A DNA stretch of 44,820 bases. It comes from an uncultured Dokdonia sp. GTDB lineage: Bacteria; Bacteroidota; Bacteroidia; Flavobacteriales; Flavobacteriaceae. The notes beneath the pieces were generated by a model that searched no databases, was not told the origin of the DNA, and was given only the letters and a program-made list of their open reading frames with translations. A program made the translations under genes and the position numbers. Shown piece by piece: positions 1-44,820 of the stretch (its first letter is position 1; every line of letters begins with the position of its first letter). Location of the stretch: the NCBI GenBank assembly GCA_913060645.1, contig CAJXSW010000010.1, positions 1-44,820 of the forward strand, written 5' to 3'.

Positions 1-47
1 CTACACTATCCTCTTCGTCGGCAGCGTCAGATGTGTATAAGAGACAG
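1..47 (+). other. Illumina Nextera adapter, not genomic
   Basis: Bases 1-6 (CTACAC) match the 3' end of the P5 oligo. Bases 7-14 (TATCCTCT) match a standard Nextera i5 index. Bases 15-47 match the Read-1 transposase adapter, ending in the mosaic end AGATGTGTATAAGAGACAG. The same adapter appears inverted at the other end of the window, so this is untrimmed library sequence. Genomic sequence starts at 48. Confidence 0.98.
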
Positions 48-310
48 ATTAAAAGCAGTATAATATCAGAATTTATGTTAAGGTGTCTTGTAGTATAAAT
101 GCTAATTATATCTTAAAATTTTACGCTTTCGCGAAAACTTGATTCTCTAAACACCTTGTCCATTGATATAAACAGAGGAAACAGCCGATTTAAATTGTGC
201 ATAAAAGTTGAAAACTAATGCTTTAGGATGGGGATTACCGTACTTGGAGTTGGATTTGGTTTTGTAAATTGCTAATATTCTAATTACTATTTTAATACCG
301 CTAATAGAAT
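48..310. other. AT-rich intergenic stretch without a supported gene
   Basis: I see no supported gene here. The stretch holds one diverged copy of the TTTCGCGAAA palindrome (core 127-136) and otherwise low-complexity AT-rich DNA. A 64-codon reading frame on the minus strand (147-341) overlaps the next gene head-on and has no recognisable features. Anything further upstream is lost because the contig starts here. Confidence 0.5.
123..138. repeat. Dispersed palindrome copy 1 (one arm changed)
   Basis: Reads ACGCTTTCGCGAAAAC. The core TTTCGCGAAA (127-136) is perfect, but the right arm has A where the usual GC would continue. It is intergenic, upstream of the two-TM protein gene. Confidence 0.85.
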
Positions 311-808
311 ATGACAAATAAAATTTGGTATGAAATTTCAAATATTAAATACGGCGAAATTTATTTGTCTAAATATTTAGGTCTACAGAGGACATTGAAA
401 AAATCTTTTCAAATAGTGACATTGGTAGTTTCCTTATCAGGAATACTTGGTTGGAAGTACTTTGAAAATTACGTTTGGATTGCCTTTATACTTATAGCAA
501 TGGTCCAGCTTCTTCTTCTTATTGAGAATCAAATAATTCGTTCCGACAAAGAAATAGAGGAGATTTCCAATTTAAGAATGATGTATACAAGATATTTCAA
601 CAAACTTGAAGTTTTATGGACAAAATACCAATATGACCAAATCAATGAAAAAAAAGCGCTTAAGAAATACTTTGAACTTCGTCAAAATGATTGGGAAAAA
701 ATAGAAGAATTGGATTGTAAATTAAATATAAAACAATACCGTATTCTACGTAAGAATACTGAAAAAGAAACTAATCATTATTTAAATAAATATCATATCA
801 ATGGCTAA
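311..808 (+). CDS. Two-TM SLATT-like membrane protein
   Basis: A 165-residue protein. A short amphipathic N-terminus is followed by two adjacent hydrophobic segments at about residues 33-50 and 55-72 and a long charged, probably helical cytoplasmic C-terminus rich in Lys, Glu and Tyr. This plan (N-terminal helix, 2TM hairpin, coiled C-terminus, 150-180 residues) is that of SLATT-type effector proteins, which are known from nucleotide-sensing defence systems. I infer the family from architecture only and see no diagnostic motif. Its last 8 bases overlap the start of the next small gene, so the two are probably translationally coupled. The region is visibly more AT-rich than the housekeeping genes, consistent with transfer. 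No partner nucleotidyltransferase or sensor is visible, but the upstream side is cut off. Confidence 0.55.
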   Translation: MTNKIWYEISNIKYGEIYLSKYLGLQRTLKKSFQIVTLVVSLSGILGWKYFENYVWIAFILIAMVQLLLLIENQIIRSDKEIEEISNLRMMYTRYFNKLEVLWTKYQYDQINEKKALKKYFELRQNDWEKIEELDCKLNIKQYRILRKNTEKETNHYLNKYHING

Positions 809-932
809 ACAAGAAAGACCAAAAACTCAACCTCAAGCTAGACCTACAAACAATTCTGGTGGCAAAGTATATGTTAAGGGTAGCGTACCCAGAATGAGTA
901 ATCCACCACCACCGCCTGTCAAAAAAAAATAA
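801..932 (+). CDS. Small proline-rich basic protein
   Basis: A 43-codon gene starting at ATG 801, inside the end of the preceding gene (8-base overlap), and ending at TAA 930-932. The product begins MAKQERPKTQPQARP, contains a GG-KVYVKG segment, and ends in a five-proline run followed by V-K-K-K. It has no TM segment or signal peptide. The overlap with the two-TM protein, the proline-rich low-complexity composition and the basic tail suggest an accessory or adaptor peptide of that protein. I do not recognise a family. The function is unknown and the coding call rests on overlap, frame and composition. Confidence 0.55.
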   Translation: MAKQERPKTQPQARPTNNSGGKVYVKGSVPRMSNPPPPPVKKK

Positions 933-948
933 TCAGCTAAATATCTAA

Positions 949-1443
949 ATGATCCTCCGTCCACACAAAATAGCCCTCATAAAAAAGAACTTTATAGAGT
1001 TCTCTATAGATGATGATATAGAAAGTGAGGAAGAAACAATACCGGACTTCAAAAAGTTTTCTTCTTTAAACGCAGTAGAACAATACTATCTTGTCAACCA
1101 CTATAATTGGGATGATGGACCCATCGTAATGCAATGGATTATTAATAGTCCAAAATGTGATAAAGGCACGGCTTGTAAAATCTTTTGGGCAACAGAGCCT
1201 GATTATTATTTTGATTTTACAGAGCAAACGATTGATGAGTTTGATAGAGATATTTGGTTCTTACTTCAGAGTATAATCAAGAGATTTAACGCAGATAATT
1301 TTAAATCAAATAAACTTAAGTTTATACCCAATGAGGAAGGATATAAAACTAATTGGACTACGATTCATGATATTTGGGATATACCAGATTCTTTGCTAAA
1401 AGGCGTTCAAGGTAAAAAACCTTTTGGACTCGGAATTTATTAA
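949..1443 (+). CDS. DUF4274-like protein
   Basis: A 164-residue soluble acidic protein. A central segment at about residues 40-80 has the pattern L-x-x-HYNWDDG-x-x-V-x-x-WII-x-x-P-x-CDKGTA-x-x-I-F-W, which I recognise as DUF4274-like. Such domains occur in small stand-alone proteins of uncertain function, often near toxin, immunity or defence genes. It starts 16 bases after the small proline-rich gene on the same strand, so it may belong to the same cassette. The C-terminus after residue 115 is unassigned. The family call is from memory of the motif; no biochemical role is claimed. Confidence 0.5.
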   Translation: MILRPHKIALIKKNFIEFSIDDDIESEEETIPDFKKFSSLNAVEQYYLVNHYNWDDGPIVMQWIINSPKCDKGTACKIFWATEPDYYFDFTEQTIDEFDRDIWFLLQSIIKRFNADNFKSNKLKFIPNEEGYKTNWTTIHDIWDIPDSLLKGVQGKKPFGLGIY

Positions 1444-1481
1444 TTCCCTAACTTTATTGCGCAAACTCTACACACTCATCC

Positions 1482-2363
1482 ATGCTCCACACCATACAAA
1501 ACGAAAACCTCATCTGTACCATTACTTCAAAAGGCGCAGAGATACGTTCTTTAATCAATAAGAAGACTGGTGAAGAATATATCTGGCAGATAGAGCCTTC
1601 AGTTTGGGGAAGTAGTTCGCCAGTGCTGTTTCCTGCTATTGGTAATATCAAGGAGAACAAGATCGTTTACAATGGAGAAGACTATGCCATGACTAAGCAT
1701 GGAATTATAAGAAATAATGAGCAGCTTGATTTTCAGCAACACGACGCGTCTAGTTGTTTTTTTACGCTCACAAGTTCTGATGAATCATTACGACAGTATC
1801 CATATACGTTCCATTTTCGCGTAAGCTTTACCCTTGTTGAGTATCGATTATTAATGACCTATACGGTTACAAATAATGATACCGTGCCTATGCATTTTGC
1901 ATGTGGTGGTCACACTGCTTATGCTTGCCCGCTTGATGAGCATACTGCACTATCTGATTATGTCATTGAGTTTCCAGAGCCACTTAATCTTGAGTCTCGC
2001 ACGCTAGGAGATAGTGGGTTATTATCTCCTGAAAAACGAGCTATCAAAACTAATGGCGGACTCTTACCACTCTCAAAAACGCTTTTCAATGAAGATGCTC
2101 TCATCTTTACAGATATTAATTATGACTGGGTACGACTGCGTAAAAAAGATAAAAAGAAAGGAGTCATCGTGCGCTTTAAGGATTACCCAAACCTGGCATT
2201 ATGGTCAAAACCCGCTGCAGACTATGTGTGTATTGAGCCGTGGTTAGGACTTCCAGATAGTGAAGATGAAAGTATCGATATCACTAAAAAAGGTTCTTAT
2301 AAAACGCTTTCACCAGGTGAAACGTTTGATATCACTATTGAAACCCAAATAGAGCAAAACTGA
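1482..2363 (+). CDS. Aldose 1-epimerase family protein (galactose-mutarotase-like)
   Basis: A 293-residue cytosolic protein of the beta-sandwich mutarotase superfamily, closest in style to the LacX/YihR group. Family features are the N-terminal I-x-x-KGAEI-x-SL strand, W-x-x-S-S-P-V-L-F-P-x-IG at about 42-54, KHGIIRN at about 71-77, the GGHTAYACPL segment (putative catalytic His) and the C-terminal C-I-E-PWLGLPDS segment with the likely catalytic Glu. It would interconvert sugar anomers, but the substrate cannot be told. The start ATG 1482 precedes a typical N-terminus. It stands alone, with no sugar-catabolic neighbours. Confidence 0.85.
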   Translation: MLHTIQNENLICTITSKGAEIRSLINKKTGEEYIWQIEPSVWGSSSPVLFPAIGNIKENKIVYNGEDYAMTKHGIIRNNEQLDFQQHDASSCFFTLTSSDESLRQYPYTFHFRVSFTLVEYRLLMTYTVTNNDTVPMHFACGGHTAYACPLDEHTALSDYVIEFPEPLNLESRTLGDSGLLSPEKRAIKTNGGLLPLSKTLFNEDALIFTDINYDWVRLRKKDKKKGVIVRFKDYPNLALWSKPAADYVCIEPWLGLPDSEDESIDITKKGSYKTLSPGETFDITIETQIEQN

Positions 2364-2525
2364 CTGCCGTGACGCACTGACCACTTCTTAAACAATCGCT
2401 ATCACGGATTCTGATTATTAAAAAAAACGAACGATAAAGCAGAAAAGTAGTATCTTCTTTCCATATTATATGCTTCTTGAGCGTACTTGATATTCTAAAA
2501 GCACTCATTTAACTATTGCATTATT

Positions 2526-3038
2526 ATGAAAATAACAACTACACTCTTAGTACTATGTATCGCTACAACAGCTTTTTCTCAGCGTGAGAAAACAAAAAAA
2601 CCTGGAGTTTCATTTAAGATATCTACAGCAGCTGTAGCTCAACCATCTGAGAAGCTCAATAATGTGCTTGATTATTTTGAAGATCAAGATCGTTTAACAC
2701 GAATATTGAATGCTCCGTGTAATGATTGCGATACCACCGTAGACCAACTAGAAAGGCAATTTCTTATCAATAGTTTAAAAGAGATAAAGCAACATTTTGC
2801 TTCTAAAATCTCTGTAGATGTACATGATTTTTTGAGAATAGAAGGACATCAAGGAAAGGTTTATAAAACAAAAGAAGAGGTGATAAACGCATATCAAGAG
2901 CACCTAGCTATTGAAATCAAAGAACTCCAGATAAAAATAAATGTAAACAAAAAGGAGATTGAAAAACATAGACTGGCACCTATACCTCCTCCTGCGGTTC
3001 TTGAGGAAAGAACTAGAGTAAATAATAAAAACAACTAG
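2526..3038 (+). CDS. Hypothetical secreted protein
   Basis: A 170-residue protein with a clean Sec signal peptide (MKITTTLLVLCIATTAFSQ, cleavage likely after residue 18 or 19). The mature part is charged and helical, with a C-N-D-C pair at about residues 60-63, a Lys/Glu-rich coiled-coil-like stretch at about 120-150, and a proline segment near the end. I do not recognise the family. It ends 4 bases before the antiporter gene and may be co-transcribed with it. Confidence 0.6.
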   Translation: MKITTTLLVLCIATTAFSQREKTKKPGVSFKISTAAVAQPSEKLNNVLDYFEDQDRLTRILNAPCNDCDTTVDQLERQFLINSLKEIKQHFASKISVDVHDFLRIEGHQGKVYKTKEEVINAYQEHLAIEIKELQIKINVNKKEIEKHRLAPIPPPAVLEERTRVNNKNN

Positions 3039-3042
3039 CCTT

Positions 3043-4308
3043 ATGGCGTTAATCGTAGAAACCCCTCCTTATTTTGTTGCGCTAGCATGCACAGGTTTTG
3101 CCATCTCACTTATGGCATTCATTCCCGTGTATTCAAAAAAAATAAAAATCACTTATATCATACCGTTACTTCTATTAGGTATGATATTATTTTTTGCGGG
3201 CGCTCCTTTACCTTGGCCAGATCCGCTATGGGAATTAGAAACAGGTAAGATTGTAAGTGAAGTTATTGTGATTATAAGTCTTATAACAGCTGGGCTCAAA
3301 ATAGGCACAAGTTATAAGTGGAGTGACTGGAAAAAACCGTTATCGCTCGTAGCGATTACAATGCCTCTATGCATGATTGCCATCTTTGCCATTGCTCACT
3401 ATTTACTAGGGCTCAATGGTCCAGTTTCTTTACTTCTCGCAGCAGTGCTTGCTCCTACAGATCCTGTGCTCGCTAGTGAGTTACAACTAGAAGAGCGCCA
3501 GGATTTAGAAGAAAGAAATACAGGCTTAAGATACACGCTTACCGCAGAGGCTGGAATCAATGACGGGTTTGCATTTCCATTTGTGTTCTTAGCTATATTA
3601 TGGAGCGAGGCCAGTAGTTTTCAAGAAATAGACTGGTTACATTTTATAAGTTATTATTTCTTGTTTAAAATTATAGGCGGTCTACTAGTAGGCGCCTTGA
3701 TAGGATTTATATACAGCTGGGTAGTACACTATCACAGTAAAGAACATCAAAAATATATACTCAATGGTTTTATTGCGGTCGCACTCACATTCTTCTCCTA
3801 TGGCCTAGGGGAAATACTGAGCACCTACGGCTTTTTAAGTGTGTTTGCTACTGGTGTTTTTATGCAATATCACTGCGGTAAATCTGCAGATGATAATGTA
3901 AACACTTCCATGCTACACTTTGCAGAGGAGACAGAAAAATTACTCGTCGCACTATGGACTATTTTTTTTGGTGGCGCACTAGTCTCGGGTATTTTATCAT
4001 ATACAGATGTAAATGGTATCATAGCGAGTCTAGTTATTGTACTCGTGTTGCGACCTATTTTCGGGTATCTCGCTATGCTTACCACAAACTTTTCAAGGGC
4101 AAAAAAGTGGGCTATTAGTTTCTTTGGGATACGTGGTATAGGCAGTTTCTTTTATCTTAGTTATGCCTTGATACACGGCGATTTCACAGAGTATGACGAG
4201 CTATTTGGGATTATAAGCTACGTAGTTCTCTTTAGTATTCTCATTCACGGACTTACGAGCCTTCACGTAATCGATTATTTTAAGCGAACTAATAAAGCAG
4301 CATCGTAA
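3043..4308 (+). CDS. Na+/H+ antiporter, CPA1 (NhaP-like) family
   Basis: A 421-residue integral membrane protein with about 12 hydrophobic segments. The conserved core is visible: A-x-L-A-P-T-D-P-V at residues 135-142, with the ion-binding Asp140, and E-A-G-I-N-D-G at 169-175, the counterpart of the E-x-x-x-ND signature of CPA1 exchangers. It would exchange cytoplasmic Na+ (or K+) for external protons in pH and salt homeostasis, as expected of a marine bacterium. Family antiporters often carry a longer cytoplasmic tail, which is absent here. The start is 4 bases after the preceding secreted protein's stop. Confidence 0.88.
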   Translation: MALIVETPPYFVALACTGFAISLMAFIPVYSKKIKITYIIPLLLLGMILFFAGAPLPWPDPLWELETGKIVSEVIVIISLITAGLKIGTSYKWSDWKKPLSLVAITMPLCMIAIFAIAHYLLGLNGPVSLLLAAVLAPTDPVLASELQLEERQDLEERNTGLRYTLTAEAGINDGFAFPFVFLAILWSEASSFQEIDWLHFISYYFLFKIIGGLLVGALIGFIYSWVVHYHSKEHQKYILNGFIAVALTFFSYGLGEILSTYGFLSVFATGVFMQYHCGKSADDNVNTSMLHFAEETEKLLVALWTIFFGGALVSGILSYTDVNGIIASLVIVLVLRPIFGYLAMLTTNFSRAKKWAISFFGIRGIGSFFYLSYALIHGDFTEYDELFGIISYVVLFSILIHGLTSLHVIDYFKRTNKAAS

Positions 4309-4374
4309 TCGCATACTGTCGCACATAGATTTAAAATTTTTTAGTTGGCTTAAAGCCAAAATATCTTTTCCATC

Positions 4375-5076
4375 ATGCTTATTACTATCCTTGTTGTATT
4401 TGTCGTTTCTATGTCACTCATTGCTGGCGCACTGTGGGGTTTGTATGGCAAACTATCGAAAAATACAGAAGGATTTCTCATTGCACTTGCTGGAGGAGCA
4501 CTCATCGTATCTGCAGTATTAGAGCTTATAGAACCAGCTATGAAGGATGGTGATGTATTGTTACCAATACTATTTGTTTTTATAGGGGCTTTAGTATTTA
4601 CAGGTTTAGATTTTTACGTAAAAGAAAAGTGGAGTTCAAAAAGCGGAGGCGCAGGTCTTCTAGCAGCCATAACCCTAGACGGACTTCCCGAAAACCTAGC
4701 GTTAGGTGTAGCTCTTATAAGCGCAGACCCTCTTGCTGTGGCAGCACTCTCAGGATCTATTTTATTATCAAACCTTCCCGAAGCCGCAGGTGGAGCAAAA
4801 GAAATGAAAGACGACGGTAGATCAAAAAAGACGATTCTCATATTATGGACGGGAACAGCGTTATTACTTTCTGCAGCAGCACTTATAGGTTACTTCTTTC
4901 TAGAAAATGTATCTAAAGATATTCTCAATAACATACGATGCTTTGCAGGAGGTGCAGTTGTAGCCTCACTCGCTATTGAAGTATTTCCAAAAGCTTTTAA
5001 GGAAGATAAATACTGGACTGGTATTGCAACTGCTCTAGGTCTGGTCATTGCCTTTTACCTTAATAGTCTGGCATAA
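4375..5076 (+). CDS. ZIP-family-like divalent metal transporter
   Basis: A 233-residue membrane protein with about 7-8 TM segments and no large soluble domain. The segment A-I-T-L-D-G-L-P-E-N-L-A-L-G at residues 98-111 corresponds to the metal-binding TM4 of ZIP proteins (usually HN-x-P-EG), here with Asp102 and Glu106. S-N-L-P-E-A-A at 132-138 corresponds to TM5. The usual TM4 His is replaced by Leu101, so the substrate spectrum may be altered. Uptake of Zn, Fe or Mn is inferred from the family. A 6-bp hairpin (TTGGCT/AGCCAA, 4345-4359) lies just upstream. Confidence 0.7.
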   Translation: MLITILVVFVVSMSLIAGALWGLYGKLSKNTEGFLIALAGGALIVSAVLELIEPAMKDGDVLLPILFVFIGALVFTGLDFYVKEKWSSKSGGAGLLAAITLDGLPENLALGVALISADPLAVAALSGSILLSNLPEAAGGAKEMKDDGRSKKTILILWTGTALLLSAAALIGYFFLENVSKDILNNIRCFAGGAVVASLAIEVFPKAFKEDKYWTGIATALGLVIAFYLNSLA

Positions 5077-5100
5077 ATAGTACTTGCTTGACCTCATGTT

Positions 5101-5134
5101 TTTGTACGATGATTACAATAAATAACTAGCTTTG
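5101..5134 (+). promoter_or_regulatory. Candidate promoter of the TrkA-C gene
   Basis: TAGCTTTG at 5127-5134 is a perfect match to the Bacteroidetes -7 element TAnnTTTG. A TTTG at 5101-5104 could be the -33 element, but the 22-bp spacing is longer than the 18 bp seen at 14486-14515. The ATG follows 21 bases after the -7 element. Confidence 0.4.
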
Positions 5135-5155
5135 TAACTTCTAGAATTACCACAT

Positions 5156-5929
5156 ATGATTGCAGCTTTTTCTCTTTTTCTTATCATCACCATCTCTGTG
5201 TTGATTACTAAAATTTCCACTATCGCACTAGTACACACTGGTCTCTCAGAAGAAAGTGCCAAGTTTCAATCGCGATCTGCTTATACTGGTGCCGGCATAA
5301 GTTCGGAGGAAACAGAAAATATCATGAATCACCCTGTGCGCCGTAAGATTATTTACAACTTAATGCTCATAGGTAATGCAGGTATTGTTACGGCGATGTC
5401 ATCATTGATCCTCACCTTCGTATTACCAGAATCTAATGCTTCTCGATTTTATGGGTTTTTAATCATTGTGGGCGGTATTCTACTACTATGGTTCGGGATA
5501 CGTAGTAAATGGGTTAATCGCGGTTTATCTAAAGTGATTAATAGGATGCTTAAAAAGTATACAGACCTAGAGGTTCAAGATTATGCAGCTGTATTACATC
5601 TTAAGGACAATTTTAAAATTGTAAAAGCGACCGTAGACACAGATGGATGGATGTGCAATCGTACACTACAAGAATTAGACTTACGAGAAGAAGGTATTAC
5701 GGTCTTAGGTGTAGAAAGAGAAGGTACAGGCTATTTTGGCTCTCCATCGGGTAATTTTAAAATGTTACCACATGATGAAGTAACACTCTATGGGAAATCT
5801 GATGGTATAAAAAGTATCTATAATCGTAAGAAGGATCATTACGCTCACCTTGAACATAAGAAATTTGTAGAAAAAGAAGAAGAACGCAAGGCAAATGATG
5901 TCGAAAAAATTAATACTACAACAGATTGA
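5156..5929 (+). CDS. TrkA-C (RCK_C) domain membrane protein
   Basis: A 257-residue protein with an N-terminal TM helix (about 3-22), a conserved loop R-S-A-Y-T-G-A-G-I-S-S-E-E-T-E (about 40-54), two more TM helices (about 65-85 and 95-115), and a cytoplasmic TrkA-C/RCK_C domain (about 140-220) of the kind that binds regulatory ligands in K+ channels and transporters. The last about 30 residues are charged. Annotated relatives are loosely called potassium transporter TrkA, but no transporter pore is present. A regulatory membrane protein is the safest reading. The neighbouring antiporter and metal transporter fit an ion-homeostasis group. Confidence 0.75.
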   Translation: MIAAFSLFLIITISVLITKISTIALVHTGLSEESAKFQSRSAYTGAGISSEETENIMNHPVRRKIIYNLMLIGNAGIVTAMSSLILTFVLPESNASRFYGFLIIVGGILLLWFGIRSKWVNRGLSKVINRMLKKYTDLEVQDYAAVLHLKDNFKIVKATVDTDGWMCNRTLQELDLREEGITVLGVEREGTGYFGSPSGNFKMLPHDEVTLYGKSDGIKSIYNRKKDHYAHLEHKKFVEKEEERKANDVEKINTTTD

Positions 5930-6048
5930 AAATCGTATTGTCTTACATAAGTACGTTACACATAGGCAACAGTATTTTAATCTTTAACAAGTCTTCTGCT
6001 TTTACCCATCCTTAGTTTTTTATACCTTTCGCTTCTAAAACAAGATAC

Positions 6049-6564
6049 ATGGCTCGTAAAAAATCTACTTCACTTAAAATGCGCATTCTTCACAGGTACC
6101 TAGGCTTCTTTCTAGCTGGAATCATGGCAGTTTATGCGATAAGTGGAATTGTTTTAATCTTTAGAGACTCAGATACTTTTAAGAATACGGTTGTTATTGA
6201 AAAAACGCTTGACCCTAACCTCTCTGCTCCATCACTAGCTAAAGCTGTAAATAATAAGAGACTTAAGGTAACTAAAGAGGAAGGCGGTGTCCTTTACTTT
6301 GCAGAAGGAACTTATAATAGTGCTACTGGAGCGGTTGTATATTCTAAAAAAGAATTGCCTTTCATTCTTGATAAGCTTACTCACTTCCATAAAGCCAAAT
6401 CTGGAGATCCACTATATTTTTTAAACATCTTTTTTGGACTAAGCTTACTCTTCTTTGTAGTATCCTCATTCTGGATGTTCATTCCATCAAGCCCTATTTA
6501 TAGAAAAGGAATGCTCTTTGTAGCAGGAGGAATTGTGCTTGCGCTTATATTACTATTTGTCTAG
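6049..6564 (+). CDS. PepSY-associated TM protein (short form)
   Basis: A 171-residue membrane protein. It has a basic N-terminus, a TM helix with the H-R-Y-L-G-F-F-L-A-G pattern at about 15-37, a roughly 75-residue periplasmic PepSY-like region, and two further TM helices at about 122-143 and 152-171. This is the core of the PepSY-TM family, much shorter than the 350-500 residues of full-length members. Function is unknown; relatives are associated with iron reduction or siderophore uptake. It converges with the next gene, with 11 bases between the stops. Confidence 0.65.
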   Translation: MARKKSTSLKMRILHRYLGFFLAGIMAVYAISGIVLIFRDSDTFKNTVVIEKTLDPNLSAPSLAKAVNNKRLKVTKEEGGVLYFAEGTYNSATGAVVYSKKELPFILDKLTHFHKAKSGDPLYFLNIFFGLSLLFFVVSSFWMFIPSSPIYRKGMLFVAGGIVLALILLFV

Positions 6565-6575
6565 GCGTATACTTA

Positions 6576-7034
6576 TTAAACATTACTTAAAGCCCTTTTT
6601 TCTGCAGTAGCAGAAAGAAACTGCTCTTGAATATCCATTACGTCTTGCACTCCATCGAGCTCGCATAAGTAATGTATAACGGCACGCATGCCATTAAACA
6701 TCACCTCATCCCCTTGTGGATCTGTTGGTTTCATACTGCCGCGGCTTATAGGTAACTCATAACCGCAAGCTCGTAAAAAGACACCTTCAATCTGGAGTAA
6801 TTCACTAGGTAAATACCCATAAAAACGTTTACCGAAAGCCTCATTAACCTTTCCTACATAATTGAGCTCAAGCGACCCATGAGCATCTGTCATGTGCTTC
6901 CACATATCTTTATTGTCACAAATAGTTCCAACTGCACAAGCCGTACAGCAACCTGGATGCAAGCTACCATCAGAAAATGCTGCATATAGTTTTGATAAAG
7001 CTTGTTCTAGTCTAAATGGAAATATAGTAGTCAT
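6576..7034 (-). CDS. Conserved Cys-rich flavobacterial protein (often mislabelled NqrF)
   Basis: A 152-residue soluble protein with a cysteine cluster C-C-T-A-C-A-V-G-T-I-C at about residues 29-39, followed by D-N-K-D-M-W-K-H and G-S-L-E-L-N-Y-V-G-K-V-N. I recognise this as a conserved flavobacterial protein that databases often label Na+-translocating NADH-quinone reductase subunit F. It has none of the ferredoxin, FAD or NADH domains of true NqrF (about 400 residues), so that name should not be used. The four Cys could bind a metal or FeS centre. The true function is unknown. Confidence 0.7.
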   Translation of the reverse strand: MTTIFPFRLEQALSKLYAAFSDGSLHPGCCTACAVGTICDNKDMWKHMTDAHGSLELNYVGKVNEAFGKRFYGYLPSELLQIEGVFLRACGYELPISRGSMKPTDPQGDEVMFNGMRAVIHYLCELDGVQDVMDIQEQFLSATAEKRALSNV

Positions 7035-7091
7035 CGCCAGTTTTTTACTATAAAGTTAGCATTTGTATTTGAGATAATATGTTAATGGTCT

Positions 7092-7108
7092 GTACAAAAA
7101 TATTGTAC
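7092..7108 (-). promoter_or_regulatory. Inverted repeat over a minus-strand -7 element
   Basis: GTACAA-AAATA-TTGTAC is a 6-bp-arm inverted repeat. Read on the minus strand, bases 7102-7095 give TATTTTTG, a perfect TAnnTTTG -7 element for the leftward Cys-rich gene. The implied 5' UTR is about 55 nt. The overlap of repeat and promoter suggests a repressor site, but both motifs are short and AT-rich. Confidence 0.35.
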
Positions 7109-7171
7109 TTATCCTTTTCAAAATAACAGCTCCTAAATCCTTTTTGTCTGATTTTCAATCCTTTTAGTTTT

Positions 7172-7185
7172 GCTTTCGCGAAAGC
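7172..7185. repeat. Dispersed palindrome copy 2
   Basis: Perfect GCTTTCGCGAAAGC in the intergenic region between two divergent genes. Confidence 0.95.
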
Positions 7186-7387
7186 GTGCTTCTCATTTTC
7201 CTTTAAAAAATATAAGATTTATTAATAGGTTGCTTTAACTAAATGTAAAATCTCGTTTTATTAAACAGTTAAGGCTTTACATAAAATAAACGCTTTTTTA
7301 ATAAAAAGGCTACGATTAGGTAACGTTTACTCTTTTACTCTGAGACTACTTTTAAACCATTCTAATAATCAACTAATTACTCAAAAA

Positions 7388-8959
7388 ATGAAACAAGTAA
7401 AGTCAATTTTTTTAACAATGCTATTTATAGCAGGAACAGGTGTTCTTTTTACAAGCTGTGACGATGCCGAAGATGGAATGGACGGTATAAACGGTGTAGA
7501 TGGAATCGATGGACAGGATGGTGCAGATGGACAAGATGGAGCAGACGGTGAAGACGGTGAAGATTTTGAAATGGGAACTACAATATTTTCAGATAAATCG
7601 GCAACGCCACCACTAGTTGCTATGTCACCGCAATTCAATTACGTAGAAGCATATTCACTAGTATCTACTCCTGATGTTATAGGAGGAGATTTTCAACTTG
7701 CAGGATCTGCAGATGGTTCTGGATTTTTAGTAGATGGTGAAGATTACATTTATGTAACTAACTGTGAAGATAGTTATGCAGTGGCTCGTATCCGTTTTGA
7801 TCAAAATCTAGTTCCTATCTCTGGAGATTACTTACTAGATTCTGGAGTTTCTGACTTTGCAAGACAATGTAGTGCTACTATGTGGGAAGCAGATATACAT
7901 GGAGGTGATGAAGATATCTTTTTATCTGCGTCAGAAAGTATTAACTATGACGTAAAAGCTATCGACCCAAGGGTAACTACTCCAACGCCACAAGCAGATT
8001 TTGGACTAGATGCACTAGGAGAATTTTCTTGGGAAAATGCAACTCCGCTACCTAAAGATGCTTATTCTGGCGCTACTGTAATTGTAGGTGGTGATGATGA
8101 TTCAAGTAACTCTGAAGGACAAGTAGCTATGTACTACTCTACTGCAGGTGATGCAGATTTTACTGGAGGTTCTATCTACGTATTACGTTTTAAGCAAGTA
8201 TCTGATGGAATGGGAGGTGTGCAAGATGTTATGCCTAACACTTCTTACAATGAGTCTTCTCTTGATTTTCAAGCAGAATACGATGTAGAATTTGTAGAAA
8301 TCCCTAATGGAGCTGCACTTACTAAAAACGAAATGGAAACTGCGTGTAATGACGTATTTGCTGCACAGTTTATGCGTGTAGAAGATGTAGATTACCAAAA
8401 AGGATCTGATGCAAATGGAAGAAATGTATTCTTTGCAGTAACAGGACGCGGACCAGGACAGGGAACTTACAACGACTGGGGAACTGTATATAAACTCGCT
8501 CTTGATGACAACAACCCACTAGAAGGAAAGCTTACTCAAATCATAAGTGGAAACACAGATACAAATAACCAAGACGGTAACCTTGCTGCATTACAAAGCC
8601 CAGATAACATCTGTGTTACAGAGAACTTTGTATACATACAAGAGGATCCTAACTCGTTCTCAAGAGGTCATGCTGCATACATTTATCAGTCAGACTTAAG
8701 CGGTACAAACGTACAGCAGGTGCTTGAGCTTGTAGTACGTCAAGATCTAGCAGATGATAACAGTACTGGTTTAAGTGGAGAATTTGGTGCTCTTATAGAC
8801 ATCTCTGATAAAATAGGAGAGCCTAACACATTCCTATTAAACATACAACCACACTACTGGAGAAGTGAAGATTTTAAAGCGCTTGATGGTCACACTAACA
8901 GTGCTTACGAGGATAACCAAGCATCACAAGTTGTATTGCTAAAAGGTTTACCTAGGTAG
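7388..8959 (+). CDS. Large lipoprotein with collagen-like stalk, possibly PhoX/DUF839-like
   Basis: A 523-residue lipoprotein. A hydrophobic signal ends in L-F-T-S-C with Cys24 as lipidation site. Residues 30-59 are ten Gly-X-Y triplets rich in Asp, a collagen-like acidic stalk. The rest, about 460 residues, is repetitive beta-rich sequence. It has motifs such as E-D-Y-I-Y-V-T-N at about 120, G-R-G-x-G-Q-G-T-Y-N-D-W-G at about 353-365, and S-P-D-N-I-C-V-T-E-N-F-V-Y-I-Q-E-D at about 403-420. The last resembles the SPDNL...ED segment of PhoX/DUF839 phosphatases. That resemblance is weak and the enzyme class is inference. Likely surface-exposed. A terminator separates it from the following peroxidase gene. 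Confidence 0.6.
   Translation: MKQVKSIFLTMLFIAGTGVLFTSCDDAEDGMDGINGVDGIDGQDGADGQDGADGEDGEDFEMGTTIFSDKSATPPLVAMSPQFNYVEAYSLVSTPDVIGGDFQLAGSADGSGFLVDGEDYIYVTNCEDSYAVARIRFDQNLVPISGDYLLDSGVSDFARQCSATMWEADIHGGDEDIFLSASESINYDVKAIDPRVTTPTPQADFGLDALGEFSWENATPLPKDAYSGATVIVGGDDDSSNSEGQVAMYYSTAGDADFTGGSIYVLRFKQVSDGMGGVQDVMPNTSYNESSLDFQAEYDVEFVEIPNGAALTKNEMETACNDVFAAQFMRVEDVDYQKGSDANGRNVFFAVTGRGPGQGTYNDWGTVYKLALDDNNPLEGKLTQIISGNTDTNNQDGNLAALQSPDNICVTENFVYIQEDPNSFSRGHAAYIYQSDLSGTNVQQVLELVVRQDLADDNSTGLSGEFGALIDISDKIGEPNTFLLNIQPHYWRSEDFKALDGHTNSAYEDNQASQVVLLKGLPR
7475..7564 (+). repeat. Collagen-like Gly-X-Y coding repeat
   Basis: Ten Gly-X-Y triplets (X mostly Q, A, E, I, M or V; Y mostly Asp). The 3' part is built from near-identical 18-base units starting GATGGACA(G/A)GATGG, so unit-number change by slippage is likely. 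Collagen-like stalks in bacterial lipoproteins act as spacers holding a domain away from the membrane. Confidence 0.85.
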
Positions 8960-8982
8960 ATACAAGCCCATATTATTTTAAT

Positions 8983-9015
8983 AAAGCGCAATCTCATTTT
9001 TGGGATTGCGCTTTT
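8983..9015 (+). terminator. Intrinsic terminator after the lipoprotein gene
   Basis: Stem AAAGCGCAATC / GATTGCGCTTT (8983-8993 with 9004-9014), 10-base loop, followed by a short T run. An in-frame ATG at 9000 lies inside this hairpin and is therefore not the start of the next gene. Confidence 0.85.
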
Positions 9016-9032
9016 ACAATGAATACATTTAC

Positions 9033-10862
9033 ATGAAAAATATAGTAATAAAGCAGCTTCTTATACTCATAGTAATTGCAGTCGCACTACTCTATAGCTG
9101 CAAAGGTGATACGGAAAAATACACCTCAACACCTGAAGTAAACTGGGAGGCATCAAGGGAAATCTATTTAAACGAACTAAATAATGCTATAGCTGGAATA
9201 GATACTCTAAAACAACTTCCTGCAACAGATCTAAAAGCCAAAGAAGTTTTTAAAACATTGCGTATTGCTTTCAAAAAAGCAGAGCCTTATGCGTCGTACC
9301 TCAACCCTCCAGTAGGACACCGAGTAAATGGACCAGCATTACCTATTTACAAAGAGGATAATGAGAAAACAATGAATCCTGTAGGGTTACAAAAAATAGA
9401 AGAAAGCATTTATGAGGGAGAAACCTCTCAAGGCCAATATGACAAAGAGCTTACGGTCACTTACGGACTTTTACAAAATCTCAAAAAGAATATTGAAAAA
9501 AGAGAACTCAATGCTCCTAGGTATTTTACCGCAACTCATCAGCAATTACTGAGAGTACTGAGCTTCTCAATTGCAGGTTTTGATACTCCTGTAAGCCAAC
9601 TAGGTATTGCAGAAGGTGCTGTGTCTCTACAGAACTTACATGATACCTATCGCGCAAGCATTCAATCTATTATTCAAGCTAAGAACGAATCACTTGACAA
9701 GCAATTCACTTCCCAAGTAGAAAATGCTATCACCTTTATTAATGAGAATAGTGACTACGATACATTTGACCGCTATTCCTTTACACGTAACCACCTGACG
9801 CCTATCACGCGCAGCTGGGTAGCTATCAGGAAAACTAGCGAACTGTGGGAAGGAAACCAGAGTACTCCATTTAACTTTGACGCTCCTACGTTCTTTGAGG
9901 ACGATAGCTTTAATGTGAGCTTCTTTACTCCTAGTATCAATAAAAACCCTACAAATGAGCAAATCACTTTAGGGAAGAAACTATTTTTTGACGAAAAGCT
10001 ATCCACTAGCGGTACAATGGCATGTGCAACTTGCCATGATCCAAAAAAGGCATATGCAGATGGTCTTGTTGTAAATAAAAGTAATACTGGTGAAGCACTG
10101 CAGAGAAACACGCCTACGCTGCTTAATACTGTGTTCCAACAAAACTTTTTTGCAGATGGTCGTTCCAATTCAATTATTGACCAAGTATCTGCGGTATTTA
10201 CAAATGAGAAGGAGTTTAATACTAATGTGCATGAATTTTCTACAAGGATTCTAGAAGACCCTAGCTACTTAGAAATGTTTGAAAAAGCTTACGGCGGAGT
10301 ATCTACGCGCAATACAGATGTAGTAAAGGCAATCTCTTCATATGTAAGCACGCTCAATACTTTTGATTCAAAATTTGACCGTAATATGCGAGGAGATGAA
10401 GATACATTTACAAAAGAAGAGCAATTAGGGATGAATCTTTTTATGGGTAAGGCACTATGTGCAACGTGTCACTTTATGCCACTCACAAATGGCACTGTAC
10501 CTCCATTTTTTGCTGAGACTGAGCGTGAGGTTATAGGCGTTCCAGAAACAGCAGAAAATAAAGAACTCGATGATGATACTGGCTATTATTGGCGTTTTGA
10601 CGCAGAGCAACACAAAGGCATGTTTAAAACTACTACAGTACGCAACGCTGCGCTTACAGCTCCATATATGCATAATGGCGTATACACCACACTGGAACAA
10701 GTAATGGACTTTTATAATCAAGGCGGTGGTGGCGGTCTAGGGTTTGACCTTCCGCATCAAACCTTGCCATTTGATAATCTTAAACTCACTGATGAGGAAC
10801 TTTCCGCATTAACTGCATTTGTAAAAGCACTTACAGATGATAAGATAGAAGATAATTACTAG
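9033..10862 (+). CDS. Di-heme cytochrome c peroxidase (MauG/CcpA family) lipoprotein with N-terminal domain
   Basis: A 609-residue protein from ATG 9033. An upstream in-frame ATG at 9000 is rejected because it lies in a terminator and would put extra residues before a good lipoprotein signal (Y-S-C, Cys23). Residues about 30-270 form a helical domain, with G-H-R-V-N-G-P and N-P-V-G-L-Q-K-I-E-E segments reminiscent of imelysin-type proteins. The C-terminal half is a classical bacterial di-heme peroxidase with two heme c sites, CATCH at 331-335 and CATCH at 476-480, and an A-P-Y-M-H-N-G segment near the end giving a possible Met ligand. It would reduce H2O2 or oxidise a substrate in the periplasm. 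The fused N-terminal domain is typical of Bacteroidetes members. Confidence 0.88.
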   Translation: MKNIVIKQLLILIVIAVALLYSCKGDTEKYTSTPEVNWEASREIYLNELNNAIAGIDTLKQLPATDLKAKEVFKTLRIAFKKAEPYASYLNPPVGHRVNGPALPIYKEDNEKTMNPVGLQKIEESIYEGETSQGQYDKELTVTYGLLQNLKKNIEKRELNAPRYFTATHQQLLRVLSFSIAGFDTPVSQLGIAEGAVSLQNLHDTYRASIQSIIQAKNESLDKQFTSQVENAITFINENSDYDTFDRYSFTRNHLTPITRSWVAIRKTSELWEGNQSTPFNFDAPTFFEDDSFNVSFFTPSINKNPTNEQITLGKKLFFDEKLSTSGTMACATCHDPKKAYADGLVVNKSNTGEALQRNTPTLLNTVFQQNFFADGRSNSIIDQVSAVFTNEKEFNTNVHEFSTRILEDPSYLEMFEKAYGGVSTRNTDVVKAISSYVSTLNTFDSKFDRNMRGDEDTFTKEEQLGMNLFMGKALCATCHFMPLTNGTVPPFFAETEREVIGVPETAENKELDDDTGYYWRFDAEQHKGMFKTTTVRNAALTAPYMHNGVYTTLEQVMDFYNQGGGGGLGFDLPHQTLPFDNLKLTDEELSALTAFVKALTDDKIEDNY

Positions 10863-10891
10863 CAATTGCAAAAAGAAAATATTGACTCACA

Positions 10892-10923
10892 AAAAAAGCC
10901 CATCGTAATCGATGGGCTTTTTT
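10892..10923. terminator. Bidirectional intrinsic terminator
   Basis: Stem GCCCATCG / CGATGGGC (10898-10905 with 10910-10917), loop TAAT, flanked by an A run and a T run. It can terminate both the rightward peroxidase gene and the leftward rhodanese gene. Confidence 0.92.
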
Positions 10924-10943
10924 ATATAATGCAAAACGGATAA

Positions 10944-11402
10944 CTACTCTAATGGTTTTCCTGCAGAATTCCAATTATTAATTCCGCCTTCAAGGTCATA
11001 AATCGTTGTAAATCCTGCTTCTTTTAGCTGTTGTGCACACTTGGCGCTTCTACCTCCTTTAGCGCAATACACATAAACAGGCTTACTCTTATCTAGCGTT
11101 TCTATTTGAGATTGCCAGTTAGGGTTATTCATCTCAAAATGCTTAGCATTTTCAATGTGACCACCCTCCCACTCATTATCTCTGCGTACGTCTACAAGTT
11201 GTGCTCCTGCAACTAACGCTTCCTTTTCAAAGGTATCAACATCAATCACTGTGATTACTTCTTGAGTAGCCACACCGCTTATTTCTTTTTGAGAAGTAGC
11301 TTCATTACAACTCCATAGAGAGAAACAAAGCGTTATCGCAATGAGCGTATATCTCAAACGCTGGCTACTCTTAATGCGCTGCATCCCAAGCATTATAACC
11401 AC
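10944..11402 (-). CDS. Rhodanese-like lipoprotein
   Basis: A single rhodanese domain (about residues 50-150) with the active-site loop C-A-K-G-G-R and its sulfur-accepting Cys, preceded by a lipoprotein signal ending L-W-S-C. Three in-frame ATGs exist; the third (11384) gives the most natural signal peptide (M-Q-R-I-K-S-S) and a 14-base overlap with the upstream rhodanese. Rhodaneses move sulfane sulfur between thiols. This one would act on the periplasmic side, anchored to a membrane. It is last in the leftward sulfur gene block. Confidence 0.85.
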   Translation of the reverse strand: MVIMLGMQRIKSSQRLRYTLIAITLCFSLWSCNEATSQKEISGVATQEVITVIDVDTFEKEALVAGAQLVDVRRDNEWEGGHIENAKHFEMNNPNWQSQIETLDKSKPVYVYCAKGGRSAKCAQQLKEAGFTTIYDLEGGINNWNSAGKPLE

Positions 11403-11676
11403 CTAGCAAGTTGTAAGTGTTGTTTAACCCTTTTTGCCCCATAAGAGCACACGCTTGTACACTACGTACTCCTGAGCGACAATACACATAATAATTTTTA
11501 CTCTTATCTAGCTTTTCTACTTCATCAAGGAATCCTTGACCTAGATATATATCAATATGTTTTGCCCCTTCTATCATTCCGTTTTCTACTTCTTCTTCCG
11601 TACGTACGTCTAGAATTACAGCATCTTTATCTTGAGCAATTTTTTCTTCCCATTGTGGGATTGTTAAATCTGTCAT
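11371..11676 (-). CDS. Single-domain cytosolic rhodanese
   Basis: A 101-residue protein that is just one rhodanese domain: V-I-L-D-V-R-T-x-E-E at about 20-29 and the active loop C-R-S-G-V-R with catalytic Cys at about residue 66. It has no signal peptide. It lies between the CstB-like gene and the lipoprotein rhodanese and overlaps the latter. A role as sulfane-sulfur carrier in persulfide detoxification is inferred from the neighbours. Confidence 0.9.
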   Translation of the reverse strand: MTDLTIPQWEEKIAQDKDAVILDVRTEEEVENGMIEGAKHIDIYLGQGFLDEVEKLDKSKNYYVYCRSGVRSVQACALMGQKGLNNTYNLLGGYNAWDAAH

Positions 11677-11748
11677 TGTTTAATATTTGTGCAATAGTAT
11701 ATGTCTCTATGAGCTATCGCAATTAGTATTTGTTTAAAATTAGATGAA

Positions 11749-13137
11749 TTATGTCAATTTAATGCTAGAAGTATCTGCCTTTTTTATGGCACCATATCCA
11801 CCTAGCACATTCACTACATTATTTATGCCATATGATCTTGCTATAGATGCATAAATAAGAGACCTATAACCACCTGCGCAATGTATGTGATAAGTATTAC
11901 CTGCTTCAAGGGTGTGCGCATTAACGTGTACTTCATCTAGACCCATATGTGGTAGTCCCTCTATATGACTTGTGGCATATTCTCCAGCTTTACGTACATC
12001 TAGCGGATTCTTGAAATCGCCAGCAGCAATACCATCTACAAATTCTTGAGCTGTTACTTCTGCTGTAGCAACTACCGTCCTGCCAGATTGCTCCCAAGCC
12101 TCTACTCCTCCTTCTAAGAATCCTAAACTATTATCATAACCTACTCTCGCAAGTCTCGTTACTACTTCCTCTTCAGTACCTTCTTCGGCGATAAAGATTA
12201 TTTTTTGGTGAATATCTGCGATGAGTGCTCCTATCCACGGTGCAAACTGTCCTTGTAATCCTACAAACCAAGCTTGAGGTAATGACGCTTTCGCGAAAGC
12301 GGAAACACTTCTTGTATCAAGTACGAGTACCTCCTTTTCATTTGCCAGTTTTTCAAACTGATCAGGAGTCAAAGCCGTTGTTCCTCTATTGATAATGGTA
12401 TCAAAATCTGTATTTGCCTTCTTATTCATTGCCACATTATGTGGAAAATAAGCTGGTGGAAGTGTCAAGCCATCTGTGAGCTCTTTAATAAAGTCCTCTT
12501 TATTGAGCTTAAATGCGTAATTATTTTGCTTTTGATTACCTAGCGTATCACTGGTCTCACTACTCATGTTTTTACCGCAAGCAGATCCCGCTCCATGTGC
12601 AGGATAAATGATAATGTCGTCAGATAAAGGTGTAATCTTATGGTGTAATGAGTCATATAAATGACCTGCAAGATCTTGAGTTGTAAGATCAGTTTTGGCA
12701 GCGAGATCTGGTCTTCCTACGTCACCTATAAAAAGCGTATCCCCTGTAAAAAGAGCTTCTTCTTTTCCTTGTTTATCTTTAAGAAGGTAACACGTAGACT
12801 CCATGGTATGACCTGGCGTATGGATGGTGGTAATAGATAAATCTCCCAAGATAAATATCTCTCCATCACTCGCGCTGTGATAGTCATATCCAGCCTTTGC
12901 ATTAGGTCCTAAAATCACGGTAGCGCCAGTAGCTTTTGCAAGATCAACCTGACCACTCACAAAATCTGCATGAAAATGAGTTAGAAAAATATACTTAATG
13001 GTCGTCTTATTTTCTGCTGCAAGATCAAGGTACGGTTGTACCTCGCGCAGAGGATCTATAATAGCTCCTTCTCCATTTGAACTTATAAAATAAGCTCCTT
13101 GAGCTAGACATTTAGTATATAATTGCTGTAATATCAT
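11749..13137 (-). CDS. CstB-like persulfide dioxygenase with two rhodanese domains
   Basis: A 462-residue fusion. The N-terminal metallo-beta-lactamase domain (about 1-240) has T-H-F-H-A-D-F at 53-59, H110 (TPGH) and D133 (GDT), the iron ligands expected in ETHE1-type persulfide dioxygenases. The usual second His of H-x-H-x-D-H is Phe59, tolerable for a mononuclear Fe site. A first rhodanese domain (about 255-352) lacks an active-site Cys, and a second (about 360-455) has H-C-A-G-G-Y-R with Cys420. MBL, pseudo-rhodanese and active rhodanese is the domain order of CstB, which oxidises persulfides to thiosulfate. Palindrome copy 3 encodes A-F-A-K-A at 280-284 in the pseudo-rhodanese domain. A perfect -7 element lies just upstream. 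Confidence 0.85.
   Translation of the reverse strand: MILQQLYTKCLAQGAYFISSNGEGAIIDPLREVQPYLDLAAENKTTIKYIFLTHFHADFVSGQVDLAKATGATVILGPNAKAGYDYHSASDGEIFILGDLSITTIHTPGHTMESTCYLLKDKQGKEEALFTGDTLFIGDVGRPDLAAKTDLTTQDLAGHLYDSLHHKITPLSDDIIIYPAHGAGSACGKNMSSETSDTLGNQKQNNYAFKLNKEDFIKELTDGLTLPPAYFPHNVAMNKKANTDFDTIINRGTTALTPDQFEKLANEKEVLVLDTRSVSAFAKASLPQAWFVGLQGQFAPWIGALIADIHQKIIFIAEEGTEEEVVTRLARVGYDNSLGFLEGGVEAWEQSGRTVVATAEVTAQEFVDGIAAGDFKNPLDVRKAGEYATSHIEGLPHMGLDEVHVNAHTLEAGNTYHIHCAGGYRSLIYASIARSYGINNVVNVLGGYGAIKKADTSSIKLT
12287..12300. repeat. Dispersed palindrome copy 3 (coding)
   Basis: Perfect GCTTTCGCGAAAGC inside the CstB-like gene, read as A-F-A-K-A at residues 280-284 of the inactive rhodanese domain. 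Confidence 0.95.
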
Positions 13138-13153
13138 TCTGGGATTTTGAGTG

Positions 13154-13161
13154 CAAATTTA
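13154..13161 (-). promoter_or_regulatory. -7 element of the CstB-like operon
   Basis: On the minus strand the bases read TAAATTTG, a perfect TAnnTTTG, 16 bases upstream of the start codon. No TTTG at the expected 18-19 bp spacing is visible; the nearest is 25 bp away, in the upstream terminator. This supports separate transcription of the MBL/rhodanese genes from the thioredoxin genes. Confidence 0.55.
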
Positions 13162-13190
13162 CGAAATACTCGCAGATGTTATTAGACAAA

Positions 13191-13217
13191 AAAATGAGCC
13201 CACAAAAGGCTCATTTT
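13191..13217. terminator. Intrinsic terminator between the thiol-redox and CstB genes
   Basis: Stem AAAATGAGCC / GGCTCATTTT (13191-13200 with 13208-13217), 7-base loop. In the leftward direction it ends in a T run (complement of 13188-13194), so it terminates the tlpA/peroxiredoxin-like pair. Confidence 0.88.
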
Positions 13218-13237
13218 ATAATTCTATTTTTCTCAAA

Positions 13238-13861
13238 TTACGATTTAATAGCACAACCTATTGCTTTGGTTTCTTTAAGCGTAACTTCTTTGCCTGACAA
13301 AATCTCATCAAGGGCATTCTCTAAGTATTTTTCTGTAACAGCTTTTTCATCTCGGCTACTATTATCTATAGCGCCTATGTACTTAACTATATTTTTTTCT
13401 TGAACGCGTTGCAACACGTATACATGTGGAGTTTTGGTCGCTCCATATTTAGGAAAAATTTCTTGACCATCATCTAGCAAATAAGGAAATGTAAATCCCT
13501 TCTTCTTTGCACGTTGTTGCATCGCTTTAAAACTGTCTCCAGGCTTAATATGTGGATCATTAGGATTAATCGCGATTACCGGATAACCTAACTTTTTATA
13601 TTTTGTATCAATAGCAATTAATCTATCTTCATTAGCTATTGAGAAAGGACAAGTGTTACATGTAAACACAACTACAAAACCCTTTGCATCCTCAAAGTCA
13701 CTCAATGACATCATCTCATTATCTATATTACGTAGATAAAAATCTCCTGCTTCATCACCTATGTCGTATCCGCTTCTATCCTTTTTAATAACAGCATTTG
13801 CAGCAAATGCAGATACTACTACTACTAAGGCTAATAACGTTAAGATTTTAAATGTTTTCAT
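13238..13861 (-). CDS. Exported peroxiredoxin-like (PRX-like) thioredoxin-fold protein
   Basis: A 207-residue protein with a signal peptide (about 1-23) and a thioredoxin fold carrying V-V-V-F-T-C-N-T-C-P-F-S at about 63-74 (CxxC type) and the cis-Pro segment T-K-T-P-H-V-Y-V-L at about 142-150. This matches the PRX-like group of the AhpC/TSA superfamily, usually exported thiol oxidoreductases. It is 2 bases downstream of a TlpA gene, so the two are almost certainly co-transcribed and probably act together on periplasmic disulfides or peroxides. Confidence 0.82.
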   Translation of the reverse strand: MKTFKILTLLALVVVVSAFAANAVIKKDRSGYDIGDEAGDFYLRNIDNEMMSLSDFEDAKGFVVVFTCNTCPFSIANEDRLIAIDTKYKKLGYPVIAINPNDPHIKPGDSFKAMQQRAKKKGFTFPYLLDDGQEIFPKYGATKTPHVYVLQRVQEKNIVKYIGAIDNSSRDEKAVTEKYLENALDEILSGKEVTLKETKAIGCAIKS

Positions 13862-13863
13862 TA

Positions 13864-14367
13864 TTAATTAATTAAGGTATTCAATTCTTGCTCTATTTCT
13901 TCATATGTAAAAGAGCGCTCATAAAATTTCTTTCTTTTTGATCCTGTGATAAGTGTTGCTGGTATCGCACCACTCCACGAATCATCTACTTTTGGTATCC
14001 ATCTATTGGCATCTCCATCATCTAGATATAAAACCTCAGATTGTAAATCTTTCTCCTCAACAAAGATTTTTAAAGCATCTAGTTGGTCCGGAAAGTCGAG
14101 GCTCACTAATAAAACGGTTACGTCTTTATTTTTATACTCTTCTCCTAACTTTTCAAAAGCCGGTAGTTCTTTGATACAAGGGGCGCACCAAGTTGCCCAA
14201 AAGTTTATAACTAGAGTTTCAGAAGGATGATTTTGTATATAATAATCTAGACCATCATAATTCAATGCTTTAATATTACTACCTTCTATTAATGTCTCTT
14301 TATAATTCTTTTGCCTTTCTTGGCAGGATGTTAAGATGATTAATAAGACCAATAGCATTCGCTTCAT
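13864..14367 (-). CDS. TlpA-like thioredoxin lipoprotein
   Basis: A 167-residue lipoprotein (signal ending I-L-T-S-C, Cys15) with a thioredoxin domain. [14 protein letters not shown] at about 56-69 is the classic TlpA/ResA active site WCxPC, and the cis-Pro segment G-A-I-P-A-T is at about 133-138. It would reduce periplasmic disulfides, for example in cytochrome c maturation or peroxide defence. It is first of a two-gene unit and transcribed divergently from the marR-like gene. Confidence 0.88.
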
Positions 14368-14485
14368 TTGTCAAAATTATTGTGATTGTGTCTTTTAGAC
14401 ATCTCAATTAACACACTTTATGAGAGGATTGTTAATAATCTTAGAATGCCTTAAATCTACACATGTTAAAAAAAATACAAAGGCT

Positions 14486-14515
14486 TTTGTTAGTTCACAA
14501 AAGTATATACATTTG
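14486..14515 (+). promoter_or_regulatory. Promoter of marR-yceI
   Basis: TTTG (14486-14489), 18-bp spacer, TACATTTG (14508-14515): a perfect match to the Bacteroidetes -33/-7 consensus, the clearest in the window. The start codon is 18 bases downstream. Confidence 0.8.
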
Positions 14516-14527
14516 TATATACAAATG
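14510..14527. promoter_or_regulatory. 18-bp perfect palindrome, candidate MarR operator
   Basis: CATTTGTATATACAAATG is a perfect palindrome covering most of the -7 element and the expected transcription start of the marR-like gene. GTATATAC occurs inside it and again just upstream (14503-14510), giving two 8-bp sites 12 bp apart. Placement and symmetry fit autorepression by the MarR dimer encoded directly downstream. Confidence 0.65.
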
Positions 14528-14532
14528 TTGTA

Positions 14533-14994
14533 ATGACAATAGAGGAACATATTAAAACAAAAACCTTAGGTATAGCACAGAAGCTTACTATAAACCTATC
14601 ATATACAGCACAATGGTCTAATGACATTCTTGCTAGTGCATTAAAGTCTCACGACTTGTCATTACAGCAATTTAATGTGTTGCGCATATTAAGAGGACAA
14701 AAGGGAAAGCCGGCAAACCTTTCTACACTTAACGAGCGTATGGTTACCAAGGCAAGTAACACGACAAGACTAGTGGACAAGCTTATCAAAAAAGAATTAG
14801 TAGCACGAGCTACTTGTCCTTCTAATCGCCGTAAAGTAGAAATCACTATTACAAATAGTGGCCTTTCACTCCTAAAAATACTTGACACGGCGATTAGTAA
14901 TGCGGAGGAAAAAATTACGTCTCAGCTAGACAATAATGAGATAGAGCAGCTCAATAACTTGCTCAATAAATTACGAACAGAAACAAAAAACTAA
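14533..14994 (+). CDS. MarR-family transcriptional regulator
   Basis: A 153-residue winged-helix regulator. The DNA-binding core runs from about 45 to 110: L-Q-Q-F-N-V-L-R-I-L-R-G, then the recognition helix region K-A-S-N-T-T-R-L-V-D-K-L and the wing C-P-S-N-R-R-K-V-E-I-T-I-T. The helical ends form the dimer interface. It is followed 5 bases later by a YceI gene and preceded by a palindrome on its own promoter, which indicates autoregulation. The ligand is unknown; an oxidant, phenolic or lipophilic compound would be typical. Confidence 0.88.
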   Translation: MTIEEHIKTKTLGIAQKLTINLSYTAQWSNDILASALKSHDLSLQQFNVLRILRGQKGKPANLSTLNERMVTKASNTTRLVDKLIKKELVARATCPSNRRKVEITITNSGLSLLKILDTAISNAEEKITSQLDNNEIEQLNNLLNKLRTETKN

Positions 14995-14999
14995 AAAAA

Positions 15000-15572
15000 A
15001 TGAAAAAGAAAATCACAACAGCTTTACTAGCAATTATCGTCACTACGGGTGCATTTGCAAACACAAACCCAATTCTTAAAAAGGTTATTGTAAAAGAAAG
15101 CAGTATCAACTGGACTGGAAAAAAAGTATTAGGCCAGCACAATGGAACTATTGATCTTGTTTCTGGTTCACTAGAAATGGAAGATGGTAAACTAATAGGT
15201 GGAAATTTTGTTGTAGACATGACTACTATCGCAGTTACGGATCTTAAAGCAGGAGAAGGAAAAGAAAAATTAGAGGGACACTTGAACTCTCCAGATTTCT
15301 TTGACACTGCAAATCATAATGAAGCAACTTTTACTATTACAGAGGTTACAGAAAGTGCTACTGGATATAATGTTGTGGGAGACCTAACTATTAAAGGTCA
15401 TACAGAAACTGTATCAGTAAATATGGTTGTAAGTGAAAATACAGCCACCACTACTTTTAATGTAGACCGCACAAAATATGGAGTACGTTACGGATCGGCT
15501 TCATTTTTTGACAATTTAAAAGACAACGCAATCTCAGATAATTTTGAACTTGCTGTAAACTTGACTTTTTAA
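15000..15572 (+). CDS. YceI-family periplasmic lipocalin-like protein
   Basis: A 190-residue protein with a Sec signal peptide (about 1-20) and one YceI domain. Family landmarks are S-I-N-W-T-G-K-K at about 35-42, G-T-I-D-L-V-S-G-S-L, the conserved L-x-S-P-D-F-F-D-T segment at about 96-104, and the C-terminal D-x-T-K-Y-G-V-R-Y-G-S segment. YceI proteins bind polyisoprenoid or other amphiphiles in an elongated beta barrel. Pairing with a MarR regulator suggests response to a lipophilic or oxidising stress. Confidence 0.92.
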   Translation: MKKKITTALLAIIVTTGAFANTNPILKKVIVKESSINWTGKKVLGQHNGTIDLVSGSLEMEDGKLIGGNFVVDMTTIAVTDLKAGEGKEKLEGHLNSPDFFDTANHNEATFTITEVTESATGYNVVGDLTIKGHTETVSVNMVVSENTATTTFNVDRTKYGVRYGSASFFDNLKDNAISDNFELAVNLTF

Positions 15573-15596
15573 ATACAATCCCTAGATTATCCCGAG

Positions 15597-15633
15597 AAAA
15601 GCTCAATATTTAATTTTTATAGATTGAGCTTTT
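15597..15633 (+). terminator. Intrinsic terminator of marR-yceI
   Basis: Stem AAAAGCTCAAT / ATTGAGCTTTT (15597-15607 with 15623-15633) with a 15-base loop. Its right arm ends in the TTTA that could serve as -33 element of the trp promoter. Confidence 0.75.
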
Positions 15634-15660
15634 ATATTAACAAAGTGGTTACTATCTTTG
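15631..15660 (+). promoter_or_regulatory. Promoter of the trp operon
   Basis: TTTA (15631-15634), 18-bp spacer, TATCTTTG (15653-15660, perfect TAnnTTTG). The leader peptide ATG is only 8 bases after the -7 element, so the transcript is predicted to begin within a few bases of that ATG. Confidence 0.7.
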
Positions 15661-15668
15661 AATAACAA

Positions 15669-15725
15669 ATGAAAAACAATACAGTACATACTTGGTGGTG
15701 GATTACACAACAATCGTTGTCGTAA
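15669..15725 (+). CDS. trpL: trp operon leader peptide
   Basis: An 18-codon frame encoding MKNNTVHTWWWITQQSLS with three consecutive Trp codons (15693-15701), ending at TAA 15723-15725. Three Trp in 18 residues directly upstream of trpE, followed by a terminator, is the hallmark of ribosome-mediated attenuation. Translation reports on charged tRNA-Trp: a ribosome stalled at the Trp codons leaves 15718-15726 free, while one reaching the stop covers it. The predicted transcript starts almost at the ATG, so the leader may be read leaderless. I know of no reason to expect a stable functional peptide. Confidence 0.88.
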   Translation: MKNNTVHTWWWITQQSLS

Positions 15726-15777
15726 GCGCCTACCTATGTTTTTACATATACAGCCTGTCTTACGACAGGCTTTTTTT
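15707..15777 (+). promoter_or_regulatory. trp attenuator (alternative RNA structures)
   Basis: Three mutually exclusive pairings are visible. (1) Leader hairpin ACAAC/GTTGT, 15707-15711 with 15716-15720. (2) Antiterminator TGTCGTAAG/CTTACGACA, 15718-15726 with 15759-15767, 9 bp perfect. (3) Terminator AGCCTGTC/GACAGGCT, 15752-15759 with 15764-15771, loop TTAC, then seven T. The left arm of the antiterminator overlaps the leader stop codon. A ribosome at the stop therefore blocks it (terminator forms, high Trp), and one stalled on the Trp codons frees it (read-through, low Trp). Confidence 0.85.
15752..15777 (+). terminator. Attenuator terminator of the trp operon
   Basis: Stem AGCCTGTC / GACAGGCT with a TTAC loop and a T7 tract, lying between the leader peptide and trpE (45 bases before its start). 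A terminator here would make no sense without conditional read-through. Confidence 0.92.
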
Positions 15778-15821
15778 ATGCTCTCAAGTCGCCTTAAAGC
15801 CGACAATAATTTAAATGAATA

Positions 15822-17219
15822 ATGACATATAAATTAAAAACTTCCTCAAAACGCCTTCTGGCAGACACCATTACTCCGGTATCTGTATATCTAAGATTGC
15901 GTGACCGTTTTCCTAATAGTTTGCTGCTCGAGAGTAGTGATTATCATGCAAATGATAACAGTTTCTCATACATCTGCTGCAATCCTATCGCTTCCATAGA
16001 AGTGGGTAACGGCATCATAACACAGCAATTTCCAGATGGTAAAAGCGAGGAAATAACAATTACTGATGATACTAAAGTTGTGGGTGTTTTAGACGCTTTC
16101 GCGAAAGCGTTCTCATCTACAAAGACCGCTCATAAATTCATAAATAATGGCTTGTTTGGCTATTTATCGTATGACTCTGTGCAGTACTTTGAAGATCTAA
16201 AAATCTCCAAAAAAGAGGAAGATCTGAATATACCTGATATCTATTATGCGGTATATCAAAATATCATCGCTATCAATCACTTTAATAATGAAGCGCACAT
16301 CTTCTGCCACAATACTTCTGGAGAAAGTAATATTGAGGAGATAGAGCAAATGCTCAAGTCAAAAAACTTTGCCGAATATAAGTTTGCTCGTAATAATGAG
16401 CTTACCAGTAATATTACAGATGAGGATTATAAGGCACTCGTAGACACCTGCAAAAAGCACTGCCAGCGCGGTGATGTATTCCAGATTGTACCTAGCAAAC
16501 GATTCTCTCAGCAGTTTACTGGTGATGAGTTTAATGTATACAGAGCACTACGTAGTGTAAATCCATCTCCTTACTTATTCTATTTTGATTACGGAGATTA
16601 TAAGATTTTTGGGTCTTCACCAGAGGCACAAATCATTGTGCAAGATAGAAAGGCAGAGATTCACCCTATTGCCGGGACCTTTAAAAGAACAGGTAATGAT
16701 GAGCAAGATGCCATCCTTGCTAAAGAACTTGCAAAAGACGAGAAAGAAAACTCAGAGCACGTGATGCTTGTAGATCTTGCTCGCAATGACCTATCAAGAA
16801 ATGGACATGACGTTACGGTAGAGACCTATCGTGAGGTGCAGTTTTTCTCACACGTAATTCACCTTGTGAGTAAAGTAACTGGGCAAATGCATGAGGACAG
16901 TAATACACTACAAGTAGTGGCAGATACTTTTCCTGCAGGAACCTTAAGCGGAGCACCGAAGCACATGGCGATGCAGCTTCTCGAAAAATATGAAAACCGC
17001 AACAGAACGTTCTATGGAGGAGCGATAGGTTTTATGGATTTTTACGGTAATTTTAATCACGCGATTATCATACGTTCATTCTTGAGTAAAAATCACACAC
17101 TACACTGGCAAGCAGGCGCTGGTGTTGTATCAGGAAGTGATCCAGCTAAAGAATTACAGGAAGTTTATAACAAATTAGGAGCGCTTAATAAAGCACTTGA
17201 CATCGCAGAAGATATATAG
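15822..17219 (+). CDS. trpE: Anthranilate synthase component I
   Basis: A 465-residue enzyme that makes anthranilate from chorismate, with TrpG supplying ammonia. Recognisable family blocks are the N-terminal L-L-E-S-S feedback-site segment (about 33-37), N-P-S-P-Y-L-F-Y at about 248-255, G-S-S-P-E-A at about 265-270, D-E-K-E-N-S-E-H-V-M-L-V-D-L-A-R-N-D at about 307-324 and G-A-P-K-H-M-A. Palindrome copy 4 encodes D-A-F-A-K-A in the N-terminal third (about 91-96). It is the first structural gene after the attenuator. Confidence 0.97.
   Translation: MTYKLKTSSKRLLADTITPVSVYLRLRDRFPNSLLLESSDYHANDNSFSYICCNPIASIEVGNGIITQQFPDGKSEEITITDDTKVVGVLDAFAKAFSSTKTAHKFINNGLFGYLSYDSVQYFEDLKISKKEEDLNIPDIYYAVYQNIIAINHFNNEAHIFCHNTSGESNIEEIEQMLKSKNFAEYKFARNNELTSNITDEDYKALVDTCKKHCQRGDVFQIVPSKRFSQQFTGDEFNVYRALRSVNPSPYLFYFDYGDYKIFGSSPEAQIIVQDRKAEIHPIAGTFKRTGNDEQDAILAKELAKDEKENSEHVMLVDLARNDLSRNGHDVTVETYREVQFFSHVIHLVSKVTGQMHEDSNTLQVVADTFPAGTLSGAPKHMAMQLLEKYENRNRTFYGGAIGFMDFYGNFNHAIIIRSFLSKNHTLHWQAGAGVVSGSDPAKELQEVYNKLGALNKALDIAEDI
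16095..16108. repeat. Dispersed palindrome copy 4 (coding)
   Basis: Perfect GCTTTCGCGAAAGC inside trpE, read as A-F-A-K-A. Confidence 0.95.
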
Positions 17220-17222
17220 ATC

Positions 17223-17792
17223 ATGAAAAAGATATTAGTAATAGATAACTACGATTCCTTTGTGTACAATCTTGTACACTACCTAGAAGAATTAGATTGC
17301 ATCGTGACCGTAAAGCGCAACGACCAGTTTGCACTTGAAGATTGTGAACACTACGATAAGATCCTTTTATCTCCTGGCCCTGGAATTCCAGAAGAAGCTG
17401 GTTTATTAAAAGCGGTTATAAAGAAATATGCAGGTAGCATTCCTATTCTTGGAGTTTGCCTTGGACAGCAAGCTATAGGTGAAGTTTTTGGAGGATCGCT
17501 CATTAACCTTGATACTGTTTTTCATGGTGTAGCCACTCAAATAAATATTACCCAACCTGACACTGTACTTTTTAAAGATCTTAACGATGAGATTGAAGTA
17601 GGTCGTTACCACTCTTGGGTGGTGGCTACAGAAGATTTTCCACCAGCTTTAGAAATCACAGCGGTAGATAAAAATGGTCAGATTATGGCTTTACGTCATA
17701 GAGAGCTAGATGTCCGTGGTGTGCAGTTTCATCCAGAATCTGTACTTACTCCAGATGGAAAAACAATGATTAAAAACTGGGTTCTTAGTTAA
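17223..17792 (+). CDS. trpG: Anthranilate synthase glutamine amidotransferase
   Basis: A 189-residue class I glutamine amidotransferase. It has D-N-Y-D-S-F-V-Y-N at 8-16, L-L-S-P-G-P-G-I-P at about 48-56, the nucleophile motif G-V-C-L-G-Q-Q with Cys79, and the H-P-E-S block (about 171-174) completing the Cys-His-Glu triad. It supplies NH3 to TrpE; similar proteins can also serve PabB. It starts 3 bases after the trpE stop. The protein is unfused and of normal length. Confidence 0.96.
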   Translation: MKKILVIDNYDSFVYNLVHYLEELDCIVTVKRNDQFALEDCEHYDKILLSPGPGIPEEAGLLKAVIKKYAGSIPILGVCLGQQAIGEVFGGSLINLDTVFHGVATQINITQPDTVLFKDLNDEIEVGRYHSWVVATEDFPPALEITAVDKNGQIMALRHRELDVRGVQFHPESVLTPDGKTMIKNWVLS

Positions 17793-17802
17793 ACGTTTAG
17801 TT

Positions 17803-18324
17803 ATGAAGATTACACTACTACTTATATTGAGTTGCTTCTTGTTAATGGGAGGTTGCGATAGCACGCAGAAATCTGCTCAACCTGCTACTCAAACGGAGCC
17901 GGTGGTGGTAATCGAAGCATCTCCTGAGCCACTAAAAGAGGTGCTAACAGAGGAGAACACAGATGCTCATAAAAAACTGATTTTCAACACAAAATTAAGT
18001 GTGAGTCCAGAAAGGCCTAACTGGGTTCTGTTTTCAAACGGAACCTACGTTATATTTCCAAAAGGAACTAGTAAAGATGATATGCGCAAAAGCGCGATAG
18101 GTCTTTTACAACGCTACAATAATGAACCTTTTAAAGTAAGAAAATCACCTATCGTAAAAGGATGGGTAGCAAGCTCTCCAAAAGGCATTTATAATTATGT
18201 AGCGCTAGCACAAGCGAGCTCACGCCTAGCAACCAATAAAGAACTAGCAAGCATAGGAAAACAAAATGTGATGAAGGATAAAGAAAATCCTGTTATCGTT
18301 CATATCAACACACCAAAACAATGA
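17803..18324 (+). CDS. Lipoprotein of unknown function inside the trp operon
   Basis: A 173-residue lipoprotein (signal ending L-M-G-G-C, Cys18) followed by a Pro/Glu/Thr-rich linker (about 20-50). The rest is a small compact domain with W-V-L-F-S-N-G-T-Y-V-I-F-P-K-G at about 66-80 and G-W-V-A-S-S-P-K-G-I-Y-N-Y-V at about 120-133. I do not recognise the family. It lies 10 bases after trpG and its TGA overlaps the trpD ATG, so it is fully embedded in the operon. A function in tryptophan synthesis is not obvious for an envelope protein. Confidence 0.65.
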   Translation: MKITLLLILSCFLLMGGCDSTQKSAQPATQTEPVVVIEASPEPLKEVLTEENTDAHKKLIFNTKLSVSPERPNWVLFSNGTYVIFPKGTSKDDMRKSAIGLLQRYNNEPFKVRKSPIVKGWVASSPKGIYNYVALAQASSRLATNKELASIGKQNVMKDKENPVIVHINTPKQ

Positions 18325-19313
18325 AACACATACTCAACAGACTTATAAACCACGACCAACTCACAAAGACAGAAAGTCGTGAGGTACTCGTAAATATTTC
18401 TGAAGGAAAATATAATCACAGTCAGATTGCTTCTTTTCTCACAGTCTATATGATGCGTAGCATTACTGTAGATGAGTTAGAAGGTTTTAGAGACGCATTG
18501 CTAGACCTCTGTCTTGCAGTGGATTTTTCTGAGTATAATGTTATAGATCTTTGTGGTACTGGGGGTGATGGAAAAGATACTTTTAATATCTCTACACTTT
18601 CTAGTTTTATCACTGCTGGTGCTGGAGTAAACGTTACAAAACACGGTAATTACGGAGTGAGCTCTGTGAGTGGTAGTAGTAATGTGATGGAGCACCTTGG
18701 TATAAAATTTAGTAATGACAAGGATTTTTTAAAACGTTCTATGGATGAAGTGGGCATGTGTGTATTACACGCACCACTCTTTCACCCTGCTATGAAAAAT
18801 GTTGCTCCCATACGTAGAGAACTAGGTGTAAAGACCTTTTTCAATATGCTAGGCCCTATGGTTAATCCTGCGTTCCCAAGCAACCAGCTAGTGGGCGTTT
18901 TTAATCTCGAACTTGCTAGAATGTACGGATATTTATATCAAAAAGGTGATAAGAATTTTACCATACTACATGCCCTAGATGGTTATGATGAGATCTCACT
19001 TACGGGAGCCACAAAAGCAATTACTAATCATACAGAGATGATGCTCGAGCCAGCAGATTTTGGCGTAAGCCCGCTTCTACAAAAAGATATTTATGGGGGA
19101 GATTCTGTGGAGTCTTCGGCAAAGATATTTATGGATGTGATTTCTGGTAAAGGAACAGACGCTCAGAATAATGTAGTGTGTGCAAATGCAGGAATGGCGA
19201 TTGCAACTGTGCAAGGGTTAACTCCTCTTCAAGGATTTGAAAAAGCAAAAGAGAGTTTGTTTTCTGGTAAAGCAGCTCAAAAACTAAGCAAACTACAAGC
19301 CTTAAGCAACTAA
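18321..19313 (+). CDS. trpD: Anthranilate phosphoribosyltransferase
   Basis: A 330-residue enzyme transferring phosphoribose from PRPP to anthranilate. The PRPP-binding signature D-L-C-G-T-G-G-D-G-K-D-T-F-N-I-S is at about 76-91, and the K-H-G-N-Y-G-V-S-S-x-S-G-S and R-R-E-L-G-V-K-T-F-F-N-M-L-G-P blocks follow. The start overlaps the preceding lipoprotein stop by 4 bases (ATGA), typical of translational coupling. Confidence 0.97.
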   Translation: MKHILNRLINHDQLTKTESREVLVNISEGKYNHSQIASFLTVYMMRSITVDELEGFRDALLDLCLAVDFSEYNVIDLCGTGGDGKDTFNISTLSSFITAGAGVNVTKHGNYGVSSVSGSSNVMEHLGIKFSNDKDFLKRSMDEVGMCVLHAPLFHPAMKNVAPIRRELGVKTFFNMLGPMVNPAFPSNQLVGVFNLELARMYGYLYQKGDKNFTILHALDGYDEISLTGATKAITNHTEMMLEPADFGVSPLLQKDIYGGDSVESSAKIFMDVISGKGTDAQNNVVCANAGMAIATVQGLTPLQGFEKAKESLFSGKAAQKLSKLQALSN

Positions 19314-19314
19314 G

Positions 19315-20091
19315 ATGACGATACTAGATAAAATTACAGCAGATAAAATCAAGGAAGTAGATTTAAGGAAAAGCCTTATTCCTGTGAGCCAACTAGAGCA
19401 ATCTGTGCTTTTTGAACGAGACGTTATTTCGCTCGCTACGGCAGTGCGTTACGGTTCTGGGATTATTGCAGAGCACAAAAGAAGATCACCTAGTAAATCT
19501 GTTATAAATAATGGATTAAATGTACAAGACGTTGCTCGTGGTTATGAGCAAGCTGGCGTGAGCGGGATGTCGGTGTTGACAGATATGAAATACTTTGGTG
19601 GTGCACTAGATGATTTAATTATTGCTAGAGCAGCGACTAGTTTTCCGCTATTACGCAAAGAGTTTATAGTAGATGAATACCAGATTCTTGAAGCCAAAGC
19701 CTACGGTGCAGATGCGATATTACTGATTGCAGCTACGCTTTCGCGAAAGCAAATAGAGCAGTTTTCAACTTTTGCAAAAGGTCTTGGTCTCGATGTGCTT
19801 TGTGAATCTCACAATGAAGAGGAATTACAGAAGTCGATTATGCCATCTGTAGACATGCTAGGTATTAACAACCGAAATCTTAAGACCTTTGAAGTAAGTC
19901 TAGAAACGAGCAAGGAACTCATCAAACAGATTCCAGACGATTTTATAAAAATCTCAGAAAGCGGTATCAGTTCTGTAGAGGCAATCAAGGAATTAAAACC
20001 ACACGGTTTTCACGGATTTTTAATTGGTGAAAACTTTATGAAAACAGATAACCCAGGAGAGAGTGCAGCAACTTTTATAAAGCAATTATGA
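19315..20091 (+). CDS. trpC: Indole-3-glycerol-phosphate synthase
   Basis: A 258-residue TIM-barrel enzyme. It has I-I-A-E-H-K-R-R-S-P-S-K at about 50-61 (catalytic Lys), S-V-L-T-D-x-x-Y-F-G-G at about 86-96, R-K-E-F-I-V-D-x-Y-Q at about 114-123, and G-I-N-N-R-N-L-K-T-F and I-S-E-S-G-I blocks. It is not fused to TrpF. Palindrome copy 5 lies in the middle and is read in a different frame (L-S-R-K) from the other coding copies. It starts 2 bases after trpD. Confidence 0.97.
   Translation: MTILDKITADKIKEVDLRKSLIPVSQLEQSVLFERDVISLATAVRYGSGIIAEHKRRSPSKSVINNGLNVQDVARGYEQAGVSGMSVLTDMKYFGGALDDLIIARAATSFPLLRKEFIVDEYQILEAKAYGADAILLIAATLSRKQIEQFSTFAKGLGLDVLCESHNEEELQKSIMPSVDMLGINNRNLKTFEVSLETSKELIKQIPDDFIKISESGISSVEAIKELKPHGFHGFLIGENFMKTDNPGESAATFIKQL
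19737..19750. repeat. Dispersed palindrome copy 5 (coding, shifted frame)
   Basis: Perfect GCTTTCGCGAAAGC inside trpC, read as L-S-R-K instead of A-F-A-K-A. It is the only coding copy in this frame. Confidence 0.95.
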
Positions 20092-20486
20092 AGTTAAGAT
20101 ATAAAAAGAAAAAGCTTATTATTTATGCAGTGATTGCCATTGTATGGAGTGTACTTGGTATTACGTCCTTTATTGAAAATGAAAACAATTTCAGTAAGTA
20201 CTCGTACCTCGTGCTTGGTATCATGTACATTATAATATTTATATTATATCAACATCAAGGATATGCAAAGATTACCAATGGTGTTATAGTCGTTGGAGAA
20301 TTGAAGAAAAAAAGAATCTCCATTGACCAACTTATAGAGATTAAACACGTGGCTGGTGATTTTGTACTTGTTTCGGAAACAAATAAAGTAAGTCTTAGTA
20401 AGGATCAAGTGCGCGAGGAAGACTGGAAAGAGTTTATAGCAATCCCAAAGATTAAAGCCTTAGATCCACATCAATATAATTCTTAG
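20088..20486 (+). CDS. Small membrane protein inside the trp operon (PH-like?)
   Basis: A 132-residue protein with a basic start, two TM helices (about 10-28 and 38-55) and a C-terminal beta-rich segment of about 75 residues (Y-A-K-I-T-N-G-V-I-V-V-G...). The layout of two TM helices plus a small soluble domain recalls bacterial PH-like proteins, but I see no firm signature. The start overlaps the trpC stop by 4 bases (ATGA), so it belongs to the operon. Function unknown. Confidence 0.6.
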   Translation: MKLRYKKKKLIIYAVIAIVWSVLGITSFIENENNFSKYSYLVLGIMYIIIFILYQHQGYAKITNGVIVVGELKKKRISIDQLIEIKHVAGDFVLVSETNKVSLSKDQVREEDWKEFIAIPKIKALDPHQYNS

Positions 20487-20527
20487 AAGATTAAATAATT
20501 ACAATTAACCTCAATCGCAATCCTATC

Positions 20528-21175
20528 ATGAAAATCAAAATATGCGGCATGAAGTATAATACACAAGAGGTTGCTGCATTGCAGCCAGACTATCTTGGGT
20601 TTATATTTTATGAGAAAAGCAAACGAGATTTTGGCGACCTAGAGATTCCAGAATTACCTGAGGGAATTGACCGCGTTGGTGTTTTTGTGGATGCTGATAT
20701 TGCTTTCGCGAAAGCGAAAATAACACAGCATAACCTCAACGTAATCCAGTTACACGGAAGCGAGTCGCCAGCATATATAAATGAGCTTCAAGGTTGTCTG
20801 GTCGAGCGCAGTCGAGATCTTAAGATTTGGAAAGTTTTTGGAATAAAAGACAACTTTGATTTTGAAAAACTTAAGCCTTATGAAGGAATTGTGGATGGCT
20901 TCCTTTTTGACACCAAGGGAAAAGAAAAAGGAGGTAATGGATACACCTTTGACTGGAGTGTATTAAAAGATTACACGTCTCAAACACCTATTATTTTAAG
21001 TGGTGGCATAGGACTAGAAGAAGTAGAAAAAGTAACAGAAATACTGGCGACAGATTTACCTATTATCGCACTTGATGTAAATAGCAAGTTTGAAGATGAG
21101 CCAGGAATTAAGAATATAGGAAAATTGAAAAAGTTTAAAGCAGCGATTGCAGCGTTTACGCCGTCTCGCTCATAA
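20528..21175 (+). CDS. trpF: Phosphoribosylanthranilate isomerase with repeat-derived insert
   Basis: A 215-residue TIM-barrel isomerase. K-I-C-G-M at 4-8 contains the catalytic Cys6, F-V-D-A-D follows at 53-57, V-I-Q-L-H-G at 72-77, and I-I-L-S-G-G-I-G near the end. Two dispersed repeats lie inside the frame. Palindrome copy 6 encodes A-F-A-K-A at 59-63. A GTCGAG double repeat encodes about G-C-L-V-E-R-S-R-D at 89-97, between Q-L-H-G-S-E-S-P and K-I-W-K-V-F, where I would expect few residues in other TrpF proteins. The frame stays open, so the enzyme is presumably functional. Confidence 0.93.
20702..20715. repeat. Dispersed palindrome copy 6 (coding)
   Basis: Perfect GCTTTCGCGAAAGC inside trpF, read as A-F-A-K-A at residues 59-63. 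Confidence 0.95.
20794..20817. repeat. GTCGAG double-repeat element inside trpF
   Basis: The element contains GTCGAGCGCAGTCGAG (20801-20816), two GTCGAG units around CGCA, with a CTG just before it. I recognise this string as a short dispersed element of flavobacterial genomes, usually intergenic. Here it adds about 9 residues to TrpF without breaking the frame. Confidence 0.6.
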
Positions 21176-21185
21176 TACAATTGCT

Positions 21186-22388
21186 ATGAATACACTAGAA
21201 AAAGAAAAAAGTTACCAAGCAGACGAGAGAGGCTATTATGGAGATTTTGGAGGTGCATTTATTCCAGAAATGCTCTATCCTAATGTAGAAGAATTGCGCT
21301 CACAGTATGTACAAATCATGCAAGAGCCAGCCTTTCAAGAAGAGTTCAAACAACTTCTAATGGATTACGTAGGTCGCCCTACGCCGCTTTATTATGCCAA
21401 AAGATTTAGTGAGAAGTATGGCACTAAAGTTTACTTAAAAAGAGAAGATCTTTGTCATACAGGAGCTCATAAAGTAAACAACACGATAGGTCAGATTTTA
21501 ATGGCGCAGCGTCTAGGTAAAACTAGAATCATTGCAGAGACTGGTGCTGGACAGCATGGTGTTGCTACAGCGACCGTTTGTGCACTTATGGGACTAGAAT
21601 GTATCGTATACATGGGTGCTGTAGATATAGAGCGACAGGCTCCTAACGTGGCTCGTATGAAAATGTTAGGAGCAACCGTGCGCCCAGCAATGTCTGGAAG
21701 TAGAACACTTAAAGATGCGACTAACGAAGCGATACGCGACTGGATCAACAATCCAGTAAACACGCACTACATCATAGGTTCTGTAGTAGGGCCACACCCA
21801 TATCCAGATATGGTAGCTCGTTTCCAGTCGGTGATTTCTGAGGAGACTAAGAAACAATTATTAGAAAAAGAAGGAAAAGAAAATCCTGACTATGTAGTGG
21901 CCTGTGTAGGTGGTGGTAGTAATGCTGCTGGATTATACTATCATTATCTAGATCAACCAGATGTAGGCATTATTGCTGTAGAAGCTGCTGGAAAAGGTGT
22001 AGATACTGGTGAGAGTGCTGCAACATCTGCACTGGGACGTGAGGGAATTATACACGGAAGTAAGACCTTATTAATGCAAACAGACGACGGGCAGATTACA
22101 GAGCCTTATTCTATTTCTGCTGGTCTTGATTATCCAGGTGTAGGACCTATGCACGCAAACCTCTTCCGCTCTGGACGTGGGGAGTTTATCTCTGTTACAG
22201 ATGAAGATGCGATGACAGCTGGACTAGAATTAAGTAAGCTAGAAGGAATTATACCTGCGATAGAAACAAGTCATGCGCTCGCTATTTTTGAAACCAGAAA
22301 ATTCAAAAAAGATGATATTGTAGTGATCAATCTTTCGGGACGTGGAGATAAGGATTTGAATACCTATATCGATTATTTCAAATTATAG
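21186..22388 (+). CDS. trpB: Tryptophan synthase beta subunit
   Basis: A 400-residue PLP enzyme joining indole and serine. The start ATG 21186 gives the usual N-terminus ending in [13 protein letters not shown]; an upstream in-frame ATG (21147) would overlap trpF and add 13 unrelated residues. The PLP lysine is in [10 protein letters not shown] (Lys96), the phosphate loop is G-G-G-S-N-A-A-G, and the C-terminal S-G-R-G-D-K-D block is present. Confidence 0.97.
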
Positions 22389-22395
22389 AAGCACG

Positions 22396-22409
22396 CTTTC
22401 GCGAAAGCA
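22396..22409. repeat. Dispersed palindrome copy 7
   Basis: Perfect GCTTTCGCGAAAGC, 7 bases after the trpB stop and within the trp operon. Confidence 0.95.
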
Positions 22410-22428
22410 AAAAAACATCAATAATAAA

Positions 22429-22448
22429 TTCCCGCCTACGCGGGAATG
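22429..22448. repeat. REP-like hairpin between trpB and trpA
   Basis: ATTCCCGC-CTAC-GCGGGAAT, 8-bp perfect stem with a 4-base loop, followed by GAC. This is the form of the widespread REP-like hairpin CCCGCnTnCGCGGG seen in many bacteria. It has no T tract, so it is not an intrinsic terminator. It may affect mRNA stability between trpB and trpA. Confidence 0.75.
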
Positions 22449-22465
22449 ACAAAATATTTATTCAG

Positions 22466-23227
22466 ATGAATAGAATAAAACAAAAATTACAAGAAGATAA
22501 AAAGCTACTAAGCTTATACTTCACTGCTGGATATCCAGCGATAGATGATACTGTTTCTATCTTAACGCAGCTTCAAGAAAGCGGTGTAGATATGGTGGAG
22601 ATAGGATTACCTTTTTCTGATCCGCTAGCAGATGGGCCTACTATTCAAGAGTCAAGTACTGCTGCGCTTCATAACGGAATGACTACCGAAAAACTGTTTA
22701 GCCAGTTGGACGGTATTCGTGAGACCATTCATATTCCGCTTATTGTGATGGGTTACTTTAACCCGATGTTGCAATATGGCGTTGAGAAATTCTGCAAGCG
22801 TTGTCAAGAAATAGGTATCGATGGTATTATCATGCCAGATTTACCACTAGCAGAATACGAAGCGGAGTATAAAGCAATCTTTGAAAAATACGGACTTATA
22901 AACGTGTTTCTCATTACTCCTCAAACGAGTGATGCGCGCATCCAGCAACTAGATGCAGCAAGTGATGGCTTTATCTATATGGTGAGTAGCGCGAGTACTA
23001 CGGGTGGTACTAGCGGCTTTAGTAATACGACTTCAGATTACTTTGAGCGCATCGCAGCAATGAATCTAAAGAGCCAGCAAATTGTAGGATTTGGTATTAG
23101 TAATGAAGAGACATTTAAAGCAGCAACTACACACCAAAAAGGAGCCATTATAGGAAGCGCTTTTATAAAGCATATTACTAAGAATGGAGCAAATAGTGTT
23201 GCTAGCTTTGTAGAAACCATAAGATAA
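22466..23227 (+). CDS. trpA: Tryptophan synthase alpha subunit
   Basis: A 253-residue TIM-barrel lyase that cleaves indole-3-glycerol phosphate and channels indole to TrpB. The catalytic pair is Glu45 (M-V-E-I-G-L-P-F-S-D-P) and Asp56 (L-A-D-G-P), and the phosphate-binding S-S-A-S-T-T-G and F-G-I-S segments follow. It is last in the operon, separated from trpB by 77 bases that hold two different palindromic elements. Confidence 0.97.
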   Translation: MNRIKQKLQEDKKLLSLYFTAGYPAIDDTVSILTQLQESGVDMVEIGLPFSDPLADGPTIQESSTAALHNGMTTEKLFSQLDGIRETIHIPLIVMGYFNPMLQYGVEKFCKRCQEIGIDGIIMPDLPLAEYEAEYKAIFEKYGLINVFLITPQTSDARIQQLDAASDGFIYMVSSASTTGGTSGFSNTTSDYFERIAAMNLKSQQIVGFGISNEETFKAATTHQKGAIIGSAFIKHITKNGANSVASFVETIR

Positions 23228-23305
23228 TCAACACTTTAACCTAAGACTAACAAGCCTTTAAGACGAATTAACAATCGTGATTTTTATCTTTATATCAACT
23301 TAAAA

Positions 23306-23446
23306 ATGAACAAGATTATGGAACGTAAATTTGAAAGAAAAGTAGAGCAAACAAACCCGACCAATCCAACGGGAAATGTAAACCAGACTACAAATGACTT
23401 TGATATCGATAAAAAGACTATCAAAGAACAACAGAATAAAAAGTAA
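23306..23446 (+). CDS. Small hypothetical protein
   Basis: A 46-codon frame from ATG 23306 to TAA 23444-23446; an alternative start at 23318 gives 42 residues. The product is hydrophilic and rich in Lys, Asn, Gln and Thr (MNKIMERKFERKVEQ..., with repeated T-N-P-T). It has no TM segment or signal. A strong terminator lies 28 bases after its stop, and a near-promoter TATCTTTA lies upstream, so a separate short mRNA is likely. Function unknown. Confidence 0.5.
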   Translation: MNKIMERKFERKVEQTNPTNPTGNVNQTTNDFDIDKKTIKEQQNKK

Positions 23447-23473
23447 GTTGAGATTACCCTATATATAAATGGT

Positions 23474-23499
23474 AAAGCCGCCCAATGGGCGGCTTTTTT
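23474..23499 (+). terminator. Intrinsic terminator after the small gene
   Basis: Stem AAAGCCGCCC / GGGCGGCTTT (23474-23483 with 23487-23496), loop AAT, then a T run. It is GC-rich and strong, and ends the transcript of the trpA/small-gene side before the convergent coaD gene. Confidence 0.92.
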
Positions 23500-23523
23500 A
23501 TGATTTTATCTGAGTAAATTACA

Positions 23524-24018
23524 CTACTCTTTCTCTTGAATCTCTTTCCAAATCTCATTTGCACAAGGTTCTACCACATCTGGCACTAGACCAGAACAGT
23601 CACCACCGTTACGGATAACATCGCGCACAATAGATGAAGAGATATAACTCTTACCAGAGCTGGTAAGTAAGAATACGGTCTCGATACCAGATAATTTTCT
23701 ATTAGTATGAGCTATTGCTTTTTCAAACTCAAAATCGCCAGGATTACGCAGTCCTCTTAGTATGAATTCGCTTTCTTGCTCCTTACAGAAGTCTATAGTA
23801 AGACCTTTATAAGTCATTACTTTAATACGCGGCTCATCTTTAAAAGTATCTTCTAAAAATTGCTTGCGCTGCTCTAAAGAGAACATATATTTTTTATCTG
23901 AGTTGACACCTATAGCAAGTATTACCTCATCAAATAAGGTCAAGCCTCTTTCTATAATATCATAATGCCCAAGAGTAATAGGGTCAAAACTTCCAGGAAA
24001 TACTGCTTTTCTTATCAT
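23524..24018 (-). CDS. coaD: Phosphopantetheine adenylyltransferase
   Basis: A 164-residue nucleotidyltransferase of CoA synthesis (4'-phosphopantetheine + ATP). F-P-G-S-F-D-P-I-T-L-G-H at 7-18 is the ATP-binding TxGH-type motif (His18), and Y-I-S-S-S-I-V-R-D near residue 126 is the I-S-S-T/S-x-x-R motif. It is of normal length and 46 bases downstream of ddl on the same strand, so the two may be co-transcribed. Confidence 0.97.
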   Translation of the reverse strand: MIRKAVFPGSFDPITLGHYDIIERGLTLFDEVILAIGVNSDKKYMFSLEQRKQFLEDTFKDEPRIKVMTYKGLTIDFCKEQESEFILRGLRNPGDFEFEKAIAHTNRKLSGIETVFLLTSSGKSYISSSIVRDVIRNGGDCSGLVPDVVEPCANEIWKEIQEKE

Positions 24019-24064
24019 AATCTATAGCTTAATATGGTATTCTTTTAATTACTAGTAACGCTTT

Positions 24065-25087
24065 CTATGCTTGCGCTCGTTCTATACAATGTTCAATGGC
24101 TTCACCAAAAACTTCTGCAAGTGATGATCCTGCTGCTTTAAATTCTCTTGGGATGATACTTTCCTTTGATAATCCAGGATTAGTATTTACCTCAACAAAA
24201 TGCGGTTTACCCTCGTGAAAGATAAAATCTATGCGACAGATTCCTTTTAAACTCAAGAGATCATAAATCCCTTTTGTAAGTCCTTGCACTTCATTTGTCT
24301 CTTTTTCGGAGAGTCGTGCGGGCACAATTTCTTGTGATTTTCCAGAATATTTTGCCTCTAGACTAAAAAAGTCTCCATCTGGTACAATCTCACAAGCAGG
24401 CAATACTTGTGTCTCTCCACCAAAATTATACACGCCTACAGACACCTCTGTACCGCTTAAAAAAGATTCTATCAGCACTTGGCTATCTTCTGAGAACGCA
24501 TGCTCTAGAGCTTGCTCGAGATCTCCTTCTTTATATACTTTACTCACGCCGTAACTAGATCCTGCACGGTTAGGCTTTACAAAACATGGATACCCCACTT
24601 TTAAGGCTAGCGAATTTTTAAAGGGCATGTCTATCACATCGCCTTTATTTACGTACACAGATTGCGCCATTGGCACGCCGTATGAACTTAACACGCTTAG
24701 TGTGTCGCGCTTATTAAACGTCATTGCGCTTTCATAAAAGTCACAACTCGTCTGTGGGATTCCTAGTAATTCTAGGTAGGCTTGTAGTTTTCCGTCCTCG
24801 CCTGGCGTTCCGTGTATGGTATTGTAACAAGCTTGGAATGTTACCTTTTTCGCGAAAGCGTCAATAAAGCTAAAATCGCCTTTATCTATTGCAAATCGCT
24901 CGCCATCTATCACACAAAACCATCCCTCCTTAAGGATATGCACGGCATACACTTGGTATTTTTCTTTATCTAAAGAAGCAACTACGGTGGCACCACTGTT
25001 AAGCGATATTTGGTACTCGCTACTGTAGCCACCCATTAAAACGGCGATATTTTTTTTCTGCACTTTCGTGAAAATTTGAAAAGACAA
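24065..25087 (-). CDS. ddl: D-alanine--D-alanine ligase
   Basis: An ATP-grasp enzyme making the D-Ala-D-Ala dipeptide of peptidoglycan. It has N-I-A-V-L-M-G-G-Y-S-S-E at about 13-24, F-V-K-P-N-R-A-G-S-S-Y-G-V for ATP binding, and the C-terminal E-V-N-T-N-P-G-L-S block for Mg and substrate. The start is ambiguous. ATG 25087 gives 340 residues with an N-terminal M-S-F-Q-I-F-T-K-V, while GTG 25063 gives M-Q-K-K-N-I-A-V, more like other Ddl proteins. A degenerate palindrome copy lies in the ambiguous part (TTCGTGAAA on the plus strand) and a good copy further in encodes A-F-A-K-K. Confidence 0.94.
   Translation of the reverse strand: MSFQIFTKVQKKNIAVLMGGYSSEYQISLNSGATVVASLDKEKYQVYAVHILKEGWFCVIDGERFAIDKGDFSFIDAFAKKVTFQACYNTIHGTPGEDGKLQAYLELLGIPQTSCDFYESAMTFNKRDTLSVLSSYGVPMAQSVYVNKGDVIDMPFKNSLALKVGYPCFVKPNRAGSSYGVSKVYKEGDLEQALEHAFSEDSQVLIESFLSGTEVSVGVYNFGGETQVLPACEIVPDGDFFSLEAKYSGKSQEIVPARLSEKETNEVQGLTKGIYDLLSLKGICRIDFIFHEGKPHFVEVNTNPGLSKESIIPREFKAAGSSLAEVFGEAIEHCIERAQA
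24846..24859. repeat. Dispersed palindrome copy 8 (coding, one arm changed)
   Basis: Reads TTTTTCGCGAAAGC on the plus strand, so the core TTTCGCGAAA (24848-24857) is perfect and one arm is mutated. It lies inside ddl and is read as D-A-F-A-K-K. Confidence 0.9.
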
Positions 25088-25121
25088 AACTAAATCTGTC
25101 TCGTTAACGTTAATGTAAAAA

Positions 25122-25139
25122 TAGGTATAATCATACCTA
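25122..25139. promoter_or_regulatory. Inverted repeat between divergent ddl and PASTA genes
   Basis: TAGGTAT-AATC-ATACCTA, 7-bp perfect arms, in the 105-bp divergent intergenic region. An 8-bp CGTTAACG palindrome lies nearby (25102-25109). Position between divergent starts fits an operator, but no regulator gene is adjacent. Confidence 0.4.
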
Positions 25140-25162
25140 CACCAAATAGGCTATCTATTTTA

Positions 25163-25170
25163 TATATTTG
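25163..25170 (+). promoter_or_regulatory. -7 element of the PASTA gene (TATATTTGCACCC type)
   Basis: TATATTTG, perfect TAnnTTTG, followed by CACCC. The 13-base string TATATTTGCACCC is shared with the promoters of both tRNA genes in this window. No clear -33 element is visible. Confidence 0.65.
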
Positions 25171-25192
25171 CACCCTTAACCATAACCCATCT

Positions 25193-25786
25193 ATGAGTCT
25201 TTTAAAATTTCTAGTCAGCAAAGCATTTGTAAAACAAATTGTACTTGCTATCATCATCATCATCGCATTAGTATTTGTTACTAGATGGTGGTTAGGAAGC
25301 ACCACAAATCACGATGAGCGCATTGCAGTGCCTAATGTAAAAGGGATGACGCTTGATCTAGTCTCTCAAGAACTAGAAAATGCAGACCTACGTTACTTTA
25401 TTATTGACAGTGCAAATTTTAATCCTGATTATCCTAAGTATTCTGTGATTGATCAAGAGCCTAATGCTGGAAAATTTGTAAAAGAAAACAGACAGATATA
25501 CTTAGTACTCAACCCATCTGGTTATCAAAAAATGACCATCCCTCCTATTGTAGGTAAAACACGCCGCCAGGCAGAACCTTCATTAAAGGCACTAGGATTT
25601 GAGATAGGAAAAGTAACCTATGTAGACTGGATAGGAAAAGACGAAGTAAGAGATATAAGACACAAAGGAAAGAGAGTGAAAGCTGGAGATAGACTAGAAA
25701 AAACTTCTGTTATCGACCTAGTATTAGGTAATGGTAAAGGTGACTACCGCGACGCTATTTCTGATGACTCATCAGACGAAAACTAA
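25193..25786 (+). CDS. Membrane-anchored PASTA-domain protein
   Basis: A 197-residue protein with one TM helix (about 15-35) and two PASTA domains: V-P-N-V-K-G-M-T-L-D-L-V at about 46-57 and I-P-P-I-V-G-K-T-R-R-Q-A at about 115-126. PASTA domains bind peptidoglycan fragments and usually sit on PknB kinases or PBPs; here no enzymatic domain is present. It is divergent from ddl, a peptidoglycan-precursor gene, and 3 bases before rluD, with which it is probably co-transcribed. A role in cell-wall sensing or assembly is inference. Confidence 0.88.
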   Translation: MSLLKFLVSKAFVKQIVLAIIIIIALVFVTRWWLGSTTNHDERIAVPNVKGMTLDLVSQELENADLRYFIIDSANFNPDYPKYSVIDQEPNAGKFVKENRQIYLVLNPSGYQKMTIPPIVGKTRRQAEPSLKALGFEIGKVTYVDWIGKDEVRDIRHKGKRVKAGDRLEKTSVIDLVLGNGKGDYRDAISDDSSDEN

Positions 25787-25789
25787 ATA

Positions 25790-26833
25790 ATGAACGAAGA
25801 ACAATTTATAGGTCCAGAACCTCAAGACGACGAACTTTACGAGCACTACAGTTTTACTGCTAGTAAAGGTCAAGAACCATTACGCGTAGATAAATTCTTA
25901 ATGAATTTTGTAGAAAATGCTACCCGTAATAAAATCCAGAAAGCTGCCAAAAACGGCAGCATTCAAGTAAATAATATTGTTGTAAAACAAAATTATAAAG
26001 TAAAAGCAGGAGATGTTGTGCGTGCCATGTTTGAGCACCCACCGCATGAGTTTTTACTCACTCCAGAAGATATTGATATCGATGTGGTTTATGAAGACGA
26101 CCAACTTATGGTAGTCAACAAACCTGCAGGAATGGTGGTTCACCCAGGTCACGGCAATTACTCCGGAACGCTTATTAACGCTCTTATCCACCACGTAGAC
26201 AACCTGCCTAACAACTCTAGTGATAGACCAGGACTTGTACACCGTATCGATAAAGACACTAGTGGTTTACTTGTGGTTGCCAAAACGGAGCAAGCAATGA
26301 CCCACCTCTCTAAGCAGTTTTTTAATAAAACGACAGAGAGAGAATATGTTGCTATCGTATGGGGTAATGTAACAGAAGACGAAGGAACGATAGAAGGAAA
26401 TATAGGTCGTCACCCTAAAAACAGGTTACAAAACACCGTTTTTTACGGCGACGAAGAAGACCAAGGAAAACCAGCTGTTACTCATTACAAAGTAATAGAG
26501 CGTCTAGGCTATGTAACACTTGTGAGCTGTAAGCTTGAGACAGGACGTACGCACCAGATACGTGTGCACATGAAGCACATAGGACACACCTTATTTAACG
26601 ATGAGCGTTATGGTGGTAATGCTATCTTAAAAGGAACGACGTTTACTAAGTATAAACAGTTTGTAGATAACTGCTTTAAGATTTTACCACGCCAGGCACT
26701 GCATGCAAAAACATTAGGTTTTGTACACCCTACTACCGGAGAATACAAACGTTTTGAAACCCCAGTACCAGAAGACATGACGGGCTGTATAGATAAGTGG
26801 CGATCTTATGCTACGCACAGTAAGGAGCAATAG
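25790..26833 (+). CDS. rluD: RluD-type 23S rRNA pseudouridine synthase
   Basis: A 347-residue RluA/RluD-family enzyme. An S4 RNA-binding domain (about 30-90) is followed by the catalytic domain with H-R-I-D-K-D-T-S-G-L at 151-160 (catalytic Asp154) and the R-T-H-Q-I-R-V-H block. It isomerises uridines in rRNA; RluD versus another RluA member is by overall resemblance (S4 domain plus long catalytic domain). The acidic N-terminal extension is common in Bacteroidetes. Confidence 0.9.
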   Translation: MNEEQFIGPEPQDDELYEHYSFTASKGQEPLRVDKFLMNFVENATRNKIQKAAKNGSIQVNNIVVKQNYKVKAGDVVRAMFEHPPHEFLLTPEDIDIDVVYEDDQLMVVNKPAGMVVHPGHGNYSGTLINALIHHVDNLPNNSSDRPGLVHRIDKDTSGLLVVAKTEQAMTHLSKQFFNKTTEREYVAIVWGNVTEDEGTIEGNIGRHPKNRLQNTVFYGDEEDQGKPAVTHYKVIERLGYVTLVSCKLETGRTHQIRVHMKHIGHTLFNDERYGGNAILKGTTFTKYKQFVDNCFKILPRQALHAKTLGFVHPTTGEYKRFETPVPEDMTGCIDKWRSYATHSKEQ

Positions 26834-26842
26834 TTGGACTAC

Positions 26843-26856
26843 GCTTTCGCGAAAGC
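26843..26856. repeat. Dispersed palindrome copy 9
   Basis: Perfect GCTTTCGCGAAAGC, 9 bases after the rluD stop, before the terminator. Confidence 0.95.
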
Positions 26857-26882
26857 TGATACTACAAACTCATAATTACATT

Positions 26883-26923
26883 AAAAGCGAGTCATTGTTT
26901 AAAAACAATGACTCGCTTTTTTT
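26883..26923 (+). terminator. Strong intrinsic terminator after rluD
   Basis: An 18-bp perfect stem, arms 26883-26900 and 26903-26920 (core GCGAGTCATTG / CAATGACTCGC), ending in seven T. The rest of the gap to 27054 holds nothing I can assign. Confidence 0.93.
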
Positions 26924-27054
26924 ATGGTTACTGTTGACAAATCTGTTATTTAAAAATATGGTTTAAAGAGTGTTGTGAGGTGAAAGCTTGTATATTGATG
27001 ATTGTAATTATTAGCCATTGTACTAAGAACATGATGTCTAGATAAAAAAATTTG

Positions 27055-28335
27055 ATGTTGAGTTTTAAAAAAATATTACTCTTAACCATAGTTATCAGTA
27101 TAGTTTCTTGCCAGAATGCAGAGAAAACTTCAGAGGTTGAGCATAATAGCTCTAATCAAGACGATGTGATTCAAATAGGAATCATAGATCGCATAGAGTC
27201 AAATGTACTTGGACAAGAAAGAACACTTGCTATTTACCTTCCAGAGAGTGCTAGAGATCCTAAGAGAAAGAAACAGCAATATCCAGTAGTTTATCTTTTA
27301 GATGGCAGGTATCCATTCGTCCCTTTCGTAGGTATGTTGAAGCAATACAGCGAAATGAATGGCACAGAAATACTTCCAGAAATGATTGTGGTTGCTATTG
27401 ATAACATCGATAATAATAGCAGAATGATGGATTTTTCGCCAACAACAGATGGGAGGCCTGAAAAATTTGGTGGTGGAGATAAATTTCTACAATTTATAAA
27501 AACCGAGCTTTTTCCATATATAGAGAAAAAATATGCCGGATCTCAACACAGAACTCTTATTGGTCATTCATTTGCTGGTCTAGCTGTAATGAACGCGCTT
27601 ACAACACAGCCAGAAATGTTTGATAATTATCTTATGATTGACGGCAGCTTGCATTTTGACAATGAAATATTTCTTAAAAATTCGAAATACAGCTTAAAGC
27701 AAAAAGACTTAAAAAATAAGAACCTTTATATCGCTATTGCAAACACAGCAACTTATGGAAGCACTTTAGAGAGTATTAAAACAGATACGATTTCTGCAAA
27801 TAAATATGTCCGTCATTCACTTGAACTAGTGAGACAAATAGAGCAAATGGATACAGACTTAAATATGAAATGGAAATATTATGACAAAGACACTCATGGA
27901 AGCACTGCTTATCTAGCTACTATGGATGCCTTACGGTTTTTCTATTCTTGGTATGAGTTTAAGGAAGAACACAAATACCGCAGCAAATATTACTTTCCTA
28001 AATCTGAAGATGATCATTTTGCAACGTTAACCAAAAATCACTTCAAAAAGGTTTCAAGTCAATTAGGTTATGAACTTAAACCTGAACAAAATTGGTTGAG
28101 TGAGTATGCCTATTCAATGCTTAGTTTTCATAAACAACCTGAACAAGCCATCGAAACCTACAAATTAGCTATCGAGTATTATCCAAATAGCGCAAATGCC
28201 CACAATAATCTTGCAGACTTTTATCTCTCGCAACAGGATACCATTCCAGCAATAAACTATTATACCAAAGCACTAGAATTAGATAATGATTCTAAGGTTC
28301 TTGAAAAACTCAGAAGCCTAGAAGCAACCAATTAA
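27055..28335 (+). CDS. Esterase-D-type alpha/beta hydrolase lipoprotein with TPR tail
   Basis: A 426-residue lipoprotein (signal ending I-V-S-C, Cys19). ATG 27055 is preferred over the TTG just before it. The alpha/beta-hydrolase domain (about 35-300) has the nucleophile elbow G-H-S-F-A-G (Ser172), an oxyanion-side L-L-D-G-R segment, and a C-terminal T-H-G-S His. It resembles Fes/IroE-type putative esterases that hydrolyse trilactone siderophores or carbohydrate esters. The last about 80 residues contain two TPR-like repeats (A-I-E-T-Y-K-L-A-I-E-Y-Y-P-N-S-A-N-A and the next). No iron genes flank it, so the substrate is unknown. Confidence 0.82.
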   Translation: MLSFKKILLLTIVISIVSCQNAEKTSEVEHNSSNQDDVIQIGIIDRIESNVLGQERTLAIYLPESARDPKRKKQQYPVVYLLDGRYPFVPFVGMLKQYSEMNGTEILPEMIVVAIDNIDNNSRMMDFSPTTDGRPEKFGGGDKFLQFIKTELFPYIEKKYAGSQHRTLIGHSFAGLAVMNALTTQPEMFDNYLMIDGSLHFDNEIFLKNSKYSLKQKDLKNKNLYIAIANTATYGSTLESIKTDTISANKYVRHSLELVRQIEQMDTDLNMKWKYYDKDTHGSTAYLATMDALRFFYSWYEFKEEHKYRSKYYFPKSEDDHFATLTKNHFKKVSSQLGYELKPEQNWLSEYAYSMLSFHKQPEQAIETYKLAIEYYPNSANAHNNLADFYLSQQDTIPAINYYTKALELDNDSKVLEKLRSLEATN

Positions 28336-28378
28336 TAATCTAGTTTATCAATTATTTACAAATACTCAACTCCTACCT

Positions 28379-28456
28379 CAACATCCCACCCCAACCTTCC
28401 CTCCAAAGGAAAGGAGCTAGAAGTCTCCCTTTGAATGGAGATTTAGAGGGATGTTG
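28379..28456. repeat. Complex inverted-repeat element
   Basis: Outer arms CAACATCCC (28379-28387) and GGGATGTTG (28448-28456) enclose shorter Cys/Glu-like CT- and AG-rich blocks (CCTTCCCTCC, AAAGGAAAGGAG, CTCCCTTTGAATGGAG). The layout suggests a folded miniature element of about 78 bp. I recall CTCC-TTTG-AGGAG-type intergenic repeats from flavobacterial genomes, but only one copy is in this window. Confidence 0.45.
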
Positions 28457-28540
28457 TGTAAAACAGATAATTTCAATTTCCCATCTCACTGACCATTACC
28501 CTTATTCAATCCCGCCATAGTCAAAAACAATAGCAACTAC

Positions 28541-28570
28541 TGTGTGTAATGCACATAATTGCTAACTTTG
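28541..28570 (+). promoter_or_regulatory. Promoter of yaaA with overlapping inverted repeat
   Basis: TGTG (28541-28544), 18-bp spacer, TAACTTTG (28563-28570, perfect TAnnTTTG). An inverted repeat CTTTGA-TG-TCAAAG (28566-28579) overlaps the -7 element and the predicted start site, a candidate operator. The ATG is at 28590. Confidence 0.6.
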
Positions 28571-28589
28571 ATGTCAAAGAAAATTACTT

Positions 28590-29354
28590 ATGAAAATCGT
28601 TGTTTCTCCAGCAAAGTCACTCAATTTTGAATCAAAACTCCCAACCACTAGAGCTACGCAACCGCAGTTTCTTGAAGAGGCAGAAAAGCTTAATAGTAAA
28701 CTCTCAAATACTACAAAGAAAGAGATTCAAGATTTAATGCACATTAGTGAGAAACTGGCAGATTTAAACTACCAGCGTTATCAAGATTTCACAACACCAT
28801 TTACAAAAAGTAATGCGCGACCAGCGGTTTATACTTTTGATGGTGATGTTTACACAGGTCTTGATGCTTACACGATCCCAACAGAAAAATTAGACAAACT
28901 TCAAGACACGCTAAGGATCTTAAGTGGTATGTATGGAATATTACGCCCACTAGATTTAATGCAGGCTTACCGTCTTGAGATGGGAACTAAGCTAGAATAC
29001 TACAACACTAAGAACTTATATGAGTTTTGGGGAGACACACTAACTAATCGTCTTAATGAGGAACTAGAAGATGATGAGCTTTTTGTAAATCTTGCGAGCC
29101 AAGAATACTTCAAAGCAGTACAACCTAAAAAACTTAAGGTTCCAGTAATCACACCTATTTTTAAAGACTTTAAAAATGGCAAGCTAAAGATTATTGCTTT
29201 TTACGCAAAGAAAGCACGAGGCTCGATGGTACGTTATATTATTGATAAAGATGTAAACAGCATAGAAGATCTTAAAGGATTTGATTATGACGGCTACGCA
29301 TACAGCGCAGAGGAGTCTAATGAAGATAAAAACGAATTTGTATTTACAAGGTAA
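28590..29354 (+). CDS. yaaA: Peroxide stress protein YaaA (DUF328/UPF0246)
   Basis: A 254-residue protein with the family N-terminus [11 protein letters not shown], the central [24 protein letters not shown] block (about 111-134) and the [11 protein letters not shown] block (about 168-178). YaaA lowers free intracellular iron during H2O2 stress in E. coli. It has its own promoter with an overlapping inverted repeat, compatible with stress regulation. Confidence 0.93.
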
Positions 29355-29357
29355 TCG

Positions 29358-29840
29358 ATGCTTAGATCACTAATTATAGCGCTGTTTGTTCTCACTTGTG
29401 TACCAGCAGTTGCTTGCACCTGTGCAAAAGACCCAAGAGTTTCAAAAAAAGAAGAAATTACAGAAAAGTACGAACGCGCTGATGTCGTTTTTAGTGGTAA
29501 TCTTATCAAAAAAGTAGCACTTAATAAAGCACGCAAGCGCAGTAGCGGGGATCCCGTGCTTTATACCTTTGAAATTATCCATCATTACAAGGGTTCTTTT
29601 TCTAAAAGCACTATTGAGATAGTTTCTGAAGCTTTTGGGAGTAGCTGTGGCTATAACTTTAATGAAGGTTTGACTTACTTAGTGTATACAAGAGCTAGTT
29701 CGCATTTTAATGATAGATTTCCACAACTGGTAGATGATAAAAATGCACATACAACCGGTCTCTGTTCTGGAAATATGCTTAGAAAAAAGGTAGACAAAAA
29801 ACAGCTACGCATTTTAAAAAGACTAAAAGCAAAAGGTTAA
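29358..29840 (+). CDS. Secreted TIMP/netrin-like (NTR) domain protein
   Basis: A 160-residue protein with a signal peptide (about 1-18) and a mature N-terminus beginning C-T-C-A. The conserved frame A-D-V-V-F-S-G-N-L (about 41-49), S-S-C-G-Y-N-F-N-E-G-L-T-Y-L-V-Y-T (about 95-111) and T-T-G-L-C-S-G-N (about 133-140) is that of bacterial TIMP-like/NTR proteins, with Cys pairs forming disulfides. Function in bacteria is unknown. It starts 3 bases after yaaA and overlaps the convergent bTHX gene by 4 bases. Confidence 0.7.
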   Translation: MLRSLIIALFVLTCVPAVACTCAKDPRVSKKEEITEKYERADVVFSGNLIKKVALNKARKRSSGDPVLYTFEIIHHYKGSFSKSTIEIVSEAFGSSCGYNFNEGLTYLVYTRASSHFNDRFPQLVDDKNAHTTGLCSGNMLRKKVDKKQLRILKRLKAKG

Positions 29841-29962
29841 ACCTTCTGCATTTTCGCAGCATCCTTAGCTTTCTTTCTTCCTTTTTTTCTTCTTTTTGCG
29901 CCAAAAGTTCCGCGGCTTATTTTTCCTCTTCTTGATTTTTTATCTCCTCTTCCCATATCCAT
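29837..29962 (-). CDS. 30S ribosomal protein bTHX
   Basis: A short very basic protein. Read leftward from ATG 29962 it begins MDMGRGDKKSRRGKI and continues S-R-G-T-F-G-A-K-R-R-K-K-G-R-K-K; from ATG 29956 it begins MGRGD, matching the M-G-(K/R)-G-D-x-x-(T/S)-x-R-G-K-I start of ribosomal protein THX, so 29956 may be the true start (39 residues). Stop TAA 29839-29837. It overlaps the end of the convergent NTR gene. THX sits in the head of the 30S subunit and stabilises rRNA. The C-terminal A-K-D-A-A-K-M-Q-K-V is an extension. Confidence 0.8.
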   Translation of the reverse strand: MDMGRGDKKSRRGKISRGTFGAKRRKKGRKKAKDAAKMQKV

Positions 29963-30062
29963 AATTTTAGTTCTTCTCAAGGTAGCATTTTTCAAAAAGA
30001 ACCTATTTTAAAATTCTGTTAATCATCTGCCTATACTATCTTTATAAATAAAAAGTATCACT

Positions 30063-30791
30063 ATGACGTATTACATTCTTATTGCGCTACAACTGGCATG
30101 TGCTTACCACGTTTACAAGAATAAAAATAGTTTTTACTGGTACTTTGCTATCCTCCTATTGCCTGCCATAGGCTGCCTAGTATATGTAATCGCTCAGATT
30201 TTCAATAAAAAGGATGTTGCTGTCGTTCAAAAGGAATTTACAGCGGTTATTAACCCTACTAAAAAGATAAGCCAACTAGAAAAGAAAGTAGAATTTTCTG
30301 ACACGTATTCTAATCGTGTGGAGCTAGGCGATGCATTACTTGCGATAGGCAACTTTAAAGAGGCAGCGATTCAATACAATAGTGTTTTAAAAGGAAGTCA
30401 GAAAAACGATTACTACGCAAATACACAATTACTACTTGCTCTTTTTGAGCAAGAAAAGTATGATGAAGTAATTGCCATAGGTGAGAAAATGAGCACCGTC
30501 TCAGATTTTGAAAAATCACAAGCACAGTTTAAATATGGGCTCGCCTTATCAAAAACTGGTAAGGACGAAGAAGCAGAAGTTATCCTCAAAAAAATAGATC
30601 AGCGATATTCTAATTATCCTGAACGCGTGCAACTCTCAAAATTTTATATTGAAAGTAAGATGCAATCTAAAGCGCTAGAAGTGCTACACGAGATGCAAGA
30701 AGAGTTTTTGAACCTTACTACACCCAATAGAAAACTACACAAAAACACTTTTATAGAAGTAGAAAGACTTGTTGCTGCGACACAATCATAA
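30063..30791 (+). CDS. TPR-repeat membrane protein
   Basis: A 242-residue protein. Two hydrophobic segments at the N-terminus (about 2-17 and 24-45) resemble the PLDc_N-like two-helix hairpin. A cytoplasmic part follows with about four TPR-like helical pairs between 75 and 225 (for example G-N-F-K-E-A-A-I-Q-Y-N-S-V-L). This is a scaffold protein; partner unknown. Its stop overlaps the start of the next gene by one base (TAATG). Confidence 0.75.
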   Translation: MTYYILIALQLACAYHVYKNKNSFYWYFAILLLPAIGCLVYVIAQIFNKKDVAVVQKEFTAVINPTKKISQLEKKVEFSDTYSNRVELGDALLAIGNFKEAAIQYNSVLKGSQKNDYYANTQLLLALFEQEKYDEVIAIGEKMSTVSDFEKSQAQFKYGLALSKTGKDEEAEVILKKIDQRYSNYPERVQLSKFYIESKMQSKALEVLHEMQEEFLNLTTPNRKLHKNTFIEVERLVAATQS

Positions 30792-31450
30792 TGTCTGTTT
30801 TTAAACATACACATCCTTATCCACCGTTTAATATTGAGAACGCCACAAAACTCATTGTAGGCACACTTCCTCCTCCTAGATTTACAGAAGGCACTCTTAA
30901 AACGGGAGATGTAAACTTTTGCTACGGCAGTATCGATGGGCAACTATGGCCTATTTTAAATAAGATTTTCAATCTCAATCTTACTTTTGAAACTACAGAG
31001 CAAGCCATTCAAGAGCGCAAAGATTTTCTCATATCTCGTAATATCGGTGTTTGTGATATTGTCGCTTCCTCAGAACGCATTAAAATAGACGCCTCAGATA
31101 TTGGGATGACTAATGTGACGCTTAGAGATATTTTCGGTTACTTGAGCAAATCTCCAAAAGTGGAAACACTATTATTCACAGGAGGAAATAGTAAAAACGG
31201 CCCTGAGTATTTCTTTAGGAAAGCTTGCAAAGAACAGGATGTAAAGTTGAAAGTGGTAAGTAGCGAAGTACCACGAGTTCATCAGTTTCAATGGCAAGGA
31301 CGCACTATTAAAACGGTTTCTCTCACTGCACCATCTGGAGCGGCAAATAGAGCCGTGGGCAGTCTTGCGCTTTACAAACAACTTAAAAAAGAGAATCCAC
31401 ATTTCAATACTATAGACTTCAGAGTCTTGCAGTACACTCCTTTCTTTTAA
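30791..31450 (+). CDS. Uracil-DNA-glycosylase superfamily protein
   Basis: A 219-residue protein with V-G-T-L-P-P-P-R-F at about 22-30 (the motif-1 loop position of UDG/Mug-like enzymes), a Y-G-S and L-W-P-I-L-N-K-I-F segment at about 45-61, I-G-V-C-D-I-V at about 79-85, and the C-terminal motif L-T-A-P-S-G-A-A-N-R at about 179-188, equivalent to the L-x-S/H-P-S-x-x-N-R loop. It probably acts on damaged or mismatched DNA bases. The exact family and activity are uncertain. Confidence 0.78.
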   Translation: MSVFKHTHPYPPFNIENATKLIVGTLPPPRFTEGTLKTGDVNFCYGSIDGQLWPILNKIFNLNLTFETTEQAIQERKDFLISRNIGVCDIVASSERIKIDASDIGMTNVTLRDIFGYLSKSPKVETLLFTGGNSKNGPEYFFRKACKEQDVKLKVVSSEVPRVHQFQWQGRTIKTVSLTAPSGAANRAVGSLALYKQLKKENPHFNTIDFRVLQYTPFF

Positions 31451-31459
31451 TTTTTTTAC

Positions 31460-31473
31460 GCTTTCGCGAAAGC
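31460..31473. repeat. Dispersed palindrome copy 10
   Basis: Perfect GCTTTCGCGAAAGC, 9 bases after the stop of the UDG-family gene. Confidence 0.95.
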
Positions 31474-31556
31474 GTAACTCAAACACTATACATCCAAAAA
31501 TAACTTACTTTTTATTTTTGAGCCAATTTGTATCTTCACACTTCAAGTACAACCAA

Positions 31557-33305
31557 ATGAAAAGACTTTTTTTACCCCTACTACTCGCCATTATCATAAG
31601 TTGTGGTGACACAAAAGATAATCCAAAAAATAAAGACTTTACTACGCGCTTTGAAAAAAGCGGAGGTACAGAAACGCCAACCTACCAAGAAGTCATCGCT
31701 TTTTATAAGGATCTCGATACTGCGTATCGCTCTATTAAAACCTATGAAGTAGGCACGACAGATGCTGGCGAACCGCTCACGCTAGTTACTTTTAATCCTA
31801 ATCGAAGTTTTGACAGTGAGTTTTCTGATGATAAAGATGTGCGTCGTATTCTCATTAATAATGGTATTCACCCTGGCGAGTCAGACGGGATCGATGCTAC
31901 CATGATGCTCATGCGAGATCTTGCACAAGGAAAGATAGAAGCTCCAGAAAACACATGGGTAAGTGCGATTGCAATTTATAATGTAGGTGGCGCTCTTAAC
32001 CGTAATAGCGGGACGAGAACCAATCAAAACGGACCAAAAGAATATGGTTTCCGAGGAAATGCTCAAAACTATGATCTTAACCGTGACTTTATAAAGCGTG
32101 ACACAAAAAATGCTGCCGCTTTTGCAGAAATTTATCACATGATTGAGCCAGATGTTTTTATAGATAATCACGTAAGCAATGGCGCAGATTATCAATACAC
32201 GCTCACACATCTCTTTACACAACACAACAAACTAGGAGGAGCATTAGGTGACTACGTGCATGATGAGTTCCAGCCTATGCTAGAGGAAGACCTTAAGACA
32301 AAAGACTGGGAGATTACTCCTTATGTGAACGTCTTTAATAGCACTCCAGAAAAAGGTTTTAGCCAATTTATGGATTACCCACGCTACTCGACGGGTTTTA
32401 CCTCGCTATGGAATACTATAGGGCTTATGGTAGAAACGCACATGCTTAAACCATACAAACCTAGAGTAGAAGGAACGTACGAATTGATGAAAAGCATCTT
32501 AAAAATCACTGCCGAGAACGGCACGAAAATTAAAGAAATGCGTGAAGGTGCTTTTAACGCTTTCGCGAAAGCGGAAACCTATCCCGTACAATTTGCTCTA
32601 GACACGACCAAAACCACAACCCTAGACTTCTTAGGCTATGAAGGAAAGATGCAACCTAGTGAATTAACAGGAAAGGAACGTCTTAAATATGACGTTAATA
32701 AACCCTTTACCAAGAAAGTTACTTACTACGATTATTTTAAGCCTACAAAGGAGGTAACGATACCAAAAGCTTATGTAATCCCCAGAGGTTACAGAGATGT
32801 TGCGCTTATTTTAAAGGCAAATGACATTAAATTTGATCAGCTTAAAAAGGACACGACATTTGTAGCTCAAGTATATCATATAGACACCTATGAAACTCGA
32901 AATAGCCCTTATGAAGGTCATTATTTACATTACAACACCAGTTTAAAAACTTCTGAAGAAGAAGTTACCATACCAAGAGGTGGTTATATAGTGCCTACAG
33001 ACCAGAAAGGAATACGCTACATTCTAGAAACGCTAGAGCCAGAGGCGACAGATAGTTTCTTTAACTGGAACTTTTTTGACACCATATTACAACAGAAGGA
33101 AGGCTTCTCGCCATACGTATGGGAAGATAAGGCTCAACAATTTCTTGAGACCCACCCTAAAATTAGAATAGAGTTTAATCTCAAGAAGTCGTTAAATCCT
33201 GATTTTGCAAATAATTGGTACGCTCAGCTAGACTGGATTCATAAAAAATCTTCTAGTTATGAGAAGGCACACCTACGCTACCCTATCGTTAGGATGCTTA
33301 ATTAA
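31557..33305 (+). CDS. M14-family zinc carboxypeptidase lipoprotein
   Basis: A 582-residue lipoprotein from ATG 31557 (signal ending I-I-S-C, Cys16); an upstream in-frame ATG at 31518 would add 13 residues before the signal. The M14 catalytic domain shows N-N-G-I-H-P-G-E-S-D-G (zinc-binding His and Glu), Y-D-L-N-R-D-F, D-N-H-V-S-N-G (third zinc ligand region) and G-L-M-V-E-T-H-M-L with the catalytic Glu. It would trim C-terminal residues from peptides outside the cytoplasm. The C-terminal about 250 residues are unassigned. Palindrome copy 11 encodes A-F-A-K-A in it. Confidence 0.88.
   Translation: MKRLFLPLLLAIIISCGDTKDNPKNKDFTTRFEKSGGTETPTYQEVIAFYKDLDTAYRSIKTYEVGTTDAGEPLTLVTFNPNRSFDSEFSDDKDVRRILINNGIHPGESDGIDATMMLMRDLAQGKIEAPENTWVSAIAIYNVGGALNRNSGTRTNQNGPKEYGFRGNAQNYDLNRDFIKRDTKNAAAFAEIYHMIEPDVFIDNHVSNGADYQYTLTHLFTQHNKLGGALGDYVHDEFQPMLEEDLKTKDWEITPYVNVFNSTPEKGFSQFMDYPRYSTGFTSLWNTIGLMVETHMLKPYKPRVEGTYELMKSILKITAENGTKIKEMREGAFNAFAKAETYPVQFALDTTKTTTLDFLGYEGKMQPSELTGKERLKYDVNKPFTKKVTYYDYFKPTKEVTIPKAYVIPRGYRDVALILKANDIKFDQLKKDTTFVAQVYHIDTYETRNSPYEGHYLHYNTSLKTSEEEVTIPRGGYIVPTDQKGIRYILETLEPEATDSFFNWNFFDTILQQKEGFSPYVWEDKAQQFLETHPKIRIEFNLKKSLNPDFANNWYAQLDWIHKKSSSYEKAHLRYPIVRMLN
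32559..32572. repeat. Dispersed palindrome copy 11 (coding)
   Basis: Perfect GCTTTCGCGAAAGC inside the M14 peptidase gene, read as A-F-A-K-A between the catalytic and C-terminal parts. Confidence 0.95.
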
Positions 33306-33896
33306 ATATTCTTTAGGAAAGATAAGCTTGATATTTTCGTAAGATTTATCAAGCGCTTTCTGTGATTTTTCAAAGTTGAGCCACTTGGCTTTCTTAATAC
33401 CTTCCTTTGCTTGCGGCACTAGCTCGTCTGTGCAGCTTGTGTGCATTTCAAACCAGAAGGTCTCCTTAAGACGGAACTCTCCATTACGTTTAAAAACGTG
33501 GTAAGTAATTTCCAGAGGCTTTTTAATAGTAAGACCAGTCACACCAGTCTCCTCCTCTACTTCTCTAATAGCACAGTCTTCTATATCTTCTTTTTTCTCG
33601 ATTTTACCTTTAGGTAAGTCCCAGCGACCGTTACGATGTATAAAAAGAATTTCTTTTTTATCATTATATACGAGTCCGCCGCCCGCTATTACAAGTTTGA
33701 GTTTCTTGCGCAGGTGCTTGAGTAACTTCTCTTCCTTAGGGTGGTAGAGGTTAATATATAACTGTTCTCCATCATATAATTTCTTGATCAATTTCTTGAT
33801 CTTGACCTTCTTTATGGAGATGGTTTTATAGTTCTTCCCTATTACCTTTTCTGTAGATAGAATAATAGGAATATCATTCACAAAAACTTTATACAT
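33273..33896 (-). CDS. Nudix hydrolase
   Basis: About 207 residues from ATG 33896 (M-Y-K-V-F-V-N-D); in-frame ATGs at 33902 and 33917 are possible, but the latter overlaps pyrE by 14 bases. A complete Nudix box G-K-I-E-K-K-E-D-I-E-D-C-A-I-R-E-V-E-E-E-T-G matches G-x5-E-x7-R-E-U-x-E-E-x-G. The N-terminal about 70 residues are a separate basic segment. It hydrolyses a nucleoside-diphosphate-linked compound, substrate unknown. It converges with and overlaps the 3' end of the M14 gene by 33 bases, and is divergent from pyrE with almost no intergenic space. Confidence 0.88.
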   Translation of the reverse strand: MYKVFVNDIPIILSTEKVIGKNYKTISIKKVKIKKLIKKLYDGEQLYINLYHPKEEKLLKHLRKKLKLVIAGGGLVYNDKKEILFIHRNGRWDLPKGKIEKKEDIEDCAIREVEEETGVTGLTIKKPLEITYHVFKRNGEFRLKETFWFEMHTSCTDELVPQAKEGIKKAKWLNFEKSQKALDKSYENIKLIFPKEYLIKHPNDRVA

Positions 33897-33899
33897 TTG
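33892..33899 (+). promoter_or_regulatory. -7 element of pyrE
   Basis: TACATTTG, perfect TAnnTTTG, with the pyrE ATG only 4 bases further on. A transcript from here would start at or next to the start codon (leaderless). No good -33 element is visible at 18 bp, and the element overlaps the start of the divergent Nudix gene. Confidence 0.5.
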
Positions 33900-33903
33900 C
33901 ATT

Positions 33904-34545
33904 ATGATTTTAGACAAAGAAACGGCAAAAAAAACTGCCGAATTGCTTTTGCAAATTAATGCAATAAAATTACAACCGCAAGAACCTTTTACATGGGCTT
34001 CTGGTTGGCAATCCCCAATTTATTGTGATAACCGCATCACTCTATCGTACCCTCCTATTAGGAACTACATTCATCAAGAAATGGCAAAGCAAGTAGAAAA
34101 CATCTACGGCAAGCCAGATGCTATTGTGGGTGTTGCTACAGGAGCCATAGGTATTGGTATGCTTGTTGCAGATTATCTCAACGTACCATTTGCTTATGTA
34201 CGTCCAGAGCCTAAGAAGCACGGACGTAAAAACCAGATAGAAGGTCACTTAGAACCTAACAGCACTGTTGTGGTGATAGAAGATCTTATAAGTACAGGTA
34301 AGAGTAGCCTTATGGCAGTAGAAGCTCTTAAAAATTCTAACATGACGGTAAAAGGGATGCTTGCCATCTTTACCTACGGTTTTGATACCGCTACTCAGAA
34401 TTTTGAAGAAGCTGGAGTTACACTAAACACACTTAGTGATTACTCTCATTTACTACTACAAGCTAGGGACACAAATTTTATTACCGAAGCACAACAAGAA
34501 ACGCTAGAAAACTGGCGTAAGAGCCCGTCAACCTGGGAAAAATAA
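33904..34545 (+). CDS. pyrE: Orotate phosphoribosyltransferase
   Basis: A 213-residue type I phosphoribosyltransferase converting orotate and PRPP to OMP in pyrimidine synthesis. It shows F-T-W-A-S-G-W-Q-S-P-I-Y-C-D-N-R at about 29-44, P-E-P-K-K-H-G at 101-107 and the PRPP loop V-V-V-I-E-D-L-I-S-T-G-K-S-S at 122-135. It is followed by a small SRPBCC gene after 16 bases. Confidence 0.96.
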   Translation: MILDKETAKKTAELLLQINAIKLQPQEPFTWASGWQSPIYCDNRITLSYPPIRNYIHQEMAKQVENIYGKPDAIVGVATGAIGIGMLVADYLNVPFAYVRPEPKKHGRKNQIEGHLEPNSTVVVIEDLISTGKSSLMAVEALKNSNMTVKGMLAIFTYGFDTATQNFEEAGVTLNTLSDYSHLLLQARDTNFITEAQQETLENWRKSPSTWEK

Positions 34546-34561
34546 TATTAAAAAAACCTAA

Positions 34562-34954
34562 ATGAATTTAGAAAGCCCTGTAAAGACGCTCAACAAGTCA
34601 CAAGAAGAAGTTTATAACTTCTTAATGAACATTGAGAACTTTGAAAAATTAATGCCAGAAAACACAAAGTTTGAAAAGATAAGCGACACACGTTTCCTTT
34701 TTGGACTTAAAGGAATGCCAGAAATAGTACTAGATCTTAAGGAAGGAATTCCTCATAGTAAAGTAGTACTAGGAGCCGCAAGTGACAAAATACCTTTCCA
34801 ACTTACTGCAGATATTAAAGAACTAGCAGCAGATAAAACTGAGGTACAACTTCACTTTGAAGGAGAATTTAACGCCATGATGGCAATGATGGTTAAAGGA
34901 CCTATCACAAAATTTATAGGTACACTTTCTGATAATATGGATGTAATTGCATAA
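34562..34954 (+). CDS. SRPBCC (START-like) family protein
   Basis: A 130-residue protein with the helix-grip pattern of the SRPBCC/polyketide-cyclase fold: L-N-K-S-Q-E-E-V-Y-N-F-L-M-N-I-E-N-F-E-K-L-M-P at about 10-32 (the N-terminal helix and F-x-x-L-M-P motif), central strands, and a C-terminal helix (about 100-128). The family binds hydrophobic ligands in a cavity. Its placement directly after pyrE is common among flavobacteria to my recollection; no function is implied. Confidence 0.78.
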   Translation: MNLESPVKTLNKSQEEVYNFLMNIENFEKLMPENTKFEKISDTRFLFGLKGMPEIVLDLKEGIPHSKVVLGAASDKIPFQLTADIKELAADKTEVQLHFEGEFNAMMAMMVKGPITKFIGTLSDNMDVIA

Positions 34955-34988
34955 CGCAGTTTAAATTCAATATTTCGCAAAAATCAAA

Positions 34989-35031
34989 GAAGTCCTACAA
35001 TCTTGAGCAATCTCGATGGTAGGACTTTTTT
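34989..35031 (+). terminator. Intrinsic terminator of pyrE-SRPBCC
   Basis: Outer stem AAGTCCTAC / GTAGGACTT (34990-34998 with 35019-35027) with a shorter pairing inside the loop, followed by a T run. Confidence 0.88.
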
Positions 35032-35064
35032 ATATGCTTATTTTTACATAATAAATTCAACAAT

Positions 35065-35910
35065 ATGGCAGACATAGAGAAGCTAGAAGCATTTGTAACC
35101 CAAGTGCGTAGAGATATCGTACGACAAGTACACAAAGTAAGTTCTGGACACCCAGGCGGATCATTAGGATGTGCCGAATTTATTTCGGTTCTCTATCAAG
35201 AGCTTATGGAACGCAAAGAAGGATTTGATATGGACGGTATAGGAGAAGACCTCTTCTTCCTTTCAAACGGGCATATCTCTCCAGTTTTTTATAGTGTATT
35301 AGCTCGTTCTGGATATTTCCCAGTCGAAGAGCTTAATACTTTTAGACTACTCAACTCTAGACTACAAGGACACCCTACTACACATGAAGGGCTTCCTGGA
35401 GTGCGTATCGCCTCTGGATCACTAGGTCAAGGATTAAGTGTTGCGGTAGGTGCAGCTCAAGCAAAAAAACTTAACAAAGACAACCACACTATCTATACCT
35501 TAATGGGAGATGGTGAATTGCAAGAAGGTCAAAACTGGGAAGCAATTATGTATGCTTCGGCAAAAAAGGTTGATAATATTATAGCTACCGTAGATCTTAA
35601 CGGTCAGCAGATAGATGGTAGCACAGACCACGTTTTAAATATGGGAAGTGTGCGTGCAAAGTTTGAAGCTTTTGGGTGGATTGTTCTTGATATCGAGCAA
35701 GGAAATGATGTAGAAGCTATTGTAAAAGGTATGAATCAAGCCAAAGATCTTTCTGGAAACGGAAAACCAGTTTGTGTATTATTACACACAATCATGGGTA
35801 ATGGTGTAGACTTTATGATGGGCACACACGCGTGGCATGGTAAAGCTCCTAATGATGAGCAACTCGCGAGTGCTCTAGCACAGAATCCAGAAACTTTAGG
35901 CGACTACTAA
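35065..35910 (+). CDS. Transketolase, N-terminal (TPP-binding) subunit
   Basis: A 281-residue protein equal to the first half of transketolase. It has S-S-G-H-P-G-G-S-L-G at about 26-35 and the TPP motif G-D-G-E-L-Q-E-G-Q-N ... V-D-L-N-G-Q at about 148-180. With the next gene it forms a split two-gene transketolase moving two-carbon units in the pentose phosphate pathway. It is separated from the C-terminal half by 48 bases containing palindrome copy 12. The split form is common in Bacteroidetes and archaea. Confidence 0.95.
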   Translation: MADIEKLEAFVTQVRRDIVRQVHKVSSGHPGGSLGCAEFISVLYQELMERKEGFDMDGIGEDLFFLSNGHISPVFYSVLARSGYFPVEELNTFRLLNSRLQGHPTTHEGLPGVRIASGSLGQGLSVAVGAAQAKKLNKDNHTIYTLMGDGELQEGQNWEAIMYASAKKVDNIIATVDLNGQQIDGSTDHVLNMGSVRAKFEAFGWIVLDIEQGNDVEAIVKGMNQAKDLSGNGKPVCVLLHTIMGNGVDFMMGTHAWHGKAPNDEQLASALAQNPETLGDY

Positions 35911-35926
35911 ACCTTTTTCTTATTAC

Positions 35927-35940
35927 GCTTTCGCGAAAGC
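35927..35940. repeat. Dispersed palindrome copy 12
   Basis: Perfect GCTTTCGCGAAAGC in the 48-bp gap between the two transketolase subunit genes, therefore inside an operon. Confidence 0.95.
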
Positions 35941-35958
35941 GTACCAAAAATCATTACA

Positions 35959-36912
35959 ATGAAAACATACGAAAATACAGGCAGTAAGGATACAAGATCA
36001 GGTTTTGGAGCAGGAATGACAGAATTAGGAAGAACAAATCCTAATGTGGTTTCTCTTTGTGCAGATCTTATAGGTTCTCTAAAAATACAGACGTTTATAG
36101 ATGAAAATCCTGAACGTTTTTTCCAAATAGGAATTGCCGAAGCCAATATGATGGGTATCGCCGCAGGACTAACAATAGGTGGCAAAATTCCTTTTACAGG
36201 AACTTTTGCAAACTTCTCTACGGGTCGTGTTTATGACCAGATTAGACAGTCTATCGCATATTCTGATAAAAATGTAAAAATATGTGCATCTCACGCAGGT
36301 CTTACCTTAGGTGAAGATGGTGCTACGCACCAAATTCTTGAAGACATCGGACTCATGAAGATGTTACCAGGGATGACAGTAATAAATACGTGTGATTATA
36401 ACCAGACCAAAGCGGCTACTATAGCTCTTGCAGATCACGTAGGGCCAGTTTATTTACGTTTTGGACGTCCAGTAGTAGCTAACTTCACTCCAGAAGATCA
36501 AAAATTTGAAATAGGGAAAGCAGTACAATTACAAGAAGGTAATGATGTAACTATTGTTGCGACTGGCCACCTAGTATGGGAAGCGCTTGAGGCTTGCAAA
36601 GTACTTAATGAAAAAGGTATCACAGCAGATGTAATCAATATACACACTATCAAACCTCTAGACGCAGAGGCAATCATCAAGTCTGTAAAAAAGACTGGAT
36701 GCGTGGTAACTGCAGAGGAGCATAACTTTTTAGGAGGTCTAGGAGAAAGTGTAGCAAGAGAGTTATCTCTTACTCACCCTGTGCCACAAGAGTATGTTGC
36801 GACAGCAGATACCTTTGGTGAAAGTGGGACGCCAGCACAACTTATGGAAAAGTACGGGCTTAATGCAGATGCTATTGTAAAGGCTGTAGAAAAAGTAGTT
36901 GCTAGAAAATAA
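35959..36912 (+). CDS. Transketolase, C-terminal (pyrimidine-binding) subunit
   Basis: A 317-residue protein equal to the second half of transketolase. The Pyr domain has T-R-S-G-F-G-A-G at about 12-19, F-Q-I-G-I-A-E-A-N-M at about 55-64 (the catalytic Glu that activates TPP), and G-E-D-G-A-T-H-Q at about 115-122. The C-terminal transketolase domain follows from about 190. It pairs with the upstream TPP subunit. Confidence 0.95.
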   Translation: MKTYENTGSKDTRSGFGAGMTELGRTNPNVVSLCADLIGSLKIQTFIDENPERFFQIGIAEANMMGIAAGLTIGGKIPFTGTFANFSTGRVYDQIRQSIAYSDKNVKICASHAGLTLGEDGATHQILEDIGLMKMLPGMTVINTCDYNQTKAATIALADHVGPVYLRFGRPVVANFTPEDQKFEIGKAVQLQEGNDVTIVATGHLVWEALEACKVLNEKGITADVINIHTIKPLDAEAIIKSVKKTGCVVTAEEHNFLGGLGESVARELSLTHPVPQEYVATADTFGESGTPAQLMEKYGLNADAIVKAVEKVVARK

Positions 36913-36944
36913 TCAAACAACACAACCGTTTACATAAAAGACAT

Positions 36945-36975
36945 AGGCAGTATGATTGTAACATACTGCCTTTTT
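36945..36975 (+). terminator. Intrinsic terminator of the transketolase operon
   Basis: Stem AGGCAGTATG / CATACTGCCT (36945-36954 with 36962-36971), loop ATTGTAA, then a T run. Confidence 0.92.
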
Positions 36976-37009
36976 ATTTGTCTCTTTATTAATCAATAAA
37001 ACTTCAATT

Positions 37010-37639
37010 ATGAAAAAAATCATTGTAGCAGTATTACTCTTATCAGGTATGACTGCATTTAGCCAAAGCGCTGGCTTCGGAATCAAGGGCGGACTCAATT
37101 ATGGCTCTGTAGGAGATCTAGAGTTTACCTCAGAATTTGCCGAGAGTACTTTTGACAAGGAAAATAAGTCTGGCTTTCACGCTGGTATTTATTATAAGGC
37201 AGTGTTTGCCGGTATCTTCATACAGCCAGAGTTACTTTACACAAAAATCAACACAGAATATCAGAGCAATATCTCGGGTTCAAATAGTATTGATTATGAA
37301 TTGTCAAAAATTGACATTCCAGTACTCGTAGGTTTCAATGTTATAGGCCCTTTAAATGTGAAAGCTGGACCTTCTTTTCAGTACATTATAGATGATGAAT
37401 TTGACGGGATAGACATTGATTTTGAAGATCCAGAAAATTCATTTACTGTAGGCTACCAACTAGGTGCAGGGCTTTCATTTGGTAAGCTAGGAATTGATGT
37501 GAGATATGAAGGAGCATTTACAGACAATACCATTGTAACAGAAGCACAGGCTGAAGATAATAGTGTAGGCTTTAAAGTAGATGCAAGACCATCGCAATGG
37601 ATTTTAAGTTTATCGTACTCTCTTGATGGAGGGAACTAG
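37010..37639 (+). CDS. Outer-membrane beta-barrel (porin-like) protein
   Basis: A 209-residue protein with a signal peptide ending T-A-F-S-Q (about residue 19). The mature part is alternating beta strands: F-G-I-K-G-G-L-N-Y-G at about 23-32, I-Q-P-E-L-L-Y at about 72-78, Y-Q-L-G-A-G-L-S-F-G at about 148-157, and a final strand S-L-S-Y-S-L. This is the pattern of the small OMP_b-brl_2/PorT-like barrels of Bacteroidetes. It has no partner gene. Confidence 0.8.
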   Translation: MKKIIVAVLLLSGMTAFSQSAGFGIKGGLNYGSVGDLEFTSEFAESTFDKENKSGFHAGIYYKAVFAGIFIQPELLYTKINTEYQSNISGSNSIDYELSKIDIPVLVGFNVIGPLNVKAGPSFQYIIDDEFDGIDIDFEDPENSFTVGYQLGAGLSFGKLGIDVRYEGAFTDNTIVTEAQAEDNSVGFKVDARPSQWILSLSYSLDGGN

Positions 37640-37660
37640 CTTTAAAAAATTATAGCTTTT

Positions 37661-37697
37661 AAAATCGGGTATTCTTTATGGGAATACCCGTTTTTCT
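37661..37697 (+). terminator. Intrinsic terminator after the beta-barrel gene
   Basis: Stem CGGGTATTC / GAATACCCG (37666-37674 with 37682-37690), 7-base loop, then a T-rich tract. Confidence 0.9.
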
Positions 37698-37858
37698 TTT
37701 TGGTATACCTTGTGCCTATTTTTAAGAGGAATATAAAACAAGTATTATGCTCAATCTCTAGCCTCGATGTTGAAGTTTATAATCTACATATCGAACCACT
37801 TAACATCTTTGATAACCTTCTCAAATCACTTCATTCAGCATCAAAAATCAGTTTAAAT

Positions 37859-37892
37859 AAAAAAGGCACATTGTTTGAACAATGTGCCTTTT
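37859..37892. terminator. Intrinsic terminator of the FKBP-like gene (bidirectional)
   Basis: A 15-bp perfect stem, AAAAGGCACATTGTT / AACAATGTGCCTTTT (37861-37875 with 37878-37892). A runs on the left give a T tract for leftward transcription. Confidence 0.88.
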
Positions 37893-37907
37893 AAGTATGT
37901 GTATTAC

Positions 37908-37921
37908 GTTTTCGCGAAAGC
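37908..37921. repeat. Dispersed palindrome copy 13 (one mismatch)
   Basis: GTTTTCGCGAAAGC. The core TTTCGCGAAA (37910-37919) is perfect, with C to T in the left arm. It lies 11 bases beyond the stop of the leftward FKBP-like gene. Confidence 0.9.
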
Positions 37922-37932
37922 TTAATTAAATT

Positions 37933-38955
37933 CTAACTATCTGCATCTAGATAATCAGGTATACCGTCTCCGTCTGTATCTGTATATGTAACAACTCCCG
38001 TTGTACTATTGATTACAATTTCATCTATTGTATCTCTACCATCACCATCATCATCGATATCAAGATGGTCATTTATTCCGTCTCCATCCGTATCAATAAA
38101 CGAAACTAAATTTCCATCTTCATCACGAATAATCTCTAATTTAGTAAGAACACCATCATTATCATCATTAGGATCTTGAAATGCTGCTGCACTGTCATTA
38201 TCTGGATTATCTGCATCATCAAAAAGGAAACCATTTCCATCGAGATCTTCATCTAAACTTTTAATACCGTCCCCATCATGATCCGTAACTCTAACATTAA
38301 AAACTGAAAATGTAAATATTAACGAACTATAAAGGTCGCCTGTATTACTTTGTGCAAAATAAGCTAATCCACTAGGAATAAATGCTGCCCCTATTCCAAA
38401 ATTTTCATAACTCGTAGTTCCATCCCCGTTTACAACAGGACCAGAACTAGCCCCTTTAAAACCAGCAAGCCCATTAGAAAATCCATCTATGGTAAATGGC
38501 AAGTCAAACCACTGAGGATTTGGTACTGATTCAAATACATCACCATAAATATTAACACCTTCAATTGTTGCAAAAACAGAATCTACAAATGTTGATGGCG
38601 CTTTTTCACTCTCTCCTTGCCTAGCCGATAATATATACAAGGTTTGTTCTGTATCAACTCTTGTATATGTAAGTGATCTTAGTTCAGGTCTATCAATGAT
38701 AGGAGTTTTATCTATATTATCTCCAGCAATAGTATCAAAGCGTACTTTATAATCAAATTCTTCTAAGGGATTTTCAAACTCTTCATAATTGTAAAAGTGT
38801 GTCTCAAGATATTCGCGTATTAACGCATCATCCTCAATAGACTGCTCCCCCCTATCACGTAATGGCACCGCTACCACACCATTATCATCGTCAGAAGGAC
38901 AACCAACACATAGTAATAAAACTATCGCTAAACCTAGGTAATTTCTTAATTTCAT
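37933..38955 (-). CDS. FKBP-like lipoprotein with C-terminal calcium-binding (TSP3-like) repeats
   Basis: A 340-residue lipoprotein from ATG 38955 (M-K-L-R-N, signal ending C-V-G-C, Cys19); an upstream ATG (39006) would bury the signal. Residues about 45-225 look like a Bacteroidetes FKBP-type prolyl isomerase: F-D-L-P-F-T-I-D-G-F-S-N-G-L-A-G-F at about 150-166 and I-P-S-G-L-A-Y-F at about 193-200. From about 225 come Asp-rich D-x-D-G-D-G-I and D-D-D-G-D-G repeats typical of thrombospondin type 3 calcium sites. It would be an envelope foldase or Ca-stabilised surface protein; isomerase activity is inference. Confidence 0.75.
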   Translation of the reverse strand: MKLRNYLGLAIVLLLCVGCPSDDDNGVVAVPLRDRGEQSIEDDALIREYLETHFYNYEEFENPLEEFDYKVRFDTIAGDNIDKTPIIDRPELRSLTYTRVDTEQTLYILSARQGESEKAPSTFVDSVFATIEGVNIYGDVFESVPNPQWFDLPFTIDGFSNGLAGFKGASSGPVVNGDGTTSYENFGIGAAFIPSGLAYFAQSNTGDLYSSLIFTFSVFNVRVTDHDGDGIKSLDEDLDGNGFLFDDADNPDNDSAAAFQDPNDDNDGVLTKLEIIRDEDGNLVSFIDTDGDGINDHLDIDDDGDGRDTIDEIVINSTTGVVTYTDTDGDGIPDYLDADS

Positions 38956-39044
38956 CAATTTTAATTTAAGGACTGCAAGATACAATTTTGATGTATTTTT
39001 GCACATTACTTTACCTTTATTAACGCGGTTTTATCCCTTTTTAT

Positions 39045-39440
39045 ATGAGAGTAGACAAATATTTATGGTGCGTGCGCTACTTTAAGACTAGATCGATAGC
39101 TACAGCAGCTTGCAAGAAAGGTCAAGTCAAAATTAACAACACCTCTATTAAACCTTCTCGAGACATATATCCTTCTGACACTATTTCTGTGCGTAAAAAC
39201 CAAGTCACTTACGTACTAGAGGTCCTTGACCTACCTGAAAGCAGGCTAGGTGCAAAACTAGTAGGCATGTATGTGCGCGACAAAACTCCTAAGGAAAATC
39301 TTGAGAAACTAGAATTACTTAAATACTCAAAAGATTATTATCGTAAAAAAGGAGTGGGTCGCCCTACTAAAAAAGACAGAAGAAGCATTGATGAGATTTA
39401 CAACAATGACGATTTTTTTAAAAGCGATGAAGAAGAATAG
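39045..39440 (+). CDS. S4-domain RNA-binding protein (Hsp15-like)
   Basis: A 131-residue protein. The S4 domain fills about 1-60 (M-R-V-D-K-Y-L-W-C-V-R-Y-F-K-T-R-S, then C-K-K-G-Q-V-K-I-N) as in Hsp15, which binds stalled 50S-nascent chain complexes. The C-terminal half is basic with K-K-G-x-G-R-P-T-K-K-D-R-R (about 104-116), then an acidic end. A possible -7 element TATTTTTG lies at 38994-39001. Confidence 0.88.
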   Translation: MRVDKYLWCVRYFKTRSIATAACKKGQVKINNTSIKPSRDIYPSDTISVRKNQVTYVLEVLDLPESRLGAKLVGMYVRDKTPKENLEKLELLKYSKDYYRKKGVGRPTKKDRRSIDEIYNNDDFFKSDEEE

Positions 39441-39481
39441 TAGGTTAATTGAATATCTTTAACCCATAAGCTAGCACAGAT

Positions 39482-39985
39482 ATGAAAGTTAAACTGGAGA
39501 AAATATTAGATCATCAAGCAATAGCTCATAAAACAAAGCGCATTGCTTTTCAAATCTACGAAAGCAATGCAAATGAAGAAGAAGTGATTCTAGCAGGCAT
39601 TGCAGATAACGGTTACAAATTTGCCGAACGTCTCGCTATGGTTCTTACAGAGATATCTCCTCTCAAGACAATTCTTTGTAAAGTGACTATGGATAAGAAA
39701 AATCCGCTAGGTACTGTACAAACGAGTCTTCCTGCAAGTGAATACCAAAACAAATCTGTAATTCTTATAGACGATGTTCTCAATTCTGGAACTACGCTCG
39801 TATATGGCGTAAAACATTTTCTTGATGTGCCATTAAAGAGATTTAAGACAGCTGTACTAGTAAATAGAAATCACAAAAAATACCCCGTAAAAGCAGATTT
39901 CAAAGGCATCTCTTTAAGTACATCACTTAATGAATCTGTAAAAGTCAGCTTTAGAAAAGGCAACGACACTGCTGTTTTAGAGTAG
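39482..39985 (+). CDS. PRPP-dependent phosphoribosyltransferase family protein
   Basis: A 167-residue type I PRTase with the PRPP loop V-I-L-I-D-D-V-L-N-S-G-T-T-L at about 97-110 and an N-terminal R-I-A-F-Q-I-Y-E segment similar to PyrR and hypoxanthine PRTases. It could be a uracil PRTase/PyrR-like regulator, but the specificity hood is not diagnostic. Its stop overlaps the convergent aroK stop by 9 bases. Confidence 0.82.
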   Translation: MKVKLEKILDHQAIAHKTKRIAFQIYESNANEEEVILAGIADNGYKFAERLAMVLTEISPLKTILCKVTMDKKNPLGTVQTSLPASEYQNKSVILIDDVLNSGTTLVYGVKHFLDVPLKRFKTAVLVNRNHKKYPVKADFKGISLSTSLNESVKVSFRKGNDTAVLE

Positions 39986-40498
39986 TTTCTTTAAAATTTC
40001 AGCAGTTAATTCTTCTGGTGATTGGGTTTCTACTTTAATCACAACATCCGCCTGGTTATAATAAAACCCTCTCTCAAATAAATGCTTTCTTATATAGTCT
40101 TCTAGATCTTCTAGTGATTGCATGCTAGCAATCAATGGGCGCTCCTCTTTTGCCTCCCATAATCTATTTGCAAGTACTTTAAAGTTCCAATTAAGGTACA
40201 TTGTCTTTGCATTTGCTTCTTTAATGAGCTCCAAGTTGTTTCCATAACAAGGTGTTCCACCACCTAAAGCGACTACTATATCGACATCGTTCTCATCAAT
40301 TAACGCTTTTAGATGTCTTGTTTCGGCTTTTCTAAAATAAATTTCACCTTTATTTTTAAATATTTCTGAGATACTATTTCCCTCTGCCTCTTCTATATAG
40401 GTATCAAAATCTAAAAATTTGTAAGAAAGTGCTTCAGCGAGTAGTGGTCCAATGGTTGATTTTCCTGACCCCATGTACCCCATTAAAAAATATTTCAT
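39977..40498 (-). CDS. aroK: Shikimate kinase
   Basis: A 173-residue P-loop kinase phosphorylating shikimate on the chorismate route that feeds the trp operon. Walker A is G-Y-M-G-S-G-K-S at 7-14, the D-F-D-T-Y-I motif at about 31-36 binds shikimate, A-L-G-G-G-T-P-C-Y is at about 77-85, and the lid R-W/E-R-P-L-I block is at about 119-124. It has normal length. Confidence 0.95.
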   Translation of the reverse strand: MKYFLMGYMGSGKSTIGPLLAEALSYKFLDFDTYIEEAEGNSISEIFKNKGEIYFRKAETRHLKALIDENDVDIVVALGGGTPCYGNNLELIKEANAKTMYLNWNFKVLANRLWEAKEERPLIASMQSLEDLEDYIRKHLFERGFYYNQADVVIKVETQSPEELTAEILKKLL

Positions 40499-40567
40499 AT
40501 GCGAACTTATTGAAAAACAAAGGTATATATTAAACTAAAAAAAAGAATGAAAATTTTATTTAAAAGG

Positions 40568-40600
40568 TTTGGAAATAAGAATTAATTAGATGTATATTTG
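40568..40600 (+). promoter_or_regulatory. Promoter of tRNA-Lys (TATATTTGCACCC type)
   Basis: TTTG (40568-40571), 21-bp spacer, TATATTTG (40593-40600), followed by CACCCGCA. The 16 bases TATATTTGCACCCGCA are identical to those before tRNA-Leu. The tRNA begins 19 bases after the -7 element. Confidence 0.7.
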
Positions 40601-40618
40601 CACCCGCAATGAGGCAAT

Positions 40619-40691
40619 GACCTGGTAGCTCAGTTGGTAGAGCATCTCCCTTTTAAGGAGAGGGTCCCGGGTTCGAGCCCCGGCCAGGTCA
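40619..40691 (+). tRNA. tRNA-Lys (anticodon TTT)
   Basis: 73 nt, CCA not encoded. Acceptor GACCTGG / CCAGGTC, D arm GCTC..GAGC, anticodon stem TCTCC / GGAGA with loop CTTTTAA, T arm CCGGG-TTCGAGC-CCCGG, discriminator A. All stems pair. Confidence 0.97.
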
Positions 40692-40703
40692 CTTTATGAG
40701 TAT

Positions 40704-40733
40704 AAACCTTCATCACTAGATGAAGGTTTTTTT
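40704..40733 (+). terminator. Intrinsic terminator after tRNA-Lys
   Basis: Stem AAACCTTCATC / GATGAAGGTTT (40704-40714 with 40719-40729), loop ACTA, then a T run. The two tRNAs are thus separate transcription units. Confidence 0.92.
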
Positions 40734-40799
40734 ATGCTTTAAATTCAACAACCCTTAAAAATAGTTTTAGATTCACTCTAGAGTCTCACAAGAACATTT

Positions 40800-40807
40800 T
40801 ATATTTG
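40800..40807 (+). promoter_or_regulatory. -7 element of tRNA-Leu (TATATTTGCACCC type)
   Basis: TATATTTG followed by CACCCGCA, the same 16-base box as before tRNA-Lys. No convincing -33 element at 18-21 bp. The tRNA begins 30 bases after the element. Confidence 0.65.
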
Positions 40808-40836
40808 CACCCGCATTGATAAAATGCTACCTATCT

Positions 40837-40919
40837 ACCCGGGTGCTGAAATTGGTAGACAGGCACGGTTGAGGGCCGTGTGCACTAGTTGCGTGTGGGT
40901 TCAAGTCCCATTCCGGGTA
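40837..40919 (+). tRNA. tRNA-Leu (anticodon GAG)
   Basis: 83 nt class II tRNA, CCA not encoded. Acceptor ACCCGGG / TCCGGGT (one G-T pair), anticodon stem CACGG / CCGTG with loop TTGAGGG, long variable arm (TGCACTAGTTGCGTG region), T loop TTCAAGT, discriminator A. Confidence 0.95.
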
Positions 40920-40924
40920 CAAAG

Positions 40925-40955
40925 AGAGTTAATCACATGATTAACTCTTTTTTTT
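40925..40955 (+). terminator. Intrinsic terminator after tRNA-Leu
   Basis: Stem AGAGTTAATCA / TGATTAACTCT (40925-40935 with 40938-40948) followed by T8. Confidence 0.92.
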
Positions 40956-41044
40956 ATTACAATTCTTCCATAGATATTCCACAACCCATTAAGCTATAAG
41001 GCTTCAGTAGGTTCACTAAACTAATTCCTATCTTAAATTATCTC

Positions 41045-41058
41045 GCTTTCGCGAAAGC
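41045..41058. repeat. Dispersed palindrome copy 14
   Basis: Perfect GCTTTCGCGAAAGC in the upstream region of the carotenoid operon, 97 bases before the merR-like start. Confidence 0.95.
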
Positions 41059-41078
41059 GTAATTACATTTTCATAAAC

Positions 41079-41113
41079 TTTGTTTAAATTTTAATACTCA
41101 TAGGTTAAACAAA
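41079..41113. promoter_or_regulatory. Inverted repeat upstream of the carotenoid operon
   Basis: TTTGTTTAA (41079-41087) and TTAAACAAA (41105-41113): 9-bp perfect arms, 17-bp spacer, centres 26 bp apart. It lies 42-76 bases before the merR-like start, a plausible operator for the MerR/CarH-like protein. An imperfect -7 element TACTTTTA lies just downstream at 41128-41135. Confidence 0.5.
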
Positions 41114-41154
41114 ATAATTTAATTCCCTACTTTTACATATAAATAAGGAGTTTT

Positions 41155-42084
41155 ATGAAAAATGCTGTAAAGACAAAATTTAGTATAAAGGACCTTGAAG
41201 GCCTAAGTGGCATTAAGGCACATACTATACGTATATGGGAAAAAAGATATGGACTCCTTGAACCTCAACGTACGGATACCAATATTAGAACATATGCACT
41301 GAGCGATTTACAGAAATTACTTAATGTTGTGTTTCTTACGGAGCATAAATACAAAATCTCAAAAATTGCCCGTCACTCTACAAAAGAAATAGCAGCACTT
41401 GTTGCAAGCTTAATTTCTGAATCTAATGAGTCTAGTGAAAATCATGCTATTAATTCATTTAAAATAGCAATGATGAATTTTGATCAAAATTTATTTCATA
41501 AAACATACAATGCACTTAATGAGACGAAGCCCTTTGTAGATATATTTTATGAAGTCTTTATACCATTACTACACGAAATAGGATTGTTATGGCAAACGGA
41601 CACCATAAATCCATCGCACGAGCATTTTATATTCAATCTCATCAAGCATAAAATTCTTATTAATATTGAAAAAACGCAAATCAGTGTCCCACCGTTAAAA
41701 GAGAAGACATTTGCGCTTTTCCTCCCTGAGAATGAAATACACGAGTTAGGATTATTATTTCTTAATTACGAATTGGTTTCTCACGGATATAAAGTTATTT
41801 ACTTAGGACAAAGTATTATGCTTTCAAATTTAAAATATCTTTCAGTTAACCATCCTAATCTATCATTTGCATCTTACTTCACTGTTAATCCCTTAGAAAG
41901 TGAGATTCCTCAATACTTTGAAGATTTTAATGCTGTTTTTGAAAATCAGAAATTAGATTTATACGTATTAGGCGCAATGACTAGTAAAATAGATGAAACA
42001 AAAATCCCTTCAAATATTCATATTATGCTTAGCATAAGAGAGTTTGTAAATGTTATAAAACAGTCTACCCCATCATATGCATAA
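41155..42084 (+). CDS. MerR-family regulator with CarH-like cobalamin-binding domain
   Basis: A 309-residue protein. A MerR winged-helix domain (about 8-75: F-S-I-K-D-L-E-G-L-S-G, then T-I-R-I-W-E-K-R-Y-G) is followed by a helical bundle with W146-x9-E156-H157 and a Rossmann B12-binding domain with E194-x-H196-x-x-G199, S220 and L-G-A at 272-274. W-x9-EH and E/D-x-H-x-x-G are the signature of CarH, which binds adenosylcobalamin in the dark, represses carotenoid genes, and releases DNA in light. In Thermus CarH the Trp is followed by a His that becomes the upper ligand after light, to my recollection; here it is Gln147. An AAGGAG (41145-41150) 4 bases before the ATG is an unusually good Shine-Dalgarno for this phylum. 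Its stop overlaps crtI by 8 bases. Confidence 0.85.
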   Translation: MKNAVKTKFSIKDLEGLSGIKAHTIRIWEKRYGLLEPQRTDTNIRTYALSDLQKLLNVVFLTEHKYKISKIARHSTKEIAALVASLISESNESSENHAINSFKIAMMNFDQNLFHKTYNALNETKPFVDIFYEVFIPLLHEIGLLWQTDTINPSHEHFIFNLIKHKILINIEKTQISVPPLKEKTFALFLPENEIHELGLLFLNYELVSHGYKVIYLGQSIMLSNLKYLSVNHPNLSFASYFTVNPLESEIPQYFEDFNAVFENQKLDLYVLGAMTSKIDETKIPSNIHIMLSIREFVNVIKQSTPSYA

Positions 42085-43537
42085 AAAAATTATAATCATA
42101 GGTTCTGGATTTTCCTCTCTATCTGCAGCAAGTTATCTTGCCAAAGCAGGAAATGAGGTTCACCTTTATGAAAAAAACAGTACGCTAGGAGGACGGGCAA
42201 GACAGCTCAAACGTGATGGATTTACCTTTGATATGGGACCTAGCTGGTACTGGATGCCAGACATTTTTGAGAAATTCTTTGGGGATTTTGGAAAGAAAGT
42301 ATCAGATTATTACAGTTTAGAAAAACTGGATCCTGCATATCATGTTTGGTTTGCAGATGAGATTGTGACCATAGGTGACACCCTTGATAAAATTGCTATA
42401 GAATTTGAACGCATAGAACCGGGCAGCTCACCAGCATTAAAAAAATTCATCAAAGAAGCAGGGGTTAATTATGACATTGCTATCAATGATGTAGTAAATA
42501 AACCTGGCCTTTCTCCATTTGAGCTAGTAACACCGGAGACTGCTGTACGAGTTGCACAATTTTTCAAAACGATAAGTGATGATGTGCGTAAAGCATTTAA
42601 AAATGAGAAACTTGTTTCTATCTTAGAATTTCCAGTGCTCTTTCTTGGTGCAAAACCAGATAAAACACCTGCTTTTTATCGCTTTATGAATTATGCAGAT
42701 TTTGGCTTAGGAACTTGGCACCCTAAAGGTGGAATGCATTCGGTGATAAAAGGAATGATTACACTAGCCGAAAGTCTAGGTGTAACCATGCATACAGATG
42801 CAGGCGCATCAAAAATAATTGTAGAAAACGGAGTAACTAAAGGTATCGTTGTCAATGGAGAAACGATCAATGCAGACGTCGTAGTAAGTGGCGCAGACTA
42901 TCACCATACTGAGACTTTACTAGAACCTTCGGATCGTCAGTATTCAGAAAAATATTGGGAGAGTCGAGTTTTTGCTCCTTCATCACTCCTCTTTTATGTA
43001 GGGTTTGACAAGAAATTTGAAAAAGTTGCTCATCATAATTTATTTTTTGACACGGATTTTAATGAGCACGCAAGAACGATTTATGATGATCTTGCTTGGC
43101 CCAAGGAACCGTTATTTTACGCAAATTTCCCATCTATTAGTGATGAAACTATGGCTCCTACCGGTAAAGAAAATGGATTTTTCTTGATACCAATAGCACC
43201 TGGAGTAGAAGATACACAGGCACTTAGAGATAAATATTTTGACATAATTATGGAGAGGCTTGAGCGTCTTTCTGGTCAAGACTTTAGAAGTCACATATTA
43301 TTTAATGAATCTTTTTGCGTTAAAGATTTTATAAGCGAATACAATAGCTTTAAAGGCAATGCATACGGAATGGCAAACACCTTAAAACAAACTGCATTTC
43401 TTAGACCTAATTTACGAAGTAAGAAAGTGAAAAATTTGTATTTTACTGGTCAGTTAACGGTTCCTGGTCCTGGCGTACCACCAGCTCTTATATCTGGAAA
43501 GTTAACATCTCAACTTATAGCAAAAATTAAAAGTTAA
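42077..43537 (+). CDS. crtI: Phytoene desaturase
   Basis: A 486-residue FAD-dependent desaturase. The N-terminal dinucleotide fold I-I-I-I-G-S-G-F-S-S-L-S-A-A is at 5-18, with L-G-G-R-A at about 37-41 and M-G-P-S-W-Y-W-M at about 53-60. The C-terminal signature T-G-x-x-T-V-P-G-P-G-V-P-P-A-L-I-S-G is present. It converts phytoene to lycopene (or related acyclic products), the colour-giving step of carotenoid synthesis. It overlaps the regulator gene and is 1 base from crtB, so the operon is tightly packed. Confidence 0.95.
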   Translation: MHKKIIIIGSGFSSLSAASYLAKAGNEVHLYEKNSTLGGRARQLKRDGFTFDMGPSWYWMPDIFEKFFGDFGKKVSDYYSLEKLDPAYHVWFADEIVTIGDTLDKIAIEFERIEPGSSPALKKFIKEAGVNYDIAINDVVNKPGLSPFELVTPETAVRVAQFFKTISDDVRKAFKNEKLVSILEFPVLFLGAKPDKTPAFYRFMNYADFGLGTWHPKGGMHSVIKGMITLAESLGVTMHTDAGASKIIVENGVTKGIVVNGETINADVVVSGADYHHTETLLEPSDRQYSEKYWESRVFAPSSLLFYVGFDKKFEKVAHHNLFFDTDFNEHARTIYDDLAWPKEPLFYANFPSISDETMAPTGKENGFFLIPIAPGVEDTQALRDKYFDIIMERLERLSGQDFRSHILFNESFCVKDFISEYNSFKGNAYGMANTLKQTAFLRPNLRSKKVKNLYFTGQLTVPGPGVPPALISGKLTSQLIAKIKS

Positions 43538-43538
43538 T

Positions 43539-44378
43539 ATGAAATCATTATTTGACACCGTTTCCAGAAGTTGTGCCAAGGTTGTTACCCAATCTTACAG
43601 CACTTCCTTTGCCAGCGCTACAAAGATGCTTGCTCCGTCAATAAGACAGGACATTTACAATATTTATGGTTTCGTACGCTTTGCAGATGAGATTGTAGAT
43701 TCTTTTCATGATTATGATAAAGCGCTTCTTTTTGAGCGTTTTGATCAAGATCTTAAAAATGCGCTAGAAGACAAGATAAGCTTAAACCCTATTCTCAATG
43801 CTTTTCAAGAGACGGCACACAAGTTTGCTATAGAACAAGAGCACATAGATGCTTTTATGAAAAGTATGCGTCTTGACCTTACAAAGTCGGATTATCTAAC
43901 AGATGCAGAGTACAGAGAGTATATCTATGGAAGCGCAGATGTAGTAGGCCTCATGTGCCTTACCGTTTTTGTACAAGGAGATAAGGAGCAGTATGAATCT
44001 CTTAAGGAAAGCGCCATGAGTCTAGGCTCTGCTTTTCAAAAAGTAAACTTCTTACGTGATCTCAAAGCAGATTTTGAAGGACTAAGTAGAACCTATTTTC
44101 CAGATACAAATCTGCACGAGCTTGACGAAGCTTCAAAGCAAAGCATCATTTCAGATATAGAAGAAGACTTTGCAAAAGGCCTTGCGGGAATCAACAGACT
44201 ACCTATAGAAGCTAAGTTTGGAGTTTACACTGCTTTTAGATATTACAAAAAGCTGCTTACTAAACTCAAGAAAGTGCCTTCTGCCGAAATTAAAAATACG
44301 CGTGTACGAGTGCCAGACTATGTAAAAGCTAGTCTATTGGCTCGTAGCTATGTGAAATATCGTTTAAACCTCATTTAA
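43539..44378 (+). CDS. crtB: Phytoene synthase
   Basis: A 279-residue squalene/phytoene synthase. The first Asp-rich motif F-A-D-E-I-V-D is at about 48-54, and the second is R-D-L-K-A-D-F with the following S-R-T-Y-F-P at about 173-190. It condenses two geranylgeranyl diphosphates to phytoene at the membrane surface. It starts 1 base after crtI. Confidence 0.95.
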   Translation: MKSLFDTVSRSCAKVVTQSYSTSFASATKMLAPSIRQDIYNIYGFVRFADEIVDSFHDYDKALLFERFDQDLKNALEDKISLNPILNAFQETAHKFAIEQEHIDAFMKSMRLDLTKSDYLTDAEYREYIYGSADVVGLMCLTVFVQGDKEQYESLKESAMSLGSAFQKVNFLRDLKADFEGLSRTYFPDTNLHELDEASKQSIISDIEEDFAKGLAGINRLPIEAKFGVYTAFRYYKKLLTKLKKVPSAEIKNTRVRVPDYVKASLLARSYVKYRLNLI

Positions 44379-44394
44379 ATTTTACCCTATACTA

Positions 44395-44778
44395 ATGCAA
44401 ACATTTCTTTGGATACTCGTTTTTGTAATGACATTCGTCGTAATGGAATTTCTAGCTTGGGCAACACATAAATATGTGATGCACGGCTTTTTATGGTCAC
44501 TTCATCAAGATCATCACCACAAAAAACACAACTCATGGTGGGAAAAAAATGATCTCTTCTTTATTTTTTATGCCCTAGTTTCGATAGGCTGTTTCCTATT
44601 GTGGCAGTATGAAGGCGTATGGATAGGTCTACCTATAGGCTTAGGTATTTTTGCTTACGGCCTTGCGTATTTTGGCGTACACGACATATTTATTCATCAG
44701 CGATTTAAGTTATTTCGCAATGCAAATGGATGGTATGGTAAAGCCTTAAGAAGAGCACATAAAATGCACCATAAACAC
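44395..44778 (+). CDS. crtZ: Beta-carotene hydroxylase, 3' truncated by the contig end
   Basis: 128 codons of genomic sequence remain. Three TM segments and the di-iron His motifs H-K-Y-V-M-H (25-30), H-Q-D-H-H-H (37-42), H-D-I-F-I-H-Q-R and R-R-A-H-K-M-H-H-K-H (end) identify a CrtZ-type fatty-acid-hydroxylase-fold enzyme that turns beta-carotene into zeaxanthin. The sequence after 44778 is adapter, so any residues read beyond H-H-K-H (S-L-I-H-I) are artefacts. The missing C-terminus is about 20-40 residues, judging from family length. Confidence 0.93.
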
Positions 44779-44820
44779 CTGTCTCTTATACACATCTGAC
44801 GCTGCCGACGAAGAGGATAG
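44779..44820 (-). other. Illumina Nextera adapter (reverse orientation), not genomic
   Basis: Bases 44779-44811 are the reverse complement of the Nextera Read-1 transposase adapter, beginning with CTGTCTCTTATACACATCT. Bases 44812-44819 (AGAGGATA) are the reverse complement of the same i5 index seen at the left end. Confidence 0.98.

Follow-up and report, generated by a model that had tools for sequence, protein, structure and literature searches.

The closest described system is the Bacteroid-trp RNA (Rfam RF01692), which in the available text of its original description is a likely cis-regulatory RNA of the Bacteroidetes (Weinberg et al. 2010, PMC2864571) and which, in the accessible parts of a later study, is placed before the trp operon of F. 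psychrophilum and likened to E. coli attenuation (PMC6414381). For the amino-acid operons of the same organism, the available text of a further report speaks of strong clues for upstream leader-peptide attenuation and describes conserved 5' elements ahead of pheA and hisG (PMC9723704). The core finding here, trp attenuation in the Bacteroidetes, is already in print, and the novelty that a sequence-only reading of this locus had proposed for the phylum is not supported, given RF01692, which covers the element, and the published flavobacterial cases of leader-peptide attenuation.

The window, by which we mean the whole stretch of DNA that was analysed, comprises 44,820 bases of contig C10 in a 3.1-Mb draft genome that is 89% complete. 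It carries the whole trp operon on the + strand in the order trpEGDCFBA, as judged from ORFs and Pfam matches; trpB was assigned via NCBIfam TIGR00263, and two unknown ORFs (17803 and 20088) have no Pfam match. The named TrpE relatives closest to that of the window come from three loci of Dokdonia, a genus of the Flavobacteriaceae, with 80-83% identity, from which the window is judged to come probably from a Dokdonia-like flavobacterium. On the far side of the attenuator from trpE, upstream of it, lie a YceI-like gene (Pfam) and, near 15600-15633, a terminator-like hairpin read from the sequence.

The region just ahead of trpE is, in our judgement almost certainly, a ribosome-mediated transcription attenuator of the trp operon that is homologous to the Bacteroid-trp leader RNAs, as its own sequence and those of its relatives indicate. 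Its features and the genes that follow are:

15653-15660, + strand: -7 promoter box TATCTTTG (TAnnTTTG) of the Bacteroidetes type, from the sequence and from relatives
15669-15725, + strand: leader ORF of 18 codons plus stop, encoding MKNNTVHTWWWITQQSLS; relatives have Trp-rich leaders in the same place
15693-15701, + strand: three regulatory Trp codons (codons 9-11), conserved in the leaders of relatives
15694-15734, + strand: protector hairpin of 16 predicted pairs, which would hide the antiterminator left arm (fold; modest support from a shuffle comparison)
15718-15726, + strand: antiterminator left arm (element 2), overlapping the leader stop codon (9-bp complement; compensated changes)
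15735-15748, + strand: small A+U-rich hairpin within the antiterminator loop (fold)
15752-15777, + strand: intrinsic terminator with an 8-bp stem, loop TTAC and T7 (sequence; fold; arm covariation among genus representatives)
15759-15767, + strand: antiterminator right arm (element 3; 9-bp complement; compensated changes)
15822-17219, + strand: trpE, anthranilate synthase component I, the first structural gene (Pfam PF04715, PF00425)
17223-23227, + strand: the remaining operon, namely trpG, the unknown ORF at 17803, trpD, trpC, the unknown ORF at 20088, trpF, trpB and trpA (ORFs, Pfam)

The leader starts with the ATG at 15669-15671 and ends with the TAA at 15723-15725, and its 18 codons include the Trp-Trp-Trp that the sequence-only reading had noticed; the trpL leader of Sinorhizobium meliloti likewise has three Trp codons. 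Also confirmed were the 9-bp antiterminator over the leader stop codon, in which 15718-15726 (TGTCGTAAG) is the exact reverse complement of 15759-15767 (CTTACGACA), and the competing terminator, whose 8-bp stem joins 15752-15759 to 15764-15771 and whose T run occupies 15771-15777. Element 3 consists of the final base of the terminator left arm, the terminator loop and part of the right arm, and the two structures are mutually exclusive, bases 15759 and 15764-15767 being common to both. A 5-bp leader hairpin had been proposed as the structure that blocks the antiterminator; its pairs (15707-15711 with 15716-15720) exist, but they belong only to the tip (15703-15711 with 15716-15725) of a longer predicted hairpin of 16 bp. 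In it, the Trp codons (15694-15700) are joined to 15727-15734, beyond the stop codon, and element 2 is paired inside. The predicted fold of 15664-15785 has an energy of -34.2 kcal/mol; 200 dinucleotide shuffles average -20.2 (sd 3.2), and not one of them reaches that value (z -4.4). The anatomy is placed beyond chance by its recurrence upstream of trpE throughout the family. A search of the genome for exact matches to the 11-mer TTACGACAGGC, the core of the window's terminator, found no second copy.

RF01692 matches 15649-15759 over its whole model (1-131), scoring 40.7 bits at an E value of 0.0013 to 0.0018, and this is the sole match at E ≤ 1 in the 89%-complete genome. Because the score lies below the 49-bit gathering score, which is a detection cut-off and not a biological trait, a standard Rfam scan of the window omits it; the cut-off leaves out true members. 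The short ORF with Trp codons (15669-15725) falls inside the matched stretch, the consensus hairpin over the Trp codons is found in the window with eight aligned positions outside standard pairs, and relatives that score above the cut-off (e.g. G190, G027 and G090) also adjoin trpE. Model and window thus have in common the Bacteroidetes, the position before trp genes, a Trp-codon leader, a hairpin over the Trp codons and an end-to-end match; they differ in that the window has UAA rather than UGA in element 2 and other terminator arms, and the RF01692 alignment stops with the terminator left arm, leaving the window's antiterminator right arm, bar its first base, outside the model. Among the 199 genomes of the family, 172 have a match at E ≤ 1, the weak ones of which may include chance matches and the Lys-codon copies described below, and 122 have one above the cut-off, as do 117 of the 149 genus representatives that were read upstream of trpE. 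Across the phylum, at least 35 of 296 genomes match at E ≤ 0.01, a lower bound obtained under stricter filters.

The E. coli trp attenuator (Rfam RF00513) is absent from the gathering-score matches of the window, and a search of 15550-15850 at E ≤ 1 did not find it either. It resembles the window in its tandem Trp codons and its competing protector, antiterminator and terminator; in the window, unlike E. coli, the antiterminator joins the stop-codon region to the terminator loop and right arm, and Shine-Dalgarno use is not expected, as the host belongs to the Bacteroidia. The attenuators of F. psychrophilum, as described in the available text of PMC9723704, come from the same bacterial family as that of the window and share its predicted mechanism, and the pheA and hisG elements have counterparts in the window genome; the evidence given there is transcription maps and structure prediction, to which the present analysis adds covariation, arm by arm.

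A TrpE search was positive at E ≤ 1e-80 in 182 of the 199 family genomes (one per genus), and from the 149 relatives among the TrpE matches listed we read the upstream regions of 148 genus representatives (L005-L152); the 149th (G146), read after the counts, also has leader and terminator. With 80 named loci and the window this made 229 upstream regions, a number that does not stand for independent species, as the two sets overlap (L008 and L160 are the same leader). A strict pattern recovered the terminator in 215 of the 229 and the Trp leader in 213 of those 215, the two exceptions (L191 and L028) being loci that start at a contig end, though TGGTGGTGG is still visible in L028. When the 14 loci missed by the pattern were read, 13 showed leader and hairpin, and L210 is cut short by Ns. 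Overall, Trp codons and terminator are each present in all regions but one (228 of 229 in either case), the misses being the contig end and the N run, so that a Trp-rich leader is conserved in relatives, as the proposal of the sequence-only reading required. Three Trp codons are found in 199 of the 213 scored leaders, two in 10, four in 3 and one in 1, and in 187 the first Trp falls on codon 9 when counting starts at the nearest ATG.

Elements 2 and 3 could be read in 226 of the 229 loci (the pattern dropped L191, L210 and L131), element 2 being found by its resemblance to the consensus, without regard to its own partner. That consensus reads TCGTGA:TCACGA, and its UGA is often the leader stop codon. 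The window and the three Dokdonia loci (L153-L155) carry the compensated pair TCGTAA:TTACGA, as does L132, which has a dissimilar leader, and L138 has GTCGCAA:TTGCGAC, with both sides changed and pairing kept; these compensated changes are observations per locus and do not give a number of separate events. Over seven columns, the longest run of standard pairs was 7 in 86 of the 226 loci, 6 in 126, 5 in 11 and fewer in 3, which places 212 loci at six or seven consecutive pairs and 14 at five or fewer, with the weakest pairing in L093, L121, L146 and L179. For 13 distant RF01692 loci, the summed longest Watson-Crick runs between each leader and its own terminator were matched by 3 of 20,000 partner permutations; this longest-run, partner-swap statistic was chosen after a first look, in which an RNAduplex test had been noisy (bulges were allowed, and a fixed stretch missed the element in L236). 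The pairing sequences of L236 (10 bp) and L242 (7 bp) do not resemble the consensus, and L240 has a run of 8 bp; by uninterrupted Watson-Crick runs, four of the 13 (L234, L235, L238 and L244) are not distinct, nor are two of the ten family loci scored alongside (L018 and L121).

The terminator arms GGCTTGTC/GACAAGCC are identical in 111 of the 148 genus representatives. The two arms change together to AGCCTGTC/GACAGGCT in 6, to GGCCTGTC/GACAGGCC in 5 and to GGCTTATC/GATAAGCC in 4, and a further combination, GGCTTGTC/GACAGGCC, containing a G-U pair, occurs in 15. For the protector hairpin, pairing of the Trp codons with bases 3' of element 2 was predicted for 122 of the 147 representatives versus 960 of 1470 tail shuffles, which lends it modest comparative support. 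Of the three stems whose covariation the sequence-only reading had offered as a check on its proposal, terminator and antiterminator covary, and the leader hairpin has this modest support. Sequence comparison establishes the presence, conservation and covariation of leader, terminator and antiterminator, and with its conserved Trp-rich leader and covarying stems the proposal of ribosome-mediated trp attenuation is well supported. Since covariation defines every arm of the switch, exact mutants would be simple to design.

We folded the leaders with all bases masked up to the ninth after the Trp codons, or up to the start of element 2 where that came first, with L028 skipped. When the masked RNA ended at element 3, the antiterminator, with at least five pairs, was the predicted fold in 224 of 225 loci. 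With the terminator complete, the terminator was the most stable structure in 187 of 225, the window included, and the antiterminator in the other 38; in the window the masked RNA reached -17.9 kcal/mol with the terminator versus -10.5 when the left arm of the terminator was kept unpaired. As the terminator is the more stable structure in these 187 loci, the window among them, antitermination there must depend on folding order, by which antitermination of the E. coli trp operon is also generally held to be decided.

In the mechanism that we infer, from the start site through ribosome positions and folding order to the tryptophan response, transcription would begin ~4 nt ahead of the leader AUG, at which the ribosome would initiate without a Shine-Dalgarno site. 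When charged tRNA-Trp is low, the ribosome would stall on codons 9-11, cover the protector left arm and disrupt the protector, leaving 15718-15726 free to pair with the emerging 15759-15767 before the terminator right arm is complete, and the polymerase would continue into trpE. With ample tryptophan the ribosome would reach the stop codon within 15718-15726, element 2 would be blocked and the terminator would form. If the leader were not translated at all, the protector hairpin would be expected to hide element 2, and the terminator would likewise form.

The placing of the start site follows a report on F. psychrophilum, in the available text of which the sigma-A box TAnnTTTG occupies positions -12 to -5 (PMC9723704). 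Applying this position, we took the predicted 5' UTR as the box-to-ATG distance minus 4, which puts the predicted transcription start of the window at ~15665 and gives a 5' UTR of ~4 nt. A box was found ≤60 nt from the ATG in 138 of the 148 genus representatives (four had no box and six no scored ATG); in a shuffle control of 66-nt upstream stretches it occurred in 225 of 2960, and the three Dokdonia loci have TAnnTTTA in place of TAnnTTTG. The predicted UTR of the 138 is ≤2 nt in 30, 3-8 nt in 35, 9-20 nt in 67 and longer in 6. A near-leaderless trp leader is not unique, because Sinorhizobium trpL is leaderless in the accessible account (PMC7298713); there, as in the window, the leader ORF lies at the extreme 5' end of the transcript, with a UTR of 0 versus the ~4 nt predicted here, and its RNA, rnTrpL, acts in trans. 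In F. psychrophilum overall, 5.5% of mRNAs are given as leaderless (PMC9723704), and Bacteroidia ribosomes are described as making no use of Shine-Dalgarno sites (PMC9976891, available text). The layout of classical attenuation is found throughout a lineage that does without Shine-Dalgarno sites, with leader ORFs that often lie near the mRNA 5' end.

Other leaders and other copies were also seen. In the window genome, a His leader (MNNNNTHHHHTSIIAQAR) with a terminator stands ahead of hisG, and a Phe/Tyr-rich leader (MLSNVYYWNNFFYFFFYGKRSGLILC), also with a terminator, ahead of the prephenate dehydratase gene; a search by T-runs alone recognised no leader in the 880 bases before the open frame of the homoserine dehydrogenase gene. 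Seven of the 17 family genomes without a TrpE match have RF01692 matches at E ≤ 1, none above the cut-off, and five were inspected. In G167 and G053 the attenuator precedes a TrpB2 gene (TIGR01415). G055 has an orphan copy (L233/L252) in which Trp leader and terminator are intact; no codirectional gene adjoins it, and there is no trp gene within 3.3 kb downstream. By the switch module we mean TCGTGA around the leader stop and a GGCTTGTC-TCAC-GACAAGCC terminator, in short form TCGTGA / GGCTTGTC-TCACGACAAGCC. G022 and G089 have the consensus module TCGTGAGC, followed by GGCTTGTCATCACGACAAGCC and a T-run, and are free of Trp codons. In the frame closed by the UGA of TCGTGA, the translations run ...NKKDKKVHLRRTS and ...FKQKDKKIYLRRMS, with TTG or GTG as the only possible starts. 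These Lys-codon leaders (KKDKK and KQKDKK), which the RF01692 model also detects, directly precede an aspartokinase gene (TIGR00657 above cut-off; nearest to the lysine-sensitive type, below that cut-off).

One might suppose that the terminated RNA of ~110 nt is the main product, acting in trans on other mRNAs with attenuation merely as its source; rnTrpL of Sinorhizobium is a precedent (PMC7298713, available text), the intact orphan copy has no codirectional neighbour to control, and the constancy of the terminator arms in 111 of 148 representatives goes beyond what pairing alone demands. Part of that terminator sequence, however, is fixed by element 3, and its occurrence in the Lys-codon leaders may just reflect shared descent, and the orphan could be a remnant, its genome being small and 86% complete. 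We regard this explanation as improbable. Still more so is a constitutive intrinsic terminator with a chance short ORF and no tryptophan sensing. Short ORFs are presumably frequent in A+T-rich intergenic DNA, but chance would hardly put Trp codons in the same place in nearly every upstream region, three of them in most scored leaders, and it does not account for the covariation of elements 2 and 3. Least credible of all is control by a Trp-binding protein, TRAP or repressor-like, or by a T-box, with the leader peptide secondary: TRAP, TrpR or T-boxes do serve trp genes in other phyla, but neither TRAP (PF02081) nor TrpR (PF01371) has a match in the 89%-complete window genome, and the Rfam searches, of the window at gathering score and of 15550-15850 at E ≤ 1, list no T-box.

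The module in G022 and G089 resembles, as far as its sequence goes, a trp switch whose codons have been exchanged for those of lysine, putatively translated and responsive to lysine. Tentatively, and giving the idea slightly less than an even chance, we propose a codon-swapped family in which one module carries Trp codons before trp operons or TrpB2 genes and Lys codons before aspartokinase genes, in which nothing varies except the regulatory codons and the spacing between promoter and AUG, and in which the leader often starts ≤8 nt from the mRNA 5' end. If the Lys-codon copies are real, the re-coding of one switch to a second amino acid would be a clean natural experiment in attenuator evolution. 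In the open-licence literature we found no paper on TrpB2-linked attenuation in Bacteroidetes and, among the titles listed, none on aspartokinase or lysine leader peptides in that phylum; what may be new are the copies with Lys codons, the reuse of the attenuator before TrpB2, the orphan copy and the near-leaderless start. Farther within the class, the element precedes trpB (L235, TIGR00263) and trpD (L241 and L243; PF00591, PF02885).

The antiterminator-terminator module of the trp attenuator was found at a second kind of site in two family genomes, G022 and G089, where the candidate leaders are rich in Lys codons.

Lys-codon copies of the switch module: loci L254, L256, L262 and L263, on G022 contig C56 and G089 contig C258

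The module in both genomes is that of the trp attenuator, the candidate leaders are Lys-rich (ending in KKDKKVHLRRTS and KQKDKKIYLRRMS before the stop codon) and start with TTG or GTG, and an aspartokinase gene lies directly 3' of them. A genome search gave no match to TrpE in G022 or in G089. The Lys-codon copies share the terminator arms GGCTTGTC and GACAAGCC (15752-15771 and relatives); the antiterminator fixes only part of the sequence of these arms, yet they are identical in 111 of 148 genera. The Rfam model RF01692 ("Bacteroid-trp") also picks up the Lys-codon leaders. Among the genus representatives with upstream regions read, 117 of 149 passed its cut-off, so annotation at this curated threshold leaves some copies unlisted.

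The trp attenuator itself occurs away from trpE as well. It precedes a TrpB2 gene (TIGR01415) in two family genomes, G167 and G053 (loci L253 and L255), neither of which gave a match to TrpE in the genome search; one possibility is that this arrangement serves the use of external indole. Genome G055 carries an orphan trp attenuator (L233/L252) in which the WWW leader, the TCGTGA:TCACGA antiterminator and the terminator are all intact. The gene next to it is convergent and kdotransferase-like, and no trp gene was seen in the 3.3 kb of downstream sequence available. The element may be a relic or a free-standing small RNA.

At 9 of the 229 trpE loci compared, a GIY-YIG-kind ORF lies between the attenuator terminator and trpE.

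GIY-YIG-kind ORFs: loci L177, L187, L196, L207, L216, L217, L219, L228 and L116

These ORFs are 71-101 aa as read, with Flagellimonas or Muricauda named at six of the nine loci; the L177 copy matched PF01541 when scanned, and the other eight were classed by likeness. Two further ORFs, neither with a Pfam match, lie inside the trp operon of the window.

17803-18324: lipoprotein-like ORF, 173 aa
20088-20486: ORF with hydrophobic segments, 132 aa, between trpC and trpF

Relatives of the former were found at three Dokdonia loci only, in a search of the long loci, 118 of which held trpG.

The genome of the window (G000) carries a His leader and a Phe/Tyr-rich leader before two other genes.

L248:1202-1258, contig C40: His leader peptide MNNNNTHHHHTSIIAQAR, then stop, before hisG
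L249:1347-1427, contig C3: Phe/Tyr-rich leader MLSNVYYWNNFFYFFFYGKRSGLILC, then stop, before a prephenate dehydratase gene

Both leaders are followed by a terminator, and that at L248 has a TAAATTTG box 7 nt upstream of its ATG. These elements are likely to be a his attenuator and a pheA attenuator, respectively.
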